DNA of 64,000 bases from Eubacteriaceae bacterium ES3 (GTDB lineage Bacteria > Bacillota > Clostridia > Eubacteriales > Eubacteriaceae), in assembly GCA_030586155.1 (NCBI GenBank), contig CP130741.1:490680-554679 (forward strand). The letters are read 5' to 3'. The notes below the pieces were generated by a model that worked only from the letters and a program-made list of their open reading frames with translations, was not told where the DNA came from and did not search any database. This document shows, in pieces, positions 1 through 64,000 of this stretch (the stretch's first letter is position 1; every line of letters begins with the position of its first letter). The position numbers and the translations under genes are program-made.

Positions 1-1
1 G

Positions 2-520
2 GTTATGGCATTTCGCAAATGCCTATTTAAAGTAATGACATGGGAGGAGGCTGATCTTAAAAAAGAAGGATGGGAAAAAGCATTTGACCTGGTTTTTGCA
101 TCTATGAGTCCTGCTATTAATGGACCGGAAGATTTGCTAAAGATGATTGAGGCGTCACGTAATTTCTGTTTTATGAGCAGTCATCTTTATAAAAAAGATT
201 TGATTGGAGAGGAATTGAAAGACCAGTTTCATTTAAATAACAGAAAGGCAAACTACCGTAAAAATCTATATTACGCCTTTAATATATTATGGGAAAAAGG
301 TTATTTTGCTGAATTCACACATCAGGATTATGCACGAAAAAAGACCTGGAAACTGGAGAGTGCTTTTAATTATTATAAACAGATTTTAGAGGGTAAAGAA
401 GAACAAGACAAGTTAAAGGAATATCTTAAGAAAAAATGTGTCGATGGTTTAATAGAGGATGCCAATGAGTCGAAAAATGGCTGGCTATTCTGGTCGGTGC
501 TTGATCAGAAAGGGACATAG
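2..520 (+). CDS. Class I SAM-dependent methyltransferase, C-terminal part (5' end outside window)
   Basis: The reading frame is open to the left edge, so this is the C-terminal part of a longer protein; the ATG at 5 is probably internal. The segment WEKAFDLVFASMSPAI (about residues 22-37 of the visible part) resembles the post-motif strand of class I SAM methyltransferases, where a conserved aspartate precedes 'V-F/I-A'. The SAM-binding glycine loop would lie upstream, outside the window. The remainder is charged and helical with no membrane segment, so it is cytoplasmic. Its stop codon abuts the ATG of the following permease (tag/atg), which shows tight co-transcription with an iron/cobalamin-type ABC importer. 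Methyltransferases of this sort are often found beside such importers, but the methyl acceptor is not known. The family call is fairly sure; the substrate is not. Confidence 0.75.
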   Translation, partial: VMAFRKCLFKVMTWEEADLKKEGWEKAFDLVFASMSPAINGPEDLLKMIEASRNFCFMSSHLYKKDLIGEELKDQFHLNNRKANYRKNLYYAFNILWEKGYFAEFTHQDYARKKTWKLESAFNYYKQILEGKEEQDKLKEYLKKKCVDGLIEDANESKNGWLFWSVLDQKGT

Positions 521-1612
521 ATGCTAAAAAAACCAAAAGAAAAGCTGGAAATTGATGGTGACAGTATCGAATTGTACCAGAAATTTACCGTCAAAAAAAC
601 ATTGTTAAGCATTATTCTTCTGGTCGTATTGCTGATTTCTTCAATTTTTGCAGTAAATAGTGGAGCCTTTGATGTGGGATCTACAGATATTTTAAAAACA
701 CTGATGAGTATAGGCACAGAAATGTCCAATGTGGTGGTCTGGAAAATCAGATTACCAAGAATTATGGCTGCTATGATTACTGGAGCAGGACTTGCTGTTG
801 CCGGTTGTGTCATGCAGAATAATTTGAAAAATCCAATTGCTTCTCCCTCAACACTGGGTATTACCAGTGCAGCAGCATTTGGGGCTAATATTGCGATTAT
901 TGTATTGGGGGCTGGAACAGTGCAAACTTCAGCTTCCCAGCCGATTGTTGTTAACAATCCTTATCTGGTAGCAATTTTTGCTTTTAGTTTTTCAATCCTG
1001 GCGACATTTGTTATTTTAATGCTGGCAAGAATGAAAAGTTTTTCGCCGGAATCTATCGTGCTGGCAGGTGTGGCTTTAACGTCTCTTTTTTCGGCAGGAA
1101 CTACATTGATTCAGTATTTTGCTGATTCTGTTCAATTAGCGGCAGCCGTATTTTGGTCATTTGGAGATTTGGGTAGAGCCAGCTGGGAAGAAGTTGGTAT
1201 GATTGTCCTGGTTGTTGGGGCAGGAATGATTTATTTTATGTTTAAGCGTTGGGACTACAATGCCATGGATTCTGGGGAGGATGCGGCCAGGAGTTTAGGT
1301 GTAAATGTGGAACAGAGCCGTTTTGGCGGGATGATGGTTTCATCTTTGATTACTGCGGTGACAGTTGCTTTTCTAGGTAGTATTGGATTTGTAGGCCTGG
1401 TCGCACCACATATGGTAAGAAGAATAATTGGTGGTGACCATCGTTTTCTGATTCCGATTTCGGCTTTAATGGGTGCAGTGATTCTCCTGCTTTCAGATAC
1501 ATTGGCCCGGACAATTGTTTCGCCTATTGTTTTGCCGGTTGGTGCCATTACATCATTCTTGGGGGCGCCATTGTTTCTGTACTTACTTATTAAAGGAGGA
1601 AAAGGAAAATGA
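521..1612 (+). CDS. FecCD-family ABC transporter permease (iron-siderophore/cobalamin/heme type)
   Basis: Integral membrane permease of 363 residues, the normal length for the FecCD/BtuC family. After a cytoplasmic N-terminus of about 30 residues there are roughly nine or ten hydrophobic segments, the first starting at about residue 28. The family hallmark near residues 285-320 (SIGFVGLVAPHMVRRIIGGD) is the cytoplasmic loop that contacts the ATPase. The start is fixed by direct abutment with the upstream methyltransferase stop. The stop overlaps the ATPase start by 4 nt (ATGA), so methyltransferase, permease, ATPase and binding protein form one operon. It imports a chelated metal or corrinoid across the membrane; the exact ligand cannot be read from the sequence. 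Confidence 0.93.
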   Translation: MLKKPKEKLEIDGDSIELYQKFTVKKTLLSIILLVVLLISSIFAVNSGAFDVGSTDILKTLMSIGTEMSNVVVWKIRLPRIMAAMITGAGLAVAGCVMQNNLKNPIASPSTLGITSAAAFGANIAIIVLGAGTVQTSASQPIVVNNPYLVAIFAFSFSILATFVILMLARMKSFSPESIVLAGVALTSLFSAGTTLIQYFADSVQLAAAVFWSFGDLGRASWEEVGMIVLVVGAGMIYFMFKRWDYNAMDSGEDAARSLGVNVEQSRFGGMMVSSLITAVTVAFLGSIGFVGLVAPHMVRRIIGGDHRFLIPISALMGAVILLLSDTLARTIVSPIVLPVGAITSFLGAPLFLYLLIKGGKGK

Positions 1613-2361
1613 ATTTACAGGTTGAAGGACTGGCATTCACTTATCCAAGTCAGGATGTTTTAAAGGAAATTTCTTTTTCACTTAAAAAAGGTGAATGTCT
1701 GGCGATTCTTGGAACCAATGGAGCAGGGAAATCAACCCTTTTAAAATGCATCAATAAAATACTTAAGCCTCAGAGGGGTGAGGTTTTGATTAAAGAAAAT
1801 GATGTTAAAGGCCTTAAAGGAAATCAATTGGCTCAAAAAATCGCCTATGTGTCTCAAACGAATCAGAGCTCTACGACTACAGTATTTGATTCGATCCTTA
1901 TCGGTAGAAGACCTTATATAAAATGGGATGTTGGCAAAAAAGATTTGGAAATTGTCAATCATACCATTAAAACTTTGTCGCTGGAAAAGTATGCCCTCAA
2001 AAATGTTGACGAACTCAGTGGTGGAGAATTTCAGAAAGTTCTTATTGGCAGGGCTCTGGCTCAGGAAACAGATGTTTTGATGCTGGATGAGCCAACCAGC
2101 AGTTTGGATTTGAAAAATCAGCTGGAGGTTTTGGAACTTATTAAAGAAATCGCAGAACAGAGACAGATTGCGGCTGTTGTGACAATTCATGATTTAAATT
2201 TAGCCCTGCGTTTTGCAGATAAATTTATTATGCTTAAAAACGGTGTGATTCATGCTGCTGGTGGCAAGGAGGTTATTACTAAGGAAAATATCAGAGAAGT
2301 GTATGAGGTTTTAGTAAAAGTGGAAACAGTTGAACAAAGAACTGTAGTAGTTCCTATGTAA
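1609..2361 (+). CDS. ABC transporter ATP-binding protein (FepC/BtuD type)
   Basis: Cytoplasmic ATPase of 250 residues driving the FecCD-type importer. Visible motifs in order: Walker A GTNGAGKST (residues 35-43), Q-loop in YVSQ (about 80-83), signature LSGGE (about 137-141), Walker B VLMLDEP followed by the D-loop SSLD (about 155-166), and the switch histidine in VTIHDLN (about 190). The order and spacing match FepC/BtuD ATPases. The start ATG overlaps the permease stop (ATGA), typical of translational coupling, and an AAAGGAGGAAAAGG ribosome binding site lies just upstream inside the permease gene. The binding protein follows after 11 nt. No residue of the ATPase core appears to be missing. 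Confidence 0.95.
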   Translation: MNLQVEGLAFTYPSQDVLKEISFSLKKGECLAILGTNGAGKSTLLKCINKILKPQRGEVLIKENDVKGLKGNQLAQKIAYVSQTNQSSTTTVFDSILIGRRPYIKWDVGKKDLEIVNHTIKTLSLEKYALKNVDELSGGEFQKVLIGRALAQETDVLMLDEPTSSLDLKNQLEVLELIKEIAEQRQIAAVVTIHDLNLALRFADKFIMLKNGVIHAAGGKEVITKENIREVYEVLVKVETVEQRTVVVPM

Positions 2362-2372
2362 GAGGAGAAGAG

Positions 2373-3482
2373 ATGAAAAGAATAAGATTTATTTCGATCG
2401 TGCTGGTAATGGTGATGGTATTTGCTTTGTCAGGTTGTACAACCGCGGAAACAACAGAAAGTCAAACAACAGAAGGTGGCTTTGCGGTTACGGATGTAAC
2501 TGGTAGAACAGTTGAATTTGGGAGTGTTCCAGAAACGGCAGTGGCTATCGGTGTCGGTGCACTAAGGCTTTATACTTATGTCGGAAATGTTGAAGATTTG
2601 GTGGGTATCGAAGAAATTGATCAGAAATCTTTTGTGGGAAAACCTTATGTCATAGCTAATAGGGAACTGTTTTTAGAATTACCGGTTATTGGAACAGGTG
2701 GTCCAAATGCTACAATTGATCCGGAACAAATTCTGTCGGTTGAACCAGATGTAATTTTTACAACTCTGGCAACAGATGCATCTACTGCTGATGAACTGCA
2801 GTCGAAGACAGGTATTCCGGTAGTGGCCTTAATTAGCGGATCAACATGCTTGTTCGATGATACTTTATATCAATCCCTGGAACTGATAGGGGATGTAACT
2901 GGTAATAGCGGGAAAAGTGAAGAAATCATTGCATCTATAAAAGACTATGAAAAAGATCTGAATATGCGAACCGAAGGTATTGAAGAATCGACGAAATTAA
3001 CCAGTTATGTAGGCGCTTTAGGATCTAAAGGGCCACAGGGGATAGAGAGCACCAGAGCGGAGTATCCGCCTTTTGTGGCCGTGAGTGCCAAAAATGTAGT
3101 AGATGAGACGGGAACCTCTGGCAGCTTGATGATTGATAAGGAACAACTTCTTGAATGGAATCCGAATACTATTTTTATTGATTATGATGGAATTGAAAAG
3201 GTCTATGAAAATACGGCTGCTAATTCAGAATATTATGAGGCCCTGGAAGCATTTAAGAACGGTGAAGTTTATAATATCTTGCCGTATATCCTTTACGGGA
3301 CAAACATCGAAGTGGCCATTGCTGATGCCTATTATATTGGCAAGGTACTATATCCCGATAAATTTACCGATGTGGAACCGGACCAGATCATGGATGAAGT
3401 CTCTGAAAATCTTTTGGGAGAAGCAGTTTATGAACAGATGGTTGCTGATTACGGTACTTTTGGTAAAATGATGATTGACTAA
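2373..3482 (+). CDS. ABC transporter substrate-binding lipoprotein (iron/cobalamin type)
   Basis: Extracytoplasmic solute-binding protein of 369 residues. The N-terminus is a lipoprotein signal: KR at 2-3, a hydrophobic run, and lipobox LSGC with the acylated cysteine at residue 22, followed by a Thr/Glu/Gln-rich linker. The core begins with the TDVTGRTVEFG segment characteristic of periplasmic-binding-fold type III proteins for iron-siderophore, heme and vitamin B12. A helical backbone between the two lobes is expected for this class. The ribosome binding site is AGAGGAGAAG 4-5 nt before the ATG. It is the last gene of the four-gene operon and is followed by a good terminator. Ligand unknown; corrinoid is an attractive guess in an acetogen, but iron chelates are equally possible. 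Confidence 0.93.
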   Translation: MKRIRFISIVLVMVMVFALSGCTTAETTESQTTEGGFAVTDVTGRTVEFGSVPETAVAIGVGALRLYTYVGNVEDLVGIEEIDQKSFVGKPYVIANRELFLELPVIGTGGPNATIDPEQILSVEPDVIFTTLATDASTADELQSKTGIPVVALISGSTCLFDDTLYQSLELIGDVTGNSGKSEEIIASIKDYEKDLNMRTEGIEESTKLTSYVGALGSKGPQGIESTRAEYPPFVAVSAKNVVDETGTSGSLMIDKEQLLEWNPNTIFIDYDGIEKVYENTAANSEYYEALEAFKNGEVYNILPYILYGTNIEVAIADAYYIGKVLYPDKFTDVEPDQIMDEVSENLLGEAVYEQMVADYGTFGKMMID

Positions 3483-3515
3483 TAAAATAGATTTTAGGAA
3501 TTTTTAAAAATGGCT

Positions 3516-3536
3516 GCCGCAATTTGGCGGCTTTTT
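3516..3536 (+). terminator. Intrinsic terminator of the ABC importer operon
   Basis: A GC-rich 5-bp stem (GCCGC 3516-3520 with GCGGC 3527-3531) encloses a 6-nt loop and is followed by five T residues. It lies 34 nt after the binding-protein stop codon and fits rho-independent termination on the plus strand. Confidence 0.8.
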
Positions 3537-3700
3537 ATTGGGAATGAAAGTGAAGATTAGTTAGATATCTGGCTTGGTTTTTGATGTGAGTTGAAATGAG
3601 TAAAAAAGAATAGTTGTAATTTTTTTACTAATCAGGTTAGAATAAACTTAATATACTTTTAATGAAATTGCTAAAAGATATAGAAGGAGGGCTTTGCGAC

Positions 3701-4879
3701 GTGTTCAAACAGACATGGTTTAAGTTAAAAACAATGTGCTTATTTTTGGCTGCGATTCTTTTATTATGCTGTAGTTGTGGAATTCAATCTGATCAAAGTC
3801 AAATCGTTAATGAAAATGAAAGTGTCCAGGAAAATGAGTTTGCAAAGGAGATCGGGAATCCTGAAAAAAGCGAAGGACTCAGTTTTGTCGAAAAAATGGG
3901 TTCAGGATGGAATCTGGGTAATTCACTGGATGTTGCCCATACTGGGCTGTCAGGCGAAGATATATCGGGTATAGAAACATATTGGGGAAATCCGGTTACA
4001 ACCAGGGAAATGATAAGGGCTGTTCATGAAGCCGGTTTTTCTACACTTAGAGTGCCTGTCAGCTGGTCGGAGCATATGGATGCATCGGGGAATATTGATC
4101 AAGCATTTCTTAGTCGGGTGAAAGAAGTGGTTGACTATGGGATCGATGAAGGAATGTATGTGATCATAAATGTTCATCATGATGACTGGTTAATGCCGTC
4201 TATCGAAAATAAGGAGATAGCGAGTTCAACATTAACTATAGTCTGGCAACAGCTCGCGGAGTTTTTTAAGGATTATGATGACCATCTTTTATTCGAATCG
4301 ATGAATGAACCAAGACTGATTGGTACTGCTGATGAATGGACTGCAGGAACTGAATCGGCCCGACAAACTGTCAATGAGTTAAATGCACAATTTGTAAAAG
4401 TAATTCGTGAATCTGGAGGTGGTAATGAGTCTCGTTATCTCTTACTGCCTGGTTATTGTGCATCATTTCAAAGGGCAGCATTAGAGGCAATATCATTGCC
4501 TGATGACGAATATCTGATCGTATCGGTACATGCCTATATTCCATATGACTTTGCTTTGAATCAGGAAGGCAGAAATACTTGGAGTACCGGGAATCCCGAA
4601 GATACCAACGACATCGATGAGCTGTTTGAAAATCTTAAGGAGCTTTTTCTGGAACAGGAAATTCCGGTAGTTATTACAGAATTTGGCGCGCTGGATAAAG
4701 ATAATCTTGAAGCAAGACTTGTCTGGTTAAATTATTTTAAAAACAAAGCAGATCAAAATAATGTTGAGTTAATATGGTGGGATAATGGTGGAAATGCGGA
4801 ACAGAATAATTTTCGGATTTTAAATCGGAATAATTTGAGTTTTGATTTCCCGGAAATTCGTGATATATTGGTTAAATAG
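3701..4879 (+). CDS. Glycoside hydrolase family 5 (endoglucanase-like) lipoprotein
   Basis: Predicted cell-surface glycosidase of 392 residues cleaving beta-1,4-linked glucans or a related beta-glycan. A GTG start at 3701 is preferred: AGAAGGAGG (3682-3690) lies 10 nt upstream, whereas the in-frame ATG at 3662 has no ribosome binding site. The start is followed by a lipoprotein signal ending in a Cys-rich lipobox (LLCCSC). GH5 landmarks are present: the GWNLGNSLD strand, RVPVSW, NVHHDDW, the acid/base glutamate E203 in MNEP, and the nucleophile E327 in ITEFGA. Between signal and catalytic domain is an acidic, Gln/Asn-rich linker of about 40 residues. It is a single-gene unit between the importer and recQ with no other carbohydrate genes nearby. 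Substrate is inferred from family only. Confidence 0.9.
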   Translation: MFKQTWFKLKTMCLFLAAILLLCCSCGIQSDQSQIVNENESVQENEFAKEIGNPEKSEGLSFVEKMGSGWNLGNSLDVAHTGLSGEDISGIETYWGNPVTTREMIRAVHEAGFSTLRVPVSWSEHMDASGNIDQAFLSRVKEVVDYGIDEGMYVIINVHHDDWLMPSIENKEIASSTLTIVWQQLAEFFKDYDDHLLFESMNEPRLIGTADEWTAGTESARQTVNELNAQFVKVIRESGGGNESRYLLLPGYCASFQRAALEAISLPDDEYLIVSVHAYIPYDFALNQEGRNTWSTGNPEDTNDIDELFENLKELFLEQEIPVVITEFGALDKDNLEARLVWLNYFKNKADQNNVELIWWDNGGNAEQNNFRILNRNNLSFDFPEIRDILVK

Positions 4880-4915
4880 GCGAAAATTCTGAAGTATTAT
4901 GGAAAGAAGGCAATA

Positions 4916-7123
4916 ATGACCCTCGAAAAAAATCTAAGCAAATATTTTGGCTATCAGACCTTTAAAGTAGGACAGGAAAAAATAGTCAGAGCGGTAGTTA
5001 ATGGCCAGGATGTTTTGGGCATAATGCCAACAGGTGGCGGGAAATCGCTATGTTATCAGCTGCCTGCGGTGACGCTTGAAGGCCTTACAATTGTAATTTC
5101 ACCACTGATATCTTTGATGAAGGATCAGGTTGACGCTCTGATAGAGATGGGTATTTCAGCAACATTTTTAAACAGTAGTCTTGACCAGTCTACTTATTTG
5201 CGCCGATTAGAGGGGGTTCGAAAAAGTCAGTACAAATTATTGTATATTGCGCCCGAAAGGCTTAATGATCCGGAGTTTTTGCAGCTTGTCGAAAAGACTT
5301 CAATTGTGTTATTAGCTGTAGATGAGGCCCACTGCATCAGCCAGTGGGGCCATGATTTCAGACCTAGTTATCGCGATATACCCGGCTTTATTAAAAAAAT
5401 ATCTCCCCGACCGGTGGTAGCAGCTTATACGGCTACAGCGACCCAAAAGGTGACAGAAGAGATCAAAAAGTTATTAGAACTTGAAAATCCGGTGGAATCA
5501 ATTATTGGATTCGATCGGCCAAATCTTTTATATAGGGTAGTAAAAACAGGTGATAAGTTATCATTTATCGAAACAACGATTCAGGAATTTCCCAATCAGT
5601 CCGGGATTATCTATTGTGCCACCCGCAAAGCCGTTGAAAGTGTTACTGAGAAGCTTAAACAGATGAAAATTTCTGTGGCTGCATATCATGGTGGCATGAG
5701 TGCGGAAAATCGGGCTAAGAGTCAGCAGGCGTTTATCAATGATGAAATTGATGTAATGGTGGCAACGAATGCCTTTGGGATGGGAATTAATAAACCTGAT
5801 GTCCGTTTTATTATTCATTATAATATGCCCCAGAATATGGAGGCCTATTATCAGGAGGCTGGTCGCGGCGGCCGAGATGGAGAAATTTGCCATTGTACGA
5901 TATTGTATTCGCCATCAGATATTGTCAGGCAGAAGCAGTTAATTGGTCTTAATAACACATCACCCGAACGTGAAAAGATTCTTTTTGAAAACCTGCAGTA
6001 TCTGGTAGACTACTGCCATACTGATGAATGTTTGAGAAGAAAAATTCTTGAGTATTTTGGTGAAAATGCCGATTATGAAAAATGTGGTCACTGCGGGAAT
6101 TGTTTGGATCAGTCTGAGTCGCTTGATATTACAATAGAAGCTCAGAAGGTAATGTCATGTATCTATCGGATGAACAAACGTTTTGGGCTTAATATGGTGA
6201 TTGCGGTTCTTCGCGGATCAAAAAACAAAAGGGTGTTGGATTTAGGATTTGAATCCCTTTCAACTTATGGAATCATGAAAGAAAGTCGACCCGAATACCT
6301 GCGGGAAATTATTATGACCCTGGTGGCTAAAGGATATATTATGATTACAGCAGATGATTATCCTGTTCTTAAACTGACTAATAACGCTCGCCGTGTATTG
6401 AAAGGGGAAGAACAGATTTTTCTTAAAAAGCAGCTGATAGTCACTTCAAGTTCTTCTAACCGCAAACAAACTGAAAAAAACAGGAATACTGCAGTCTCAG
6501 AAGATTATGACAATAAATTGTTTGAAAATTTGAGAAGCCTCAGATCAGAGATTGCCAGAGAAAAAGGACTGCCCCCTTATGTTATTTTTCCGGATTCCAG
6601 CTTAAAAGAAATGGCCGCTTATTTTCCGGTGGATCAGGCAGATTTTTTATTAATCAATGGAGCTGGACAAAAACGCTTTGAGACTTATGGCGATTTATTT
6701 ATTAAAATAATAAAAGACTACACTAATGACCACTCAGTCAAAGCCCGTGTCAGACCTGAACCGGTTGAACAAAGATCAGAAGCTGAACAGGATACTAAAA
6801 TTAAGGGGACGCAGGTTAAAAAAAGATCGTCAAATATTATCAGTTTTGAACTGTTTAAAGAAGGTAGATCTATTCCTGAAATTGCAAAAGAACGGGGCTA
6901 CACAGAAACGACGATTCTTGGTCATCTCTGCCGTTGTGCGGATGAAGGGGAGTGTGTCGACTGGTCTGGGTTGGTAGAAAATGCGCGGGAAGTTAAAGTT
7001 TTGGATATCATTAAAGAGGTCGGACTGGATGGCCTAAAGAGCATTAAGGAAGCTTTGCCAGCAGATTTTTCGTACGATGAGATAAAAGTGGTAATATATA
7101 AAAATGGTTTGCAAAAAAAATGA
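4916..7123 (+). CDS. recQ: ATP-dependent DNA helicase RecQ
   Basis: A 735-residue 3'-5' DNA helicase for recombination repair. Motifs: Walker A PTGGGKS (38-44), motif II DEAH (136-139) running into the RecQ-specific aromatic-rich loop CISQWGHDFRPSY, motif IV-VI elements including ATNAFGMGINKPDVR and QEAGRGGRDG. The RecQ-Ct zinc site is complete (C372, C390, C393, C396), followed by a winged-helix region. An HRDC domain lies at about residues 535-610. A further C-terminal helix-turn-helix-like domain (about 640-735, SIPEIAKERGYTETTILGHL) is the extension seen in many Firmicutes RecQ proteins. The ribosome binding site AAAGAAGG lies 6-7 nt before the ATG. The stop codon lies within the inverted repeat that terminates the facing gene. 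Confidence 0.97.
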   Translation: MTLEKNLSKYFGYQTFKVGQEKIVRAVVNGQDVLGIMPTGGGKSLCYQLPAVTLEGLTIVISPLISLMKDQVDALIEMGISATFLNSSLDQSTYLRRLEGVRKSQYKLLYIAPERLNDPEFLQLVEKTSIVLLAVDEAHCISQWGHDFRPSYRDIPGFIKKISPRPVVAAYTATATQKVTEEIKKLLELENPVESIIGFDRPNLLYRVVKTGDKLSFIETTIQEFPNQSGIIYCATRKAVESVTEKLKQMKISVAAYHGGMSAENRAKSQQAFINDEIDVMVATNAFGMGINKPDVRFIIHYNMPQNMEAYYQEAGRGGRDGEICHCTILYSPSDIVRQKQLIGLNNTSPEREKILFENLQYLVDYCHTDECLRRKILEYFGENADYEKCGHCGNCLDQSESLDITIEAQKVMSCIYRMNKRFGLNMVIAVLRGSKNKRVLDLGFESLSTYGIMKESRPEYLREIIMTLVAKGYIMITADDYPVLKLTNNARRVLKGEEQIFLKKQLIVTSSSSNRKQTEKNRNTAVSEDYDNKLFENLRSLRSEIAREKGLPPYVIFPDSSLKEMAAYFPVDQADFLLINGAGQKRFETYGDLFIKIIKDYTNDHSVKARVRPEPVEQRSEAEQDTKIKGTQVKKRSSNIISFELFKEGRSIPEIAKERGYTETTILGHLCRCADEGECVDWSGLVENAREVKVLDIIKEVGLDGLKSIKEALPADFSYDEIKVVIYKNGLQKK

Positions 7124-7160
7124 CAAAAACACCGTTGATAGAGAACGATGCTTTTGTCAT
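7113..7160 (-). terminator. Intrinsic terminator for the minus-strand FlxA-like gene
   Basis: ATGACAAAA (7120-7128) pairs with TTTTGTCAT (7152-7160). An inner CGTT/AACG pair lies inside a symmetrical internal loop. Read on the minus strand the stem is followed by eight T residues (complement of 7113-7120), so it terminates the minus-strand gene. It overlaps the recQ stop codon. Confidence 0.7.
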
Positions 7161-7188
7161 GGAAGAAAGGTTTAAATAAATTAGAATT

Positions 7189-7524
7189 TTAAGCATAAAC
7201 ATCCAGAATGTTTTCAACTGGTTTTGTCTGGGTGCTGGTGGTTTGTTCTGTAGTTGCAGTAGTGGCCTGTTGCTCGCTGGCAGTTTTTTGTGCCTGTTGT
7301 TTTTCAATCTGAGCAATTCTTGATTCCAGCTGCTGTATCTGAGACTGAACCAGTTCGACCTGGGTTTGTTTGGTTTCAGTATCACCGTTACCTGAGTTGA
7401 TTTTGGTGATTTTCTTCTGGAGTATCCTGATCTGGTTCTCCAGATTTTTAATAGTGGTTGTAGTGGTGGTCGTTGTCGTTGTGCTGGAGCTTGATGACGT
7501 TGACGAAATCGCTGAAATGTTCAT
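7189..7524 (-). CDS. FlxA-like coiled-coil protein with a poly-threonine tract
   Basis: A 111-residue protein of unknown function. The ATG at 7524 is preferred because GGAGGATACC precedes it; the frame runs on upstream without another good start. N-terminal residues about 6-25 are almost only Ser and Thr, including a run of ten threonines written mostly with ACC, ACT and ACA codons. A heptad-like segment follows (KNLENQIRILQKKI ... VELVQSQIQQLESRIAQIEKQQ, about 27-75), then a Gln/Thr/Ala-rich tail. This plan resembles the FlxA-like family, a name given to short coiled-coil proteins with no established role. No signal peptide or membrane segment. The run of ACN codons is prone to slippage and may vary between strains. 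Confidence 0.75.
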   Translation of the reverse strand: MNISAISSTSSSSSTTTTTTTTTTIKNLENQIRILQKKITKINSGNGDTETKQTQVELVQSQIQQLESRIAQIEKQQAQKTASEQQATTATTEQTTSTQTKPVENILDVYA

Positions 7525-7734
7525 GGTATCCTCCTTAATAGATTTAAAAAAATAAAGAAAAGCTAGGGCTATAGATTTTTTTTTATACATACTGTTATCT
7601 ATAGATTATCACAGAAATCGTTTTTGAATGTGAAGATCAGGTGAAGAGAACCTGTTTTTAGCGTGAAAACTGAGGAGTAGCAGCGGAACGGTTCATTATA
7701 AATATAGATGTGTGATGAACGGGAAGATGATCAA

Positions 7735-7912
7735 ATGAATAATAGAGTATTAATTGGAATATCAGTTTTTTTCTGACATCAGTTCATAAATGGTTTATCC
7801 GATTATTCCGATCTATCTGACGGCAGTCTTTGGTGCAATACCAGTGATGGTAGGGATTATTGAAGGTTTGGCAGAAAGTATTGCCAGCCTTTTAAGGGTC
7901 TTTAGCAATTAA
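7735..7912 (+). pseudogene. Remnant of an MFS transporter N-terminus (two broken frames)
   Basis: Two short frames together spell the start of a major facilitator protein. ATG 7735 gives MNNRVLIGISVFF and then a TGA. After a shift, the frame from the ATG at 7790 reads MVYPIIPIYLTAVFGA followed by VGIIEGLAESIASLLRVFS, then stops at 7910-7912. The second part matches the first two transmembrane helices of MFS transporters of the 'P-I-I-P-I-(Y/F)-L' and 'G-(I/L)-I-E-G-(I/L)-A-E-S' type. Between the frames a single-base loss within TTTTTTTCTGACATCAG explains the shift. All remaining helices are missing, so this is a dead fragment of at most about 60 codons. No ribosome binding site of note. The ORF-free DNA around it (7525-8010) shows nothing else. 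Confidence 0.65.
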
Positions 7913-8010
7913 TATGGATTAGGATAAAGTTTAGAAAATATTTAGAAATAGCATCGACAGTTCAATAAAAAACAGCTATACTTTGTTAAAAACCTTTGGA
8001 GATGAAAAAA

Positions 8011-8559
8011 ATGCTTCCATTTTTAATAACATTAGATCAGAATATTTTAATATGGATTCAGGAAAGTGTCCGTAATGATTTTTTAACGCCCTTCTTTATA
8101 ATGATAACAAAACTTGGAAATGCTGGTGTTATCTGGATTATTACAGCGATGCTCTTAATGATTTCTGAAAATACCCGGAAGGTCGGAATCATGATTATTG
8201 CAGCCTTAGCGATTACTTCGCTGATTGACGAAGTGCTATTAAAAAATCTTGTGGCTAGACCCAGACCCTATGAAGTGGTTCCCGGCCTTCAATATCTGAT
8301 AGAAAAACAAAATACATATTCATTTCCATCAGGCCACAGTGGTTCTTCTTTCACTGCAGCAGTCACAATATTTTTGAATCTGCCCAAAAAATTTGGGGTT
8401 CCGGCTTTGATTTTAGCGACCCTGATAGCTTTTTCAAGACTATATGTAGGCGTTCATTATCTATCGGATGTTTTGTGTGGTGCGCTAATTGGCAGCTTTG
8501 TTGCAGTTTTAGTTTATAAAAGCAGTGAGTTTTTAATGCAAAAAAAACCAATGGTATGA
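8011..8559 (+). CDS. PAP2-family membrane phosphatase
   Basis: Integral membrane phosphatase of 182 residues, likely acting on undecaprenyl pyrophosphate or phosphatidic acid-type lipids on the outer face of the membrane. All three catalytic motifs are visible: K-x6-RP (KNLVARPRP), SFPSGHS, and SR-x5-H-x3-D (SRLYVGVHYLSD). Hydrophobic helices alternate with these motifs as expected. ATG 8011 is chosen because GGAGA lies 8 nt before it; the ATG at 8002 and TTG at 7996 have no suitable site. It is a single gene ended by a bidirectional terminator. BcrC-like bacitracin tolerance or lipid recycling are both possible; substrate is not determinable here. Confidence 0.9.
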   Translation: MLPFLITLDQNILIWIQESVRNDFLTPFFIMITKLGNAGVIWIITAMLLMISENTRKVGIMIIAALAITSLIDEVLLKNLVARPRPYEVVPGLQYLIEKQNTYSFPSGHSGSSFTAAVTIFLNLPKKFGVPALILATLIAFSRLYVGVHYLSDVLCGALIGSFVAVLVYKSSEFLMQKKPMV

Positions 8560-8602
8560 ATTATTTAAATATTTGTCTTCTATACTTAACCCCTTAAGTA
8601 AT

Positions 8603-8636
8603 AAAAAAAACGCCAGTCTTTAAGGCTGACGGTTTT
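8603..8636. terminator. Bidirectional terminator between PAP2 and aldo/keto reductase genes
   Basis: CGCCAGTC (8611-8618) pairs with GGCTGACG (8624-8631), with two G-U pairs and a 5-nt loop. Eight A residues lie on the left and TTTT on the right, so it can end both the plus-strand PAP2 gene and the minus-strand reductase gene. Confidence 0.8.
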
Positions 8637-8669
8637 AAATTCGACTTAAAAAGTAAACAGTCTGATATA

Positions 8670-9806
8670 CTAGTCGGTTATACCGCAAACAGCATCAAAC
8701 TCTTTTTGAAGTTTGGCCAGGTCTGCCCGAATCCTGAGTTCTTGCGGGCATAATTCTTCGCATTTTCCGCAGTCAATACAGTGCTTGGCTTTTACACTGT
8801 CAGGCATAAAGCCACCCCATCGGCGTTTAACTAAGCCGTCATCATGATACATCCCATAATCATTCCATAATGAAAAGTTTTGGGGAATATCGACTCCGGC
8901 CGGGCATGGCATACAATAACGGCAGGCAGTGCAGCCGTTATTAACCTTTTGACCAATAATTGTTCGTATTTTTTCGATGGCATTTTTTTCATCCTTACCC
9001 AGTGGCGTCAGATTCTCAAAGATTTGAAGATTTTCATCAAGCTGTTCCATTGTCGACATTCCACTTAAAATTACTGCAGTTTCCAGATCCGCAAACCATC
9101 TGAAGGCAAAAGAGGCCAGCGAAGAGGCGGGGTCAATTTCTTTCAGAAAAACAGCAATATCATCTGGTAAATTGGTAAGCGAACCGCCTTTTAGCGGTTC
9201 CATTATGATTAAGGGAATTCCCTTTTGGGTTGCCAGTTGACTGCCTTTCAGTCCGGCTTGAATGTCTACATCCATGTAGTTTAACTGAATCTGACACAAA
9301 TCCCAGTCTCGATAATTTATAATCTCCTCGAAAGTTTTGTAATTATCGTGGAATGAAAAACCTAATGCTTTAATTTTTCCTTCTTTTTTTAATTTTTCGG
9401 CATAATCAATGATACCCAGATCTTTTGCAGTTTTAAAAAAGTTTTCATTCAGGCCGTGCATCAGATAACAGTCGATGTAGTCAGTTTGAAGCCTTTGTAA
9501 CTGTTCTTCAAAAATTGCTTTAGCCTGATCAAGACTTTGAATAATCATCATAGGCATCTTCGTGGTTACATAGAGTTTTTCCCGTTCCTGATTTTTCATC
9601 CACTTGCCTAAAAAGCTTTCGCTTTCACCATTATGGTAGACGTAAGCGGTATCATAGTAATTGATACCAGCCGCATAGGCCTTGTCAAGCATCTTTGTGG
9701 CTAAAGCTTCGTCTATTTTTCCATCTGCCTGTACGGGCAGACGCATACAGCCAAAACCCAGCTGTGAGGTTTCGATTCCAGTGGTTGACCATTTTTTATT
9801 ATTCAT
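8670..9806 (-). CDS. Aldo/keto reductase with C-terminal 2x[4Fe-4S] ferredoxin domain
   Basis: A 378-residue cytoplasmic oxidoreductase. Residues 1 to about 260 form an aldo/keto reductase barrel: QLGFGCMRLP near the start, catalytic-type Tyr in YDTAYVYHNGESE, Lys in VTTKMP and His in CYLMHGLN. The C-terminal 100 residues carry two cysteine clusters, C-x2-C-x2-C-x3-C (CTACRYCMPC) and C-x2-C-x2-C-x3-C (CIDCGKCEELC), the signature of a two-cluster ferredoxin module. This combination is common in strict anaerobes and suggests ferredoxin-linked carbonyl reduction instead of, or as well as, NAD(P)H use. The start has an AGGAGGAGCAG ribosome binding site. Single-gene unit. Physiological substrate unknown. 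Confidence 0.92.
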   Translation of the reverse strand: MNNKKWSTTGIETSQLGFGCMRLPVQADGKIDEALATKMLDKAYAAGINYYDTAYVYHNGESESFLGKWMKNQEREKLYVTTKMPMMIIQSLDQAKAIFEEQLQRLQTDYIDCYLMHGLNENFFKTAKDLGIIDYAEKLKKEGKIKALGFSFHDNYKTFEEIINYRDWDLCQIQLNYMDVDIQAGLKGSQLATQKGIPLIIMEPLKGGSLTNLPDDIAVFLKEIDPASSLASFAFRWFADLETAVILSGMSTMEQLDENLQIFENLTPLGKDEKNAIEKIRTIIGQKVNNGCTACRYCMPCPAGVDIPQNFSLWNDYGMYHDDGLVKRRWGGFMPDSVKAKHCIDCGKCEELCPQELRIRADLAKLQKEFDAVCGITD

Positions 9807-10022
9807 AACTCTGCTCCTCCTGAAAATTGTTGTTAATAAAATTTACTCACTGATTGATGTTTATGTCAAGTATTTTATTACAAAGAAAAGATAGGGAAAA
9901 TGAATTTGTAAAAGTATTATTGAGACCATAAATAGATGATAAAACCGGCATAAGAGTGGTATAAATTAGTAAGAAGAGAACGTTAAATATATTGAATTGA
10001 AGAAAGAAAAGGAGCTAAGCAG

Positions 10023-10391
10023 ATGATTATAATAATTCCTTTGTCAGTGTTGATTGGGGTTTTAGCTTATCTTTTCAGACCCCGTTCGACGGACACGAAA
10101 CATGCCCGTCTATTTGGCCTTGGCGTAATGATTTTATCTTTTGTTCTTGCTTTAGTTTCAGTTGTGGTCCAGATTATTCATAATACTGCTGGTGAAATTT
10201 CTGTTTCAGAGATTTCCAACAACCTTTTTATAGGCGGATTTTTTGGCCTAGGTGCTGGAATACTGGTTGCATTTGTGTTGATGATTGCAGGAAAAAAAGA
10301 AATCGCCCGAAATATTGGTTTTGGATTATGTCTGACATTTTTTATTCTGGTTATTGAATTGGCCCTTCTTGAATGGTTGGCCGGCGTTTAA
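10023..10391 (+). CDS. Small four-helix membrane protein, function unknown
   Basis: A 122-residue very hydrophobic protein. Four probable membrane helices are visible: residues about 2-18, 31-52, 67-88 and 97-118. A short basic, polar stretch (PRSTDTKHAR) lies between the first two, and GKKEIARN between the last two. The ribosome binding site AAAGGAG is 9 nt before the ATG. No recognisable catalytic motif. It stands alone, with no partner on the same strand. I do not recognise the family. The 216 bp upstream (9807-10022) contain only its promoter region. Confidence 0.75.
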   Translation: MIIIIPLSVLIGVLAYLFRPRSTDTKHARLFGLGVMILSFVLALVSVVVQIIHNTAGEISVSEISNNLFIGGFFGLGAGILVAFVLMIAGKKEIARNIGFGLCLTFFILVIELALLEWLAGV

Positions 10392-10470
10392 TTAACATTA
10401 TTCATGCAGATAAAAACCTGTGCTCAAAAAATAATTTAAAAATCGAGGAAAAATATAGAAATGAGGTCGC

Positions 10471-12234
10471 TTAAAATTCCTCATTAAGCTCATCCAGTTC
10501 CCGATACATCTGATAGAGATCGTAATAGAGCCCTTCTTCTTTTAAAAGTTGGGTATGAGAGCCTTGCTCAACAATTCCGTCTTCTGTCAGAACCAGGATA
10601 TGGTCGGCGTTTTTAATGGTAGTCAGGCGATGGGCAATTGTTAGAGTAGTGCGACCTTTAGTCAATTCTTTTAAGGACGCCTGAATAATTCGTTCGCTTT
10701 CATTATCAAGTGCTGAAGTGGCTTCATCCAGAATCAGAATTGGTGGGTTTTTCAAAAATACCCGGGCAATACTGATACGCTGCTTCTGGCCGCCAGATAA
10801 TTTAATTCCGCGCTCCCCGATATAGGTGTCGTAACCGTCTGGGAGTTTTTTAATAAATTCATCGGCTCCGGCCAGACGGGCAGCATCAATGACTGCCTCC
10901 CGATCAGCATCCAGTCTGCCGTAAACAATATTATCATAGACTGAACCGGCAAAGAGATAGACATCTTGCTGGACAACGCCGATTTGAGAACGAAGTGAAT
11001 CAAGGGTTAGGGTTTTGATATCCTGATCATCGATTAAAATTTTCCCGCTGGTAACATTATAGAAGCGGGGGATCAGATGACAGAGGGTTGTTTTACCACT
11101 TCCGGAAGGTCCGACTATGGCAACGTTCTGACCCGCATTAACGTTAAAAGCAATATTTGAGAGGACTTCGTCAGCACCATCATTGTAGTGGAAGCTGACC
11201 TGGTCAAAAGTAATCTCGCCTATTACATTTTTAAGTGGGACTTCATTTTCCAGATTTTCATATTCTGTAGGCTGATCAAGAATTTCGACAAAACGTTCAA
11301 AGCCGGTCATTCCCCGTTGAAACTGTTCGGCAAATTCGACAATTCGGCGAATTGAAGTTAAAAGTGTCGTGACATACATCAGGTAGGCCACATAATCGCC
11401 GGGATTAATGGCATCCTGAACCATGAAGATTCCACCAAAAACCACCACCAGCAAATACATTAGTCCGTCAAAAAGTCGAGTTGTTGTCTGAAATCCCGCA
11501 AAATAGCGATAGGTTTTTTTCTTGATGTCAAGAAATTGGCTGTTGCCAAAGTCGAATTTGATTTCCTCAATATTTTCATTAGCAAAAGACTTGACCACCC
11601 GAATACCCAGCAGACTGTCTTCTACCTGAGCATTGATCTCTCCAGTCTGAATCCGGGTGCGCATCATTTGTTTACGCATCTGTCGTCTGAAATGAGTGGT
11701 GGCAAAAAGCATTACCGGCAAAGCCATAAAGACGATTAAAGTCAGCCAAATATTGATTGAACCGAGGATGGCAAAGGCCATTCCGATTTTTAAGGCAGCG
11801 ATGAAGAATTCTTCGGGACAGTGATGAGCAAATTCGGTAACATCAAAAAGGTCTGTAGTAATTCGAGACATCAGCTGGCCGATCTTGGTGTCACTATAAA
11901 AAGAAAAGGGCAGCTTTTGCAGATGGGAGAAGAGGTCACGTCGCATATCGGTTTCAATTCGAGCACCCATTACATGGCCGATATCGGCCATAAAATAGTT
12001 TGCTACGCCGTCAATTAGCCTAAGAATTAAATAGAGAAGCCCCAATTTGAGAATGGTCGAAATAGTTAGAGCGGACAGGTCGTTAATAGCAGAGTTGGTG
12101 ATATAGCGTACGATTAGAGGTAGAATCAGGTCGCACATGGTGGTTAAGGTTGCGCAAAAAAGATCCAGCACCAGGATCCACTTATATTTTTGGTAGTAGG
12201 GAATAAAACGTCTGATTAATTGGCTGTTTGTCAA
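10471..12234 (-). CDS. ABC exporter, fused permease-ATPase (MsbA/LmrA/BmrA type)
   Basis: Half-transporter of 587 residues with an N-terminal six-helix exporter domain and a C-terminal ATPase. The preferred start is TTG at 12234 (AGAAGG 6 nt upstream). An upstream GTG at 12294 in the same frame has no ribosome binding site and would add 20 charged residues. ATPase motifs: Walker A GPSGSGKTT, signature LSGGQKQR, Walker B ILILDEATSALD, and the switch histidine in IAHRLTT. The transmembrane half has the long cytoplasmic helices typical of type IV exporters (DVTEFAHHCPEEFF coupling region). Likely works as a homodimer in lipid or drug export; substrate unknown. No partner half-transporter is adjacent. 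Confidence 0.93.
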   Translation of the reverse strand: MTNSQLIRRFIPYYQKYKWILVLDLFCATLTTMCDLILPLIVRYITNSAINDLSALTISTILKLGLLYLILRLIDGVANYFMADIGHVMGARIETDMRRDLFSHLQKLPFSFYSDTKIGQLMSRITTDLFDVTEFAHHCPEEFFIAALKIGMAFAILGSINIWLTLIVFMALPVMLFATTHFRRQMRKQMMRTRIQTGEINAQVEDSLLGIRVVKSFANENIEEIKFDFGNSQFLDIKKKTYRYFAGFQTTTRLFDGLMYLLVVVFGGIFMVQDAINPGDYVAYLMYVTTLLTSIRRIVEFAEQFQRGMTGFERFVEILDQPTEYENLENEVPLKNVIGEITFDQVSFHYNDGADEVLSNIAFNVNAGQNVAIVGPSGSGKTTLCHLIPRFYNVTSGKILIDDQDIKTLTLDSLRSQIGVVQQDVYLFAGSVYDNIVYGRLDADREAVIDAARLAGADEFIKKLPDGYDTYIGERGIKLSGGQKQRISIARVFLKNPPILILDEATSALDNESERIIQASLKELTKGRTTLTIAHRLTTIKNADHILVLTEDGIVEQGSHTQLLKEEGLYYDLYQMYRELDELNEEF

Positions 12235-12639
12235 AATAGTCCTTCTTTCTTTTTCAAATTTAAGAATCAATATCGGTGATTTCTTATATTTCACACTATA
12301 TCTTGAGATATGGAGTTAGAGTAGTGTTGATGTTAAAAAATTCAAGGCAATTGAAAAGCATCATCACCTTAGCTTTTCGACAAATGTGATGAAATTTTTT
12401 CAACTGCCCATTTATGGTCAACTTATATTTGTGAAGAATTTTTAGTAAAGTCAGTATAATAGATTTCAAAAAAATCGTCAAGTTGTGAACTCAAAAAAAT
12501 TTGTGCGACCAGTTATCGACACTTGTCATTTTAGAAATTAAACCCTATAATAAAATAGAGGTTTATATTGAAAAAAATGATAGATAAAGCTTGTTTGAAC
12601 TTTTATAGTGATTGATTAAAGAATAAGAAGGAGAATCTG
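12235..12639. other. Intergenic region with an imperfect hairpin
   Basis: Divergent spacer of about 405 bp between the ABC exporter (minus) and the 105-residue orphan (plus). The only structure noted is an imperfect inverted repeat at about 12350-12402, with outer arms TTGAAAA/TTTTCAA and inner arms TCATCAC/GTGATGA. It could be an operator or leader hairpin for the exporter. No credible gene is seen. Confidence 0.4.
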
Positions 12640-12957
12640 ATGAATGCATTTTATGGTTATAGAGAGAAAATCGATGAGTTAAACATATTGCTGACAAAAG
12701 GGGTTTTGATGCGCAGTCATATGATTCAGATAAGACGTTCTAATCAGTCTGTCTATGAAGGATATTATCCAATCGTTGACTGGTCATTTTCTGATGAAGT
12801 GATGCAGGAAATGCTGAAACTGACGGTGAAGGATAACGAAAAAACAATTGCCCGGAAAATGAAGATCAGTGCAGACTATGAAAATGATAAAGTCTTTTTT
12901 CAGCCGATTACAGTTTCGGAATGTCTTCGAGAATTAGAAACGTGGAATCTTGAATAA
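12640..12957 (+). CDS. Hypothetical protein, 105 residues
   Basis: A soluble, mixed-charge protein of 105 residues with a good AAGAAGGAG ribosome binding site 8 nt before the ATG. It has no signal peptide, membrane helix or cysteine. The predicted layout is helix (1-25), a central basic strand region (MIQIRRSNQ) followed by the EGYYPIVDWSF segment, then two charged segments. I do not recognise a family. It is followed after 106 bp by the secreted nuclease gene on the same strand, which has its own ribosome binding site, so co-transcription is possible but not shown. Confidence 0.6.
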   Translation: MNAFYGYREKIDELNILLTKGVLMRSHMIQIRRSNQSVYEGYYPIVDWSFSDEVMQEMLKLTVKDNEKTIARKMKISADYENDKVFFQPITVSECLRELETWNLE

Positions 12958-13063
12958 TAAGAACCTTATTTGATAAATTTGATTTTAAGCGGATTTAAAC
13001 AAAAGTGAACAATTTATAATGATCTGTAAAGTTACTGGGACTAATCAATTAAAGGAACTAAAT

Positions 13064-14044
13064 ATGAAAAAAAACAAAGTTATGTATAAAAGGATAGAGT
13101 TGAAAAAGACAGCAGTATTCATTTTAATTATATTATCTTTATTTATATCGGCAGGATGTGATTTTTCTGCGCTTGATAATGGAGCGGATTTCGCGGGATA
13201 TACACTAATCGAAGTCGATGGTGGAGATTTATCTGGTGAACGTGAAGCAAATGTGGTTGTTGATGTTGGCTATGGGGATAGGGAATACTGGGCCTTTACC
13301 AATGAATATGGTCAACTGGTCAAAGTGACCGCAGAAGAAATAATTTTACAGGATGATGATATAGAGCCGGTTCTTTCAACGGGTCGTTATTATTCGGATG
13401 AAGCTAAGGTTCCTGGTGTTGAGAGCCCAACACTGGATGAAGGTCATGTGATTGCAGATTCTCTTGGCGGCGTTTCCAATGCCTATAATATTACACCACA
13501 GGAAAGTACACTAAATCGTGATGGCGACCAGGCATATATGGAAAAAGTTATCAGAGATGCTGGAGGTTGTACAGATTTTACGGCGATTATCACGTATCCT
13601 TCAACAACGACGCAGATTCCAAGCCATTATTCTTATACTTATACTTTAAAGGGTGAAGTGATTCATGATGAATTTGACAATGTAAACCCGGATGAGGTGA
13701 ATGAAGAGCTTAATGGTACAGCAGAATTGTCTGAAGAGAAAGATTCCGACGTTTTTATTAGTGAGCTGGATAAAAAAGCCGAATATATTATAATTAAAAA
13801 TACCGGCACTGATGCGGTTGATCTGACTGACTGGAAAATTGTTTCCGTGAGAGGGAACCAGTCATTTATCTTTCCGGATTTCAGCTTAGAGCCAGGTGCT
13901 TCGGTTAAGGTTGGAGATTCGGCGAACAGTACCGGCATTGATTTCCACTGGCTCGATGGCGGTGGTACCTGGAATAATAGTCAGAGTGATCCGGCAGAGC
14001 TGTATGACAGCATCGGACAACTTGTTGATCGGTATAATGATTGA
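13064..14044 (+). CDS. Secreted DNA/RNA non-specific endonuclease lipoprotein with C-terminal lamin-tail domain
   Basis: A 326-residue lipoprotein. The ATG at 13064 is chosen for its AAAGGAAC site 9 nt upstream; the in-frame ATG at 13019 is unsupported. A lipobox ISAGC puts the acylated cysteine at residue 32. The middle domain (about 60-205) resembles EndA/NucA-type non-specific nucleases: the catalytic histidine H128 lies in EGHVIADSLGG, followed by the conserved asparagine region SNAYNITPQ. Residues about 228-322 look like a lamin-tail domain: AEYIIIKNTGTDAVDLTDW, GNQSFIFPDF and PGASVKV are its conserved beta strands. A short acidic linker joins them. Such domains often occur on secreted nucleases and may bind DNA or the cell surface. 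Likely role: use or removal of external DNA. Confidence 0.82.
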   Translation: MKKNKVMYKRIELKKTAVFILIILSLFISAGCDFSALDNGADFAGYTLIEVDGGDLSGEREANVVVDVGYGDREYWAFTNEYGQLVKVTAEEIILQDDDIEPVLSTGRYYSDEAKVPGVESPTLDEGHVIADSLGGVSNAYNITPQESTLNRDGDQAYMEKVIRDAGGCTDFTAIITYPSTTTQIPSHYSYTYTLKGEVIHDEFDNVNPDEVNEELNGTAELSEEKDSDVFISELDKKAEYIIIKNTGTDAVDLTDWKIVSVRGNQSFIFPDFSLEPGASVKVGDSANSTGIDFHWLDGGGTWNNSQSDPAELYDSIGQLVDRYND

Positions 14045-14128
14045 AGCATAGCAAACTATAAGAAAGAGAATGTTGTAGTAGAATGAACATGCAATAAGGG
14101 TGTAGTTGTTATATAAAGTCAACATATA

Positions 14129-14263
14129 ATGATGGGATTGTTTAAAGTTACAGCTGAAACTTCTTACTATCTGATTAAAAAAGAAAAGGAAGCCGGTTAT
14201 CCAGAAAGCTTTCCAACCTGTCAGATTCCTGATGAAAAGGATGAAAAAGAAAAGAAAGAGTAA
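14129..14263 (+). CDS. Possible small ORF, 44 residues
   Basis: The frame begins with two ATG codons at 14129 and 14132 and encodes a 44-residue peptide with a strongly charged C-terminus ending in a Lys/Glu run. There is no clear ribosome binding site, and an in-frame TAA lies just upstream. It is followed by a strong terminator at 14308, which supports a transcript here. It may equally be the left-over C-terminus of a lost gene. No family recognised. Confidence 0.3.
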   Translation: MMGLFKVTAETSYYLIKKEKEAGYPESFPTCQIPDEKDEKEKKE

Positions 14264-14307
14264 TTACGTGATTTTCAGTTGCTTTTTAAATTTGAATAGG
14301 TAATGAA

Positions 14308-14346
14308 GAAGGGGAAACTGCTTGGTCTGATTTCCCCTTCTCTTTT
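14308..14346 (+). terminator. Strong intrinsic terminator
   Basis: A perfect 10-bp stem, GAAGGGGAAA (14308-14317) with TTTCCCCTTC (14331-14340), 13-nt loop, followed by TCTTTTA. It ends the transcript from the nuclease or the small ORF and may also serve the facing nitroreductase gene. Confidence 0.8.
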
Positions 14347-14368
14347 AGATATTCAAGCGTGTTGATTC

Positions 14369-14896
14369 TTATATATATTCAACCGCAATCCGATTGAGCG
14401 GAACGGTTCTTTCCTTAAAATTCTCATCAGTCTCACCTAGAACAACGCCACAGCAGGGTAAAAAGCCTTCAGGCAGCTCCAGCTTTTTAAGAAGGTCTGG
14501 ATTATAGATCATTGCCATAACTGCCCCCCAGATCAGGCAGCTCCCAATATTAGAATCGATTGCAGCTAAGGCCATATTATTGGCCATGATAGCCGCATTA
14601 GAATAGGGAACATTGATGGTCTTGACATCGCCCAGAATAGTTGAAACTAGAATCAGGCAAGGGGCACCGTAAAGAATTTGTCGGCTGGTGTCATCGAAAA
14701 ATTCACCAGCATTTTTTTCAATATCAGCTAGAAGTGATTTGTTGCGAATGACGGTCAGGTGCATAGATTTAAAATCCCCCCTACCGACAGGCGAGAGCTG
14801 AGCAGCATCCAGTACCGACTGCAGGGCTTCTTCAGATAATTTTCCGGTGTAGTCTCTTACTGACTTTCTGACTCTGAATAATTGTTTGGTTTCCAT
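14369..14896 (-). CDS. Nitroreductase-family flavoprotein
   Basis: A 175-residue FMN-dependent oxidoreductase. The N-terminal RKSVRDY motif is the FMN-phosphate binding signature of the family (R-x-S-x-R-x-[FY]). AAQLSPVGRGDFKSMHLTVI is the next conserved stretch, and the NVPYSNAAIMANNMALAA helix forms the dimer interface. The C-terminus PCCGVVLGE also matches. The length is at the short end of the family, as in many clostridial members. The ATG is preceded by GGAGGATTAG. It stands alone. Substrates in vivo (nitro compounds, quinones, iodinated or unsaturated compounds) cannot be told. Confidence 0.9.
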   Translation of the reverse strand: METKQLFRVRKSVRDYTGKLSEEALQSVLDAAQLSPVGRGDFKSMHLTVIRNKSLLADIEKNAGEFFDDTSRQILYGAPCLILVSTILGDVKTINVPYSNAAIMANNMALAAIDSNIGSCLIWGAVMAMIYNPDLLKKLELPEGFLPCCGVVLGETDENFKERTVPLNRIAVEYI

Positions 14897-15234
14897 TTGC
14901 TAATCCTCCGTTTGTAGATTTTTGCGTAAAGTGTATCTTTTTCGGATTTTTGATTTTCCAGGAAGCCTTGTTTTAAGCAATTAATTTAAAAATAAATTCA
15001 GAATGAATTTGTCCTGGAGAAATCGGTAAGACATAGATTATATAAGATTTATAGGCATTTATATCAGGAATAAACAGAGAAAAAGAAAATTAATATAAGT
15101 ATTCAATAGGTGGAGGAAAGTGCCATTATATCTAAGATCGATTTTAATTGCAGAACAGGAACAAATTTAATGAAGACTTTCATCTGAAAGCGGGTATTAA
15201 TAGCAGTGTAAGACTATTAGAAAAGGGGAAGATG
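14897..15234. other. Intergenic region, no gene seen
   Basis: About 338 bp of AT-rich spacer between divergent genes. The DUF1801 reading frame stays open back to 15148, but this extension has no ribosome binding site. Promoters for both flanking genes must lie here; none is strong enough to place. Confidence 0.4.
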
Positions 15235-15591
15235 ATGACAGTCGAAAAATTCAAAACAATTGATGCCTACATTTCACAATTTCCGGAATCAGTACAGCTC
15301 ATGCTTGAACAGATCAGGCAGGCGATTGCTGTGCAGGCGCCACAAGCAATGGAAAAAATCTCTTATCAGATGCCAACTTTTTATTTAAATGGGAACCTGG
15401 TCCATTTTGCGGCTTATAAAAAACATATTGGATTTTATCCCGCACCTTCGGGGATTGAAGCATTTAAAGAGGAACTGTCGGGTTACAAAAGTGCGAAAGG
15501 CTCGGTTCAGTTTCCCATCGATGAGCCGATGCCGATTGAGCTGATCAAAAAAATCGTAGCATTTAGAGTTGAGGAGAATCTGCGTAAATAA
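15235..15591 (+). CDS. DUF1801 / YdhG-like protein
   Basis: A 118-residue cytoplasmic protein of the DUF1801 (YdhG, 'iron chaperone-like') family. Typical features are the N-terminal YISQFPESVQLMLEQIRQ helix, MEKISYQMPTFYLNG, AAYKKHIGFYP and the C-terminal IKKIVAFRVEEN. The ATG at 15235 is chosen because AAAGGGG lies 6 nt upstream; ATG 15232 is possible. Members related to bacterial frataxin-like Fra have been linked to iron delivery, but this remains unproven for most. The gene precedes an AhpD-like protein and a dehydrogenase on the same strand, with gaps of 78 and 26 bp. Confidence 0.88.
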   Translation: MTVEKFKTIDAYISQFPESVQLMLEQIRQAIAVQAPQAMEKISYQMPTFYLNGNLVHFAAYKKHIGFYPAPSGIEAFKEELSGYKSAKGSVQFPIDEPMPIELIKKIVAFRVEENLRK

Positions 15592-15669
15592 ATCAATGGA
15601 TTATTAAAAATGTCGATAATTATTGATCAAATAGTCGGAGTTGTATGAATTCAAAAACGGAGGTTAGTT

Positions 15670-16299
15670 ATGAAAAAAGAAAGAGAAAATGTTTCCATTG
15701 AAGAGGTTGCTATCAAAAATACATTTATCAATCCGCCGAAAAAAATCCCATTATTATTTCGGCTGGGGCTATTAATTGCTAAAAAAGAAACCGGGAAAGA
15801 TCTATTGCCGGCCCGTCTTTTGACCTGGTATCCACGAGCAGCCATCGGTTCTGGCGTTCTTGAGATATTGACAGCAAAAGGGAAAAATGAAGAGGTACAA
15901 AGGCTCTTAAATCTAGTCAGACTGCAGGCATCGTTGATTTGCTCCTGCAGGTTTTGTATCGATATGAACGCTGTTGGGATTGAAAAGAATGGCATCACCG
16001 ACGAAGAACTGGAAGTGCTGCAGGGGAAACGAGATATTCAGGATGTCAATTCCTTCAGCCTGCGAGAGCTTCTGGCGCTGGAGTACGCGGTCAGTCTATC
16101 TATAACCCCACCAAATTTCTCTGAACGATTTATCAGTAACCTGACTCGTGAATTCTCAGAAAGAGAAATCGTCATGCTGGCCAGTACCATTGCCAGCGTT
16201 AATTACTGGGCTCGATTGAATCAGGGACTTGGCATTCCTCCGGCAGGTTTTTCAGATCGTTGCTTACTGTATTCAGAAGATAAACTGAGAAAAAGCTGA
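15670..16299 (+). CDS. Carboxymuconolactone decarboxylase (AhpD-like) family protein
   Basis: A 209-residue helical protein with the AhpD-like core at about residues 75-110, where the redox-active pair appears in CSCRFCIDMN (C-x2-C followed by a conserved D/H-x-N region). The helix after it (AVGIEKNGITDEELEVLQG) and the C-terminal EREIVMLASTIASVNYWARLNQ are typical. Such proteins act as thiol peroxidase partners or in peroxide and radical defence. The ribosome binding site is GGAGG 6 nt before the ATG. The SDR gene follows 26 bp downstream, so the two are probably one operon. Confidence 0.85.
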   Translation: MKKERENVSIEEVAIKNTFINPPKKIPLLFRLGLLIAKKETGKDLLPARLLTWYPRAAIGSGVLEILTAKGKNEEVQRLLNLVRLQASLICSCRFCIDMNAVGIEKNGITDEELEVLQGKRDIQDVNSFSLRELLALEYAVSLSITPPNFSERFISNLTREFSEREIVMLASTIASVNYWARLNQGLGIPPAGFSDRCLLYSEDKLRKS

Positions 16300-16325
16300 T
16301 TATTGATATTATACAAGGAGAAACT

Positions 16326-17075
16326 ATGAAAAGAGGAGTTGTTGTAACCGGGGGTGCTCATGGTATTGGTCGCCAAATCTGCTTGGATTTCCTAAATAAA
16401 GGTGAACAGGTTTGTTTTATCGATTTTAACGAGGATGCAGGCAAGAGCTTTGCAGATCAGTACTCAGATCTGTACTTTTTTTATGGCGATGTTGCGAACC
16501 CGGATAGTTTGAGAGAATTTGTAATATACGCTAAAGAAAAAATAAAAAAAATAGACGTACTGGTCAATAACGCATGCAAAGGAAATAGTGGAATATTATC
16601 GGATCTTAGCTATGAGGACTTTGATTATGTATTGGCAGTGGGCTTAAAAGCTCCTTATGAACTTAGTCGGCTTTGTCGTGAAGAACTAACCCGGAATAAA
16701 GGTAAAATTATAAATATTGCCTCAACCCGGGCTTTTCAGTCAGAACCGGATACGGAAGCTTATGCCAGTGCCAAAGGAGGGATTGTGGCGCTGACACACG
16801 CACTGGCCATTTCATTGGGGCCAGAAGTTTTGGTCAATGGCATAGCACCGGGGTGGATTGAGGTGGATGGATGTGATGAACACAGCCACACTGACAAATC
16901 GGCGATACCAGCCGGGAAAGTTGGAAGACCTGAGGATATTTCGCAGATGGTACTTTTTTTGTCAGAACAGGATTTTATTACAGGTGAAACCATAAATGTT
17001 GATGGTGGCATGAATAAGCGAATGATTTATCACGGGGACTGGAACTGGGAATATCATTTTTCTGATCCGGTGTGA
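16326..17075 (+). CDS. Short-chain dehydrogenase/reductase
   Basis: A classical SDR of 249 residues. The dinucleotide-binding motif TGGAHGIG is at residues 8-15, the structural NNA motif lies near residue 80, and the catalytic triad is S133, Y146 and K150 (YASAK). The C-terminal INVDGGM completes the fold. The acidic residue after the second strand (IDFNEDAGK) suggests a preference for NAD(H). The ribosome binding site is AAGGAG 7 nt before the ATG. It follows the AhpD-like gene closely. Substrate unknown. Confidence 0.93.
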   Translation: MKRGVVVTGGAHGIGRQICLDFLNKGEQVCFIDFNEDAGKSFADQYSDLYFFYGDVANPDSLREFVIYAKEKIKKIDVLVNNACKGNSGILSDLSYEDFDYVLAVGLKAPYELSRLCREELTRNKGKIINIASTRAFQSEPDTEAYASAKGGIVALTHALAISLGPEVLVNGIAPGWIEVDGCDEHSHTDKSAIPAGKVGRPEDISQMVLFLSEQDFITGETINVDGGMNKRMIYHGDWNWEYHFSDPV

Positions 17076-17195
17076 TAAAGATGTATTCAGCGTTTTTTGA
17101 TTTAAAATAGCAACCATACGTCCCAGAGTATTGTTTACACCATTGACTTGCGGTAAAAAAGTTATTGTAAAGATTGCTGTTCTCGTATTAATCTT

Positions 17196-17882
17196 CTAAA
17201 CCACTGCCTTTCGTTTCAAGAATTCCTCATCCGGTGAAGGAGTATAACTGGCTTTCTGCATTTCATTTTCTCTGCTCATAAATAGTTCAAATCCGAAGAT
17301 TTTTTCAAAAGTTTTATTGATTGCATAAAAGGCAAAGTCCTTATCAACGACTGTATGTTCTTCTTTAATACAATAACGGTTGATTAAGTCAACAAGATAT
17401 TGAAAATCAGGATCACCCTGGACAAAGCCATCAATTTGGCCGTTTATATTTGAAAAACTGACCTGGTACTTAAAAGGATCAGCGATAGTCTGCTTTTCAG
17501 ATGGATTTCTGTTAATCAGATCCTGCAGAACGGTGATGTGGAGATCCCATTCATACCAGAAATGAGTCCATTTGGACGATTCATTATATGGGTTCTTGGC
17601 GTGGAATTTACAAAAGAAGTCACAAAGAAAATGAGCAACGACTCCCAGAGCGACAGACCGATCCCAGTCGCTGAGGGAAGTATCTTTTACTGTATAAACC
17701 TGATTACAAAACAAATCATAGATGTGAGAAAATTGGTGTTTCAGAAAAAGCATTTTTGTAATATCGGGCTTAACATTGCCATATACGAATGCGGACTTGA
17801 TGATTTGAAAACTATCAAACTCCTGTTTATTCAACTGCTCATACAAAAACTGGCCAATATGTATATGGGTTGCAAAAAACAT
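17196..17882 (-). CDS. Zinc-dependent phospholipase C-like protein
   Basis: A 228-residue member of the zinc-dependent phospholipase C/S1-P1 fold family (the short clostridial branch). Histidine and aspartate ligands are visible in TMFFATHIHIG at the start, GNVKPDI, LKHQFSH, GVVAHFLCDFFCKFH and WYEWDLH, in the order expected for the trinuclear zinc site. ATG 17882 is preferred: GGAGGTGAAG lies 3-12 nt before it, while the ATG at 17897 has none. There is no signal peptide, so a cytosolic or membrane-associated role is likely and the lipase activity itself is unproven. Single gene. Confidence 0.8.
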   Translation of the reverse strand: MFFATHIHIGQFLYEQLNKQEFDSFQIIKSAFVYGNVKPDITKMLFLKHQFSHIYDLFCNQVYTVKDTSLSDWDRSVALGVVAHFLCDFFCKFHAKNPYNESSKWTHFWYEWDLHITVLQDLINRNPSEKQTIADPFKYQVSFSNINGQIDGFVQGDPDFQYLVDLINRYCIKEEHTVVDKDFAFYAINKTFEKIFGFELFMSRENEMQKASYTPSPDEEFLKRKAVV

Positions 17883-18030
17883 AGTCTTCACCTCCATAAC
17901 AAGTCTAGCATTCTGCTGTAAAAAAAGATTTCTATTAATGTTAGAATTGGATAAAGTTTTGTTAAATTTCAGAGGAATTAATCTGCAAAATATTAATTTA
18001 ATAAACTAGGGTTACATAAGCATTTAAACA

Positions 18031-18074
18031 AAAGAAGAAAGGAGCTAAACATTTGTTTTAGTCCTTTCTTCTTT
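18031..18074 (-). terminator. Long inverted repeat, probable terminator of the PucR gene
   Basis: AAAGAAGAAAGGA (18031-18043) pairs with TCCTTTCTTCTTT (18062-18074). The inner arms CTAAAC and GTTTTAG continue the stem, leaving a 4-nt loop. It lies 28 nt after the PucR-family stop on the minus strand and is followed there by TTTGTTTAAAT. Confidence 0.65.
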
Positions 18075-18101
18075 ATGCAATTGTTGGTGTTTTAATAAGT
18101 A

Positions 18102-19640
18102 CTACTGATTTTCTTCCAGTACCTGCCAGGAAAGCAGAAGGTAGAGCAGTTCATGATTAGATTCTAAATCAATATCAAACAGTTTTTTCATCCGTTCCAG
18201 GCGAGTCAGCAGCGAGCTGCGATGAATATGTAAGGTTTTTGCCGTTAGAGAGGCGTTGAGACGGCATTGAAAATAAATAGACAAGGTCTGATAGTATTCA
18301 GTGTGCTTACGGTCATCGTAGGCTTTAAGTTCAAGTAGCTTAGGATTGCAAATCTGCTGATCATTAAAGTGGCCGGTGCAATTTTTGAGCATTTGATAAT
18401 AAGCGAAATCATCAAAATAATGAATCCAGGCTGTTGAAGCATGAATCTTTCCTGTTTCAAGGGCAATTTTTGTTTGCTGATAAGCTGTTTTTAAACCATT
18501 GATATCGTCAAAAATTCGGCTTAGCCCAGCAATCAATAGACTTTCTCGCAGAAATAAAGGAAGCTGCTGGTAAAAATCATTTTTACAGGATTGTTTGTAT
18601 AAATTGAGGTTAATTAATAGTAATAGTTTTTCATCAAAAAAAAGCGAGATGCATCCCGGCCATTGGGATTCGATTTCAAAACCTAAGAATTCGCTGTAAA
18701 TATTCATTGTATAAGATGCTTTTGAAGAAAACTGGAGCAGCTGCAGTGAATCGGCCTTCTTCCAGCCGTTTTCCAAGGCAATTCGTTCCCATTGGCCGAT
18801 TGGATTTTGTAAGTCATTCAGTAGATTGATTAGCGGCTCCCGCATATTGTTCAAAACAATATATTTAATATCCAAAGACTGATATTTTTCAAAAAGCAAG
18901 TTACTATAATAATATAAGTGTTCCAGAATAGAACGGATATAGGCTTTCAAAAATTCATCTCGACCAGTTACCAGCATAATAATGAGTCGTCCGGCATAGG
19001 TGTTCTGGTTAAAAAAGTTGCGGCATAACATTTGGTCTGTTCCATCAGGAGTGATAGCCTCATAAAGAAAAATATCACGTTCGTCATAAAGGGCCTGAAA
19101 TTTCTGATCAGAAATAAAATCGTTGACCGCATCGATGGGCATATTGTAGTGTTCATCAATGACCGTGTCATCAAAAAGTTCTTCGCAGGCCTTTGAAAAG
19201 GCAGCATAGTGAAATTTATGATCGACCAGCATAATCCACTCATCTAAAACCTGTTCACAGCTGTTAATCTGATCCTGGTAATTGCCGTTTTCAAAGACCG
19301 ACTTCTGAAGGTGGGCATCCCAGTGATCAAACAGATTGAATATCTTTTGCAGTGTATTAAAAAGCGTATGCATTGAGAGTTTGGTGTCGATAAGAAGGAT
19401 CGTAGCGTCAATATGTGTCAGGTCGAAAAGTGGTGGCTGAGTAAGAATGAACAGTGATTTAGCCGGTAATTGGTCGTTAAAATCCTTGGAATCGACCAGA
19501 AGCGTTAAATTAGAATCTTCAATAGCTGGTTCCCAAAAAACTGGTCGAGAATAACTTGAATTTTGACTGCTTTTTTTTAGGTAGCGCAGAGAAAATTTCT
19601 TTTGCAGCTGGTAGTAGATGATATCCTGAGACAGATTCAT
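18102..19640 (-). CDS. PucR/CdaR-family transcriptional regulator
   Basis: A 512-residue DNA-binding regulator. The C-terminal 60 residues form the PucR-type helix-turn-helix: LNASLTAKTLHIHRSSLLTR then LERMKKLFDIDL. Before it is a GGDEF-like degenerate domain (about 290-420). The N-terminal half probably senses a ligand; it is rich in Asp, Leu and Tyr and has no membrane helix. Family members control catabolic genes in response to their substrate. The gene is divergent from the methyltransferase at 19895, with a 254-bp shared promoter region, so that methyltransferase is the likely target. The ribosome binding site AAAGG lies about 9 nt before the ATG. The same arrangement is common for demethylation gene clusters of acetogens. 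Confidence 0.85.
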   Translation of the reverse strand: MNLSQDIIYYQLQKKFSLRYLKKSSQNSSYSRPVFWEPAIEDSNLTLLVDSKDFNDQLPAKSLFILTQPPLFDLTHIDATILLIDTKLSMHTLFNTLQKIFNLFDHWDAHLQKSVFENGNYQDQINSCEQVLDEWIMLVDHKFHYAAFSKACEELFDDTVIDEHYNMPIDAVNDFISDQKFQALYDERDIFLYEAITPDGTDQMLCRNFFNQNTYAGRLIIMLVTGRDEFLKAYIRSILEHLYYYSNLLFEKYQSLDIKYIVLNNMREPLINLLNDLQNPIGQWERIALENGWKKADSLQLLQFSSKASYTMNIYSEFLGFEIESQWPGCISLFFDEKLLLLINLNLYKQSCKNDFYQQLPLFLRESLLIAGLSRIFDDINGLKTAYQQTKIALETGKIHASTAWIHYFDDFAYYQMLKNCTGHFNDQQICNPKLLELKAYDDRKHTEYYQTLSIYFQCRLNASLTAKTLHIHRSSLLTRLERMKKLFDIDLESNHELLYLLLSWQVLEENQ

Positions 19641-19825
19641 AGCGGAGCCTTTCTATAAAAATTGAATTTTGTATAAACAGGTTATAATTAGTTTGGCGGA
19701 CCGAGTAATGACTGTTGAGCTTTAGTATTCATTTTAGGTCAGTGGTTTTTAATATGCAAGCGAAATTTTCAAAAGACCTACAATGTGTAGGATAAGTTAA
19801 GAAAAAAAACTGCTATTGTGCTGTA

Positions 19826-19854
19826 TATACATTTCGTAAAAATATCGATATAAT
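19826..19854 (+). promoter_or_regulatory. Probable sigma-A promoter of the first methyltransferase
   Basis: TATACA (19826-19831), a 17-bp spacer and a perfect TATAAT (19849-19854) lie 41 bp before the methyltransferase ATG. The -35 matches consensus at four of six positions, which suits an activator-dependent promoter controlled by the divergent PucR-type protein. Confidence 0.6.
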
Positions 19855-19894
19855 TAGAAAAAATTACAATGAAAATGATTACGGAGGTATAGAA

Positions 19895-20878
19895 ATGCTT
19901 ACACCACGAGAGAATTTTTTAATGGCTACTGTTGAACATAAGAAACCAGAATGGGTTCCCAACGAAATGAGTGATGTAATATTGGTTGGAGGATCTTTTG
20001 AAGTTTTTGAGAATGGCCCGCTAGGAGGAGGACTTGATGGCTTTGGAGTGACCTGGCATGCGACTGAATCGGCTGGCGGACAACCGGTTCCAGGTGGGAA
20101 GCCAGTTCTTGAAGATGTAACGGCCTGGGAAGATCTGGTGACTTTCCCCGAGCTTGATGCCGTTGACTGGGAAGGCAGTGCGGCTATGCAGTTTGGGATT
20201 ATGGGGGCAGACCGCGATCAACGTGTCGTTGAATATGGTATTTGGAATGGACAGTTTTTAAGATTGACGCATCTGATGGGATTTGAGAACGCTTTGTGTG
20301 CCATGGTTGAGGAGCCCGAAGCCTGCCAGGCCTTATTTTCTGCAATCACTGATTATAAGATCAATTTGGTTGAACGAATTGCTAAACACTTTAAACCGGA
20401 CATTATCACCAATTTTGATGATATTGCGACGGAAAAGAGTTTGTTTATGTCGCCGGTTACTTATCGTGAATTGATTAAACCTGAGCATAAACGCCTAAAC
20501 GATGCCATTAAATCTTTGGATATCATTCCTTTTATCCATACCTGTGGCTGTGTTGAAGCGGTCATTCCAGATTATGTGGAAATTGGTACAGTTGGCTGGT
20601 CTTCGGCCCAGCCGATGAACGATATTGTAGGAATACAAAAAAAATATGGTTCGCAAATTTCAGTTATCGGCGGATACGATACGAATGGAAAACCAGGACT
20701 GGAAACAGCAACTCAGGAAGAAATGGATACAGAGGTCAAACGCTGTATGGAAACCTACGGACCGCAGGGCAGCTATGCCTTTATGGGCTTCAGACTGATG
20801 AGCGGAGCAGGTCCGGAAAGCTTTATGGAAGGCGTTATACCAATTAATGCTGCCGTGGAAAAGTATAAAAATTTATAA
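19895..20878 (+). CDS. Uroporphyrinogen decarboxylase-fold methyltransferase (MtaA/MtvA-like)
   Basis: A 327-residue TIM-barrel protein of the URO-D superfamily. It begins with LTPRENFLMA and ends with GVIPINAAVEKYKNL. The characteristic zinc-type motif appears as IHTCGC in the C-terminal third (His-x-Cys), the position that activates the thiol in MtaA/MtbA methyltransferases. It lacks features of true uroporphyrinogen decarboxylase, and no heme genes are near. In acetogens such proteins transfer methyl groups between methoxylated or methylated substrates, corrinoid proteins and tetrahydrofolate. No corrinoid protein gene is adjacent, so the partner must be elsewhere. The ribosome binding site is GGAGG 6-7 nt before the ATG. 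Control by the divergent PucR regulator is likely. Substrate unknown. Confidence 0.85.
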   Translation: MLTPRENFLMATVEHKKPEWVPNEMSDVILVGGSFEVFENGPLGGGLDGFGVTWHATESAGGQPVPGGKPVLEDVTAWEDLVTFPELDAVDWEGSAAMQFGIMGADRDQRVVEYGIWNGQFLRLTHLMGFENALCAMVEEPEACQALFSAITDYKINLVERIAKHFKPDIITNFDDIATEKSLFMSPVTYRELIKPEHKRLNDAIKSLDIIPFIHTCGCVEAVIPDYVEIGTVGWSSAQPMNDIVGIQKKYGSQISVIGGYDTNGKPGLETATQEEMDTEVKRCMETYGPQGSYAFMGFRLMSGAGPESFMEGVIPINAAVEKYKNL

Positions 20879-21103
20879 TAGGCGGTGTATACATTATGTC
20901 TTTGTGACGCTAGAAATGTTCATGACAGTTAGGTGTTTAATGAACTTTATAAAAAGTAACTGGACGTTATACTCAGCTTCAGATTAGTATCCTAAGTGTC
21001 TAGTGTAAAATCCCCTAAATTCGATTTAAATAGGCTGGTATAAATATGAATAAGCTGGCACTATGGAAGGTCAAAGACTTTATATATTTCGCTCTTTGTA
21101 TGC

Positions 21104-21140
21104 AAAGCGCCCGATTTTCATTTTGAAAACCGGGTGCTTT
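21104..21140. repeat. Long inverted repeat of unknown role
   Basis: AAAGCGCCCG (21104-21113) faces CGGGTGCTTT (21131-21140) with one G-U pair. Inner bases TTTTC and GAAAA extend the stem to a loop of a few nucleotides. It resembles a dispersed palindromic unit or a terminator, but no T run follows it directly. Confidence 0.6.
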
Positions 21141-21152
21141 GATATTCAGGAG

Positions 21153-21182
21153 GCTTCACACGATCCGCAGTGAAGCGCTTTT
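21153..21182 (+). terminator. Hairpin followed by T residues
   Basis: GCTTCAC (21153-21159) pairs with GTGAAGC (21170-21176) and is followed by GCTTTT. It sits 13 nt after the longer inverted repeat. The pair may end the methyltransferase transcript or a short RNA. Confidence 0.5.
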
Positions 21183-21373
21183 AGCACTGCAATATTTTTC
21201 TATACTGTAAAAGATCAAACATAAATGCATTAAATCTTTTTTGTAGGCTTAATATAAATATTTCTTTTAGAGCCACTATCTGCTGAAAATATCCATTGTA
21301 TTTTTATTAAAAAGATGTTATTCTATCAAAAGTCTGACTAATTTTAATAAATCTCGAAAGGAACTCATTTAAC

Positions 21374-21928
21374 ATGTCAAATCAATCAAACATTGCTAAT
21401 CCAGCTCCTCTTGGTCTAATCGGTTTTGCCATGACCACAATTCTTTTAAATTTACACAATGCTGGATTTCTGCCACTTTCTATTGTTATCGTCTCAATGG
21501 GTATTACTATCGGTGGTATCTCTCAGATTATCGCTGGAATCATGGAATTTCTGAAAAACAATACCTTTGGTGCAACTGCTTTTACCGCGTATGGTTTCTT
21601 CTGGTTGTCACTGGTTATAATCTGGATAAATCCTTTTTCCACTATTGAAGCCGCTGATTCTTTAAGTTTAGGCTTTTATCTGGGACTCTGGGGACTATTC
21701 ACTGTTTTTATGTTTTTTGGAACACTAAAACACAATCGGACTTCCCAATTCGTATTTGGTTCGCTTACAGCTTTATTTTTACTGCTGGCTGTCGCAAATT
21801 TTACTGAATCTTCGGCTGTACACGTTATTGCCGGATATGTTGGAATTTTCTGCGGTCTTTGTGCTTTCTACAATGCTGTCGCTCAGATTATTAACCAGGA
21901 ATTCGGTAAAACCATTATGCCATTATAA
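21374..21928 (+). CDS. Acetate uptake transporter, GPR1/FUN34/YaaH (SatP) family
   Basis: A 184-residue membrane protein with six predicted helices. The family signature NPAPLGLIGFAMTT is at residues 9-22. A second characteristic stretch is IGGISQIIAGIMEFLKNNTFGATAFTAYG, broken by the helix turn, and the short Asn/Phe-rich loops are typical. SatP proteins move acetate and succinate with protons and form hexameric channels. In an acetogen the likely job is release or uptake of acetate. GGAA lies 10 nt before the ATG. It is a single gene with its own strong terminator, and faces cysK. Confidence 0.9.
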   Translation: MSNQSNIANPAPLGLIGFAMTTILLNLHNAGFLPLSIVIVSMGITIGGISQIIAGIMEFLKNNTFGATAFTAYGFFWLSLVIIWINPFSTIEAADSLSLGFYLGLWGLFTVFMFFGTLKHNRTSQFVFGSLTALFLLLAVANFTESSAVHVIAGYVGIFCGLCAFYNAVAQIINQEFGKTIMPL

Positions 21929-21970
21929 TTTTTTATAATAGCTTTAAGGGGGAGTCGGTAAACTGCCCAC

Positions 21971-22011
21971 AAAAAATCAGTATGGTCCATAAGACCTATA
22001 CTGATTTTTTT
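21971..22011. terminator. Bidirectional terminator between SatP-like gene and cysK
   Basis: AAAAAATCAGTATGGTC (21971-21987) pairs with GACCTATACTGATTTTTT with one bulge. A runs on the left and T runs on the right allow termination of both converging genes. Confidence 0.85.
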
Positions 22012-22084
22012 GATGCAAAAAAGATGGCTGCCGATTTCATTATTGCGTTCATAATTTAGAATTACTTTTCAAATAATATAAAAA

Positions 22085-22990
22085 TTACAGTTTGAACAAA
22101 TCTGTACTTAGGTATTTTTCACCGCGATCAGGGAAGATGACAACTATTAGACCAGAATCAATTTTCTTTGCTACCTCGGCGGCGGCAAACATGGCAGCAC
22201 CGCTACTCATGCCGACAAAGATCCCTTCCTGTTTAACAATTTGTCGGGCATATTCGAAAGCAACCTCTGATTCAATCATGATATGCTCATCAATTTCTTC
22301 AGGCTGATACAAAGCTGGGACGATAGCTTCTTCCATGTTTTTAAGCCCCTGGATATAATGTCCAAGTTCAGGAAAGGCTTCGATAATTTTCACATCTGGA
22401 TTATGTTTGCGCAGGCCCATGCCGATGCCCATAATGGTTCCGGAAGTCCCTAATGAAGAAACCAGGTGGGTCACTTTTCCCTCTGTCTGCTCCCAGATTT
22501 CTTCGGCTGTTGTCGTATAATGGGCCAGTTTATTGTACTGATTGCTGAATTGGTCAGGATTGAAGTAGCGGTCAGGATATTGCGCTGTCAGTTCCCGAAC
22601 CTTACGAATTGCACCGTCGGTTCCTTCATCGGGTGATGTTAGGGTAACGGTAGCGCCAAAAGCCTGAATCATTTTTCGTCTTTCGATTGAGACGGCTTCG
22701 CTCATTACGATTTCTACCTGATAACCCTTAACGGCTCCAATCATAGCCAGACCAATGCCGGTATTACCGCTGGTTGGTTCAATGATAATTTTGTCTTTGG
22801 TTAACGTACCTTCTGCCTCAGCCTGTTCCAGCATTTTTAGAGCAATCCGGTCTTTAATACTGCCGGTAGGGTTGAAGCCCTCAACTTTGGCAAGAATTTC
22901 CACGTTGGGATTGGGGTTTAAATGATTAATGCGAACCATTGGTGTATTGCCGATGGTTTCTAAAATATTGTCATAAATTAACTTGTGCAA
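22085..22990 (-). CDS. cysK: Cysteine synthase A (O-acetylserine sulfhydrylase)
   Basis: PLP enzyme of 301 residues making L-cysteine from O-acetylserine and sulfide. The pyridoxal lysine is K46 in NPTGSIKDR. The substrate loop TSGNTGIGLA and the phosphate-binding loop SLGTSGTIMG are intact. A TTG start at 22990 is chosen: AGAGAGGAC precedes it by 6-7 nt and gives the normal family length. An upstream frame to 23074 would add 28 residues not seen in the family. It is a monocistronic gene on the minus strand, divergent from yjdM; the shared region holds a tandem TAGTATCA repeat. Confidence 0.93.
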   Translation of the reverse strand: MHKLIYDNILETIGNTPMVRINHLNPNPNVEILAKVEGFNPTGSIKDRIALKMLEQAEAEGTLTKDKIIIEPTSGNTGIGLAMIGAVKGYQVEIVMSEAVSIERRKMIQAFGATVTLTSPDEGTDGAIRKVRELTAQYPDRYFNPDQFSNQYNKLAHYTTTAEEIWEQTEGKVTHLVSSLGTSGTIMGIGMGLRKHNPDVKIIEAFPELGHYIQGLKNMEEAIVPALYQPEEIDEHIMIESEVAFEYARQIVKQEGIFVGMSSGAAMFAAAEVAKKIDSGLIVVIFPDRGEKYLSTDLFKL

Positions 22991-23132
22991 TTTTTTGTCC
23001 TCTCTATTCAGGTATGGTGTATCTCCATTATAGTATAAAAACGCAGTGGAAAACAAGAGATTAAAATTTAGCATTGATATTACTTAGTCAGGATATCGAT
23101 AATGAGTTCGATAAAATCACTTTGAAGCAAAC

Positions 23133-23150
23133 TAGTATCAATTAGTATCA
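23133..23150. repeat. Tandem TAGTATCA repeat in the cysK-yjdM promoter region
   Basis: TAGTATCA occurs twice with a 2-bp gap in the divergent spacer between cysK and yjdM. Directly repeated half-sites in this position may bind a regulator of sulfur metabolism. No known consensus is recognised. Confidence 0.35.
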
Positions 23151-23273
23151 TTATAATAGGGGAGGCATGGTTAAGGCTATTGTGATTTAGATAAGGGCGA
23201 ATAACTTGTTATTTTCTAAATAGTATGATAGTATGAAAAACCCAAATGAAAAATAATGAATGGAGAACAATTA

Positions 23274-23606
23274 ATGGAACAGTTACCTAATTGCCCAAAA
23301 TGTAATTCTGAATATACTTATGAAGACGGTGTTTTGCTTATATGTCCGGAATGTGCACATGAATGGACTGTGGATTCTATGGCCGAAAAAGAAGTAACTA
23401 TTAAAGATGCCAACGGAAATATTTTAAGCGATGGTGATACCGTTATTCTAATTAAAGATCTAAAAGTCAAAGGCAGTTCCCAGGACCTTAAAAAAGGAAC
23501 AAAGGTCAAGAACATTCGCCTGGTTGATGGCGATCACAACATTGACTGCAAGATTGATGGCTTTGGCGCCATGTCTTTAAAATCGGAGTTTGTCAAGAAA
23601 GCCTAG
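23274..23606 (+). CDS. yjdM: YjdM (PhnA-like) zinc-ribbon protein
   Basis: A 110-residue protein, the same length as E. coli YjdM. The N-terminal zinc ribbon has CPKC and CPEC pairs within the first 30 residues, followed by the SH3-like [14 protein letters not shown] and [20 protein letters not shown] segments. Despite the old PhnA name it has no shown role in phosphonate use. The ATG at 23274 is preferred, with TGGAGA 6-7 nt upstream, over the unsupported ATG at 23256. It lies between cysK and a LysR regulator. Confidence 0.92.
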
Positions 23607-23651
23607 CAGCTTCATTAAAAACTGTGATGATTCAATAATGAAAATTTTTGG

Positions 23652-23696
23652 AACACTATCAAATTATCATTTGTATTTTGCTGATTTGATAGTGTT
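23652..23696 (+). repeat. 13-bp perfect inverted repeat before the LysR gene
   Basis: AACACTATCAAAT (23652-23664) and ATTTGATAGTGTT (23684-23696) enclose a 19-nt loop. The right arm ends directly before the ribosome binding site AGAAGG of the LysR gene. There is no T run after it, so it may be a terminator of yjdM, an operator or a translation-control hairpin. Confidence 0.6.
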
Positions 23697-23713
23697 TAGA
23701 AGGATATTTAAAT

Positions 23714-24544
23714 ATGAATATATCGCAAATAGAGTATTTCCTGGAAACAGCGAAATGTCTCAATATCTCCAAAGCGGCTCAAAACCTGTTTATTACTCAG
23801 CCAACCTTAGGCAGACAAATTTCAAAAATTGAAACTGAACTCAATACACTGTTATTTATCAGAAGTAATAAGGGCCTTACATTAACGCCAGCCGGAATTG
23901 TTTTATATGAAGAATTTTCGAAAATTATTGATGATTACGGTCAGGCGGTCAAAAAGGCCACGTTAGCCAGTCAGTGCATTGCTGGAGTACTAAATATTGG
24001 AATAGTGGATGGGCTGGAAATTAAAAGTTTTATCCCCCAAATGGTCACTTATTTTGAAATTAATCATCCCAACATTGAGATTATTTTTCACCGAAAAAGT
24101 TTTTTCGCTCTGCTGGAAGATTTAAATAATGGCAGGCTGGATGCTTCCATTTCTTTTGATTTTCATCTCAAAGAATATCCAGAACTTAAAACAATTTGGA
24201 TTAAAAAAAATATTCCAGCTTTTATTGTGCCAATAAAAAACCCTTTGTCGAAAAAGGAAAAGCTTACTTTTTCAGATTTTAAAGATGAACCGCTGGCTAT
24301 TGTCAGAAAAGAAGAATGTCCCAGTGGTGTGGAACTGGTGATTAACTCATTTCTTAAAAATGCGGGCTTTTATCCGCGATTGCATTTTCTTGAGTCGATG
24401 GCGGATGTGCTTTTATGGGTCGAGTCGGGAATGCGATGCGCTCTTTTGAACACAGATATGGTTTTAAAACATTCAGATGTAGTGAAAATATATCCCTTTG
24501 AACTAGAAGAACGTTTTAGTGATATTAAAGGACGGAAATCATAA
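23714..24544 (+). CDS. LysR-family transcriptional regulator
   Basis: A 276-residue regulator. The N-terminal winged helix is clear (QIEYFLETAKCLNISKAAQ ... TQPTLGRQISKIE, residues 5-45), followed by the linker helix and a periplasmic-binding-like effector domain (about 85-270). It is slightly shorter than the usual 290-310 residues. AGAAGG lies about 8 nt upstream of the ATG. It precedes the second methyltransferase by 131 bp on the same strand, and is the likely regulator of that gene, in parallel with the PucR-type regulator beside the first methyltransferase. Confidence 0.92.
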   Translation: MNISQIEYFLETAKCLNISKAAQNLFITQPTLGRQISKIETELNTLLFIRSNKGLTLTPAGIVLYEEFSKIIDDYGQAVKKATLASQCIAGVLNIGIVDGLEIKSFIPQMVTYFEINHPNIEIIFHRKSFFALLEDLNNGRLDASISFDFHLKEYPELKTIWIKKNIPAFIVPIKNPLSKKEKLTFSDFKDEPLAIVRKEECPSGVELVINSFLKNAGFYPRLHFLESMADVLLWVESGMRCALLNTDMVLKHSDVVKIYPFELEERFSDIKGRKS

Positions 24545-24675
24545 TTTTGCTTTAAACCTGCTAAAAAATTATTATGCTCAAAAGGCATGATGACTAACAG
24601 CTATAAGCATTTTACAGCCTCTATGTAATCGTTATAATGATATTAAAATCGATTATTCTAAGGAGGCTTTTATTT

Positions 24676-25665
24676 ATGGAAGAAAGACAGTTATCGCCCA
24701 GGGAGAACGCCTTGATCGCCTATAAACATGGCGTTCCTGCTTATATCCCGACACTTTTTACTGACATAACAATGATACAGGCAAATCCGTCAATGGAACG
24801 ATATTGTGGTAGTACATCAGGTGTGGACGGATTTGGCGTTGAATGGACTTATGTAGAAAACGCTCATGCGCCGATGACAACACCTGGAAAAATACTCTTC
24901 GATGAGATTTCAGACTGGCGAGAATACGTGAATTTTCCTGACCTGGAAAAAATAGATTGGGAAAAACAGGCGGATATTGATGTTCATACTGACTTTATGG
25001 CCTTGGTTGCAGGCGCTGGGCTTGTTCCCATGGCTGATGGGAAAAGTGCTTATGATGAAGATAAGTTGGTTTTATGCATGGTCATTAATGGTCCGTTTGA
25101 GCGACTTCATGCACTGATGGGGTTTGAAAATGCCCTGATTGCTTTGGCGACTGAGCCTGAAGAGTGTTACGAATACTTTAAAGCAGTGGCTGACTGGAAA
25201 ATAGAATACTTTAAAAAAATTGCCAAGTATTATAAAGTTGATGTAATTAACGGTCATGATGACTATGGGTCCAAAGATCGGATGTTTATGTCACCGGACA
25301 CATGGCGAAAATTAATTAAACCTCATCTCAAGCGGATGGTGGAAGCCTGTCATGAATCAGGTGTCTTATATCAGCATCATTCTTGTGGACATATCGAGCC
25401 AATTTTAGAGGATCTGGTTGAAATTGGGGTTGATGCAATTGATACATTACAAGGTGGAAGCAATAAAAATTTAGTTGCCCTAAAAAAAGAATTTGGCGAT
25501 CGAATAACATTTTGTGGTGGATTTGATAATCAGGGAGTTCTTGAGCTTCCCGATGTTACTGAAGATGAGATCAAAGCAGAGTATCGTAGGGTTGTCGATG
25601 GTCTCGCCCCAGCCGGTAGTTTTGTAGTATTTCCCATCACCATTGGCTTTGATTATGTAGTGTAA
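24676..25665 (+). CDS. Uroporphyrinogen decarboxylase-fold methyltransferase, C-terminus cut off by a transposon
   Basis: The frame gives 329 residues of a URO-D-superfamily methyltransferase. The start is ATG 24676 with AAGGAGG upstream. N-terminal SPRENALIAYKHG and the His-x-Cys motif (HHSCGH) match the paralogue at 19895, and the SGVDGFGVEW region is shared. The gene is interrupted: codon 328 (GTA) is the last native one, and the final Val and TAA stop come from the transposon end that begins at 25661. The lost tail is still present beyond the transposon (28686-28775), so the ancestral protein had about 356 residues. Whether the shortened product works is open, since the missing 28 residues should be C-terminal helices. 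Confidence 0.85.
   Translation: MEERQLSPRENALIAYKHGVPAYIPTLFTDITMIQANPSMERYCGSTSGVDGFGVEWTYVENAHAPMTTPGKILFDEISDWREYVNFPDLEKIDWEKQADIDVHTDFMALVAGAGLVPMADGKSAYDEDKLVLCMVINGPFERLHALMGFENALIALATEPEECYEYFKAVADWKIEYFKKIAKYYKVDVINGHDDYGSKDRMFMSPDTWRKLIKPHLKRMVEACHESGVLYQHHSCGHIEPILEDLVEIGVDAIDTLQGGSNKNLVALKKEFGDRITFCGGFDNQGVLELPDVTEDEIKAEYRRVVDGLAPAGSFVVFPITIGFDYVV
25655..25660. repeat. Left target-site duplication (ATGTAG)
   Basis: ATGTAG directly before the TGT terminus of the three-gene transposon. The same six bases follow its ACA terminus at 28684-28689. Joining the two flanks restores an open reading frame in the interrupted methyltransferase gene. Confidence 0.85.
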
Positions 25666-25824
25666 ATTTTCACATTATTTCGGACTGAATTAGTCACAAT
25701 AAATCGGATGAAAAAGGAAGAAATAATGCGAAAATAATGGCTTATTAAGAATATAAATCTCGTTTTTAATCACATAATCACGTTCCATTTTTCCAGAAAA
25801 AAAGGGAGATAACGCTGTCAGGCG

Positions 25825-26625
25825 TTAAATCCCGGCTTCTGCCGAAGCGGCAAAAACAATCTCTTCATCGATGAGATCAGTTTGCTTTTGAAAGGCGAGA
25901 ATCAGACATTGGGTAACGAGATTGCCGACTAATCGAGGATAACCGCCAGTCGAAGACGAAATAGCTGCATAAGCATTCTCGTTGATCAGATTTCGTGAAA
26001 CACCGGCATGTTTAAAGCGGTGTTTGATATAGTCTCTGACCTCATCCGGTGTCAGTGGTGAAAAATGAAAACGGGTCACCAGCCGCTGATCCAGCGAACG
26101 GTTCTGGTTTAAAGCCAGGCGGTTGGCCAGCGTTGGTAAACCGGTGAGTATCAGAATAAAAGGATTGCGTTTGTCCATGTCAAAGTTAAAAATGATGCTC
26201 AGATCGTGAAGAAACTGAGCTGAAGCCGACTGCATCTCATCGAGGATAAAGACAGGCGTGATGCGGCGCTTATCATAAAGATCGATAATCGCGTTCTGAA
26301 TCTGAAAGAACAGCTCCACTTTGCGGAATTTCGGCTGTTCCCCGAGCGAAAAGGCCAGACCCCGGTAAAAGTCCATAGTTGTTCCGGAAGACATCGGGAA
26401 ATACATGACCTTATATAAGGACGGATTCAAATTGTCGGCAAAGACCCGCAGGGTCGATGTTTTACCAACCCCGGGGTCACCGGTAATCAGACCAAAACCT
26501 TTGGTGGTTTTGAGATAATCCAGTCGGGCCAGAACTTCCCTGTAAGCTTCGGACTGAAAGAGCATCGATGAATCAATGCTTTTGTCAAAGGGTGCCTGCC
26601 GGAACCCGAAAAATGATTTATACAT
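25825..26625 (-). CDS. AAA+ ATPase of the transposon (ExeA/TniB/TnsC-like)
   Basis: A 266-residue P-loop ATPase. Walker A is GDPGVGKTS (about residues 50-58), Walker B is PVFILDEMQ (about 125-133), and the C-terminal half has the lid typical of ExeA/TniB proteins, with R residues in RSLDQRLVTRFHF. The N-terminal YKSFFGFRQAPFDKSID matches ExeA-type proteins linked to transposases. ATG 26625 is preferred over GTG 26634. It overlaps the end of the transposase gene by 8 nt, so the two are translationally coupled. Predicted role: target selection or activation of the transposase, as TnsC, TniB and IstB do. Function here is inferred from architecture only. Confidence 0.88.
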   Translation of the reverse strand: MYKSFFGFRQAPFDKSIDSSMLFQSEAYREVLARLDYLKTTKGFGLITGDPGVGKTSTLRVFADNLNPSLYKVMYFPMSSGTTMDFYRGLAFSLGEQPKFRKVELFFQIQNAIIDLYDKRRITPVFILDEMQSASAQFLHDLSIIFNFDMDKRNPFILILTGLPTLANRLALNQNRSLDQRLVTRFHFSPLTPDEVRDYIKHRFKHAGVSRNLINENAYAAISSSTGGYPRLVGNLVTQCLILAFQKQTDLIDEEIVFAASAEAGI

Positions 26626-27877
26626 GAGGAACACCGCCTAACGTGCTGTAGCTGATAACATTGTTATTGCGTTTGGCAATGGCATTGTCCGCCATGATGA
26701 CTTTTTTGCAGGTAAGAATCCGGACACTGTTTTCATAAAGATAGATCTCATCAGGGCATTCATTGGGATAGCGGATATCCACGCTCTTGCCGATAAACAT
26801 TGGCGAAGCTTCGAAAAGGGCGTTGTGCAGCGAAATGGTGGCATCCGACTTGACCTTTCTGGTTGCCCGGATCAGAAAGGCTTCATCAATGATCCGGGGA
26901 TCAGAGAAATGTTTGATTCGGTCGCTCCCCCGCATATAAAAGACCATCGGTGCTTCATTGAGACTTGAATGAAGCTTATGATGATAATCCCGGGCCAGCC
27001 AGGCCTCAAAGCGCTGGTTGAGGACATCCAGATCCATCAGGTCGGAATCCGTCAAAAGCGGATAAAAACGACTGCGGACGGTTTTGAAAAAGCGCTCGAT
27101 TTTGCCTTTGCTTTTGGGATCGTAAGGTCTGGTATTGACCAGTGCAATGCCCAGAGTGGCACAGGAAGTATTCAGTTGGTGAGAACGGAAAATCTTGCCA
27201 TTATCAGCATAAAGCATGGTGGGCTTGCCACAGGTAAGTAAAGCAGATTTAAGGACATGAAGGAGATCTTCATTCTTTTCAGCCAGCATGAACTGAGCCC
27301 CGGTAATTCGCCGGGAAGCATCATCGATAAAAGCGATCAGATAGGTTTTGCGCTTTTTACCGTTAAGAGTCAGATATGGGCCGTGGGAAACATCGGTCTG
27401 CCACAGGGTGTTGATATCAACATGGGCAAAACGGCGGCGGTCAGCCGTATCCGTCTGGGATGGCTTTAACAGCTGATGTTTTTTCAGCAGCCGATACACT
27501 GTGGAATAGGAACAGTCAGAGCTGGTGAAGTGCCCTTCATGAATGAGCCACTCATGGAACAACTTCACCGATAAATGGATGTTTTCCGTTCGTAACGTAA
27601 GGAGCAGTTTAGTCGATTCCGCTGATAAAGCCCGGGAAGAACCCTTGTCTGTCCGAACCTTGGGCTTGAGCGCATCAAAACCATGACGCCGGTACAGACG
27701 GAGCCATTCCAGCAGGGTTTTGCGGTTGTAGGTGCGCGTGCCATAATGCGGAACATCATGGGTTTTGGCACTGATCTCATCCAGATAAGCGGCGTGGGAC
27801 GAGACGGTATCCGTAAGCAATGGCGCAATCAGGCCATAGCGAAATAAAGCAATCAGTTCTTTGTCTTTTTCAGTCAT
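26618..27877 (-). CDS. DDE (rve-type) transposase
   Basis: A 419-residue transposase with a retroviral-integrase fold. Catalytic residues D162 (WQTDVSH), D225 (LYADNGKIF) and E261 (SKGKIERFF) have the classic D-D-35-E spacing. Before them lie two helix-turn-helix regions (residues about 5-65, TYNRKTLLEWLRLYRRHG, and about 120-140, STVYRLLKKHQ). After them is a Mu/TnsB-like C-terminal beta domain. The ATG at 27877 follows CGGAGG 10 nt upstream; an open frame runs on to 28111 but overlaps the next gene. It looks intact, so the element may still be active. It belongs near the Tn552/IS481 side of the rve superfamily. Confidence 0.92.
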   Translation of the reverse strand: MTEKDKELIALFRYGLIAPLLTDTVSSHAAYLDEISAKTHDVPHYGTRTYNRKTLLEWLRLYRRHGFDALKPKVRTDKGSSRALSAESTKLLLTLRTENIHLSVKLFHEWLIHEGHFTSSDCSYSTVYRLLKKHQLLKPSQTDTADRRRFAHVDINTLWQTDVSHGPYLTLNGKKRKTYLIAFIDDASRRITGAQFMLAEKNEDLLHVLKSALLTCGKPTMLYADNGKIFRSHQLNTSCATLGIALVNTRPYDPKSKGKIERFFKTVRSRFYPLLTDSDLMDLDVLNQRFEAWLARDYHHKLHSSLNEAPMVFYMRGSDRIKHFSDPRIIDEAFLIRATRKVKSDATISLHNALFEASPMFIGKSVDIRYPNECPDEIYLYENSVRILTCKKVIMADNAIAKRNNNVISYSTLGGVPHV

Positions 27878-28025
27878 TGTAAAAAAACCTCCGTTTTTAA
27901 AGAATTGAGGTTTTAAGGATCCATAAAACTCAGTAAATAGAGCATAACGGATCAATGGATAAAAGGCAAAGCAAAAGCTCTGTGGGCTAAATAGTTCTTC
28001 AAAAAAATGCGGAAGGATGGTACAA

Positions 28026-28562
28026 TTAATGTGCCATAAATCCTTTCTTAAAATGATCGTGATATCTTTTGCCGAAGATGGGGGGCTTGCCCACCGAGTA
28101 GACCATTTCAAGAAGCTTTATGGCTTTTTTATGCCAAAAATCAGGAAAGTCGATTAAAGGATCATGGCAGATGCGAAAAAATTCAATCAGCCGGTTCAGA
28201 CAAAGTAAAAAACGCCGGGTGATAAAGCGACGATGCTGATGCGCTAAAGTATTGGCATAATGAGCCCCGTTAAAGAAGGCCCAAAGCAGTTCCAGCAGAA
28301 ATGGAAGCGCCAGCTGAAATCCTGGATGACAGAAAGAAGGCAGGACACTGACTGTCTTACCGCAATGAATACAGTAATGACGTTGGACCGGAATGGAGAA
28401 GACATCCTCATACCAGATCACATGCCGGTGATAGATACCATGAAGATGAAGTCGATGGCGGGTGTAACAATGTGGACAGCTGTCAATACGAACTCTTTCA
28501 GTGGTGTAGAATTCGGTGATATAATCCAGCGGGTGGTCAGAAAAGTGTTCCAGATGAACCAT
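28026..28562 (-). CDS. DUF6431-like CxxC/His-rich transposon protein
   Basis: A 178-residue protein with an N-terminal zinc-ribbon-like module, C29-x2-C32 and C64-x2-C67, in a His/Arg-rich setting. This is followed by a helical domain with basic patches (HQHRRFITRRF). It matches my memory of the DUF6431 family, which is often encoded next to a DDE transposase and an ExeA-type ATPase; that link should be checked. AAGGAAG lies about 9 nt before the ATG. It is the first gene of the three in the transcription order of the element. A role in end binding, target choice or regulation is possible; none is established. Confidence 0.75.
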   Translation of the reverse strand: MVHLEHFSDHPLDYITEFYTTERVRIDSCPHCYTRHRLHLHGIYHRHVIWYEDVFSIPVQRHYCIHCGKTVSVLPSFCHPGFQLALPFLLELLWAFFNGAHYANTLAHQHRRFITRRFLLCLNRLIEFFRICHDPLIDFPDFWHKKAIKLLEMVYSVGKPPIFGKRYHDHFKKGFMAH

Positions 28563-28683
28563 GGTTTGTGCTTCCTTAAAGTGACTAATGATTAATCATT
28601 ATACCATAATTGAAAAGCCAGGTTTGCCGGAATAATTTGATTAGTTCAGGGCTCTTTTGACATTTATAATTTGCTAATTAACA

Positions 28684-28689
28684 ATGTAG
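28684..28689. repeat. Right target-site duplication (ATGTAG)
   Basis: Second copy of ATGTAG, directly after the ACA terminus of the transposon. It is in frame with the displaced tail of the methyltransferase gene. Confidence 0.85.
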
Positions 28690-28775
28690 GCGCATTGCTG
28701 GAGGAACATTTTCAGTATGGCATGGGCTTTTATGCCATGAAGGGAGAGCAGCCGGATATTGGGTTATTAATGTAG
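28686..28775 (+). pseudogene. Displaced 3' end of the interrupted methyltransferase gene
   Basis: Reading from GTA at 28686 gives 29 codons, VGALLEEHFQYGMGFYAM and so on, then TAG at 28773-28775. The first Val is shared with the last native codon on the other side through the ATGTAG duplication. Removing the transposon and one copy of the duplication gives ...GFDYV-GALLEEHF... with no frame break. A C-terminal 'L-x-E-H-x-x-Y' helix is usual in URO-D-fold methyltransferases. There is no start codon or ribosome binding site, so the fragment is not expected to be made as a peptide. Confidence 0.85.
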
Positions 28776-28863
28776 GTCTTTCAGGAAGACAAGATTTAAA
28801 GAGACTTTTATTCTGCTCACATAGTTAGCTGTTACTGGGTTTAGTTTGATGATTATAGTTTGA

Positions 28864-28873
28864 TAATGTTCAA
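28864..28873. repeat. Left flanking direct repeat of the IS256-family element
   Basis: TAATGTTCAA directly outside the left end of the insertion sequence, identical to 28-kb partner copy at 30227-30236. IS256 elements usually duplicate 8-9 bp; the tenth base may match by chance. Confidence 0.8.
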
Positions 28874-30226
28874 GTCAAGTCCAAAATAGTGTGTAAAAAC
28901 CTCGGTGGGTTTAACTAGGCTGCTGATGAAACAGCAGCCGTCTGTTCTTTTAAAAATTCATAGTAATCCTGCATATCCAGATATTTTCTGCCGGAAGACC
29001 ATTTTTCATCCTGTTCCATAAGCAGCGCACCCAGTAAACGGATAACCGATTTTTCGTTGGGATAAATGCGGATCACGCGATCACGACGCCTGATTTCCTC
29101 GTTGAGTCGTTCGATACTGTTGGTTGTGCGCAGTCTTTTCCGGTATTTCTCAGGAAGACTCATTACAGCCATCACATCATCAAAACCTTCTTCGAGTATT
29201 TCAATCGCTTTTGGTGCTTTGGATTCAAAATGTCTCAGTGTGTCTTTCAGCAGGTTGCGGGCATCTTCAATATTTACTGCATTGTAGATGCGTTTCAGAT
29301 AGGATTTCAATTCGGACTGCTGATTTTTGGGCGTTTTATCCAGTACATTTCTTGAGAAATGTGTCTGGCATCTCTGCCAGGTGGATCCCTGAAAATGTTT
29401 TTTAATCGCATTTACAAGTCCTTTGTGATTATCGGATACTATCAGATCAACGGCTGTCAGACCACGCTCTTTGAGATTTTGAAAAAAATCTCCCCAGCTT
29501 GATTCTGTTTCGGTATCATTCAGCTGAAAACCAATTACTTCACGATTGCCATTTTCGTTGACTGCGGTTGCTACCAATAGACCTTTTGACCGGACTCTGC
29601 TGTCTTCGCGAACTTTGAGATATAAAGCATCCACAATTATAAATGGATAATGCTTTTCAAGCGTTCGGTTACGAAAACCGTTTACTACCGGATCCAGATT
29701 TTCACACAGCTTTGAAACTGTTGATTTTGAAAAGCTCTGGCCACAAAGTTCTTCTGTAATGTTTTCGATTTTGCGGGTTGAAACCCCATTAATGACCATT
29801 TCGATCATTGCCAGCATCAGAGCCTGCTCGCTCCGCTGGTAGCGCTGAAACATCGTCGTGCTGAATTCGCCGTTACGATGACGAGGGATCCGCAGGGTGA
29901 TACCACCGATTCGCGTTGTTAATTCACGATCCCTAAAACCGTTACGGTAAGCTGTCCGATCCTCGCATCGCTCATAGCGTTCAGCACCAAGTTGCTCAGC
30001 CGATTGCGCTACAAGCACCTGGTTAAGAATTGTTTCCAGAAGCTTTGAAAAAGCCTCATCCCGGGAATCTTTTGTAAAAAGTCCGTGCAAAAGTTCTGTG
30101 TCCAGTGTAATATTTAATTGAGCCATTTGTTCATCTCCTCGATTAGGTATTGGGTGGTACTTTTATTTTAACCGAGGTTTGAGCTCTTGGCTCATTTTCT
30201 TTTTACACCATTATACGGACTTTATC
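28874..30226 (-). mobile_element. IS256-family insertion sequence
   Basis: About 1.35 kb between two copies of TAATGTTCAA. The ends are imperfect inverted repeats: left, AAGTCC...GTGTAAAAA; right (read inwards), AAGTCC...GTGTAAAAA, agreeing at 17 of 23 positions. A second inverted pair AAACCTCGGT lies further in, near 28897 on the left and near 30168 on the right. One intact transposase gene fills the element. It lies about 90 bp beyond the interrupted methyltransferase gene. Confidence 0.88.
28915..30126 (-). CDS. IS256-family (Mutator-type) transposase
   Basis: A complete 403-residue transposase. The catalytic triad is D166 (IIVDALYLK), D232 (IVSDNHKG) and E339 (NSIERLNEEIRRR), with the C-x2-H motif CQTHFSRN between the last two, as expected for Mutator-type enzymes. 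The N-terminal domain has the RNGFRDRELTTRIG stretch. The ribosome binding site GAGGAGATG lies 7-8 nt before the ATG. No frameshift, so the element can be active. Confidence 0.97.
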   Translation of the reverse strand: MAQLNITLDTELLHGLFTKDSRDEAFSKLLETILNQVLVAQSAEQLGAERYERCEDRTAYRNGFRDRELTTRIGGITLRIPRHRNGEFSTTMFQRYQRSEQALMLAMIEMVINGVSTRKIENITEELCGQSFSKSTVSKLCENLDPVVNGFRNRTLEKHYPFIIVDALYLKVREDSRVRSKGLLVATAVNENGNREVIGFQLNDTETESSWGDFFQNLKERGLTAVDLIVSDNHKGLVNAIKKHFQGSTWQRCQTHFSRNVLDKTPKNQQSELKSYLKRIYNAVNIEDARNLLKDTLRHFESKAPKAIEILEEGFDDVMAVMSLPEKYRKRLRTTNSIERLNEEIRRRDRVIRIYPNEKSVIRLLGALLMEQDEKWSSGRKYLDMQDYYEFLKEQTAAVSSAA

Positions 30227-30236
30227 TAATGTTCAA
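30227..30236. repeat. Right flanking direct repeat of the IS256-family element
   Basis: TAATGTTCAA, identical to the left copy at 28864-28873. It marks the right boundary of the insertion sequence. Confidence 0.8.
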
Positions 30237-30310
30237 CTTGAATATCGGTCTTAAGCTATTGTCAGCATAACAAAAACTTATTTATAATTTAATGAATTTG
30301 TATCCAAAGG

Positions 30311-30353
30311 ACGAGAAGGCTGCCAATTATATCAGAATTGGCAGCCTTCTCGT
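30311..30353. terminator. Perfect 18-bp hairpin, probable terminator
   Basis: ACGAGAAGGCTGCCAATT (30311-30328) pairs perfectly with 30336-30353 around a 7-nt loop. It lies 7 nt after the stop of the minus-strand ribbon-helix-helix gene. T runs are poor on both sides, but stem strength supports termination. Confidence 0.7.
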
Positions 30354-30360
30354 ATTTACT

Positions 30361-30561
30361 TTAAACATCCAACTCAGGTGGAATATCCAATTCATCAGAG
30401 ACATATTTTCCATTTTTCTTACGTTGACGGACACATTCTGTCAGCAGATATTCAATTTGTCCGTTAACTGAGCGAAAATCATCTTCAGCCCAGGCAGCAA
30501 TGGCTTCATAGAGCTTTGGGGAAAGTCTTAAAGGGATCTGTTTCTTTTTATTTTCAGCCAT
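30361..30561 (-). CDS. Arc-family ribbon-helix-helix protein
   Basis: A 66-residue small basic-acidic protein. The strand [17 protein letters not shown] followed by two helices (about 16-30 and 33-48, [14 protein letters not shown]) is a ribbon-helix-helix DNA-binding fold, MetJ/Arc type. Proteins of this type are frequently encoded just after SPFH-domain genes, as here, where the gap is 2 bp. Its partner gene is truncated, so it may now be without function. Ribosome binding site: AGAGG is not evident, but coupling to the upstream frame is likely. Confidence 0.8.
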
Positions 30562-30563
30562 GA

Positions 30564-30824
30564 TTAATAGAGGCTTCCAGAATTGACGATTGGTTGAGCA
30601 TCATGATTCCCGCAAAGAACAACTAATAAGTTAGAGACCATTGCTGCTTTTCGTTCTTCATCCAGCTCCACAATTTCTTTTTCATTAAGACGTTCCAGGG
30701 CCATTTCTACCATTCCTACAGCACCATCGACAATTAATTTGCGGGCATCAACAATGGCAGCGGCTTGTTGTCTTTGCAGCATAGCGGCGGCGATTTCTGT
30801 GGCATAGGCCAGATAAGTGCCTAT
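30564..30824 (-). pseudogene. C-terminal remnant of an SPFH/prohibitin-domain protein
   Basis: The frame reads ...[18 protein letters not shown]..., then [20 protein letters not shown] and [18 protein letters not shown], ending [10 protein letters not shown]. This is the C-terminal fifth of bacterial SPFH-domain (stomatin/prohibitin/flotillin-like) proteins that end in exactly this type of tail. The similarity stops at about 30824, where the frame runs into unrelated AT-rich DNA; an ATG at 30782 falls inside the conserved helix. The SPFH domain proper and the membrane anchor are missing. The deletion point lies just before the copper ATPase promoter region, so rearrangement next to that island is likely. 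Confidence 0.75.
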
Positions 30825-30937
30825 ACATAGAAATGCTACAAGATTATAAGAATAGAAAATGTTAAATTTAACTGATTTTAATTTCTAATTCAGGGTAGAA
30901 TTTTAATAAGACAAATTTTCAGAAAGGAATGATTAAT

Positions 30938-33310
30938 ATGAACGATCATAAAGATCCTCAAAAGATGGAAGAACACCAGGAAATGGAGTCCGATCAACAT
31001 AAAAATCAAGGTTCGATGGCAGGTCATGACCATAATACTCAAATGACTGAACATGAAGGAAAAAACCACTACAGGGAAATGGAAAATCACGACCAGCATA
31101 TAAATATGGAAGAACACAACCACCATAATGATATGAATGAACATACTCATCACCAAGAGGCTATGACTCATGACCAACACGAAAATATGGAGAGTCACAC
31201 TGAACATACTGAAATGAAAAAACATGATCGGCACGCTATAATGAATGGGCATGAGCATCACAAGGGAACGACGACACATGACTCTCACGAAGATATGGGT
31301 GAAATGGATATGCATAACCATCATAGCGATATGGGCGGTCATGATCATCATGGGGGAATGGAGCACGTTGATCATCATAAAATGATGGCCATGGACTTCA
31401 AAAAACGTTTTTATGTTTCATTTGTGTTCATGATTCCGGTGCTGTTACTCTCACCGATGATCCAGGGGTTTATGGGTGTTAGTTGGCGATTTGCCGGTGA
31501 TCAGTATATCGTTTCTGTTCTGGCTACCTTTTTATATTTTTATGGCGGTAAGCCTTTCTTAACAGGAGCAATCGATGAGATAAAGAAAAAATCTCCGGCT
31601 ATGATGACTTTGGTGGCCATGTCGATTACAGTATCCTATGTATATAGCTTAATGACAGTATTTTTTATTGAAGGCAATGATTTTTTCTGGGAACTGGCAA
31701 CCCTGATTGTTATTATGTTATTGGGGCATTGGATTGAGATGAAATCGGTGATTGGTGCTTCCAAAGCCCTTGATGAACTGGCAAAGCTGATGCCGGAAAC
31801 GGCCCATCGAATTAAAAATGCGGATGAACTGGAAGAAGTTAAAGTTCACGAACTGGAAGAAGGAGATTTTGTCCTGGTTAAGCCTGGTGAAAAAATACCG
31901 ATCGACGGTAAGGTGTTCGAAGGAACTTCCTATGTTAATGAATCGATGCTGACGGGTGAATCGGTACCAGTGGAAAAAAAGGCAGATGATGAGGTAGTTG
32001 GTGGAGCCATCAATGCGGATGGCATATTAAAGGTTGAGGTATTACGTACTGGTTCGGAGATGTTTTTATCTCAAATGATTGAACTGGTCAAAGATGCACA
32101 GAAAAACAAATCAAAAACCGAACGTCTGGCCGATCAGGCTGCAAAATGGCTTTTTTATATTGCCACAACAGTAGGAATTATAACTTTTATGGCCTGGATC
32201 TTTGTAACCGCTAATCTTAATTTTGCCATAACCCGAGCCGTTACGGTTATTGTCATTTCCTGTCCCCATGCGTTGGGCCTGGCTATTCCTTTAGTAACGG
32301 CGGTAACAACATCTATTGCAGCCCAGCATGGTTTACTGATCAGAAATCGCGCTGCCTTTGAGAATGCCCGCAAGATGACTGCCATTGTTTTTGATAAAAC
32401 AGGGACTCTAACCGAAGGGGAATTTGAAGTGACTGATTTGGTCAGTGAAAAGGATTCTGATGATAAACTTTTAACTATTGCAGCATCATTAGAAATAAAT
32501 TCCGAACACCCAATTGCTGAGGGGATTGTAAAAGAGGCCAAAACAAGAGGGCTCAAACTTATGTCGGTTGTAAATTATATAAATATCACGGGCGAGGGTT
32601 TAAGCGCTGAAATTGACAAACAAGAAGTGAAAATTGTCAGTCCCGGCTTTATGAAAAAGGCCCAAATCTCTTATGATGAAGCGAAATTTCAGAATTTAGC
32701 TGATGACGGAAAGACTGTTGTTTTTGTACTACTCGACAAAGTGCTGTTGGGAATGATTGCCCTATCCGATAAAATTAAAGAGGAATCAGAAGCGGCGATC
32801 AATGGTTTACATGCTATGGGAATCGAAACAGTACTTTTAACCGGTGACAATCAGACGGTAGCTAATCGGGTTGGGCAAGCTTTGAAAATGGAGCAGATTA
32901 TAGCCGAGGTATTACCGGAAGATAAAGTCAATCAGGTCTCAATGTTAATCGAGCAGGGTAAGACAGTGGCAATGACGGGTGATGGTGTAAATGATGCCCC
33001 GGCTCTGGCTAAAGCTGATCTAGGGATCGCTATCGGAGCTGGAACGGATGTAGCAATTGAAGCCGCGGATGTTATTCTGGTCAAAAGCAATCCCAATGAC
33101 GTGGTTTCACTAATTAGTTTATCGAAAAAGACTTATCAGAAAATGATCCAAAATCTGGTATGGGCGACTGCCTATAATTTGATCACTCTGCCATTGGCGG
33201 CCGGGATTCTTTATAACCAGGGGATTCTAGTCAGCCCGGCAGTTGGTGCGCTTCTAATGTCTCTGAGTACAGTGATCGTGGCAATTAATGCCAGATTAAT
33301 AAAGTTTTAA
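30938..33310 (+). CDS. copB: Copper-transporting P1B-type ATPase (CopB type) with His-rich N-terminus
   Basis: A 790-residue heavy-metal P-type ATPase. ATG 30938 is chosen (AGAAAGGA 9 nt upstream). The first 148 residues are a metal-binding tail with 35 histidines and many Met and acidic residues, in repeats such as HDHH, HTHH and HNHH. Core motifs: TGES, the CPH motif starting at C442 (which marks the CopB/P1B-3 branch instead of CPC), the phosphorylated aspartate D486 in DKTGT, SEHP, and [10 protein letters not shown]. Eight membrane helices are expected. It exports copper, or possibly silver, from the cytoplasm. The genes downstream (DUF2680, SHOCT, two-component system) suit copper control. 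Confidence 0.93.
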
Positions 33311-33395
33311 AGTAAAAGACTGTTTTAATCATATTTGTGCCATATTTCAGGAGTATAGTTATCATATAAACTAGATCACACAAGAAAGGGTGAAT

Positions 33396-33782
33396 ATGAT
33401 GAAAAAAGTTTTGATGATTTTGGCAGTAATATTATTGGTTTCTGTTCCAGCAGGCGTTTTAGCTGCAACATCGGATGCAGAAATTGCACAGGGGGCTCGC
33501 GGTTTATGCGGATTTGGTTTTATTACAACCGATCTGACAGAAGAACAAAAGGCAGATGTGGATGATGCTTTTAATCAGATGATTAATTTGCGAAAGGCTA
33601 CAATTAACACGTTTCTTGAAGATGGTATAATGACTCAGGACCAGGCTGACTTGGCATTGGAAAGAGTGGATGAAATGATTGAACATCATGAAGAAGATGG
33701 TAGCGTTTACGGAATGATGGGCGGTTTTGGTCGCGGTGGTATGATGGGCGGCTATGGCTGCTATGATGGTGATGAAGACTAA
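33396..33782 (+). CDS. DUF2680-like secreted protein with Met/Gly-rich tail
   Basis: A 128-residue exported protein. The signal peptide is MMKKVLMILAVILLVSVPAG then VLA, with cleavage likely at ALA/VLA near residue 24. A helical central part has the pattern LTEEQKADVDDAFNQMINLRK ... GIMTQDQADLALERVDEM, typical of the DUF2680 family. The tail alternates Met and Gly (GMMGGFGRGGMMGGYG) and holds one of two cysteines, suggesting Cu(I) or Ag(I) binding outside the cell. AAAGGG lies 5 nt before the ATG at 33396; GTG 33390 is less likely. It sits between copB and the SHOCT gene on the same strand. Confidence 0.82.
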   Translation: MMKKVLMILAVILLVSVPAGVLAATSDAEIAQGARGLCGFGFITTDLTEEQKADVDDAFNQMINLRKATINTFLEDGIMTQDQADLALERVDEMIEHHEEDGSVYGMMGGFGRGGMMGGYGCYDGDED

Positions 33783-33799
33783 CTTAAAAGGAGGATGTC

Positions 33800-33982
33800 A
33801 TGATGGGATTGATTGGTTTGCTGATTGTTGGGATTATCCTCTATTTCTTATTTAAAAATAAAGATTTGTTAAATGCCAACCAAAAGTCAGATAGTTCTCT
33901 TGAATTGCTCAAACAAAGATATATCAAGGGCGAAATTGACGAAGAACAATATCAGAAAATGCTTGAGGTTCTCAAACACTGA
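33800..33982 (+). CDS. SHOCT-domain small membrane protein
   Basis: A 60-residue protein with one N-terminal membrane helix (residues 2-18) and a C-terminal SHOCT motif: LELLKQRYIKGEIDEEQYQKM then LEVLKH. SHOCT tails occur in many short membrane proteins and are thought to mediate oligomerisation. The ribosome binding site AAAGGAGG is 7-10 nt before the two possible ATG codons (33800, 33803). It follows the DUF2680 gene after 17 bp, which indicates one operon in the copper island. Confidence 0.88.
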   Translation: MMGLIGLLIVGIILYFLFKNKDLLNANQKSDSSLELLKQRYIKGEIDEEQYQKMLEVLKH

Positions 33983-34155
33983 GGTAAAATAGAAAAAAGT
34001 CCAGGGTGTAAGCCTTGCGGCAAATGTTTAAATGCTGATTATTAGAGAAACAGGTTTGTTTAAATGGCAAAATTGTTACATAGCTGTTATGATTGTTTTT
34101 GGAAATTGAAATGTAGGTGAAAAATGACAAATCCCTAGAAAAATGAGGTGGGTTA

Positions 34156-34836
34156 GTGAAGTATCAGATACTGGTGGTAGAAGATCAGGAAGAAATTCGC
34201 AGCGTCATAGAAAAATATCTCCATCATGAAGGTTATGAAGTTCAGATCGCAAAAGATGGTTTTGAAGCGCTGAGTCTTTTTAACAGCAACACCACCCATC
34301 TCATTTTGCTTGATGTAATGATGCCAGGTATTGACGGATTTGAAGTGTTGACAGAAATCCGCAAAGTATCGGAAGTGCCGATTATTTTGCTGACGGCGAA
34401 GCAGGAGGAAGTTGATCGAATCAAAGGCTTGAAAATTGGCGCTGATGACTATGTCGTTAAGCCATTTAGTGCCAGAGAACTGATGCTTAGAATTCAGCGT
34501 TTATTAAAAAGGGTTTATCAAGAAATAGATGAGATCGTCTATAAGTATCAAGATTTCAGCCTGCATACTGGAAGTATGAAGCTGTACCGCGGTCAAGATA
34601 ATATTGTGATTACTTCTGCCGAGTACAGCTTATTGTTGGTTCTATTTAAAAATCAGGGGCAGGTGCTGTCCAGAGAACAATTGATTGAACAGGCTTTTGG
34701 CGCTGACTATGATGGGTATGATCGAAATATTGACAGTTATATTAAGCGGATTCGTCAGAAAATTGAAAAAAATCCCAGAGAACCGCATATTCTTAAGACA
34801 AAATATGGCGCTGGTTATATTTTTGGTGGAGAATAA
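34156..34836 (+). CDS. OmpR-family response regulator
   Basis: A 226-residue response regulator. The receiver domain has the acidic pair ED at 9-10, the phosphorylated aspartate in HLILLDVMMPG (about 52-54), T in LLTAKQ and K in VVKPFSA. The C-terminal winged helix (about 130-225) is OmpR type, ending LKTKYGAGYIF. Start is GTG 34156, with GAGGTGGG about 4-5 nt upstream. The stop overlaps the kinase start (TAATG). It likely controls copB and its neighbours. Confidence 0.95.
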   Translation: MKYQILVVEDQEEIRSVIEKYLHHEGYEVQIAKDGFEALSLFNSNTTHLILLDVMMPGIDGFEVLTEIRKVSEVPIILLTAKQEEVDRIKGLKIGADDYVVKPFSARELMLRIQRLLKRVYQEIDEIVYKYQDFSLHTGSMKLYRGQDNIVITSAEYSLLLVLFKNQGQVLSREQLIEQAFGADYDGYDRNIDSYIKRIRQKIEKNPREPHILKTKYGAGYIFGGE

Positions 34837-36209
34837 TGATGAGTATTAGAAGACAATGGATGACCGTACTAATCTTATCGGTAGTTTTATCGGTAGCCAT
34901 TAATTCGACGGTGTTTGGGATTCTGATTAACCGCACATTTATTGACTATTCGACTGAAAGTTATGGCAACCATGTAGCCCAGCTGGAAGAGTTGTCACAA
35001 AAAGTATTACTTGATGACTCCTACACTGAGCAGCAAATAAATATGCAGTTGGAATCGCATTTAAGTGATCCGATTAAGCAAATAAGAATTTATGATGTCA
35101 ATGGCAATCTTATGGGTGAAGTTGGCAATTATAGTGTTCCGATGATGAGCGGAATGATGGGACGAATGAATTCGAGTCAGACAGAGGAAATTGATACACG
35201 CGACATAGTCGTTGATGAAATGGTGATCGGAGAACTGATAATAACCCGATACAGCTCGATCAGTGATTCTCTGGAAGCCAGAAAATTTATGCTCTCGTTG
35301 GCTGGAAGTGGTTTTCTTTCCTTTGGCATAGTCTTTACATTGATTTTTATTATTGGTATTTTTATCAGTCGAAGAATGAGTAGAGATTTAAGGGCTACTG
35401 CACAGCAAGCAATTGACATTGATCTGGGAAATACCAGTCCGGTTCCTAAATCTAAAGTCGAAGAGATCCGTACGATTCAGCACAGTTTGGATACATTAAA
35501 TTCCCGTTTAAAAATGAAACAGACCAGCCGTAAAAAACTGATTGATGAACTGGTTCATCAGACCAGAACACCATTGACCATTTTAAGAACACATTTGGAA
35601 GGCTTTCAGGATGGAATCATCGAGTTTACACCGGAAGAAGTAAAGATCTGTGAGACTCAAATTGAGAATATTACTTCGATAATCAGTAATATGTCAGGTA
35701 TGATCGATGCTCAAAAAGAGCTTGAACCGGTCATTATTGAAGAGGTGGAGATGGCTTCGCTTTTCAAACAGATTGTCACTGGTCTGAAAATGCAGTTTGA
35801 CAAAAAATCAATTGAGTTAAATTTAATTAGCCATCAGAAGATTTCTGTTAAGACAGATCGATATAAATTAAGTCAAGTGGTTTACAACTTATTGACTAAC
35901 GCATATAAGTTTACAGAGTATGGCGGATCAGTCACGATTAATTATTTTAGTCAGAAGGATATGCTGACTATTGTCGTTGAAGATAGTGGAAAAGGTATTT
36001 CGAAAGAGGAACAATCAAAAATATTTAATGTTTATTTCAGGGGGGATAATTCACAAAATACTTCAGGAGACGGAATTGGTCTATATGTGGTCAAAGAAAA
36101 TCTGGAAAAAATCAAAGGTGTTATTGATCTAGAGTCAACAGTAGGAAAAGGCAGTAAATTTACTGTTCGTATACCTCTTGACCTAGATCATGTCACAAAA
36201 AATGATTAA
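34836..36209 (+). CDS. Membrane sensor histidine kinase with Met-rich external loop
   Basis: A 457-residue kinase. Membrane helices at about 8-30 and 148-172 bracket an external sensor region. Within it is a methionine-rich stretch (VPMMSGMMGRMNSSQ, about residues 104-118), a good Cu(I)/Ag(I) ligand set. A HAMP-like linker follows, then the H-box DELVHQTRTPLTIL with an unusual Gln-Thr after the histidine, the N-box VVYNLLTNAYKF and G-boxes DSGKGIS and GDGIGLYV. It is encoded with its regulator by a 1-nt overlap. Together with copB and the Met-rich secreted protein this points to copper sensing, which is inferred. Confidence 0.93.
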   Translation: MMSIRRQWMTVLILSVVLSVAINSTVFGILINRTFIDYSTESYGNHVAQLEELSQKVLLDDSYTEQQINMQLESHLSDPIKQIRIYDVNGNLMGEVGNYSVPMMSGMMGRMNSSQTEEIDTRDIVVDEMVIGELIITRYSSISDSLEARKFMLSLAGSGFLSFGIVFTLIFIIGIFISRRMSRDLRATAQQAIDIDLGNTSPVPKSKVEEIRTIQHSLDTLNSRLKMKQTSRKKLIDELVHQTRTPLTILRTHLEGFQDGIIEFTPEEVKICETQIENITSIISNMSGMIDAQKELEPVIIEEVEMASLFKQIVTGLKMQFDKKSIELNLISHQKISVKTDRYKLSQVVYNLLTNAYKFTEYGGSVTINYFSQKDMLTIVVEDSGKGISKEEQSKIFNVYFRGDNSQNTSGDGIGLYVVKENLEKIKGVIDLESTVGKGSKFTVRIPLDLDHVTKND

Positions 36210-36217
36210 ATAATATG

Positions 36218-36240
36218 CAGGCGTAAAGCCTGTTTTTATT
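36218..36240 (+). terminator. Intrinsic terminator after the two-component genes
   Basis: CAGGC (36218-36222), 5-nt loop, GCCTG (36228-36232), then TTTTTATT. It lies 8 nt after the kinase stop. Confidence 0.85.
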
Positions 36241-36248
36241 ATTCAAAA

Positions 36249-36584
36249 TCACCTTTTAGCGTATTGGAGAACAATAATATCTTCTCCCAGTTTGCTTTTG
36301 GCGGCTTCCACCATCCGCTTGAGATGGGGACAGTGATAGGTTTTTGAATTATTTTTTAGGATTGGAGATATAAAAATGATGGTGTCAGCGCCGTGTTTAA
36401 CTAAGTCTTCGGTATTTGATAGGGCTTTAAAACCAGGGCAGCCACCGCAGGAATTGAGTCCTGAAAGACTGATATCTGCAGGGCTTATATTTTCAATCCC
36501 GTTTTCCCGTAGCATTTCTAATAACTCATCCATGACTGGCATACCCTTATTTGCCTTCATGCATCGGATTAATCCTATTTTCAT
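36249..36584 (-). CDS. CGGC-domain protein
   Basis: A 111-residue cytoplasmic protein of the CGGC family. It begins with MKIGLIRCMKANKG, contains SCGGCPGFKAL (the name-giving motif, about residues 46-56), a GADTIIFISPI strand and a final CPHLKRM. The cysteines (C8, C46, C49 and C84 approximately) suggest metal or cluster binding; function is not established for the family. It ends close to the terminator of the two-component system, facing it. GGTGAGG-type ribosome binding site (TCACC/TTACC complement) lies before the ATG. Confidence 0.85.
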   Translation of the reverse strand: MKIGLIRCMKANKGMPVMDELLEMLRENGIENISPADISLSGLNSCGGCPGFKALSNTEDLVKHGADTIIFISPILKNNSKTYHCPHLKRMVEAAKSKLGEDIIVLQYAKR

Positions 36585-36756
36585 TTTACCTCACCGTTAA
36601 AAGACTTATTCACTATCATTTTAATATGAAACCTGTTGGACAAGCAATCATTATTTAGTAGATTGGAAGTTTCCTGACATCGTCAGGCATTTGGAATGAT
36701 TTGCTTATGGGCTGAAAATTACACAGATTAAAAGGTGATTTCTACTTCTAAATAAA

Positions 36757-37083
36757 TCAGAAAACAAGGTTAATTAGCAGCATATACAGAAATGTACCGC
36801 CGGTAATAGACAAAAACATATTGCGTTTCAAAACGTGGAGCACGACTACGAACCCTACTGAAATCAGTTCTGGAAGACCGTGACTGCCAGTCATAAGATT
36901 AATATCTTTCAGGCAGTAAATCACTAGCAGGCCCAGGGCCGCAGACGGTAAAATCTTACCCAGTGATTGAATAAAAACTGGTGTGGGTTTATTGGCAGGA
37001 AAAAGGATAAATGGCAGGAAACGGGTGGTCATAGTTCCTAAGACAACCATAACAATTGTGATGATTTGTTGTGAGGTAGTCAT
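36757..37083 (-). CDS. azlD: AzlD-family branched-chain amino acid exporter subunit
   Basis: A 108-residue membrane protein with four hydrophobic helices. The family motifs RFLPFILF (residues 21-28) and [12 protein letters not shown]-like stretch are present. The ATG at 37083 overlaps the azlC stop by 4 nt (ATGA), and AGAAGG lies 8-9 nt upstream. The frame stays open to 37242, but that portion is azlC in another frame. With AzlC it forms a two-subunit exporter of branched-chain amino acids. Confidence 0.9.
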
Positions 37084-37787
37084 TCTTTCAAACCTTCTTT
37101 CTGGTGGGATAGGGGAATTAAGACGCCCAGGATGGCGATCATTGCCGGCACGACAAAGCGGTTGGAGCCGAAAATCAACAGGGATGCAAGGGTTAGCCCC
37201 ATCCCAATTAAAGCACTTTGATGATCGTCCTCTTTTAACCACTGGTCTAAAAAAATAACTACCAGGAGGGCGGTCATGACAAAATCAAGGCCTTTAGGAT
37301 AAAAGGGCAGGAGTGAACCGAATAGCGCCCCAATGGTTGCTCCGGCGACCCAATAGATGTGATTGAGGAGGGTGACGAAAAAATAGAATCTTCCCGGCTC
37401 AACATCATTCGGTATGGAAGCAGACAGGTTAATGGAAAAGGACTCGTCACACATACCAAAAATCAGATAGGGGCTAATTTTTCCAGCTGACTGGTACTTG
37501 TCGAGCATGGAAAGTCCGTAGAAAAGGTGGCGGGCATTGACCATCAAGGTCAGAATAAAAGCGCCAATAGGATTAAAGGTGCCAAGCAATAGATTGGCGG
37601 TTACAAATTCCATCGAGCCGGCAAAAATAAAGATACTCATCAAAATCGGAAAGACTGGTGAGAAACCAAGTGAAGTCATAAAAATGCCATAAGCAATACC
37701 CAGGAATAAAAAGCCGGTTAAAATTGGCAGAGTATTGGGAAAGGCTGCCTTAAATGCATTTTTTAGGTGGTTAGATTGATCATTCAT
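37080..37787 (-). CDS. azlC: AzlC-family branched-chain amino acid exporter subunit
   Basis: A 235-residue membrane protein with about five to six helices. Typical features are the [15 protein letters not shown] stretch (about 28-42), [13 protein letters not shown] and [12 protein letters not shown]. The ATG has GAAAGGAATT 5 nt upstream. It is the first gene of an azlCD pair, divergent from an XRE-cupin regulator across a 206-bp region with repeated 12-bp sites. This layout suggests control of the exporter by that regulator. Confidence 0.92.
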
Positions 37788-37913
37788 GGAGAATTCCTTT
37801 CACTATTCTAAAAGCGGTAAGGCTATTAGAGCTTAGGGTAAGATAATTATAGCAGTCGTATTAGAAGTAACTAGAAATATTGACATAAGATTGACCACTG
37901 GATAAATTGATGA

Positions 37914-37971
37914 TATATTGTACTAAAAGGTTACAATAGAAGAATCCAGTATATTGTACTACTGGTATAAT
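37914..37971. promoter_or_regulatory. Repeated 12-bp sites and extended -10 in the azlC/XRE promoter region
   Basis: TATATTGTACTA occurs at 37914-37925 and 37950-37961, 36 bp apart (centre to centre). The second copy is framed by CCAGT and ACTGG. A TGG-TATAAT extended -10 follows at 37966-37971, 23 bp before the GTG of the XRE gene. The repeats are good candidates for an XRE operator. Confidence 0.55.
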
Positions 37972-37993
37972 ATAATGTCAAGCGGAGGACTGC

Positions 37994-38548
37994 GTGGATA
38001 TTAATGATATTGTTGGAAAAAATATAAAAAAGATACGGGAAACAAAGAAATTGACTTTAGATGCTGCGGCCAAGGAGACCGGCGTTTCCAGAAGTATGCT
38101 GGCACAGATTGAAAAGGGTGATGTCAATCCGACGATTTCTGTTTTATGGAAGATTGCCAATGGTTATAAAACCTCATTTTCATCGCTATTAAAACCAGAG
38201 ACCGAAGCTACCATGTTTGTTCCCTGTGACGAGATTAACCCATTGATTGAGAATGAAGGACGGTTCATTAATTACCCCATTTTCTTATTTGAAGAAAAAA
38301 AGTTGTTTGAAACCTATCGCGTAGTATTGAAAAAGGACGGTAGTCAGACTTCATTGGCTCATCTTCAGGGAACTGAGGAATATGTGACTTGTTTTGAAGG
38401 AACGATTGAAGTGGTTGTTGATGGTAAAAGTTTTGTTCTGAATCGTGGTGATTCGATAAAATTCAAAGCTGATGTAGAACATTCCTATCGTAATATTGGT
38501 CAAGACACTGCGACTCTGAGTATGGTGATTTATTATATAGAGAATTAA
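37994..38548 (+). CDS. XRE-family regulator with C-terminal cupin domain
   Basis: A 184-residue regulator. Residues 6-62 form the helix-turn-helix (NIKKIRETKKLTLDAAAKET then GVSRSMLAQIEKG), and residues about 105-184 are a cupin (LAHLQGTEEYVTCFEGTIE ... HSYRNIGQDTATL). Start GTG 37994 has GGAGG 6 nt upstream. Members of this family (PuuR/SutR-like) regulate transport and amino-acid or polyamine genes in response to small ligands. It is divergent from azlCD, its probable target. Confidence 0.92.
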   Translation: MDINDIVGKNIKKIRETKKLTLDAAAKETGVSRSMLAQIEKGDVNPTISVLWKIANGYKTSFSSLLKPETEATMFVPCDEINPLIENEGRFINYPIFLFEEKKLFETYRVVLKKDGSQTSLAHLQGTEEYVTCFEGTIEVVVDGKSFVLNRGDSIKFKADVEHSYRNIGQDTATLSMVIYYIEN

Positions 38549-38557
38549 TCTGAAAAA

Positions 38558-38594
38558 AATCCGCTCAATGAAATTAATTTTCATTGAGCGGATT
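38558..38594. terminator. Bidirectional terminator
   Basis: AATCCGCTCAATGAAA (38558-38573) pairs perfectly with TTTCATTGAGCGGATT (38579-38594). A run on the left serves the minus-strand hybrid kinase gene, CTTT on the right serves the XRE gene. Confidence 0.88.
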
Positions 38595-38607
38595 CTTTAA
38601 AGCAAAA

Positions 38608-41541
38608 TTATTTTTCGGGCTGTTTAATCAAAAGATCAGCTATCCTTAAAAGGAATCGACTCATTTCAACTGGCTTTGTAAAATAATCAGCAAAGCCCAT
38701 CATTAAACCTTTTTCAATGCTTTCCGGCATGGCATTGGCACTCAAGGCAAGGACGGGAATGTCTCTGGTTTGCGGATTTGCTTTAAGCCGCTTCAGGACT
38801 TCATAACCATCCATTCCTGGCAAATGAATATCTAAAACAATTATATCTGTCTGATATTCTTTTATTAACGCAAGTCCAATTTCACCGCTGGAAGCAGGTA
38901 TCAAATGGATATTTGGGATTTGTTCAAAGGTTTCTTCCATTAAATTCATATTCACTGTATTATCTTCAATATAGAGAAGTGTGTAATGATTATTACCAAG
39001 CAGCTTGTTAACATTATCATCGGAGGTTGTTAACGAAACTGCTTCGTCCTGCTCTTTGACATTTGGAAGCTTTACGATGAAATGACTGCCCTGGTCAGGT
39101 TTACTGGTGACGGAAATTTCTCCGTTGAGCAAATCGCACAGTTGTCGGACAACAGTTAATCCGATTCCGGTCCCTTCAATAGCGTTGCTGGTTTCTGGCA
39201 GACGGCTGAAAGGATTGAAAATCTTATCAAGATAATCCTGGGGAATGCCAAATCCATTGTCGATGACATGCAGATAAGTGTAGGCTTCGTCATTTTCTAT
39301 TCTAACGGTAACAGTTCCGTTTGCGTAATTATATTTGATAGCATTGGAGATCAAATTAATTAGGATCTGCTTAATCCTGGTTTGATCCGTATTAGAGACC
39401 AGGGTATTGAGCTCATGGTCAAAAATTAGGACTATACTTTTATCGTCTGCCAGCGGTTGCATTAAACGGATGACTTCTGCGGTTATTGAAACAATTTCTA
39501 CTGGCTCAATCGATAATGAAAAACTGCCGGATTCGATTAAAGATAGGTCCAGGATCTCGTTGATTAAGGTCAAAAGGTGATTTCCGGCTTTGCTTATTTC
39601 ATGAACATACTGATTTTGAATTTCCGTAAGTGGTGTGTCAGGGTACATTTCCAGGAGTTGAGAAAAACCCAGAATAGCATTTAGCGGGGTTCTTAATTCA
39701 TGACTCATATTTGACAAAAATTCTGATTTTGCCTGGTTGGCCTTTTCAGCATCTTCTTTAGCTGCTTTGATGGACATTTCCATAAAAATTCTTTCAGTGA
39801 TATTTCTTGCTGAGACAACCAGGTTATCGGCATTATTGGAAACTCTGGAAATCCGGGCTTGAAACCATTGTTTTCCCTGACGGGTATTGATGCTGTATTC
39901 CAACGTAGTTGATGAACCAGTTTCAGCAACCTCACTGATTTTGTCCAGGCAGGTCAATTGATCTTCGGGATCAAAAACGGCACAGAGAGACATACCTTTA
40001 TCACTGAAGAAATCCAAAATGGAGGCATCATCTTTGGCCCAGATTCGTTTGATAGATCCGTTTTTATTAATTTGCAGAATGATATCATCAATTGAGTGGA
40101 CCAGAGCCTGTAGGTGTTGTTCACTTTCCTGCAATTCATTCTGCGTTAAAACCAGGCGTTGATTGGATTGTCCCAGATTTTCACCCATGACAATAAGATT
40201 GTGAGCAGTTTCAGTCAGTTCCACAACTGGCATCTCAGGTTCATACTGGTAATAATGACCTTTCCCGATATTACTGACGATCTCATTGATTTTGTCAAGG
40301 GGTTGAGAAATATCTTTACTCATGGCATTGGCTCTTTTTGAAAGAACGTAAAAAAAGATCATATAAAATACAATCAATCCGGCAATCATTAACATCCCTA
40401 TTCTTAGAAGTGATTGGTTAATGGCATTACTAGAGGCATAAATATTTTCTTCAGGAACGATGACCATTAACTTCCAACCTGTTTCGGATACTGTATTCCA
40501 GCTAATCAGACGACTGTTGTCATTAAGGGTGATAGTGGTTGTTCCGCTGTCTGCTGTAATCAGCTCATTGGCAATATCAGAAAATTCCTGGCGGCTAAAG
40601 ACATTAAAATCCTCTGGTTTAAAAGTATCAGCCATAATTGCTTCCTCATAATGGTGGTCAGTTAATTCGGTTAGTGAAAAATCATGCTCTCCTTGTTGTG
40701 GAAGGGCCAGGATGGTGCCATCCTGGCCAACTAGAATTCCGTAACCGTCCCAAGGGAATTCAAGGTTAAGAATTTCGTTGGCAATTGTACTGATAGTGAT
40801 ATCAATACCGACAACACCTTCCAGAAAATCTCCAGTATAAACTGGTGCAATAGATGAAGCCATCCAACCTTGGCCAGCAGGATCCAGGTAGGAATCGGTC
40901 CATACTACCTTGCGTGAGGGATTATTAGTGCTGTCAGCTTCGTAATAGAAATTATAGGAAGGGATATTCATTTTTTCAGGATACTGCTCAAGTACATTAA
41001 AATATGGGTAAATAATATTGAGTGAATCAAAGGTGTTAAAATAGATCTGGCTGGCCAGATCGTAGGAATTGACAGTGGATTTCATCAAATCAGAAAGAGA
41101 GAGGAGACTAGCTGTTTTTTGTCTTTCAGCAGCGTTAATAGGATAATAACCGCTATAAAAAACAGCTATACCACCATTAGCAGTATCACTTACTGTGTAA
41201 TATGCGCCATTTTGGGAATAAGCCAGACGATTTAAATCTTCAGACGAATGGTTCATGTTTTGACTAAGCGCAGTTTGAACCTGGTCGGCATATAGATGGG
41301 TTGAACTGGAAATGCTCTGTAATTGTTGACTGATAACCTGGGTCTGCTTTTCAGCCAGTAGATTAAGTTCTGTGTTTGCTGATTCATGGATATAGTCTCT
41401 TGTTTCCAGCCGCGACCAGCTGTTGGCAGAAAAATAAATGCTGATAAAGACCAGTTCGACCAGTATCAATGGGATCAAAGCAGCTTTTAAATAGGATAGC
41501 CAGATCCAGCGGTTTATACTAAGGTCCTTCTTTTTTTTCAT
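38608..41541 (-). CDS. Hybrid sensor histidine kinase (Cache-HAMP-PAS-HisKA-HATPase-REC)
   Basis: A 977-residue membrane kinase. ATG 41541 is preferred (AAAGGA 6 nt upstream). Order of domains: helix at about 15-38, a large external Cache-like sensor (about 40-360; [17 protein letters not shown] is typical), second helix (about 370-395), HAMP, PAS (about 470-590), H-box [20 protein letters not shown], ATPase G-boxes ([19 protein letters not shown]) and a C-terminal receiver with the aspartate in [15 protein letters not shown] and KP in YFTKPVEM. The HD-GYP response regulator lies 38 bp upstream in the same direction, so the pair forms a phosphorelay. Signal unknown. Confidence 0.93.
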
Positions 41542-41579
41542 TGAGAATCCTTTCAAAAAATATTATGGAGAGTAATTAA

Positions 41580-42647
41580 CTACTCGCTGAAGCGATTATG
41601 GATAGCCAGAAAAACATCTAAATTTTCAAAGAAAAGCTCGACTAATTGGGGATCAAAGTGAAATCCGCTTTCCTGCTTCAGTAGATTAAGAACCTTGTCA
41701 AGTTCCCAGGCATCTTTATATGGTCGTTTTGATAATAGAGCATCAAATACATCAAAAAGAGATGTAATTCGTCCTGAGATCGGAATTTCCTCGCCTTTTA
41801 GTCCGGCAGGGTATCCGCTGCCATCCCATTTTTCATGATGTGTCAGGGCTATTATCTCGCCTAAAGCGAGGATATCAGATTGACTTTCAGAAAGAATAGT
41901 TGCTCCTCGCTCAGCGTGTTTTTTCATAATCAACATCTCATCCGGTGTGAGCCTTCCGGGTTTCAATAAAATGTCGTCAGAAATGGCGATTTTTCCAATG
42001 TCATGCATCATGCTGGCGCTGGTAAGGCGATAAATGTCATGTTCATCGTAATTAAGCAAACGAGCCATTGCTTCAGTATATTTACCCAAACGGATAACAT
42101 GATAGCCGGTATCGTCATCACGAAATTCTGCAGCCATCAGAAGCTTATCAACCAGTTCAAATTGGAGGTTTTCGATTTCTGCAGTTCTTTCTCGGACACG
42201 TCTTTCCAGTAGTCGATTATTTTCCTGGATTTGGTTATGAAGTATTCGAATATCTAAATGATTAGTGACGCGCATGATGACTTCTGCATGATCAAAAGGC
42301 TTGCCGATGAAATCCTTGGCACCGGCTTTTAGTGCTTTGAGGCGGTTATGCTGATCGTTTTGAGCTGTAATGACGATTACTGAGACATAATCATCCTTTT
42401 TTAGCGAATCAAGTTGTTTAAGGATTTCAAAACCATCTGGTTTGGGCATCTTAAGATCCAGCAGTAGCAGATCTGGTTTGTATTCCAGATAGGTATCAAC
42501 AGCCTCTTGTGAATTAGTGATTTTCTTAATATTGATGAAACCGTTTACCTTCAATAATTGTTCCAGCAGAAAGGCGTTAGATTCAAGATCGTCGACGATT
42601 AATATTTTTGAATTGTTGCGGATAAAGGTTTGATTTGATTCTACCAT
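41580..42647 (-). CDS. Response regulator with HD-GYP phosphodiesterase domain
   Basis: A 355-residue protein: receiver domain (about 12-130, phosphorylated aspartate in LLLLDLKMPKPDG), a coiled-coil linker (about 135-170), and an HD-GYP domain. The HD pair is in SMMHDIGK, and the GYP motif is in KWDGSGYPAGLKG, with the family's HH pair and SLFDVFDAL following. All metal ligands seem present, so c-di-GMP hydrolysis is likely. It is transcribed ahead of the hybrid kinase, which probably phosphorylates it. Ribosome binding site AAAGAGG lies about 8 nt before the ATG. Confidence 0.94.
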   Translation of the reverse strand: MVESNQTFIRNNSKILIVDDLESNAFLLEQLLKVNGFINIKKITNSQEAVDTYLEYKPDLLLLDLKMPKPDGFEILKQLDSLKKDDYVSVIVITAQNDQHNRLKALKAGAKDFIGKPFDHAEVIMRVTNHLDIRILHNQIQENNRLLERRVRERTAEIENLQFELVDKLLMAAEFRDDDTGYHVIRLGKYTEAMARLLNYDEHDIYRLTSASMMHDIGKIAISDDILLKPGRLTPDEMLIMKKHAERGATILSESQSDILALGEIIALTHHEKWDGSGYPAGLKGEEIPISGRITSLFDVFDALLSKRPYKDAWELDKVLNLLKQESGFHFDPQLVELFFENLDVFLAIHNRFSE

Positions 42648-42719
42648 TGTAACCTCTTTAATTGATATAGTTATGAATAATATTCTAGCATAAGCCAGAA
42701 TGGCTTACAATTGCAACTT

Positions 42720-42752
42720 AAAAAACCTCTGACAATATGCCAGAGGTTTTTT
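42720..42752 (-). terminator. Terminator of the amt-glnK operon
   Basis: AAAAAACCTCTG (42720-42731) pairs with CAGAGGTTTTTT (42741-42752) around a 9-nt loop. It lies directly after the glnK stop on the minus strand. Confidence 0.88.
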
Positions 42753-42753
42753 C

Positions 42754-43092
42754 TTAAAGGGCGATGTCGCCACGTTCTCCGGTTCGAATCCGGATACACT
42801 CGTCAACAGGCTTAATAAAAATCTTACCGTCGCCCATTTCGCCGGTACGAACTACTTCGATAATCAGATTACAGATTTTTTCAACCTGATCATCAGCCAC
42901 AACGATTTTAATTTCGATTTTTGACATCATATTGATCATCACCGTGGTTCCCCGATTATGGGCAACCCAGCCGTGCTGATTACCACAGCCTAAGACTTGT
43001 CTGACGTTCATTCCATTGATTTTGGCCGCGTGAAAAGCTTCTTTTAACGGTTCCAGCTTTTCCGGGCGGATAATTGCTTCGATTTGTTTCAT
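42754..43092 (-). CDS. glnK: P-II family nitrogen regulator (GlnK-like)
   Basis: A 112-residue P-II protein that senses 2-oxoglutarate and ATP/ADP and gates the neighbouring ammonium channel. The family ends are well kept: MKQIEAIIRPEKLEPLKEA at the start, TGEMGDGKIFI for the B-loop and the C-terminal RIRTGERGD. The T-loop (about residues 37-54, GCGNQHGWVAHNRGTTVM) differs: it has no tyrosine equivalent to Y51, so uridylylation as in enteric bacteria is not expected. The ribosome binding site GGGAGG is 6-8 nt before the ATG. It follows amt after 12 bp. The symbol follows its location beside amt; it could also be classed as a divergent GlnB. Confidence 0.92.
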   Translation of the reverse strand: MKQIEAIIRPEKLEPLKEAFHAAKINGMNVRQVLGCGNQHGWVAHNRGTTVMINMMSKIEIKIVVADDQVEKICNLIIEVVRTGEMGDGKIFIKPVDECIRIRTGERGDIAL

Positions 43093-43104
43093 ACTAACCT
43101 CCCT

Positions 43105-44358
43105 TTACTGGTCAATCCCTGAGAATGCAGCATAGGCCTGTTCGCTATGTTCACCAATATCCAGTCCAATATCTTCAGATTCAGTGCTGACGCGAATTTC
43201 CATAACCTTTTTCAAGACAAACATAATTACCGCTGTTATAATCGTAGCATAAGCAATGGTAATCACAATAGCCAGAATTTGAGCGATGAAAAGTTTGGTG
43301 TCACCAAAGAATAAACCGTTCCACTGGGCAACCGGATTAATGCTGGTTTGAGCAAATAAACCTGTTGCAATACCACCCCAGATCCCACCGATACCGTGAC
43401 AGCCAAAAGCATCCAGAGCATCATCATAGCCAAAATGTAGTTTGACCTTTGTCATAAAGAAAAAGCAGATTGGGCTGACCAGAGCGCCGATAATAGGAGC
43501 GGACCAGAAGGGAACAAATCCGGCTCCGGGTGTGATGGCAACCAGTCCAATTATTGCTCCGGTAACAGCTCCCATCAGAGTTGTTTTTTTGTAGAGAAGG
43601 CCTTCAATTGCCATCCAGGACATCATGGCTGCCGCCGATGAAAGCATGGAGTTAACAATAGCCTGAACTGCCAGACCATCAGCGGCCAGTGCTGAGCCGC
43701 CATTAAAAGCGAACCAGCCAACCCATAAAATAGCTCCGCCAATTAAAAAGAGGGGGATATTATGTGGGTGGTAGGAACGAATACCGTAGCCTTTTCGGGA
43801 ACCTAAAAATAGGCAGGCCACCAGTCCGGAAACACCGGAAGAGATATGAATGACATTTCCACCGGCAAAATCGACAGCACCGAGATTTAAAATCAGGCCA
43901 CCTTCACCCCAGACCATGTGAGCCAAGGGGAAATAAACCAGCGTCAGCCAGACCGCAACAAAGATAAACATGGCTTTAAAACGCATTCGACCAGACAAAG
44001 CACCAACTAGAATAGCTGGTGTAATGATGCAGAACATCAGCTGGAAAATTGCAAACAGAGCGCCAGGGATACCTTCGGCATAGTCACCGGCTTCAGTTGC
44101 ACTGATCCCATTAAAGAAAGCATGGCTAAAATCACCTATAAAACCGAGCCCCCCAGCATCGGGAGCAAAAGCCACAGAAAAGCCGAATAAAAACCAGAGA
44201 ATGGTAGCTACGCCACAGCAAAAGACTACCGACATTAACGTATTTATGACATTTTTTCGTCTGACCATACCGCCATAGAAAAGGGCAAGACCAGGTGTCA
44301 TAAAGAATACAAGCATGGCACAGATCATCATAAATGCCATATCACCAGAATTGAGCAT
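43105..44358 (-). CDS. amtB: Ammonium transporter (Amt family)
   Basis: A 417-residue channel with eleven expected membrane helices. ATG 44358 is chosen because AGGAGGTAAC precedes it; the frame to 44439 is not supported. Key features are MTPGLALFYGGMVRRKN at the start, the paired histidine regions (HISSGVSGLVACLFLG and CHGIGGIWGGIATGLF), and FNGGSALAADGLA. It conducts NH4+/NH3 into the cell and is blocked by the GlnK made from the next gene. No leader signal sequence is evident. Controlled by nitrogen supply most likely; a possible attenuator is noted in its leader. Confidence 0.95.
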   Translation of the reverse strand: MLNSGDMAFMMICAMLVFFMTPGLALFYGGMVRRKNVINTLMSVVFCCGVATILWFLFGFSVAFAPDAGGLGFIGDFSHAFFNGISATEAGDYAEGIPGALFAIFQLMFCIITPAILVGALSGRMRFKAMFIFVAVWLTLVYFPLAHMVWGEGGLILNLGAVDFAGGNVIHISSGVSGLVACLFLGSRKGYGIRSYHPHNIPLFLIGGAILWVGWFAFNGGSALAADGLAVQAIVNSMLSSAAAMMSWMAIEGLLYKKTTLMGAVTGAIIGLVAITPGAGFVPFWSAPIIGALVSPICFFFMTKVKLHFGYDDALDAFGCHGIGGIWGGIATGLFAQTSINPVAQWNGLFFGDTKLFIAQILAIVITIAYATIITAVIMFVLKKVMEIRVSTESEDIGLDIGEHSEQAYAAFSGIDQ

Positions 44359-44877
44359 TGTTACCTCCTGAAATACCGTAATGATATATTTCAGATCACT
44401 GTAATTGTGATTAAGTATCAACCTTTTTGAAACTGACAATATTCAGCCGCTACTCCTAACCCCATTGTTAAGTTGGTTTTAATTTTACCCGCTTAAAAAA
44501 GACGATAACAGAAACGGCTATGATCATCGACTGTAGCTAAAACGAACAGTACAAGATTATAGCAGTGAGTGTTATCGCCTTTGATAAAGTATTTATATAA
44601 CGGAACCACGTTTGTGGATTAAAAACCCTTCGCTAAATGTGCAAGGTTGATAGTTTATTACCAAGAAACAATTATAACAGCATTAATGAAAGTCGTCAAT
44701 AAGAATAGATAAAAATTTGTCAGTAGCAAGCAAAAAATTAGTTTGAAGGAAAGGACACTTATTAACTGCTGGGAGAGTAAATGATTTAGAAGTGAATTCT
44801 TGCTTTTATGAAAATAATTGGTAAAATGGTATCGTCGTTAGAAAATTAGGATAAGTTTACAAAAAAGGAGAGTTATC
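44359..44877. other. Intergenic region with a possible amt leader attenuator
   Basis: About 519 bp between divergent genes. On the minus strand a TATAAT (44556-44561) could start the amt transcript, giving a leader of about 190 nt. Soon after comes GATGAT...ATCGTC followed by six T residues (44495-44528), a weak terminator-like hairpin with one G-U pair. No gene is seen. The ribosome binding site AAAAGGAG of the flavin reductase lies at the right edge. Confidence 0.4.
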
Positions 44878-45387
44878 ATGAGTGAATTTAAAAGTATCAG
44901 TCCTGATGAATTTGATTTTAGCCCATTTCGCCTGATCGGCAAGGAATGGATGTTAATTAGCGCTGAGAGCGAAGGGAAAGTAAACAGTATGACCGCTTCC
45001 TGGGGTGGTCTGGGGGTAATGTGGGGTAAAAATGTAGCTTATGTGGTGATTCGAAAAAGTCGCTTTACCAAACAACTGGTAGATGCTTCGGATTCCTTTT
45101 CATTGACATTTTTTGACCATGAAAAATACCAGAAGATGCTTGGTTATATGGGAAGCGTCTCTGGTCGTGATGAGAATAAAATTGAGAAAACCGGATTAAC
45201 AGTGCTTTATAAAAATGGGATTCCCTATTTTGAGGAAGCTAAAACAGTGTTTCTTTGTAAAAAACTCTGCCGTCAGTATCTTGCGCCAGAAAGTTTTATT
45301 GATGAAAGTGTTGACAAACAGTGGTATGGTGATTCAGATTATCACGATCTGTATATCGTTGAAGTGCAGGAAATCCTGCAGACATAA
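44878..45387 (+). CDS. Flavin reductase-like domain protein
   Basis: A 169-residue FMN-binding protein of the flavin reductase-like (split beta-barrel) family. Recognisable parts are the VNSMTASWGGLGVMWGK loop (about 39-55), which binds the flavin phosphate, and VVIRKSRFTKQLVDAS with SLTFFD. It probably reduces free or bound flavin with NAD(P)H, or acts as a flavoredoxin. AAAGGAGAG precedes the ATG by 6-7 nt. It is followed by a nitroreductase after 56 bp on the same strand; a shared transcript and flavin chemistry are likely. Confidence 0.9.
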   Translation: MSEFKSISPDEFDFSPFRLIGKEWMLISAESEGKVNSMTASWGGLGVMWGKNVAYVVIRKSRFTKQLVDASDSFSLTFFDHEKYQKMLGYMGSVSGRDENKIEKTGLTVLYKNGIPYFEEAKTVFLCKKLCRQYLAPESFIDESVDKQWYGDSDYHDLYIVEVQEILQT

Positions 45388-45443
45388 TATGACGGAAATA
45401 ACTGAAAAGAACAGGCTGGAAATCTGATTAATTGGAGGAAAAT

Positions 45444-45935
45444 ATGAACGCTATTTTTAATCGAACAAGTGTCAGAAAGTATTTGAGTAAAGAAGTGGAA
45501 GCGGAAAAAATAGACTTGCTGCTAAAAGCTGCCATGGCTGCCCCTTCGGCAGCGAACCAGCAGCCCTGGGAATTCTTTGTGGTAAAGAATAGAGAAACTC
45601 TAAAAGCCTTAGCTGAAGCCAGCCCTTATGGTGGTTGTATTGCCGGCGCTCCTCTGGCGATTGTGCCGGTTTATCGAAAGGAGCTCAGGATGCCTGAGTT
45701 TGCCGATATCGATATGAGTGCGGCAACCCAGAATATATTACTGGAAGCTGTAGAACTAGGCTTAGGGGCAGTATGGATTGGTGTCGCGCCACTGACAGAC
45801 CGAATGGAGAGTGTGGCTAAAATTTTATCTGTTCCAGATAATTTAGTGCCTTATGCCGTAATTCCTCTTGGTTATCCTGAAGCTGAAGCTAAACGGCAGG
45901 ATAGGTTTGATGCTGCCCGAGTGCACTTTGAGTAA
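45444..45935 (+). CDS. Nitroreductase-family flavoprotein
   Basis: A 163-residue FMN oxidoreductase. It begins with NAIFNRTSVRKYL, the FMN-phosphate motif, followed by AAMAAPSAANQQPWEFFVV and the LEAVELGLGAVWIGV helix. ATG 45444 follows TTGGAGG 8 nt upstream; a TTG at 45432 in the same frame overlaps this site and is not the start. It lies downstream of the flavin reductase gene and is ended by a strong terminator. It is more typical of the family than the nitroreductase at 14369. Substrate unknown. Confidence 0.92.
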   Translation: MNAIFNRTSVRKYLSKEVEAEKIDLLLKAAMAAPSAANQQPWEFFVVKNRETLKALAEASPYGGCIAGAPLAIVPVYRKELRMPEFADIDMSAATQNILLEAVELGLGAVWIGVAPLTDRMESVAKILSVPDNLVPYAVIPLGYPEAEAKRQDRFDAARVHFE

Positions 45936-45996
45936 ATAAGCATATCTGGATTCAGCTGTTGTAACGCTAGTGTGAAAATTTTAATTCTATAAAACG

Positions 45997-46044
45997 ATCT
46001 CGGTTCAGCGTATCAAAATGCTCGTTGAGCCGGGATTATTTTTA
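45997..46044 (+). terminator. Terminator of the flavin reductase/nitroreductase unit
   Basis: ATCTCGGTTCAGCG (45997-46010) pairs with CGTTGAGCCGGGAT (46023-46036) with three G-U pairs, followed by TTATTTTTATT. Confidence 0.85.
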
Positions 46045-46164
46045 TTGAATGACAGAGACAGCTACAATCAGCAAAGCAGTTTATTTTTTATACGACGGAT
46101 GATTTATCATTGCATGGAAAGGGGAAAAACGGGTATTTACATAGAAAAAAGGGGGGATGAAAAT

Positions 46165-47079
46165 ATGATTGAAGTCAATAATGCTACATTAACCTATCAG
46201 TCAGGTAAAGGGGTCTTTGATTTGGACTTTAAGATTGCCCAAGGAGAAGTGATGGGCTATCTTGGCCCTAACGGCGCCGGCAAAACAACGACTATCCGGC
46301 AGCTGACTGGTTTTATGAAACCTGATCAGGGGACATGTACTGTTAATGGGCTGGATTGCTTTTACAATGCCCCGGACATCAACCGGATTATGGGCTATAT
46401 TCCTGGAGAAATCGCTTTTCTGGAAGGAATGAAAGGGGAAGAGTATCTTAAATATATCAGCGATGTGAGGGGACTCAACAATAATCGCCTGCAGAAAAGG
46501 CTAATTGAGATGCTGGAGTTTTCACCTAAAGGGAGTATTCGCAAGTTTTCCAAAGGGATGAAACAGAAGCTGGGAATTGTTGCGGCCTTTATGCATGATC
46601 CTGATATTTTGATTCTTGATGAACCCACCAGTGGGCTTGATCCACTGATGCAGAATCGTTTTGTCGACTTAATTTTGGAGGAAAAGAAACGGGGAAAAAC
46701 CATTCTTTTGTCCAGCCATATGTTTGAAGAGGTGGAAAGAACCTGTGATGAAGTAATTATTATTAAAGATGGACGGATTGTGGCGAAATCGGATATAAAG
46801 AACTTAAAAAGCGCACAGAGAAAAGTGTATCGTCTGAAAGTAAAGGATCCTTCTGCTGCGGTTCAAGGGCTGTTAGCGCAAGGATTTGAAACCAGACAGA
46901 TCGAACACTTTATCGATGTAACAATTTCGGGTGACCAGATTGGGGCTTTTGTGAAAGTGCTGCCTGTTTTGGAGGTAACTGACCTGGATGTCAAATCACT
47001 CAGTCTGGAAGAAATCTTTCTGCATTTCTATCAAAAGGAGGAAGATCATGAAAAAACCATTGAGTCTGACGCTGTTTAA
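46165..47079 (+). CDS. ABC transporter ATP-binding protein (drug/antibiotic efflux type)
   Basis: A 304-residue ATPase. ATG 46165 is chosen: AAAGGGGGG lies 9-10 nt upstream, while the frame open to 46018 crosses a terminator. Motifs: Walker A GPNGAGKTT (about 36-44), signature FSKGMKQK (the S-K-G-M variant common in this group), Walker B ILILDEPTSGLD, switch H in LSSHMFEE. The last 80 residues are the accessory domain of BcrA/CcmA-type efflux ATPases. It overlaps the permease gene by 32 nt. The pair likely exports a peptide, antibiotic or lipid. Confidence 0.93.
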   Translation: MIEVNNATLTYQSGKGVFDLDFKIAQGEVMGYLGPNGAGKTTTIRQLTGFMKPDQGTCTVNGLDCFYNAPDINRIMGYIPGEIAFLEGMKGEEYLKYISDVRGLNNNRLQKRLIEMLEFSPKGSIRKFSKGMKQKLGIVAAFMHDPDILILDEPTSGLDPLMQNRFVDLILEEKKRGKTILLSSHMFEEVERTCDEVIIIKDGRIVAKSDIKNLKSAQRKVYRLKVKDPSAAVQGLLAQGFETRQIEHFIDVTISGDQIGAFVKVLPVLEVTDLDVKSLSLEEIFLHFYQKEEDHEKTIESDAV

Positions 47080-47857
47080 ATTGACACTCAAAAAAAACTG
47101 GAAGCTGTTTGTGATTTTTTTCGGTGTCCTGACCATGTATTCTTCAGTCATGATTTCCATGTATGATCCTGAAAATATGCAGGCGATTACTGCAATGACG
47201 GAGATGTTCCCGCCAAAACTGATGGAGGCGATGAACTTTTCATCAGGTTTTACTGATCTTACCGGTTATCTGGCCAGCTGGCTTTATGGACTTTTAATGA
47301 TCGGTTTTCCACTGGTTTACAGTATTATTTTGGGCAATGGCCTGGTAGCCCGGGAAATGGATTCGGGCTCAATCGTTTGTCTATTAATGACTCCTGATTC
47401 ACGGGTGACTATTATTTTGACAAAAGCATTTTACGCCGTTTTATCAATGATTGTTCTAATGGCTAGTCTCTGCATCTTAAATATGGCTATCAGCCAGGCC
47501 TTTTTTCCGGATTATTTTGATTCTGATGCTTTTATTCAGTTGAACGTAACTGTGGGTCTGGCTAATATATTAGCTTTATCCATATCATTTTTCTTTTCAA
47601 GTATCTTCAATACAACGAAAAACTCGCTAGCCTTTGGGGCTGGAATCCCGGTCATGTTTATTCTTTTTAATATGCTGGGCGGGGCTTCAGACCAGGCAGA
47701 GATTTTAAAAAAGATTTCAATTTATGGTTGGTATGACCCACTTGAGATTGTTGGTGGAGCTGCTACTGCTCAGATTAATCTAATTTATATCGGATTGATT
47801 GTTCTTTTATTAACCGCGTCTGTACTGATTTTTAAGAATAAACAGATGCCTGTTTGA
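47048..47857 (+). CDS. ABC-2 type efflux permease
   Basis: A 269-residue permease with six expected helices (first at about 18-38). An internal Met-rich external loop follows the first helix (SMYDPENMQAITAMTEMFPP). The helix pair around residues 120-160 (STIVCLLMTPDS-like cytoplasmic turn) is typical of ABC-2 permeases. ATG 47048 has AAAGGAGGAAG 4-5 nt before it, inside the ATPase gene. It forms a transporter with the preceding ATPase; substrate unknown. Confidence 0.88.
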   Translation: MKKPLSLTLFKLTLKKNWKLFVIFFGVLTMYSSVMISMYDPENMQAITAMTEMFPPKLMEAMNFSSGFTDLTGYLASWLYGLLMIGFPLVYSIILGNGLVAREMDSGSIVCLLMTPDSRVTIILTKAFYAVLSMIVLMASLCILNMAISQAFFPDYFDSDAFIQLNVTVGLANILALSISFFFSSIFNTTKNSLAFGAGIPVMFILFNMLGGASDQAEILKKISIYGWYDPLEIVGGAATAQINLIYIGLIVLLLTASVLIFKNKQMPV

Positions 47858-47911
47858 AAATTATTTGATAAAATTATGATGAATTCATAAAAGAGCGAGA
47901 TAGAATCCTAA

Positions 47912-47950
47912 AAGAAAAACTGCAATGTCAAAAACATCGCAGTTTTTCTT
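47912..47950. terminator. Bidirectional terminator between ABC efflux genes and aspA
   Basis: AAGAAAAACTGC (47912-47923) pairs with GCAGTTTTTCTT (47939-47950); inner ATGT/ACAT continues the stem. The right arm overlaps the aspA stop codon. Confidence 0.88.
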
Positions 47951-49271
47951 ATTGTTTTTCACGATCCAGGGCAGCTTTTACCTGTGCTGGATCATCATTG
48001 TTTTCTGCAATAATTTGACTGACCCGATCATAGCCAAGCGTTTGCGTATAGCCTGTGGCAAAAGCATAGGAGCTGTTCAGCCACATTAAACACCGGTCGC
48101 GATCGGCCTCAACCAGATCAATGCATTTTGTGCGAAAGATTGTAACGGCCTTTGTCAGCAGTGACAAACTCTGCAGCAGAGAATCTGCGATCAGCGGTAA
48201 AAAGGCGTTTAATTCAAATTCGCCGTGGGCTGCCGCCAGGGTAATGGCTGTATCATTAGCGATGGCTTTCATGGCCACCTGCATGACCATTTCAGGGATA
48301 ACAGGATTGACTTTGCCGGGCATGATGGTGCTACCGGTCTGCAGGGCTGCAAGCTTGATCTCACCAATGCCGCCGCAAGGGCCTGCATTCATCAGTCGCA
48401 GATCGTTGGCGATTTTCATCAGATTGACAGCCAGGGCTTTTAAAAGTCCTGAAACCTCTACAAAAACATCGTTATTCTGGGTGATATCCATGGGATATTC
48501 GGCAGCGGCTAAGCCGATACCGGTTAATTCACGCAGTTCTTCAATCACTCCAAAGCGATATTTGCGTTCGGCGTTATTGGAGAGGCCTACCGCAGTACCA
48601 CCAAGATTAACCTGTCGCAGACGTTCTTCTACTTTGTAGAGGCGCCAGCGGTCACGGGCAATAGCCTGGGCATAAGCCCCAAACTCGGAGCCCAGAGAGA
48701 TCGGTACGGCATCCATCATCTCTGTCCGCCCCAGTTTCTTAATATCATCAAAGGCGTTTTCTTTTTTTTGCAGGGATTCCTGCAGCTTGGCGCAAGCTTC
48801 ACTCAAATCACGAAGCTTTTCGATGGCGGCTATACGCAATGCTGTAGGATAGACATCGTTAGTGGACTGGCCGCGGTTGACATCATCAAGCGGATGGATT
48901 ATTTCGTAAGCGCCGCAGGGCTTGCCAAGGTTTTCAAGGGCCAGATTGGCCAACACCTCATTGACATTCATATTGGTTGATGTACCCGCGCCGCCCTGGA
49001 GGGCATCAGTCAGGAAGGAATCAGCTGCCTGACCGGATAGAACCTGGTTACATGCTGTCTCAATAGCCCGATAGATTTCGGATTTTGGGGAATCCAGTTT
49101 TGCAAAAACCCGTGCCGCCGCCTTTTTGACTTTGACCATGGCGAAAATCAGATGAACGTCGGTCTTCTGATAGTCGAGAGGAAAATTTTCCTGGGCACGC
49201 AGGCTCTGCAGGCCATAAAGGACATCATCCGGTAATTGCCTTTGACCCAGCTTGTCTTTCTCGGTGCGCAT
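47949..49271 (-). CDS. aspA: Aspartate ammonia-lyase-like enzyme at the end of the hyd operon
   Basis: A 440-residue member of the aspartase/fumarase family. The start MRTEKDKLGQRQLPDDVLYG is aspartase-like. The three conserved regions are present: GAGTSTNMNVNEV, HPLDDVNRGQSTNDVYPTA and the signature GSTIMPGKVNPVIPE. The length is about 25 residues less than usual aspartases (about 468), mainly at the C-terminus. Its ATG overlaps the hydF stop by one base (TAATG), so it belongs to the hydrogenase-maturation operon. It would release ammonia and fumarate from aspartate. Why it is in this operon is not evident; supply of nitrogen for maturation is only a guess. Fumarase activity is less likely. 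Confidence 0.85.
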   Translation of the reverse strand: MRTEKDKLGQRQLPDDVLYGLQSLRAQENFPLDYQKTDVHLIFAMVKVKKAAARVFAKLDSPKSEIYRAIETACNQVLSGQAADSFLTDALQGGAGTSTNMNVNEVLANLALENLGKPCGAYEIIHPLDDVNRGQSTNDVYPTALRIAAIEKLRDLSEACAKLQESLQKKENAFDDIKKLGRTEMMDAVPISLGSEFGAYAQAIARDRWRLYKVEERLRQVNLGGTAVGLSNNAERKYRFGVIEELRELTGIGLAAAEYPMDITQNNDVFVEVSGLLKALAVNLMKIANDLRLMNAGPCGGIGEIKLAALQTGSTIMPGKVNPVIPEMVMQVAMKAIANDTAITLAAAHGEFELNAFLPLIADSLLQSLSLLTKAVTIFRTKCIDLVEADRDRCLMWLNSSYAFATGYTQTLGYDRVSQIIAENNDDPAQVKAALDREKQ

Positions 49272-50479
49272 TATTCTTCCTCCATCTCCGCCAGAATATG
49301 GGGAAAGGCTTCCAGGCTGCGTTTTAAAATTCCCTGCATATAGGCGATCACGGTTCCGTAGTTGGTGATTGGGACTTTCTGGTCAAGCGCGCACTTGGTT
49401 CGATAGCGGACTTCTCGTTCGTTTAACATGCAGCCGCCACAATGAACAACAAGCTTGTATTCGGTCAAATCATCGGGGTATTCAGAGCCTGATTTGAAAA
49501 CAAATTGCAGGTCTTTGCCGGTGTAGTTTTTGATCCAGCGCGGCAGTTTGACTGTTCCTATATCATCGCACTGACGATGATGAGTGCAGCCCTCGGCAAT
49601 CAGGATTTTATCACCATCTGAAAGCTTATCAAGGGCCGCAGCTCCTTTTACCGCTGCAGCCAGGAGGCCTTTATAGCGGGCAAAGAGGATAGAAAAGGAG
49701 GTTAATAAAATATCTTTAGGGGTATCAGCTGAGACTTTGGCAAAAACCTGGCTGTCGGTAATGACCATTTTAGGCTTTTTACCCAGATCTTCAAGGGTCT
49801 GCTTTAGTTCAAACTCCTTGACCATAATTGCTGTTGCATCAGCCTCAAGAATATCTCGGATGGTTTGTTGCTGGGGCAGTATCAGGCGGCCTTTAGGGGC
49901 TGCTTTGTCGATTGGGGTGACCAGGACGACAAAGTCTGACGGGGCAAGCAGGTCAGCCACGATTCTAAGCTTTGGTTCTTCGGTGACGGCCAAAGTAGCG
50001 ATTCGTTCCTTCAGTGTGTCGATATTGGTTCTTTCAGTCGCACTGACTGAGAGTTCTCTGGCATTCTCTATTTTGGATTTGGTCATTAAGTCAGATTTAT
50101 TATAAACGACCTGGAAGGCAATTTCTTTTTCCTCAAACAGACGAATCAGTTCGGAATCTTCATTGGTCAGCCCGCGTACCGAATCTACGACCAGGACGGC
50201 CACATCGGTTTTATTGAGAACCTGACGTGTTTTTTTTACACGCAGTTCACCCAGCGCGCCAGTGTCATCAATACCTGGAGTGTCAATGATCATGACTGGT
50301 CCCAGGGGTAAAAGTTCCATGGCTTTATGGACGGGATCGGTTGTTGTGCCTTTGACATCGGATACAACGGCCAGATCTTGTCCGGTTATAGCATTGACCA
50401 CACTTGATTTACCGGCGTTTCTTTTGCCGAAAAAGGCAATATGCACTCTATCTGCTGAGGGGGTATCATTCAGTCCCAT
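49271..50479 (-). CDS. hydF: [FeFe]-hydrogenase maturation GTPase HydF
   Basis: A 402-residue scaffold protein on which the two-iron subcluster is finished before transfer to the hydrogenase. G-domain: P-loop GKRNAGKSS (18-26), DTPGIDD (G3) and NKSD (G4). The C-terminal cluster-binding domain has C-x-H-x... as CTHHRQCDDIG and HCGGC, which bind a [4Fe-4S] cluster. The ribosome binding site AAAGGAAAGAG lies about 6 nt before the ATG. It is transcribed between hydG and aspA, 26 bp after hydG. All expected parts are present. Confidence 0.97.
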   Translation of the reverse strand: MGLNDTPSADRVHIAFFGKRNAGKSSVVNAITGQDLAVVSDVKGTTTDPVHKAMELLPLGPVMIIDTPGIDDTGALGELRVKKTRQVLNKTDVAVLVVDSVRGLTNEDSELIRLFEEKEIAFQVVYNKSDLMTKSKIENARELSVSATERTNIDTLKERIATLAVTEEPKLRIVADLLAPSDFVVLVTPIDKAAPKGRLILPQQQTIRDILEADATAIMVKEFELKQTLEDLGKKPKMVITDSQVFAKVSADTPKDILLTSFSILFARYKGLLAAAVKGAAALDKLSDGDKILIAEGCTHHRQCDDIGTVKLPRWIKNYTGKDLQFVFKSGSEYPDDLTEYKLVVHCGGCMLNEREVRYRTKCALDQKVPITNYGTVIAYMQGILKRSLEAFPHILAEMEEE

Positions 50480-50505
50480 TGTACTTTACTCTCTTTCCTT
50501 TTGTT

Positions 50506-51924
50506 TTAGAAACGGAAATCTCGGTTACCGCTTTCGATATTGGCAAGGTTATCCACCGCGATCTGTCGTACTTTATCTTTGGGAATATTCGCAATTTCAG
50601 CCTCGATTAATCTTTCCCCGATTGTTTTAGTATCTGGCGCTGCGTAGTCTTCCAGATATTCCTTTAAGGTCATCAGGGCATTGGGATGACAGCAATTTTG
50701 AATCTGTCCACTTTTGCAAAGACTCATAAAACGATCACCGGTTCGGCCCTCACGATAACAGGCCGTACAGAAGCTCGGCAGATAATCATTCTCCATCAGC
50801 CATTTGACAACTTCGTTGAGCGTTCTTTTATCACTGACATCAAACTGTTCAGAGCTTTCTTCTTCCGGTTCCGGTTCGCAATAGCCACCTACGCTGGTTC
50901 TAGAACCTCCGCTAATCTGAGAGACCCCATAATGAATGACCTTTTCCCGACATTCCTTGCTTTCTCTGGTGGAAATGATCATCCCGGTGTAAGGGACTGC
51001 AACCCGAATACAGGCAACAATCTTGGCAAAAACTTCATCATCAATACCGTTATCAAAGACATTGGGATCAATGTCATCGGCTCGTCTGATGCGGGGCACA
51101 CTGATGGTATGCGGACCGACCCCAAAGGCAGCTTCCAGATGTTCGGCGTGCATCAGAAGGCCGGCAAATTCGTATCGGTAGAGTTCCAGTCCAAACAGAA
51201 CCCCTAAACCCACATCATCAATGCCACCCTCCATGGCCCGGTCCATGGCTTCGGTATGGTAGGCATAATCGTGCTTGGGTCCGGTGGGATGGAGTCTTTC
51301 ATAACTTTCCTTGTGATAGGTTTCCTGAAAGAGAATATAGGTGCCGATGCCGGCATCTTTAAGCTTTCGGTAGTCCTCTATTGTTGTTGCGGCAATGTTT
51401 ACATTGACACGGCGGATGGCACCGTTCTTATGTTTGATGCTGTAAATTGTATCGATACATTCCAGAATATATTCGATGGGATTATTGACCGGATCTTCAC
51501 CGGCTTCCAGAGCCAGACGTTTATGTCCCATATCCTGCAGCGCCATGACTTCCTTTTTAATTTCTTCCTGGGTCAGTTTTTTTCGGGCGATGTGTATATT
51601 TTTGGCATGATAGGGGCAGTAAACACAGCCGTTGATACAATAGTTTGACAAATAGAGGGGTGCAAAGAGCACAATTCGATTACCGTAGAAATCCTTTTTT
51701 ATCTGTTCAGCCAGAGCATATATTTCCTGATTTTTGTCTTCCAGCGTACAGTCGAGCAAGATGGCTGCTTCGCGGTGGTTTAGACCTTTTCGAAGTCTGG
51801 CCTTATTAAGAATCTCGTCGATCAGGGCGGCGTTATTTTTGTTGGCTTCAGCATATTCCAGGGTTTCGAGAATTTCGTTGTGGTTAATAAATTCTTCAGA
51901 TTTTAATGATTTAGAGTTATACAT
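50506..51924 (-). CDS. hydG: [FeFe]-hydrogenase maturation radical SAM enzyme HydG
   Basis: A 472-residue radical SAM tyrosine lyase that makes CO and cyanide ligands from tyrosine. The SAM cluster motif is C96-x3-C100-x2-C103 (CINGCVYC). The C-terminal second cluster motif is C-x2-C-x~22-C: FCTACYREGRTGDRF continuing to QNCC. Strands such as LALEAGEDP and SGGSRTSVGGY are typical. An AAAGGAC-type site lies before the ATG. It sits between hydE and hydF; length and motifs are normal for the family. Confidence 0.97.
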   Translation of the reverse strand: MYNSKSLKSEEFINHNEILETLEYAEANKNNAALIDEILNKARLRKGLNHREAAILLDCTLEDKNQEIYALAEQIKKDFYGNRIVLFAPLYLSNYCINGCVYCPYHAKNIHIARKKLTQEEIKKEVMALQDMGHKRLALEAGEDPVNNPIEYILECIDTIYSIKHKNGAIRRVNVNIAATTIEDYRKLKDAGIGTYILFQETYHKESYERLHPTGPKHDYAYHTEAMDRAMEGGIDDVGLGVLFGLELYRYEFAGLLMHAEHLEAAFGVGPHTISVPRIRRADDIDPNVFDNGIDDEVFAKIVACIRVAVPYTGMIISTRESKECREKVIHYGVSQISGGSRTSVGGYCEPEPEEESSEQFDVSDKRTLNEVVKWLMENDYLPSFCTACYREGRTGDRFMSLCKSGQIQNCCHPNALMTLKEYLEDYAAPDTKTIGERLIEAEIANIPKDKVRQIAVDNLANIESGNRDFRF

Positions 51925-51975
51925 GTTATTAGTCCTTTCTTTTGGGTCAGAATAATCTTTCCCGTCAGTTAAATT

Positions 51976-53019
51976 TTATTTATTTTTTTTGTAATCTCCG
52001 CGGTCAATAACTAAGCGACAGCCAGTCGTTTCAATGCTTTGTTCCAGACTTGTAAGGCATTCAGCTGCTTCGTCTCCAGTGCAGATTTTGTTGTCATAGA
52101 GCAGGTACTTGTTCCTGACATCCACGGGTGAGAGGTTTGGCATCACAACATTTGCACCGGCAAGGATGCCCTTTTCGCGTCCTTGAGGATCAATTGTTCC
52201 AAGGGCGGTGGTTGTCGGCAGTAAAACATTTGGCAGCATCAGGCGAATGATTCCCAACAGAAAAAGCGTCAGCTCCAGACTCCCCGCGGATTGGTCAGCA
52301 AAAGGAGTGGCATGGTGCGGGATAAAAGGACCGACACCAACCATCTGGGGATCAAATTCCCTGAGAAAGATCAGGTCGTTAATCAGGTTATCCATGGTTT
52401 GATAAGGAGAACCCACCATAAAACCACAACCGACCTGATAGCCGATTTCCTTGAGATCATGCAGACAGTGCCGACGACTTTTGCTAGTCATATCCGATGG
52501 GTGCAGCTTCCGGTAATGTGCGTCATTGATAGTTTCGTGTCGGAGCAGATAACGATCGGCGCCAGCATCAAAAAAAGCCTGATAACTTTGACGGCTCATT
52601 TCTCCGATGGATAGGGTTACAGCACAGTCAGGGTGAATTTTTTTAATGGATATAATCAGATCGGTGATTTTTTCATCGTTATAGTAAGGATCTTCACCGC
52701 CCTGCAGGACAAAAGTACGAAAACCAAGGTCATAGCCGTTTGTGCAGCAGGTGAGTATATGTTCTTTTGTTAGACGATAACGATCAGCTTCTCGATTAGA
52801 CCATCGGAGACCGCAATAATAACAGTCGTTCTTGCAGAAACTGCTGAATTCAATCAATCCACGCATAAAGACCTTGTTCCCGTAAACTTTCTCTCTCACC
52901 ACCTGTGCCCGGGAAAACAGATAAGAGGCTGTTTTTGCGTCGCGATTACTAAGTAAAACTAAAAATTCATCATGAATAAGAGTTTGTTGTTGCTCCAGTT
53001 TATCGATCAGTTTTTTCAT
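51976..53019 (-). CDS. hydE: [FeFe]-hydrogenase maturation radical SAM enzyme HydE
   Basis: A 347-residue radical SAM protein of the BioB/HydE group. The cluster cysteines are C62, C66 and C69 (FCKNDCYYCGLR), followed by FVLQGGEDP and the YLLRHETIND segment. It acts on an organometallic Fe-cysteine precursor delivered by HydG during H-cluster assembly. It is the second gene of the minus-strand operon, 81 bp after the TM1266-like gene and 51 bp before hydG. The ribosome binding site is weak (GGAAG before the ATG). Confidence 0.96.
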   Translation of the reverse strand: MKKLIDKLEQQQTLIHDEFLVLLSNRDAKTASYLFSRAQVVREKVYGNKVFMRGLIEFSSFCKNDCYYCGLRWSNREADRYRLTKEHILTCCTNGYDLGFRTFVLQGGEDPYYNDEKITDLIISIKKIHPDCAVTLSIGEMSRQSYQAFFDAGADRYLLRHETINDAHYRKLHPSDMTSKSRRHCLHDLKEIGYQVGCGFMVGSPYQTMDNLINDLIFLREFDPQMVGVGPFIPHHATPFADQSAGSLELTLFLLGIIRLMLPNVLLPTTTALGTIDPQGREKGILAGANVVMPNLSPVDVRNKYLLYDNKICTGDEAAECLTSLEQSIETTGCRLVIDRGDYKKNK

Positions 53020-53100
53020 GTTCGCATTCTTCCATTTAACCTTTCCGGTCAGTTTTTGTGTCAGTTAATAAGGGCTGATCATGTGTTTTGGGTCAAGATT

Positions 53101-53364
53101 TCATTCTTCTAGGTTTGAGATAACGTGTGAATAGGCGGTCTTGGCACTAACATGCTTTAGTTTTCCAATTTTTCCTGCCAGTGCGCTAATAACATCCTGG
53201 GGGGCATCGATGGCAATGCTGATTATGCTTATTTTCTTTTCCCGGTAGGGAATCCCCATCCGACCGATAATATATTGACCGTATTCATGAAGAATCGCGT
53301 TGAGTTTTTCGACTGCATTCGCGTCCTCAACAATGATACCGATTACAGCTACACGTGTTTCCAT
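53101..53364 (-). CDS. TM1266-family iron-only hydrogenase system regulator
   Basis: An 87-residue ferredoxin-like (ACT/NikR-C-like) fold protein. It matches the TM1266 type by VAVIGIIVEDANAVEKLNAI, YGQYIIGRMGIPYREK, and SIISIAIDAPQDVISALAGK. These proteins accompany hydEFG in Thermotoga and clostridia and are thought to be regulatory; no mechanism is established. AAAAAGGAGG lies 6 nt before the ATG. It is the first gene of the operon and stands right after the leader with dyad and terminator. No DNA-binding domain is visible, so it may act as a ligand-binding sensor or need a partner. Confidence 0.9.
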   Translation of the reverse strand: METRVAVIGIIVEDANAVEKLNAILHEYGQYIIGRMGIPYREKKISIISIAIDAPQDVISALAGKIGKLKHVSAKTAYSHVISNLEE

Positions 53365-53388
53365 TTTTAACCTCCTTTTTATTTAGAC

Positions 53389-53412
53389 AAAAAAAGCGCC
53401 TCTGAAAGGCGC
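53389..53412 (-). terminator. Intrinsic terminator in the leader of the hyd operon
   Basis: On the minus strand GCGCCT, a 5-nt loop and AGGCGC are followed by seven T residues. It lies only 25 nt before the first gene of the hyd operon and after the probable promoter, so it would stop transcription before the operon unless bypassed. Confidence 0.8.
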
Positions 53413-53487
53413 ACTAATCCGCATAAAATGCATGGACTCATTTGTCTTTCACTCAGAAAACTCTTTGTGTCAGTATGAATTCCTGTT

Positions 53488-53559
53488 ATCGATTTGATCG
53501 GTGGAAGATTCCAGCGATCAAATCGATAAAAATATATCATGGACTATTATCAAAGACAA
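53488..53559 (-). promoter_or_regulatory. hyd operon promoter with a 13-bp dyad at the start site
   Basis: On the minus strand TTGTCT (53559-53554), a 17-bp spacer and TATATT (53536-53531) form a good sigma-A promoter. Transcription should start near 53524. A perfect 13-bp inverted repeat, ATCGATTTGATCG/CGATCAAATCGAT (53515-53527 and 53488-53500, 14-nt loop), overlaps the start. It may be an operator or the first hairpin of the leader RNA. Confidence 0.65.
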
Positions 53560-53704
53560 GCGGTAAATGCAGGATAATTTTGTTCAGTTATTTATGAAAA
53601 AGCGTCAGGAAATCCTTGAAAAAATAAAAAAAATTATCAGTTTTATTATGAGGATTAAACAAACGATGAAAGTAGGAGCAGTCGAATGATAATTTGATAA
53701 ATAA

Positions 53705-53732
53705 AAAAAGACAGGGCAGAGCCTGTCTTTTT
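53705..53732. terminator. Terminator of the beta-helix lipoprotein gene
   Basis: AAAAAGACAGG (53705-53715) pairs with CCTGTCTTTTT (53722-53732) around a 6-nt loop, 24 nt after the minus-strand stop codon. Confidence 0.85.
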
Positions 53733-53756
53733 AAGCTTATAAATGATTGGCAGTTT

Positions 53757-55553
53757 TTAATTAGCGGCAATGCCATTCACATAAAGTGTATAGCCATTAG
53801 TTGTAATCTGGCTCATATCACCATCTAACTCAGTAATATAAGAATCAGCTGTTAGTGCCCAGGTGCTGTTTTCATCCAGTGTAACTTTTAGTGAAGATGC
53901 ACTTGTTCCATCATTGTTGATAGACCCGGTAAAAGTAGATCCTTCAGATAGGCTCATATCTAATGTTGAAATCGAATCGACCATAATGTCACCTTCCAGC
54001 GTTTGTGAAGATGTGGTCAGTACACACTCACCACCATTTGATCCGGCTGTGCCCCAACCTTGAGTTCCGTCATTGCCGGCAACCATCAGCAGATAGGTAT
54101 CGGCAGCAGGAACCAGGGTCACGTCACTAAGGGTAATATCAGAAGTCGTATTGGTGACATAGAACATATCACCACTTAAAGAAGTCAATCTGCCGCCAGT
54201 CATAGTAAAGCTGGAATTTCCGACTTCGGCATCGCCGGACATACTTTGGTAGAGCATAACGTTGTGAATATTGTCGGCATCTGAGCCGCTGTTGGAACCT
54301 GTCATATTGCCACTGACAATACAATTTTCAAGGATAACAGAATTAAGTCCTTCAACTACGATCGCTTCAGATGTGTTGGCTGTCAGAGTCGCATTTTTTA
54401 CGGTAATATCAGCAGTCGAGTAAACCGCTGGAGCACCGGTGCTGCCGCTGGTAGTGTAGGTCCCGCCATCAACAACCATGGTTCCGCCGCCGCGGTCGCT
54501 ACGGATTGCCGCTTTAACAGTAGCATTAACGGTTAGGTTGCTGGCATTCATGATTCCTCCGCCGGCTACTTCGATTCCACCGGCGTTACCGCCGCTGACA
54601 TCAATAGTTGTGTCGGAGATATTGATGGTAGCGCCATCGTAGGCAAAGACCCCATTAGACCCTTCGGAGGTAGCTGTAACCGTGCCACCACTGATATCAA
54701 GGGTGGCCCCATCCAGTGCCAGAATAGCGGCATTGAGTCCGTAGAAGCTGCTGGCATCACTACTGGAGGCTGTTCCGTCAGTTTTTTCAACAGTCACATC
54801 AGTCATTGAGGCGCTGATCTCACCTTCAGCACGTACGGCATTTTCATCGTCATTGCTAGAAGTATAAGTACCACCGCTTAGGCTTTCGCTATCAGTGAGG
54901 TTATAAGCACCAGTTCCGGTTTCTACTGTCTGACTGCCGCCGCCTATATCACCACCACTCATTCCACCTCCGGAAAGAATTTCAATAGCTGAGATTTCTT
55001 CGCCGTTTGAAGCATAAGTGATTTGAAGGATAGAACCAACAGTAATATCTTCTAAAACTGCTTCAGTAGCTGCAGTTTCGTCATCGGATTGCCCCATTGC
55101 CTGTTGGGTGATAGTGGTGGAATCATCAATCGTTATCTCAATTGTTTCACCATCTAATGTTAACATTTGTCCCATACCTTCAGGCATTGTTCCGGAGAAA
55201 TCGCCCGCCGGCATATCGGGTGGTGTACCGTCTTGTGCAGCACCGTCTTCAGGTATTTCGGGTGCAGTGCCATCCTGGTTTACTGCATCGACAGGTGGTT
55301 CAGTTGTAGTACCGTCGGAGTCCTGATTCGAAGAATCCACAGCACTTTCCGTAGAGGAACCTTCCGTGCTTTCGTTTGTATCGTTGGGTGATACCGTATC
55401 TTCATTAAGTGTTCCGGTTTCAATCGTCAGGCTACTGCCGCTTATTGCGGTTACCTGACCGTAGATGGTCTCGCCATCACCGCTTGCTGAACAGCCGCTT
55501 AAACTAAATGTAATAACTGCAACTGCCAGAAATAATGTCAGTATCTTTTTCAT
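53757..55553 (-). CDS. Surface lipoprotein with DUF5666-like part and right-handed beta-helix
   Basis: A 598-residue lipoprotein (lipobox LSGC, acylated C21). Residues about 28-45 and 130-200 look like two halves of a DUF5666-type beta domain (GQVTAISGSSLTIETGT; ITIDDSTTITQQ; ITVGSILQITYA). Between them is an Asp/Glu/Thr/Pro-rich low-complexity stretch with repeated QDGT and DMP/EIPEDG units. From about 215 to 560 the protein is rich in Gly, Ser, Thr, Asn and Val, with turns like LDISGGTVTA and INISDTTIDVSGGNAG, typical of a parallel beta-helix. Some related proteins are annotated as carbohydrate-binding. No catalytic motif seen. It stands alone with its own terminator. Likely function: surface binding or adhesion, unproven. 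Confidence 0.75.
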   Translation of the reverse strand: MKKILTLFLAVAVITFSLSGCSASGDGETIYGQVTAISGSSLTIETGTLNEDTVSPNDTNESTEGSSTESAVDSSNQDSDGTTTEPPVDAVNQDGTAPEIPEDGAAQDGTPPDMPAGDFSGTMPEGMGQMLTLDGETIEITIDDSTTITQQAMGQSDDETAATEAVLEDITVGSILQITYASNGEEISAIEILSGGGMSGGDIGGGSQTVETGTGAYNLTDSESLSGGTYTSSNDDENAVRAEGEISASMTDVTVEKTDGTASSSDASSFYGLNAAILALDGATLDISGGTVTATSEGSNGVFAYDGATINISDTTIDVSGGNAGGIEVAGGGIMNASNLTVNATVKAAIRSDRGGGTMVVDGGTYTTSGSTGAPAVYSTADITVKNATLTANTSEAIVVEGLNSVILENCIVSGNMTGSNSGSDADNIHNVMLYQSMSGDAEVGNSSFTMTGGRLTSLSGDMFYVTNTTSDITLSDVTLVPAADTYLLMVAGNDGTQGWGTAGSNGGECVLTTSSQTLEGDIMVDSISTLDMSLSEGSTFTGSINNDGTSASSLKVTLDENSTWALTADSYITELDGDMSQITTNGYTLYVNGIAAN

Positions 55554-55821
55554 TTCAAACTCCTTATATTATGATTATTTAATTAAATTATAAAGGGAGC
55601 ATGTGATGAACTTGTGAGCATTTGGTTAGAACTGAATGAAAATATCCATTCAGTTAGCTTTAAGGTTAGATGTTTATTGCAACACATTATCGTAATAAAT
55701 TAGAATTGCAACGTTTGCAAAATCAAATTTATGTAAAGGTAAAAATTTTACATAAGATAACTTTCACATCATCACGATAATGTGCTATATTCATAAAAAC
55801 ACTTTGAAAGGGAGTTTAACG

Positions 55822-56001
55822 ATGAAAAAAATCAATATTATTACCAGTAATGATGCCGGAGAATTTGCAAGACAAATCAGTGAAGCTGTTGATAAAGGCG
55901 GTCGCCTGGTTGGTGGGATTAAGTCTGTCCCTAAAAAGGAGGAAGATCAGTTTGATTATGTAACTTTTGTAAGTTATGATCAGTCATTGCTATTAAGTTA
56001 A
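55822..56001 (+). CDS. Small protein, 59 residues, DUF1737-like
   Basis: ATG 55822 is preceded by GAAAGGGAG 8 nt upstream. The 59-residue product starts with KKINIITSNDAGEFARQISE, then a Gly-rich turn KGGRLVGG and a strand DYVTFVSYDQSL. This recalls the DUF1737 pattern (strand, helix, G-W/R-x-x-x-G-G turn), of unknown function. It has its own strong terminator, so it is probably expressed. The frame upstream to 55780 lacks a ribosome binding site. Confidence 0.65.
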   Translation: MKKINIITSNDAGEFARQISEAVDKGGRLVGGIKSVPKKEEDQFDYVTFVSYDQSLLLS

Positions 56002-56060
56002 GCAGCAGTTTAAACTGAAAAAAAGTATTTAATAAGAACTTATGTTAGATTAATACAGAA

Positions 56061-56105
56061 AAAAGTAAAAGCGGTAATTCTAATTACGCGCTTTTACTTT
56101 TTTGA
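56061..56105 (+). terminator. Strong terminator after the 59-residue gene
   Basis: AAAAGTAAAAGCG pairs with CGCTTTTACTTTT, with GTAAT/ATTAC extending the stem towards a 4-nt loop, and the 3' side is T-rich. Confidence 0.85.
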
Positions 56106-56331
56106 AAAATTATTAAATTTAGTCAGTCTTAAGGGAAAGTGATGTGAAGTTAGACTGAAAATTTTCAAGTAGAGCTTAACCCTATAAAAATGATGTATTT
56201 TATTACCCTAATATTTTTTTAAAATAATGAAATGAGCTAAAACGATGACAACAATTTATTGGTGCTTTTGATGACATTTTTGCATGAAATATGATAAAAT
56301 TCTAATAATCTCAAAATAAAGGTGAAAGAAT

Positions 56332-57246
56332 ATGAATCATATGGATCTTGAAACGATAAAGCCGCTGATAGGTGAAAACATAAACGGAGAGCTTTTTAGA
56401 AATATTGATTATCATGTCAGTGAAAAATTTGGTGTGTTTGAACCTAGGATGGGATGTTGTCTAGATCTGGTTAGGGAAAATCATGCTCACCCGGCTTATT
56501 CGGTGATTATTTTTTTTGAGCCAGAAATGTCTTTTTTTGAAGAAACTATTGATTTGCCTGAGGATCATTATTTGGGTGCCCTCATTGGTCCGGATGTACC
56601 CCACAAAGAATTAATAAAAGAAGATTTTCCTCAGGGGCTTGTAGTGTTTGTAGAAGAAGATCTGTTTAAAAATTGTTATCATTCCATTGCTAAGTCCGAC
56701 TTCTCAGTTTATCATGGTTTTGAACTGTTTCCAATTCCTCAGAATGTAGTTAAAGAGATAAGAAATTTTATGGATGAAAATTCTAAAAATTTGTCTTCAC
56801 GACTCAAAGATTTGTTGGGTGAATCCCTTACCTTGCAGTTGATTCGTTCATATAAAAAGGATGAAGTGATTCCCAGGCCAGTTATTACTGTTTTTGATGT
56901 AGATGGGATAATTGACTATATGCAGCAGAACTTAAGTAAGTCTATTTATATGCACGAACTGGCGGAAAAGGCTGGGGTATCCAAAGATCACTTCAATCGC
57001 TGGTTCAAGCGTCAGACTGGCAAAAATCCGCTCGACTGTCTAATTCAGATTCGGCTTCAGGAATCAAAAAGAATGCTGATGGAAACAGGTGCTTCCATAA
57101 CAGAAATTGCTAAAGCCTGTGGCTTTGGCAACATTGGTCATTTTTCCACTGCTTTTAAAGGACATTTTAATTTAACACCCACAGCATATCGTAAAAAGTA
57201 TTATCGCGAAAATTTGGAGTATTTAGCAGACGAACGACTGTCCTAA
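56332..57246 (+). CDS. AraC-family transcriptional regulator
   Basis: A 304-residue regulator with an N-terminal sensor domain (about 1-190, cupin-like, with HPAYSVIIFFEPEMSFF) and a C-terminal AraC DNA-binding domain. The two helix-turn-helix units are MHELAEKAGVSKDHFNRWFK and ITEIAKACGFGNIGHFST followed by FNLTPTAYR. AAAGGTGAAAG precedes the ATG by 5-6 nt. The target is not evident: the neighbours are a small GNAT protein and a small unknown protein. A terminator hairpin overlaps its stop codon. The upstream 226 bp contain its promoter only. Confidence 0.93.
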   Translation: MNHMDLETIKPLIGENINGELFRNIDYHVSEKFGVFEPRMGCCLDLVRENHAHPAYSVIIFFEPEMSFFEETIDLPEDHYLGALIGPDVPHKELIKEDFPQGLVVFVEEDLFKNCYHSIAKSDFSVYHGFELFPIPQNVVKEIRNFMDENSKNLSSRLKDLLGESLTLQLIRSYKKDEVIPRPVITVFDVDGIIDYMQQNLSKSIYMHELAEKAGVSKDHFNRWFKRQTGKNPLDCLIQIRLQESKRMLMETGASITEIAKACGFGNIGHFSTAFKGHFNLTPTAYRKKYYRENLEYLADERLS

Positions 57247-57259
57247 CAGTCGTTTTTTT
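57234..57259 (+). terminator. Terminator overlapping the AraC-family stop codon
   Basis: ACGACTGT (57234-57241), CCTA loop, ACAGTCGT (57246-57253), followed by seven T residues. Confidence 0.88.
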
Positions 57260-57307
57260 GATTGATTAAAACATAAATGGGTAAAAGACTTAAAAGGAGG
57301 GGATTTT

Positions 57308-57592
57308 ATGGAACGGATTCATAGTGGGGACAATCGGTTTTATATTGGCGCCTTTGAGGAAGATCCGGTAGCTTTTGTCCGGTATCACGAGGAAGGCGAG
57401 AAAATGCTGGTAATTGAGCACGTTTATGTATCGCGGGAGCTGCGGGAACAGGGGATCGGCAAATTGCTGGTTCGAAAGATGGTGGAATATGCCCGCGAAA
57501 ATGGTAAAAACTTAAGCAGTACTTGCTCCTATGCCGGTGAAGTATTGGCCCGTCAACCGGATTATAAGGATGTTTATTCAGAATGGAGTTAA
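57308..57592 (+). CDS. GNAT-family N-acetyltransferase (YjdJ type)
   Basis: A 94-residue minimal acetyltransferase. The acetyl-CoA binding loop ELREQGIGKLLVRKMVEYA (about 48-66) follows the strand MLVIEHVYVS. The final CSYAGEVLARQPDYKDVY is the C-terminal motif of the short YjdJ/Gtn10-like proteins. AAAGGAGGGG lies 8-9 nt before the ATG. It is a single gene between two terminators. Substrate unknown. Confidence 0.9.
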   Translation: MERIHSGDNRFYIGAFEEDPVAFVRYHEEGEKMLVIEHVYVSRELREQGIGKLLVRKMVEYARENGKNLSSTCSYAGEVLARQPDYKDVYSEWS

Positions 57593-57638
57593 AAAAAGTC
57601 CGTGTCGAAGGAATCTATTTCTTTGCACGGACTTTTTT
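57591..57638. terminator. Bidirectional terminator between GNAT and EcsC-like genes
   Basis: AAAAAAAGTCCGTG (57591-57604) pairs with CACGGACTTTTTT (57626-57638) around a loop of about 21 nt. It overlaps both stop codons. Confidence 0.85.
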
Positions 57639-58437
57639 ACTGATCTAATTTTTTTTCCAGATAACGTTTCTGATATTTGATTTCAGCATAGTGAGTGATT
57701 TTATTTAGGATAAGTGGGTTGGCCAGCCCCCCAAGAACTCCGACAAGAGGGAGTCCCTGAATAAATTTGGTAGTGAGCAATGTACTGGAGAGGACTTCGG
57801 AAGTTTCTTTCATCAGATCTGTCAGATCGAGGGCAACGGCATCATAACTATCGATTTGATGGCCTAATTGAGATGCTCTTTGATCGTATTCCATTTTTTT
57901 TGTATCATTTGCCATGCTTGCACTGATAAGCATTAACATATAAGCTTTTTCAGCATCAGATTCGCAGGAATAACCGAAATGAAGTGCAATTTCTACAAGC
58001 GACTTATAGATGACGGCAATAAAGACCGGAATATCGGGGATTCCAATACCCAGAATGCCTAAAGCACCTCCTTCAATTGCTGAAAGCGACTGATTAAAAA
58101 AGGCGGACTGTGATGAAGATCGTTTCATTCGATGAAAATATTTACGGCCTTTTTGTTTATCTACAGCTGCATCATTTTTCTGATGTTGTGCAAGCAACTT
58201 ATCTTTATTGCAGGTTTTTTCGATGTAGGGCGTTCCCTTTTCGAAGACAAGAGAAAATCCTTTTAAAAAGGCAGCTTGGAGAGTTTCCTCCAGTTTTTGA
58301 GGAATCTTTTCCTGTACTTTTTCGATGACTGGATCGATATTTTCCCGGACGACCTGATTCTTTTTTTTGTTTTGCAGGCGCTGTTCTTTTTTTTCGATTC
58401 TCCTGAGTTCTTTCATAAGTGTTTTTTTATTTGTCAT
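57637..58437 (-). CDS. EcsC-family protein
   Basis: A 266-residue protein. The N-terminal 50 residues are a Lys/Glu/Gln-rich coiled coil (ELRRIEKKEQRLQNKKK). The remainder has amphipathic and hydrophobic helices matching EcsC proteins, such as FSLVFEKGTPYIEKT, GGALGILGIGIPDIPVFIAV and LLTTKFIQGLPLVGVLGG. EcsC is linked to the Ecs ABC transporter in Bacillus, but most family members lack that context, as here. Membrane-associated. It is divergent from the PadR gene. The ribosome binding site AAAAGAAATGG is weak. Confidence 0.85.
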   Translation of the reverse strand: MTNKKTLMKELRRIEKKEQRLQNKKKNQVVRENIDPVIEKVQEKIPQKLEETLQAAFLKGFSLVFEKGTPYIEKTCNKDKLLAQHQKNDAAVDKQKGRKYFHRMKRSSSQSAFFNQSLSAIEGGALGILGIGIPDIPVFIAVIYKSLVEIALHFGYSCESDAEKAYMLMLISASMANDTKKMEYDQRASQLGHQIDSYDAVALDLTDLMKETSEVLSSTLLTTKFIQGLPLVGVLGGLANPLILNKITHYAEIKYQKRYLEKKLDQ

Positions 58438-58521
58438 AGTAAAAAATCCATTTCTTTTTTAGTAAGTATAGTTTATAAGTTTTAAATTTTTGTTAAACAA
58501 TAAAAGTTCAAAATATTATCC

Positions 58522-58570
58522 TTTACATACCTAGATAAATTAGGTATTATTACCTAGAAGAACAAGGTAA
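58522..58570 (+). promoter_or_regulatory. Promoter of the PadR gene with repeated TACCTA/TAGGTA half-sites
   Basis: TTTACA (58522-58527), 17-bp spacer and TATTAT (58545-58550). The spacer begins with TACCTA (58528-58533), and TAGGTA (58541-58546) runs into the -10. A third half-site TACCTAG follows at 58551, and an AAGGTA at about 58565. A repressor bound here would block RNA polymerase, consistent with PadR autoregulation. Confidence 0.7.
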
Positions 58571-58610
58571 AATACAAATGCCTTTAAGGCACTTAATAAA
58601 GGAGGGGACT

Positions 58611-58970
58611 ATGAATATATCAAAAGATTTGATGGCTGCGTCAGCTATTCCATTGATTTTATCAATTTTAAAAAAGCAGGACTCATATGGTTATCAGATG
58701 ATAAAAGAAGTAAAAGACTTATCGGGTAATAATCTTGAATGGTCCGAGGGGATGCTGTATCCGGTATTGCATCGGCTGGAGGAAAAAGAACTGATAAAAT
58801 CCTACTGGGAGAAACAAGCAGGAAAAAGGAGACGCAAGTATTACCAGATCACAAAAAAAGGTCTGGAGGAACTTGAAGAGCAGAATAAACAGTGGGAAGT
58901 AATCCGGCAGGCTCTTAAGAAAACGGAAAACTGGGTAGGTGCTATGGAGGAATGCCTATGTTTGATTTAG
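58611..58970 (+). CDS. PadR-family transcriptional regulator
   Basis: A 119-residue winged-helix repressor. ATG 58611 is chosen (AAAGGAGGGG 5 nt upstream). Conserved parts are ILSILKKQDSYGYQMIKEV, EGMLYPVLHRLEEKELI and GKRRRKYYQITKKGLEEL. It is followed by a membrane protein with an N-terminal HAAS-type module, with a 13-nt overlap; such pairs are common and the PadR protein usually represses its own operon until an inducer such as a membrane-active compound is present. Palindromic half-sites in its promoter support this. Confidence 0.94.
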   Translation: MNISKDLMAASAIPLILSILKKQDSYGYQMIKEVKDLSGNNLEWSEGMLYPVLHRLEEKELIKSYWEKQAGKRRRKYYQITKKGLEELEEQNKQWEVIRQALKKTENWVGAMEECLCLI

Positions 58971-60307
58971 AGAAGCAGATTATCGATTGGAAGGTATTTC
59001 TGATCGACAAAGGTAAAATTGCTGATGACCATTTACTGGAAATGGAAAACCATTTGCGTGACGAGATTGAAGATCTAATGGCAGCCGGATTATCGGAAGA
59101 AGAGGCCTTTTTAATCAGTGTTAAACGTTTTGGAAATATCCACGAACTGTCAAAAGAATATAAAAAAGTGAATACAGACCAGCTCTGGAAACAGCTTTTG
59201 TTAAATCCAGAAGGGACTATCGAAAAAGATGACAACAAAAGACTAATCGGATTAGTGGTGCTTTTTTCAGTTCTTTCGGGAAGCCTGATGAAACTGCCAG
59301 AATGGTTTGGACTGTCTGTGGCAAGTGATGAACTGTTTTATTTAAAGAATATTAGTTTTTTTATCCTGCCCTTTGTTGGCTTGTTTTTTCTTTTAAAAAA
59401 TAGGATTGAGAATAAGAGAATATGGGGACTGTTGGCCCTGTATGCTTTACTTGTTTTTCCGGTCAATTTATATCCTTTTACAGCACCTGGAGATACAGCT
59501 TTTCTAACAGCTCTTCATTTACCGCTTTTTTTCTGGCTGGTCACCGGGATTTTTTATATGGGAGATGAATGGCGTAGCAGACGTGAGCGGATGAATTTTG
59601 TGCGTTTTACCGGTGAGGCATTTATTTATGGAACGCTAATAGCATGCGGACTGATCGTTTTAGCAGTTTTTGTGATGGCCATTTTTCAGGCGATTAATAT
59701 TGATGCGGAATTCTTTGTAGAAAATGTTCTGATATATTACGGGATGACAGGAGCAGTGATGATTACGGTTTTTCTGGTAGAAACGAAAAAAAGTATGGTT
59801 GAAAATTTTGCTCCCGTGTTAGCTAAAATATTTTCCCCCTTTTTTTTACTGACTATTGTTATTTTCCTGATTGCGATGATTGTCACAGGCACTAGTCCGT
59901 TTGTAGACCGAGATTTTCTGATTGCCTTTGATTTTATGCTGATGATGGTATTGGCATTAGTACTTTATGTAATATCGTCGAGAAAATCAGAAGATAAGGT
60001 AAGTTTATTTGATTATTTAAGCTTGGCACTAATACTTGTAGCCCTGCTGATTGACGGAATTGCCTTGTCTGCAATTACTTTCCGACTAAGCGCTTATGGA
60101 ATTACGCCCAATAAAATGGCAGCTTTAGGAGCAAACATCGCTATGTTGATAAATCTTCTGGGTTTGGCTTTTTATTATATACGATTTATTTTAAAGAAAA
60201 GCTCTTTTGAACAACTGGTCAAATTTCAGACTGTATATCTTAATATCTATTTTTTATGGTTTGGTTTTGTAGCCTTTGTTTTTCCAATTTTATTTAATTT
60301 TGCATAG
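58958..60307 (+). CDS. Membrane protein with HAAS/permease-prefix domain (PadR partner)
   Basis: A 449-residue protein. Residues 1 to about 75 form a helical soluble module (DHLLEMENHLRDEIEDLMAAG then LSEEEAFLISVKRFG), the HAAS/'permease prefix' signature found in proteins encoded with PadR regulators. The rest has about ten membrane helices with few charged residues. ATG 58958 has GGAGG 7 nt upstream and overlaps the padR gene. No transport motif is recognised. Role in membrane stress or signalling is possible. Confidence 0.85.
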   Translation: MFDLEKQIIDWKVFLIDKGKIADDHLLEMENHLRDEIEDLMAAGLSEEEAFLISVKRFGNIHELSKEYKKVNTDQLWKQLLLNPEGTIEKDDNKRLIGLVVLFSVLSGSLMKLPEWFGLSVASDELFYLKNISFFILPFVGLFFLLKNRIENKRIWGLLALYALLVFPVNLYPFTAPGDTAFLTALHLPLFFWLVTGIFYMGDEWRSRRERMNFVRFTGEAFIYGTLIACGLIVLAVFVMAIFQAINIDAEFFVENVLIYYGMTGAVMITVFLVETKKSMVENFAPVLAKIFSPFFLLTIVIFLIAMIVTGTSPFVDRDFLIAFDFMLMMVLALVLYVISSRKSEDKVSLFDYLSLALILVALLIDGIALSAITFRLSAYGITPNKMAALGANIAMLINLLGLAFYYIRFILKKSSFEQLVKFQTVYLNIYFLWFGFVAFVFPILFNFA

Positions 60308-60378
60308 AAAAGTTTTAAATAAAAAAAAGACATCATTAAAAGCACTGACATTCTGAAAACGCTTTAAACAAAAGCTTC

Positions 60379-60408
60379 TTGACATCTTTTGCTTAAATTG
60401 ATTATGAT
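60379..60408 (+). promoter_or_regulatory. Promoter of the malic enzyme gene
   Basis: Perfect TTGACA (60379-60384), 18-bp spacer and TATGAT (60403-60408), about 80 bp before the GTG start. It is one of the strongest sigma-A matches in the window. Confidence 0.75.
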
Positions 60409-60487
60409 TGTATGTATTGAAAAACGATGATAAAGAATTAAAATTCTATATTATTTCATAGGCAGAATTAATTTGAAGGAGAAAAAA

Positions 60488-61660
60488 GTGGGAATTCAGG
60501 AAGAAGCGTTAAAAAAGCACGAAGAATGGCAAGGAAAATTAACGATTGATAGCAAGGTACCGGTAGAAAACGAAAAAGACTTATCTTTAGCATACACACC
60601 CGGGGTAGCTGAACCTTGTCGGATGATCGAAAAAAATAAAGGTGATGTTTATAAATATACTGGTAAAGGAAACACCGTTGCCATTGTTACAGATGGATCG
60701 GCTGTTTTGGGACTAGGGGATATCGGACCCGAAGCCGGTCTTCCAGTAATGGAAGGAAAAGCCGTGCTATTTAAAGAATTTGGCGGGGTAGATGCTTTTC
60801 CAATTTGCATCGATTCCAAGGACGTGGACGACATTGTAAAAACGGTTAAACTGATTGCTCCAGGTTTTGGCGGTATTAATCTTGAAGATATCGCTTCACC
60901 CCGTTGCGCTGAAATAGAAAGAAAACTCAAGGAAGAACTGGATATTCCGGTATTTCATGATGATCAGCACGGGACTGCGGTAGTTGTGATAGCAGCACTT
61001 CTAAACGCTTTAAAGCTGGTTGGAAAAAACTGGGACAATGTGAGGGTTGCTATGAGCGGTGCTGGTGCAGCCGGTTCTGCCATTGCCAGAATGCTTTTAT
61101 CTATGGGTGTAAAAGACATTATTGTCTGCAGCAGCAAAGGGATTTTATCAGCAGATGAAAATTATTCTAATTGGGTACATCAGGAAATTGCTCAGATGAC
61201 CAATAAAGAGCGGATTAAAGGAAGCTTAGCCGACGCCATGAAGGGTGCAGATGTCTTCATTGGGGTTTCAGCTCCAGGAATCGTGACAGAAGAGATGGTT
61301 GCTTCGATGGCTGACGATGCTATTGTTCTGCCAATGGCCAATCCTGATCCGGAGATAGACCCAGCCCAGGCGAGAAAAGCCGGAGCCCGAATTATTGGAA
61401 CAGGGCGGTCGGATTATCCCAACCAGATTAACAATGTACTTGCTTTTCCGGGAATCTTTAGAGGTGCCCTTGATGCCCGTGCATCAGATATTAATGAAGA
61501 AATGAAGATCGCAGCAGCCAAAGCTATTGCCGGACTGATTAAAAAAGAAGAATTAAAAGAAGATTATATCATCGTTCCGGCTTTTGATGAACGGGTTGGT
61601 CAAGCTGTGGCTACAGCAGTCCACCAGGCGGCAAAAGATTCAGGGGTAGCACGATTATAA
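60488..61660 (+). CDS. NAD(P)-dependent malic enzyme
   Basis: A 390-residue short-type bacterial malic enzyme converting malate to pyruvate and CO2. GTG 60488 is chosen, with GAAGGAG 6 nt upstream. Key regions: the tyrosine in LAYTPGVAEP, the lysine in MEGKAVLFKEFGG, the metal-site aspartates in HDDQHGTA, and the Rossmann motif SGAGAAGSAIA. It ends with RVGQAVATAVHQAAK. It is monocistronic, driven by a strong promoter and followed by a terminator. NAD or NADP preference cannot be judged. It would link malate or fumarate (for example from aspartase) to pyruvate. Confidence 0.95.
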   Translation: MGIQEEALKKHEEWQGKLTIDSKVPVENEKDLSLAYTPGVAEPCRMIEKNKGDVYKYTGKGNTVAIVTDGSAVLGLGDIGPEAGLPVMEGKAVLFKEFGGVDAFPICIDSKDVDDIVKTVKLIAPGFGGINLEDIASPRCAEIERKLKEELDIPVFHDDQHGTAVVVIAALLNALKLVGKNWDNVRVAMSGAGAAGSAIARMLLSMGVKDIIVCSSKGILSADENYSNWVHQEIAQMTNKERIKGSLADAMKGADVFIGVSAPGIVTEEMVASMADDAIVLPMANPDPEIDPAQARKAGARIIGTGRSDYPNQINNVLAFPGIFRGALDARASDINEEMKIAAAKAIAGLIKKEELKEDYIIVPAFDERVGQAVATAVHQAAKDSGVARL

Positions 61661-61677
61661 ATTGAAAATACGAATTT

Positions 61678-61702
61678 AAAGGCGGCCTTGGGTCGCCTTT
61701 TT
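61678..61702 (+). terminator. Terminator of the malic enzyme gene
   Basis: AAAGGCG(GCC)...(GGT)CGCCTTTTTT: a seven-pair stem with one wobble, 3-nt loop and six T residues. It can also serve the facing Lrp gene. Confidence 0.85.
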
Positions 61703-61720
61703 TATAAAGAAGTCAGTTCA

Positions 61721-62179
61721 TCAGGCTTCAATTGGAAGCTCAATACCTCGATGTTCAACAGAGGTTGAAAAGACAATCAGCGTTTTGGTCTGGCCAAACT
61801 GCTGCAGATCTCCGATGAATGCATCAAGCTCGTGGGTGCTGGGAAAGCGTACTTCCAGTAGCATTGAATAATCTCCGGTAACACAATTGCATTCAATCAC
61901 ATTGGGACATTTTTCAATGTAGGGGTAAAAATCTTTTTTCTGGATTGGTTCTACTTTAAGATTGACAAATGCTTTTATATGATATCCCATTTTAATGGGG
62001 TCAACAACTGCCTGGTATTTTTTTATATACTGGGCTTTTTCCAGTTGTTCGATTCGTGCTGATACCGCCGGTGATGAAAGATAAACCTTTGCTGCAAGCT
62101 CTTTAATAGATATGCGGGCATCCTTTTGAAGAATATTCAAAATTTTCCGATCAATCGAATCCAGTTCCTTGTTTTTCAT
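61721..62179 (-). CDS. Lrp/AsnC-family transcriptional regulator
   Basis: A 152-residue regulator. The N-terminal helix-turn-helix is IDRKILNILQKDARISIKEL followed by AAKVYLSSPAVSARIEQLE. The C-terminal RAM (ligand-binding) domain is at about 68-145 (AFVNLKVEPIQK, CNCVTGDYSMLLEVRF). AGGAGG lies 6-7 nt before the ATG. It is divergent from the aldehyde:ferredoxin oxidoreductase gene across 620 bp and faces the malic enzyme. Either could be its target, with an amino acid as effector. Confidence 0.94.
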   Translation of the reverse strand: MKNKELDSIDRKILNILQKDARISIKELAAKVYLSSPAVSARIEQLEKAQYIKKYQAVVDPIKMGYHIKAFVNLKVEPIQKKDFYPYIEKCPNVIECNCVTGDYSMLLEVRFPSTHELDAFIGDLQQFGQTKTLIVFSTSVEHRGIELPIEA

Positions 62180-62485
62180 AAATCCTCCTGATACAAAGTC
62201 TTGTGCCGGGATAAAAAAGGCAGAAGAAATTAAAAACTGCGACTATTATAGCATAAAATAATTAAGTAAGAAAGTGAAATGGATTAGTTATAAATAGTTG
62301 TGATTTAAAATAATTAAGTACAGTGCTTTTTGATTGATTAATTGAAAAAATAAATTATAATGATTTGCTCTAATTAGTGAGTGGTATGCTTCTGTTCAAG
62401 TTGCAAATAGAGAAAAATATTGTTTTGTAAGTCTGGCTGGGGTATGATAACGGTAACATAGTTATATGTAATATACAGTCCTGCC

Positions 62486-62515
62486 TTGTTTACAAACAAA
62501 AAAGCGCAATATACT
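62486..62515 (+). promoter_or_regulatory. Probable promoter of the aldehyde:ferredoxin oxidoreductase gene
   Basis: TTGTTT (62486-62491), 18-bp spacer and TATACT (62510-62515). Transcription would start near 62522, giving a leader of about 280 nt, unusually long for this window. Confidence 0.55.
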
Positions 62516-62602
62516 GTTTATATTAGTGATTATTTAAATTTTTATTGTAAGCAGCTCTAATGAATCAGAAATTTGAATGTCAGATGTTTTAATCCTCTAT
62601 TT

Positions 62603-62648
62603 ATCAGTCCGAGGTTCCTTGGTGACAAGGGCAGTAGGAACTTCTGAT
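62603..62648 (+). promoter_or_regulatory. Leader hairpin upstream of the aldehyde oxidoreductase gene
   Basis: ATCAG (62603) pairs with CTGAT (62644-62648), and GTTCCT (62614-62619) with AGGAAC (62636-62641). The inner region offers an alternative CCTT/AAGG stem. The compact form, with conserved-looking purine loops, could be part of a regulatory RNA. Confidence 0.5.
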
Positions 62649-62652
62649 TATT

Positions 62653-62732
62653 TTAGGTTTATGGACTAACTTTAGCCATTTTGGTTAATTGGCTTGAAAA
62701 TATAATAAGTCCAGAATAATTTTAAAACCTAA
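62653..62732 (+). promoter_or_regulatory. Nested three-stem RNA structure before the aldehyde oxidoreductase gene
   Basis: TTAGGTTT (62653-62660) pairs with AAACCTAA (62725-62732); inside it GGACT (62663-62667) pairs with AGTCC (62708-62712), and further in AGCCA (62674-62678) with TGGCT (62690-62694). Three stems nested in order make chance unlikely. No intrinsic terminator follows, so it would act on translation or RNA stability if it acts at all. Confidence 0.5.
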
Positions 62733-62799
62733 GAGTATTGCTTCACAAAACTTTAAATGGTACTGATCTAATAAATCCAAAAACCTAAAGGAGGAAGAA

Positions 62800-64000
62800 A
62801 TGATTCAAGGTGGTTACATGGGAAAAGTATTAAGGGTTAATTTGTCAACGAAGGAAATATCCGTAGAGGAGTTACAGGAAAAAGTGGCAAAGGACTATAT
62901 CGGTGGTGCTGGCTTTGGTATTAAATATCTGTTTGACGAAGTGCCGGGAGATACTGAACCATTAAGTCCGGAAAATAAATTGATTTTTGCACCAGGACCT
63001 TTGAGTGGAACCACTGCTCCTTGTGCGAGTAGAATGGCAGTTACTACAAAATCACCATTAACGGGAGCGGTAGGAATGTCTTTGTCGGGTGGCTATTTTC
63101 CGGTTGAGCTTAAATTCGCCGGTTATGATGTTCTGATTATTGAGGGGAAAGCGGAAAAACCTGTTTACCTACTAATTAAGGATGATAAAGTGTCTATTAG
63201 AAGCGCCCAAAAGGTTTGGGGGATGGATACAATGATGACCCAGACTGTCATTAAGCAGGATGTAAACGATCAGAATACCAGAATTGCCTGTATCGGTCCG
63301 GCTGGCGAAAACTTATCTAAAATGGCTTCAATCATTAATGAAAGACGTGCTTTTGGAAGAAAAGGTGTTGGCGCGGTTATGGGATCTAAAAACCTTAAAG
63401 CTATAGCTGTTCGGGGAACGAATCAGGTTCCGGTCGCTGATGTAGAAGCTTTTGATAAAGCCAGAAAATTTATGCTTGGTGCCATGAAAGAAAGTCCGGT
63501 GCTTTATCCGGAATTTTCCAAAATGGGTACACCAATGGTAGTTGATGCAACATCAGCTTTGGGGATCTTTCCGTCAGAAAATTATAAATCGACGGGAGAA
63601 AAAGATTATACAAAGGGTATCGGCGCTGAATCGAGTATCAGTCGAAATAAAGGAAGTGAACATTGCTACGGCTGTCCGGTCGGCTGTACTCAGCTAAAAC
63701 TGGCCAAGGGTAAGCTTTATGAAGGTGGGATGTCTGATCCCGAATATGAGACATATTATAGTTTGGGTAGTGTCGTGGGAGTGGATAATATCGACAGCAT
63801 TATTTACAATGATCACTTATGTGATAAACTTGGTATGGATACCATGTCGGTTGGGGTAACCATAGCTTTTGCCATGGAATTATTTGAAAAAGGGATTCTG
63901 ACTCTTGAAGACACTGATGGTCTCGATTTAAGCTTTGGTAATTATGAGGCGGTAACCCGGTTGATTTCGGATATCGCCTTTAGAAGAAAAGGTTTGGGAG
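62800..64000 (+). CDS. aor: Aldehyde:ferredoxin oxidoreductase (3' end outside window)
   Basis: The first 400 residues of a tungsten-pterin enzyme that reduces carboxylic acids to aldehydes with ferredoxin, or the reverse. The start MIQGGYMGKVLRVNLST is typical, followed by IGGAGFGIKYLF, LIFAPGPLSGT and SGGYFPVELKFAGYD in the N-terminal pterin domain. FGRKGVGAVMGSKNLKAIAV binds the second pterin. The [4Fe-4S] ligands begin C289-x2-C292-x3-C296 (CYGCPVGC); the fourth cysteine lies beyond the window. The ribosome binding site AAAGGAGG is 4-5 nt before the ATG. No stop is reached at 64000. A long structured leader precedes it. In acetogens this enzyme links acetate and ethanol pools. Confidence 0.95.
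   Translation, partial: MIQGGYMGKVLRVNLSTKEISVEELQEKVAKDYIGGAGFGIKYLFDEVPGDTEPLSPENKLIFAPGPLSGTTAPCASRMAVTTKSPLTGAVGMSLSGGYFPVELKFAGYDVLIIEGKAEKPVYLLIKDDKVSIRSAQKVWGMDTMMTQTVIKQDVNDQNTRIACIGPAGENLSKMASIINERRAFGRKGVGAVMGSKNLKAIAVRGTNQVPVADVEAFDKARKFMLGAMKESPVLYPEFSKMGTPMVVDATSALGIFPSENYKSTGEKDYTKGIGAESSISRNKGSEHCYGCPVGCTQLKLAKGKLYEGGMSDPEYETYYSLGSVVGVDNIDSIIYNDHLCDKLGMDTMSVGVTIAFAMELFEKGILTLEDTDGLDLSFGNYEAVTRLISDIAFRRKGLG

Follow-up and report, generated by a model that had tools for sequence, protein, structure and literature searches.

The 64,000-nucleotide window analysed here, from Eubacteriaceae bacterium ES3, contains a gene of the UroD superfamily of corrinoid-dependent methyltransferases that is divided in two by a transposon (Table 1). 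The reading frame begins with an ATG and is preceded by a ribosome-binding site and by a promoter-like TTTACA-16-TATAAT at 24611-24638, which matches the consensus at 11 of 12 positions. Its native part closes with ...GFDYV, the last codon being GTA at 25657-25659, and this is followed by a foreign Val codon, GTG at 25660-25662, and by the stop codon TAA at 25663-25665, which is supplied by the transposon. The truncated product is thus 329 residues long, with 328 native residues and the one foreign Val. An earlier note had described this end as GFDYV, Val, and stop, and the reading is borne out base by base; in the Val codon TG comes from the transposon, and the first base, G, belongs to the target.

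The same note had reported the six bases ATGTAG on both sides of the transposon, and they are seen there. A small precision applies here: the GTA at 28686-28688 is part of the second target copy, and new methyltransferase sequence runs from 28690 on. When the transposon and one ATGTAG are removed, 24676-25660 joined to 28690-28775 gives 1071 nt, that is, 356 codons and a TAG with no internal stop, which reproduces the in-frame reconstruction proposed earlier; set against this joined frame, the 329-residue product lacks the 28 C-terminal residues, again as had been stated. Downstream of the broken gene, an IS256-family element (28877-30222) lies about 100 bp past its stop codon, and the open reading frame at 30929-33310 reads as a P1B ATPase-like protein of the copper type, the N-terminal part of which is very long and rich in His and Met.

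Table 1. Features at the disrupted methyltransferase locus (positions in the window).
Feature	Position	Strand	Basis or remark
LysR-type regulator gene, directly upstream of the methyltransferase	23714..24544	+	also adjoins the intact G012 orthologue
Ribosome-binding site AAGGAGG	24660..24666	+	sequence
Interrupted methyltransferase gene (UroD superfamily, corrinoid-dependent), 5' part	24676..25665	+	sequence; PF01208 URO-D 2.9e-17; MtaA/CmuA 2.3e-16
ATGTAG target-site duplication, left copy	25655..25660		sequence
IS481-related transposon, 3,023 bp	25661..28683		TGT...ACA ends; five identical genomic copies
ExeA-type AAA ATPase of the transposon	25825..26634	-	AAA_22 5.9e-23; TIGR03015 139.8 bits, below cut-off
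DDE/rve transposase (HTH, rve, Mu-transpos_C)	26618..27880	-	rve 9e-14; Mu-transpos_C 1.5e-7
DUF6431-like protein, third transposon gene	28026..28562	-	PF20020 1.1e-4, below gathering cut-off
ATGTAG target-site duplication, right copy	28684..28689		sequence
Severed methyltransferase 3' end, last 28 codons GALLEEHFQYGMGFYAMKGEQPDIGLLM and TAG	28690..28775	+	sequence; tail found in orthologues

The methyltransferase, its orthologues and the lost segment

The truncated product scores above the cut-off of the Pfam URO-D family (63.2 bits against 23.9), and its match to the MtaA/CmuA family is weak, at 60 bits under a 235-bit cut-off. In three-part corrinoid methyltransferase systems, methyltransferase I (MTI) is the substrate-specific first component. 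MTIs of the UroD superfamily include MtvB, OdmB, VdmB, MtoB, and CdmB (PMC13222342). The broken gene belongs to the same URO-D fold family as these enzymes but differs from them in being disrupted and in having no adjoining corrinoid-protein gene, nor one for methyltransferase II, in the window. We infer that it encoded a UroD-superfamily MTI, the substrate of which would be a methoxylated aromatic compound or another methyl donor.

Roughly two dozen loci in the genome itself match the gene, and the best intact paralogue is 36% identical. An uninterrupted orthologue of 356 residues is present in a genome of the same genus, Acetobacterium (G012, contig C50), with 84.5% amino acid identity over residues 1-355, a natural empty site (GACTATGTAGGT), the same tail, and the same LysR gene upstream, into which the DNA homology reaches back. 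In G012 the corrinoid protein and methyltransferase II are encoded about 3.5 kb off, beside another MTI. A homologue in G001 (contig C12), 64% identical and with the tail AFLEEHFQYGMNFY, is part of a cluster in the B-C-A style: downstream of it come the genes for a B12-binding (corrinoid) protein and for a pterin-binding methyltransferase. Further homologues with 35-40% identity also extend beyond the insertion point; closer relatives in other genera of the family were not found. Since the G012 and G001 proteins do not end at GFDYV and do hold the tail, a natural protein end at GFDYV is ruled out, and neither of the two conditions that the earlier note had named as refuting applies. The note had also proposed to look for strains with an empty site; at the level of the genus, such a site is seen in the G012 orthologue.

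It could be argued that decay or disuse of the gene preceded the insertion, and that the transposon marks a neutral site instead of being the cause of loss. The region does collect insertions, as judged from the nearby IS256-family element; however, the 356-codon frame holds neither a stop nor a shift, and the codon differences from G012 in the body of the gene are mostly synonymous (143, against 47 amino-acid-changing), which makes prior decay quite improbable.

The CdmB protein is a TIM-barrel dimer (PMC13222342). A single-sequence search of the PDB matched 4AY7 alone and did not reach the C-terminus, and a profile was needed to find CdmB. Built from nine members of the family, this profile matches CdmB (PDB code: 9RUI, 1.7e-8) as far as residue 428 of 429 and covers the lost segment. 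The 28 missing residues probably form the helix that closes the barrel at the C-terminus, and with this helix lost the enzyme would most likely be inactive, misfolded, or unstable. The inactivity that the earlier note had considered is plausible, since the lost segment corresponds to the C-terminus of the solved CdmB structure, and on this alignment we regard a non-functional or unstable product, with loss of activity, as likely. An AlphaFold prediction of the truncated enzyme from a two-row alignment reached a pLDDT of 40 and was discarded.

Conversely, the 329-residue protein might still work as a methyltransferase, in which case the tail would be dispensable and the insertion near neutral. 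The promoter-like site, the ribosome-binding site, and the remaining open reading frame are unharmed, and conservation is lowest in the tail: compared with G012, 10 of its 28 codons are identical, against 138 of 328 in the body, and it carries 9 amino acid changes in 28. The truncated protein may thus retain partial function. All inspected homologues nevertheless go on past the insertion point as a helix-like segment that closes with a motif of the ...YG..FY type or its equivalent, and the solved CdmB retains the equivalent segment up to its last residue. A working truncated enzyme therefore appears unlikely, and loss of function is the preferred reading.

Structure and copies of the transposon

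The transposon starts at 25661 with TGTAAATTTTCACATTAT and closes at 28683 with ...AATTTGCTAATTAACA, and its imperfect inverted ends, TGTAAATTTTCACATTAT and TGTTAATTAGCAAATTAT, match at 14 of 18 positions. The transposase starts at the ATG at 27880-27878 or at a codon close by. The DUF6431-like protein has a zinc-ribbon-like CxxC...CxxC motif, in which CPxC and C residues are conserved; its AlphaFold model (pLDDT 49) was discarded. At the right end (28657-28685), an outward TTGACA stands 17 nt from an AACAAT, the last two bases of which come from the target ATGTAG. This may be a hybrid outward promoter, although the signal is weak, with 13 promoter-like sites found against 8.8 expected.

Five copies of the 3,023-bp element, 100% identical and with identical ends, are present in the single-contig genome. 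Exact 6-bp direct repeats flank four of them (CTACAT, GATAAG, ACTATC, and ATGTAG), and the remaining copy (L002, G000:C1:2136959-2139981) has no target duplication and is flanked by GATTAG and GTATAT, probably as a result of secondary deletion or recombination adjoining it. A chance repeat of a hexamer is ruled out, since the same segment occurs five times at 100% identity, and 6-bp repeats accompany four of the five copies here as well as four of the five in the congener G017. The earlier claim of an insertion into a formerly intact gene is upheld by this target duplication, by the multi-copy nature of the transposon, and by the intact orthologue, which is equally long and has a natural empty site.

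The duplications ATGTAG and CTACAT are one hexamer on opposite strands. There is a hint of a weak target preference: of the nine hexamers duplicated by copies in this genome and in congeners (L001, L003-L005, L067, L074, L078, L084, and L083/L075), eight contain TA, against 29% of all hexamers of the window (post hoc binomial test, P of about 4e-4). One identical copy (L095, G000:C1:1075000-1088000, element at about 4359-7381) has landed in a CRISPR spacer, where its duplication is ACTATC. The array has 79 exact repeats, 44 before and 35 after the insertion; it is split, and transcription from the leader may no longer reach its distal half.

An insertion that is programmed or reversible, with excision restoring the gene, would fit the ancestral frame, which can be restored exactly on paper. 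Against it, the identical transposon sits at four other unrelated sites, one of them the CRISPR array, no excision-type recombinase is among the transposon genes, and with DDE elements of this kind the 6-bp duplication stays behind. Programmed excision is rejected, and its probability appears extremely low.

Classification and relatives of the transposon

TGT...ACA ends are a feature of the IS481 family. The ends and the 6-bp duplication of this transposon resemble those of the IS481 family and the IS1202 group, and the best NCBIfam match of its transposase is IS481, with a score of 194 bits, which is under the curated family cut-off of 224. Six bp is the majority length of target duplications in the IS481 family (PMC10045372). 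Unlike the single-gene IS481 insertion sequences, however, this transposon holds three genes over 3,023 bp, and it adds a Mu-transpos_C domain, an AAA ATPase, and the DUF6431-like protein. Transposons of the TniA/TniB type (Tn5053/Tn552 group) and IS21 elements (IstA/IstB) pair an rve and Mu_C transposase with an AAA ATPase, and the present element shares this pairing. The transposon ATPase has no Pfam match to TniB or IstB and matches ExeA/AAA_22 instead; none of the transposon genes matches TniQ, the third being the DUF6431-like gene; and the IS21 match of the transposase reaches only 57 bits against a cut-off of 160.

The closest relatives are in the genus Acetobacterium. The A. woodii-like congener G017 carries five full copies with about 88% identity, four of which have 6-bp duplications; three split open reading frames (two tyrosine integrases and one transposase-like) that rejoin in frame without the element and one duplication. 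The copies in A. wieringae and A. dehalogenans are broken at contig ends, and G015 has one contig-end pair with a matching 6-bp duplication. Copies in G017, A. wieringae, and A. dehalogenans share the ends and gene set at 87-91% DNA identity, but their insertion sites differ and none is in the methyltransferase gene. The set of DUF6431-like protein, transposase, and ExeA-like ATPase is found in several Clostridia and one Bacillus, being complete in Bacillus renqingensis as well as in most class-level relatives sampled. Relatives on Geobacillus plasmids, annotated as IS481 family, are 46% identical. A literature search did not find a description of this element in Acetobacterium, and for DUF6431 it yielded one paper, in which the domain lies beside a DDE transposase in Ruminococcus gnavus. 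By analogy with TniB and TniQ, one could speculate that such elements form an undescribed, widespread class related to IS481, in which the ATPase and the zinc-ribbon DUF6431 protein help the transposase to choose targets, but this is a doubtful proposal at present.

Course and meaning of the insertion

We are highly confident in the overall explanation that a transposon insertion disrupted an intact UroD-superfamily MTI gene and left an enzyme that is most likely non-functional. The proposed course is as follows. The IS481-related three-gene transposon would have entered by DDE strand transfer at a target cut staggered by 6 bp, and ATGTAG was duplicated inside the intact MTI gene. The last 28 residues were thereby exchanged for one Val and a stop. 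The part removed is most likely the C-terminal helix that closes the barrel, and its loss would most likely render the enzyme non-functional or unstable. The earlier note had called the insertion recent, which is supported by the five identical copies and by the severed tail without stop or frameshift; since the own copies are identical and congener copies carry 6-bp duplications, the event is best seen as a recent and ordinary transposition.

The case is an ordinary insertional disruption for which the supporting evidence is unusually complete. What is somewhat unusual is that the transposon consists of three genes, and the roles of its accessory proteins are putative. In Acetobacterium this transposon is active at present or was so recently, and it has disrupted several genes within the genus. 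For the organism, an acetogen with roughly two dozen loci for methyltransferases of the UroD type, the insertion represents a clean natural knock-out at one of them; the loss of one methyl substrate is predicted, and the uninterrupted G012 orthologue serves for comparison.
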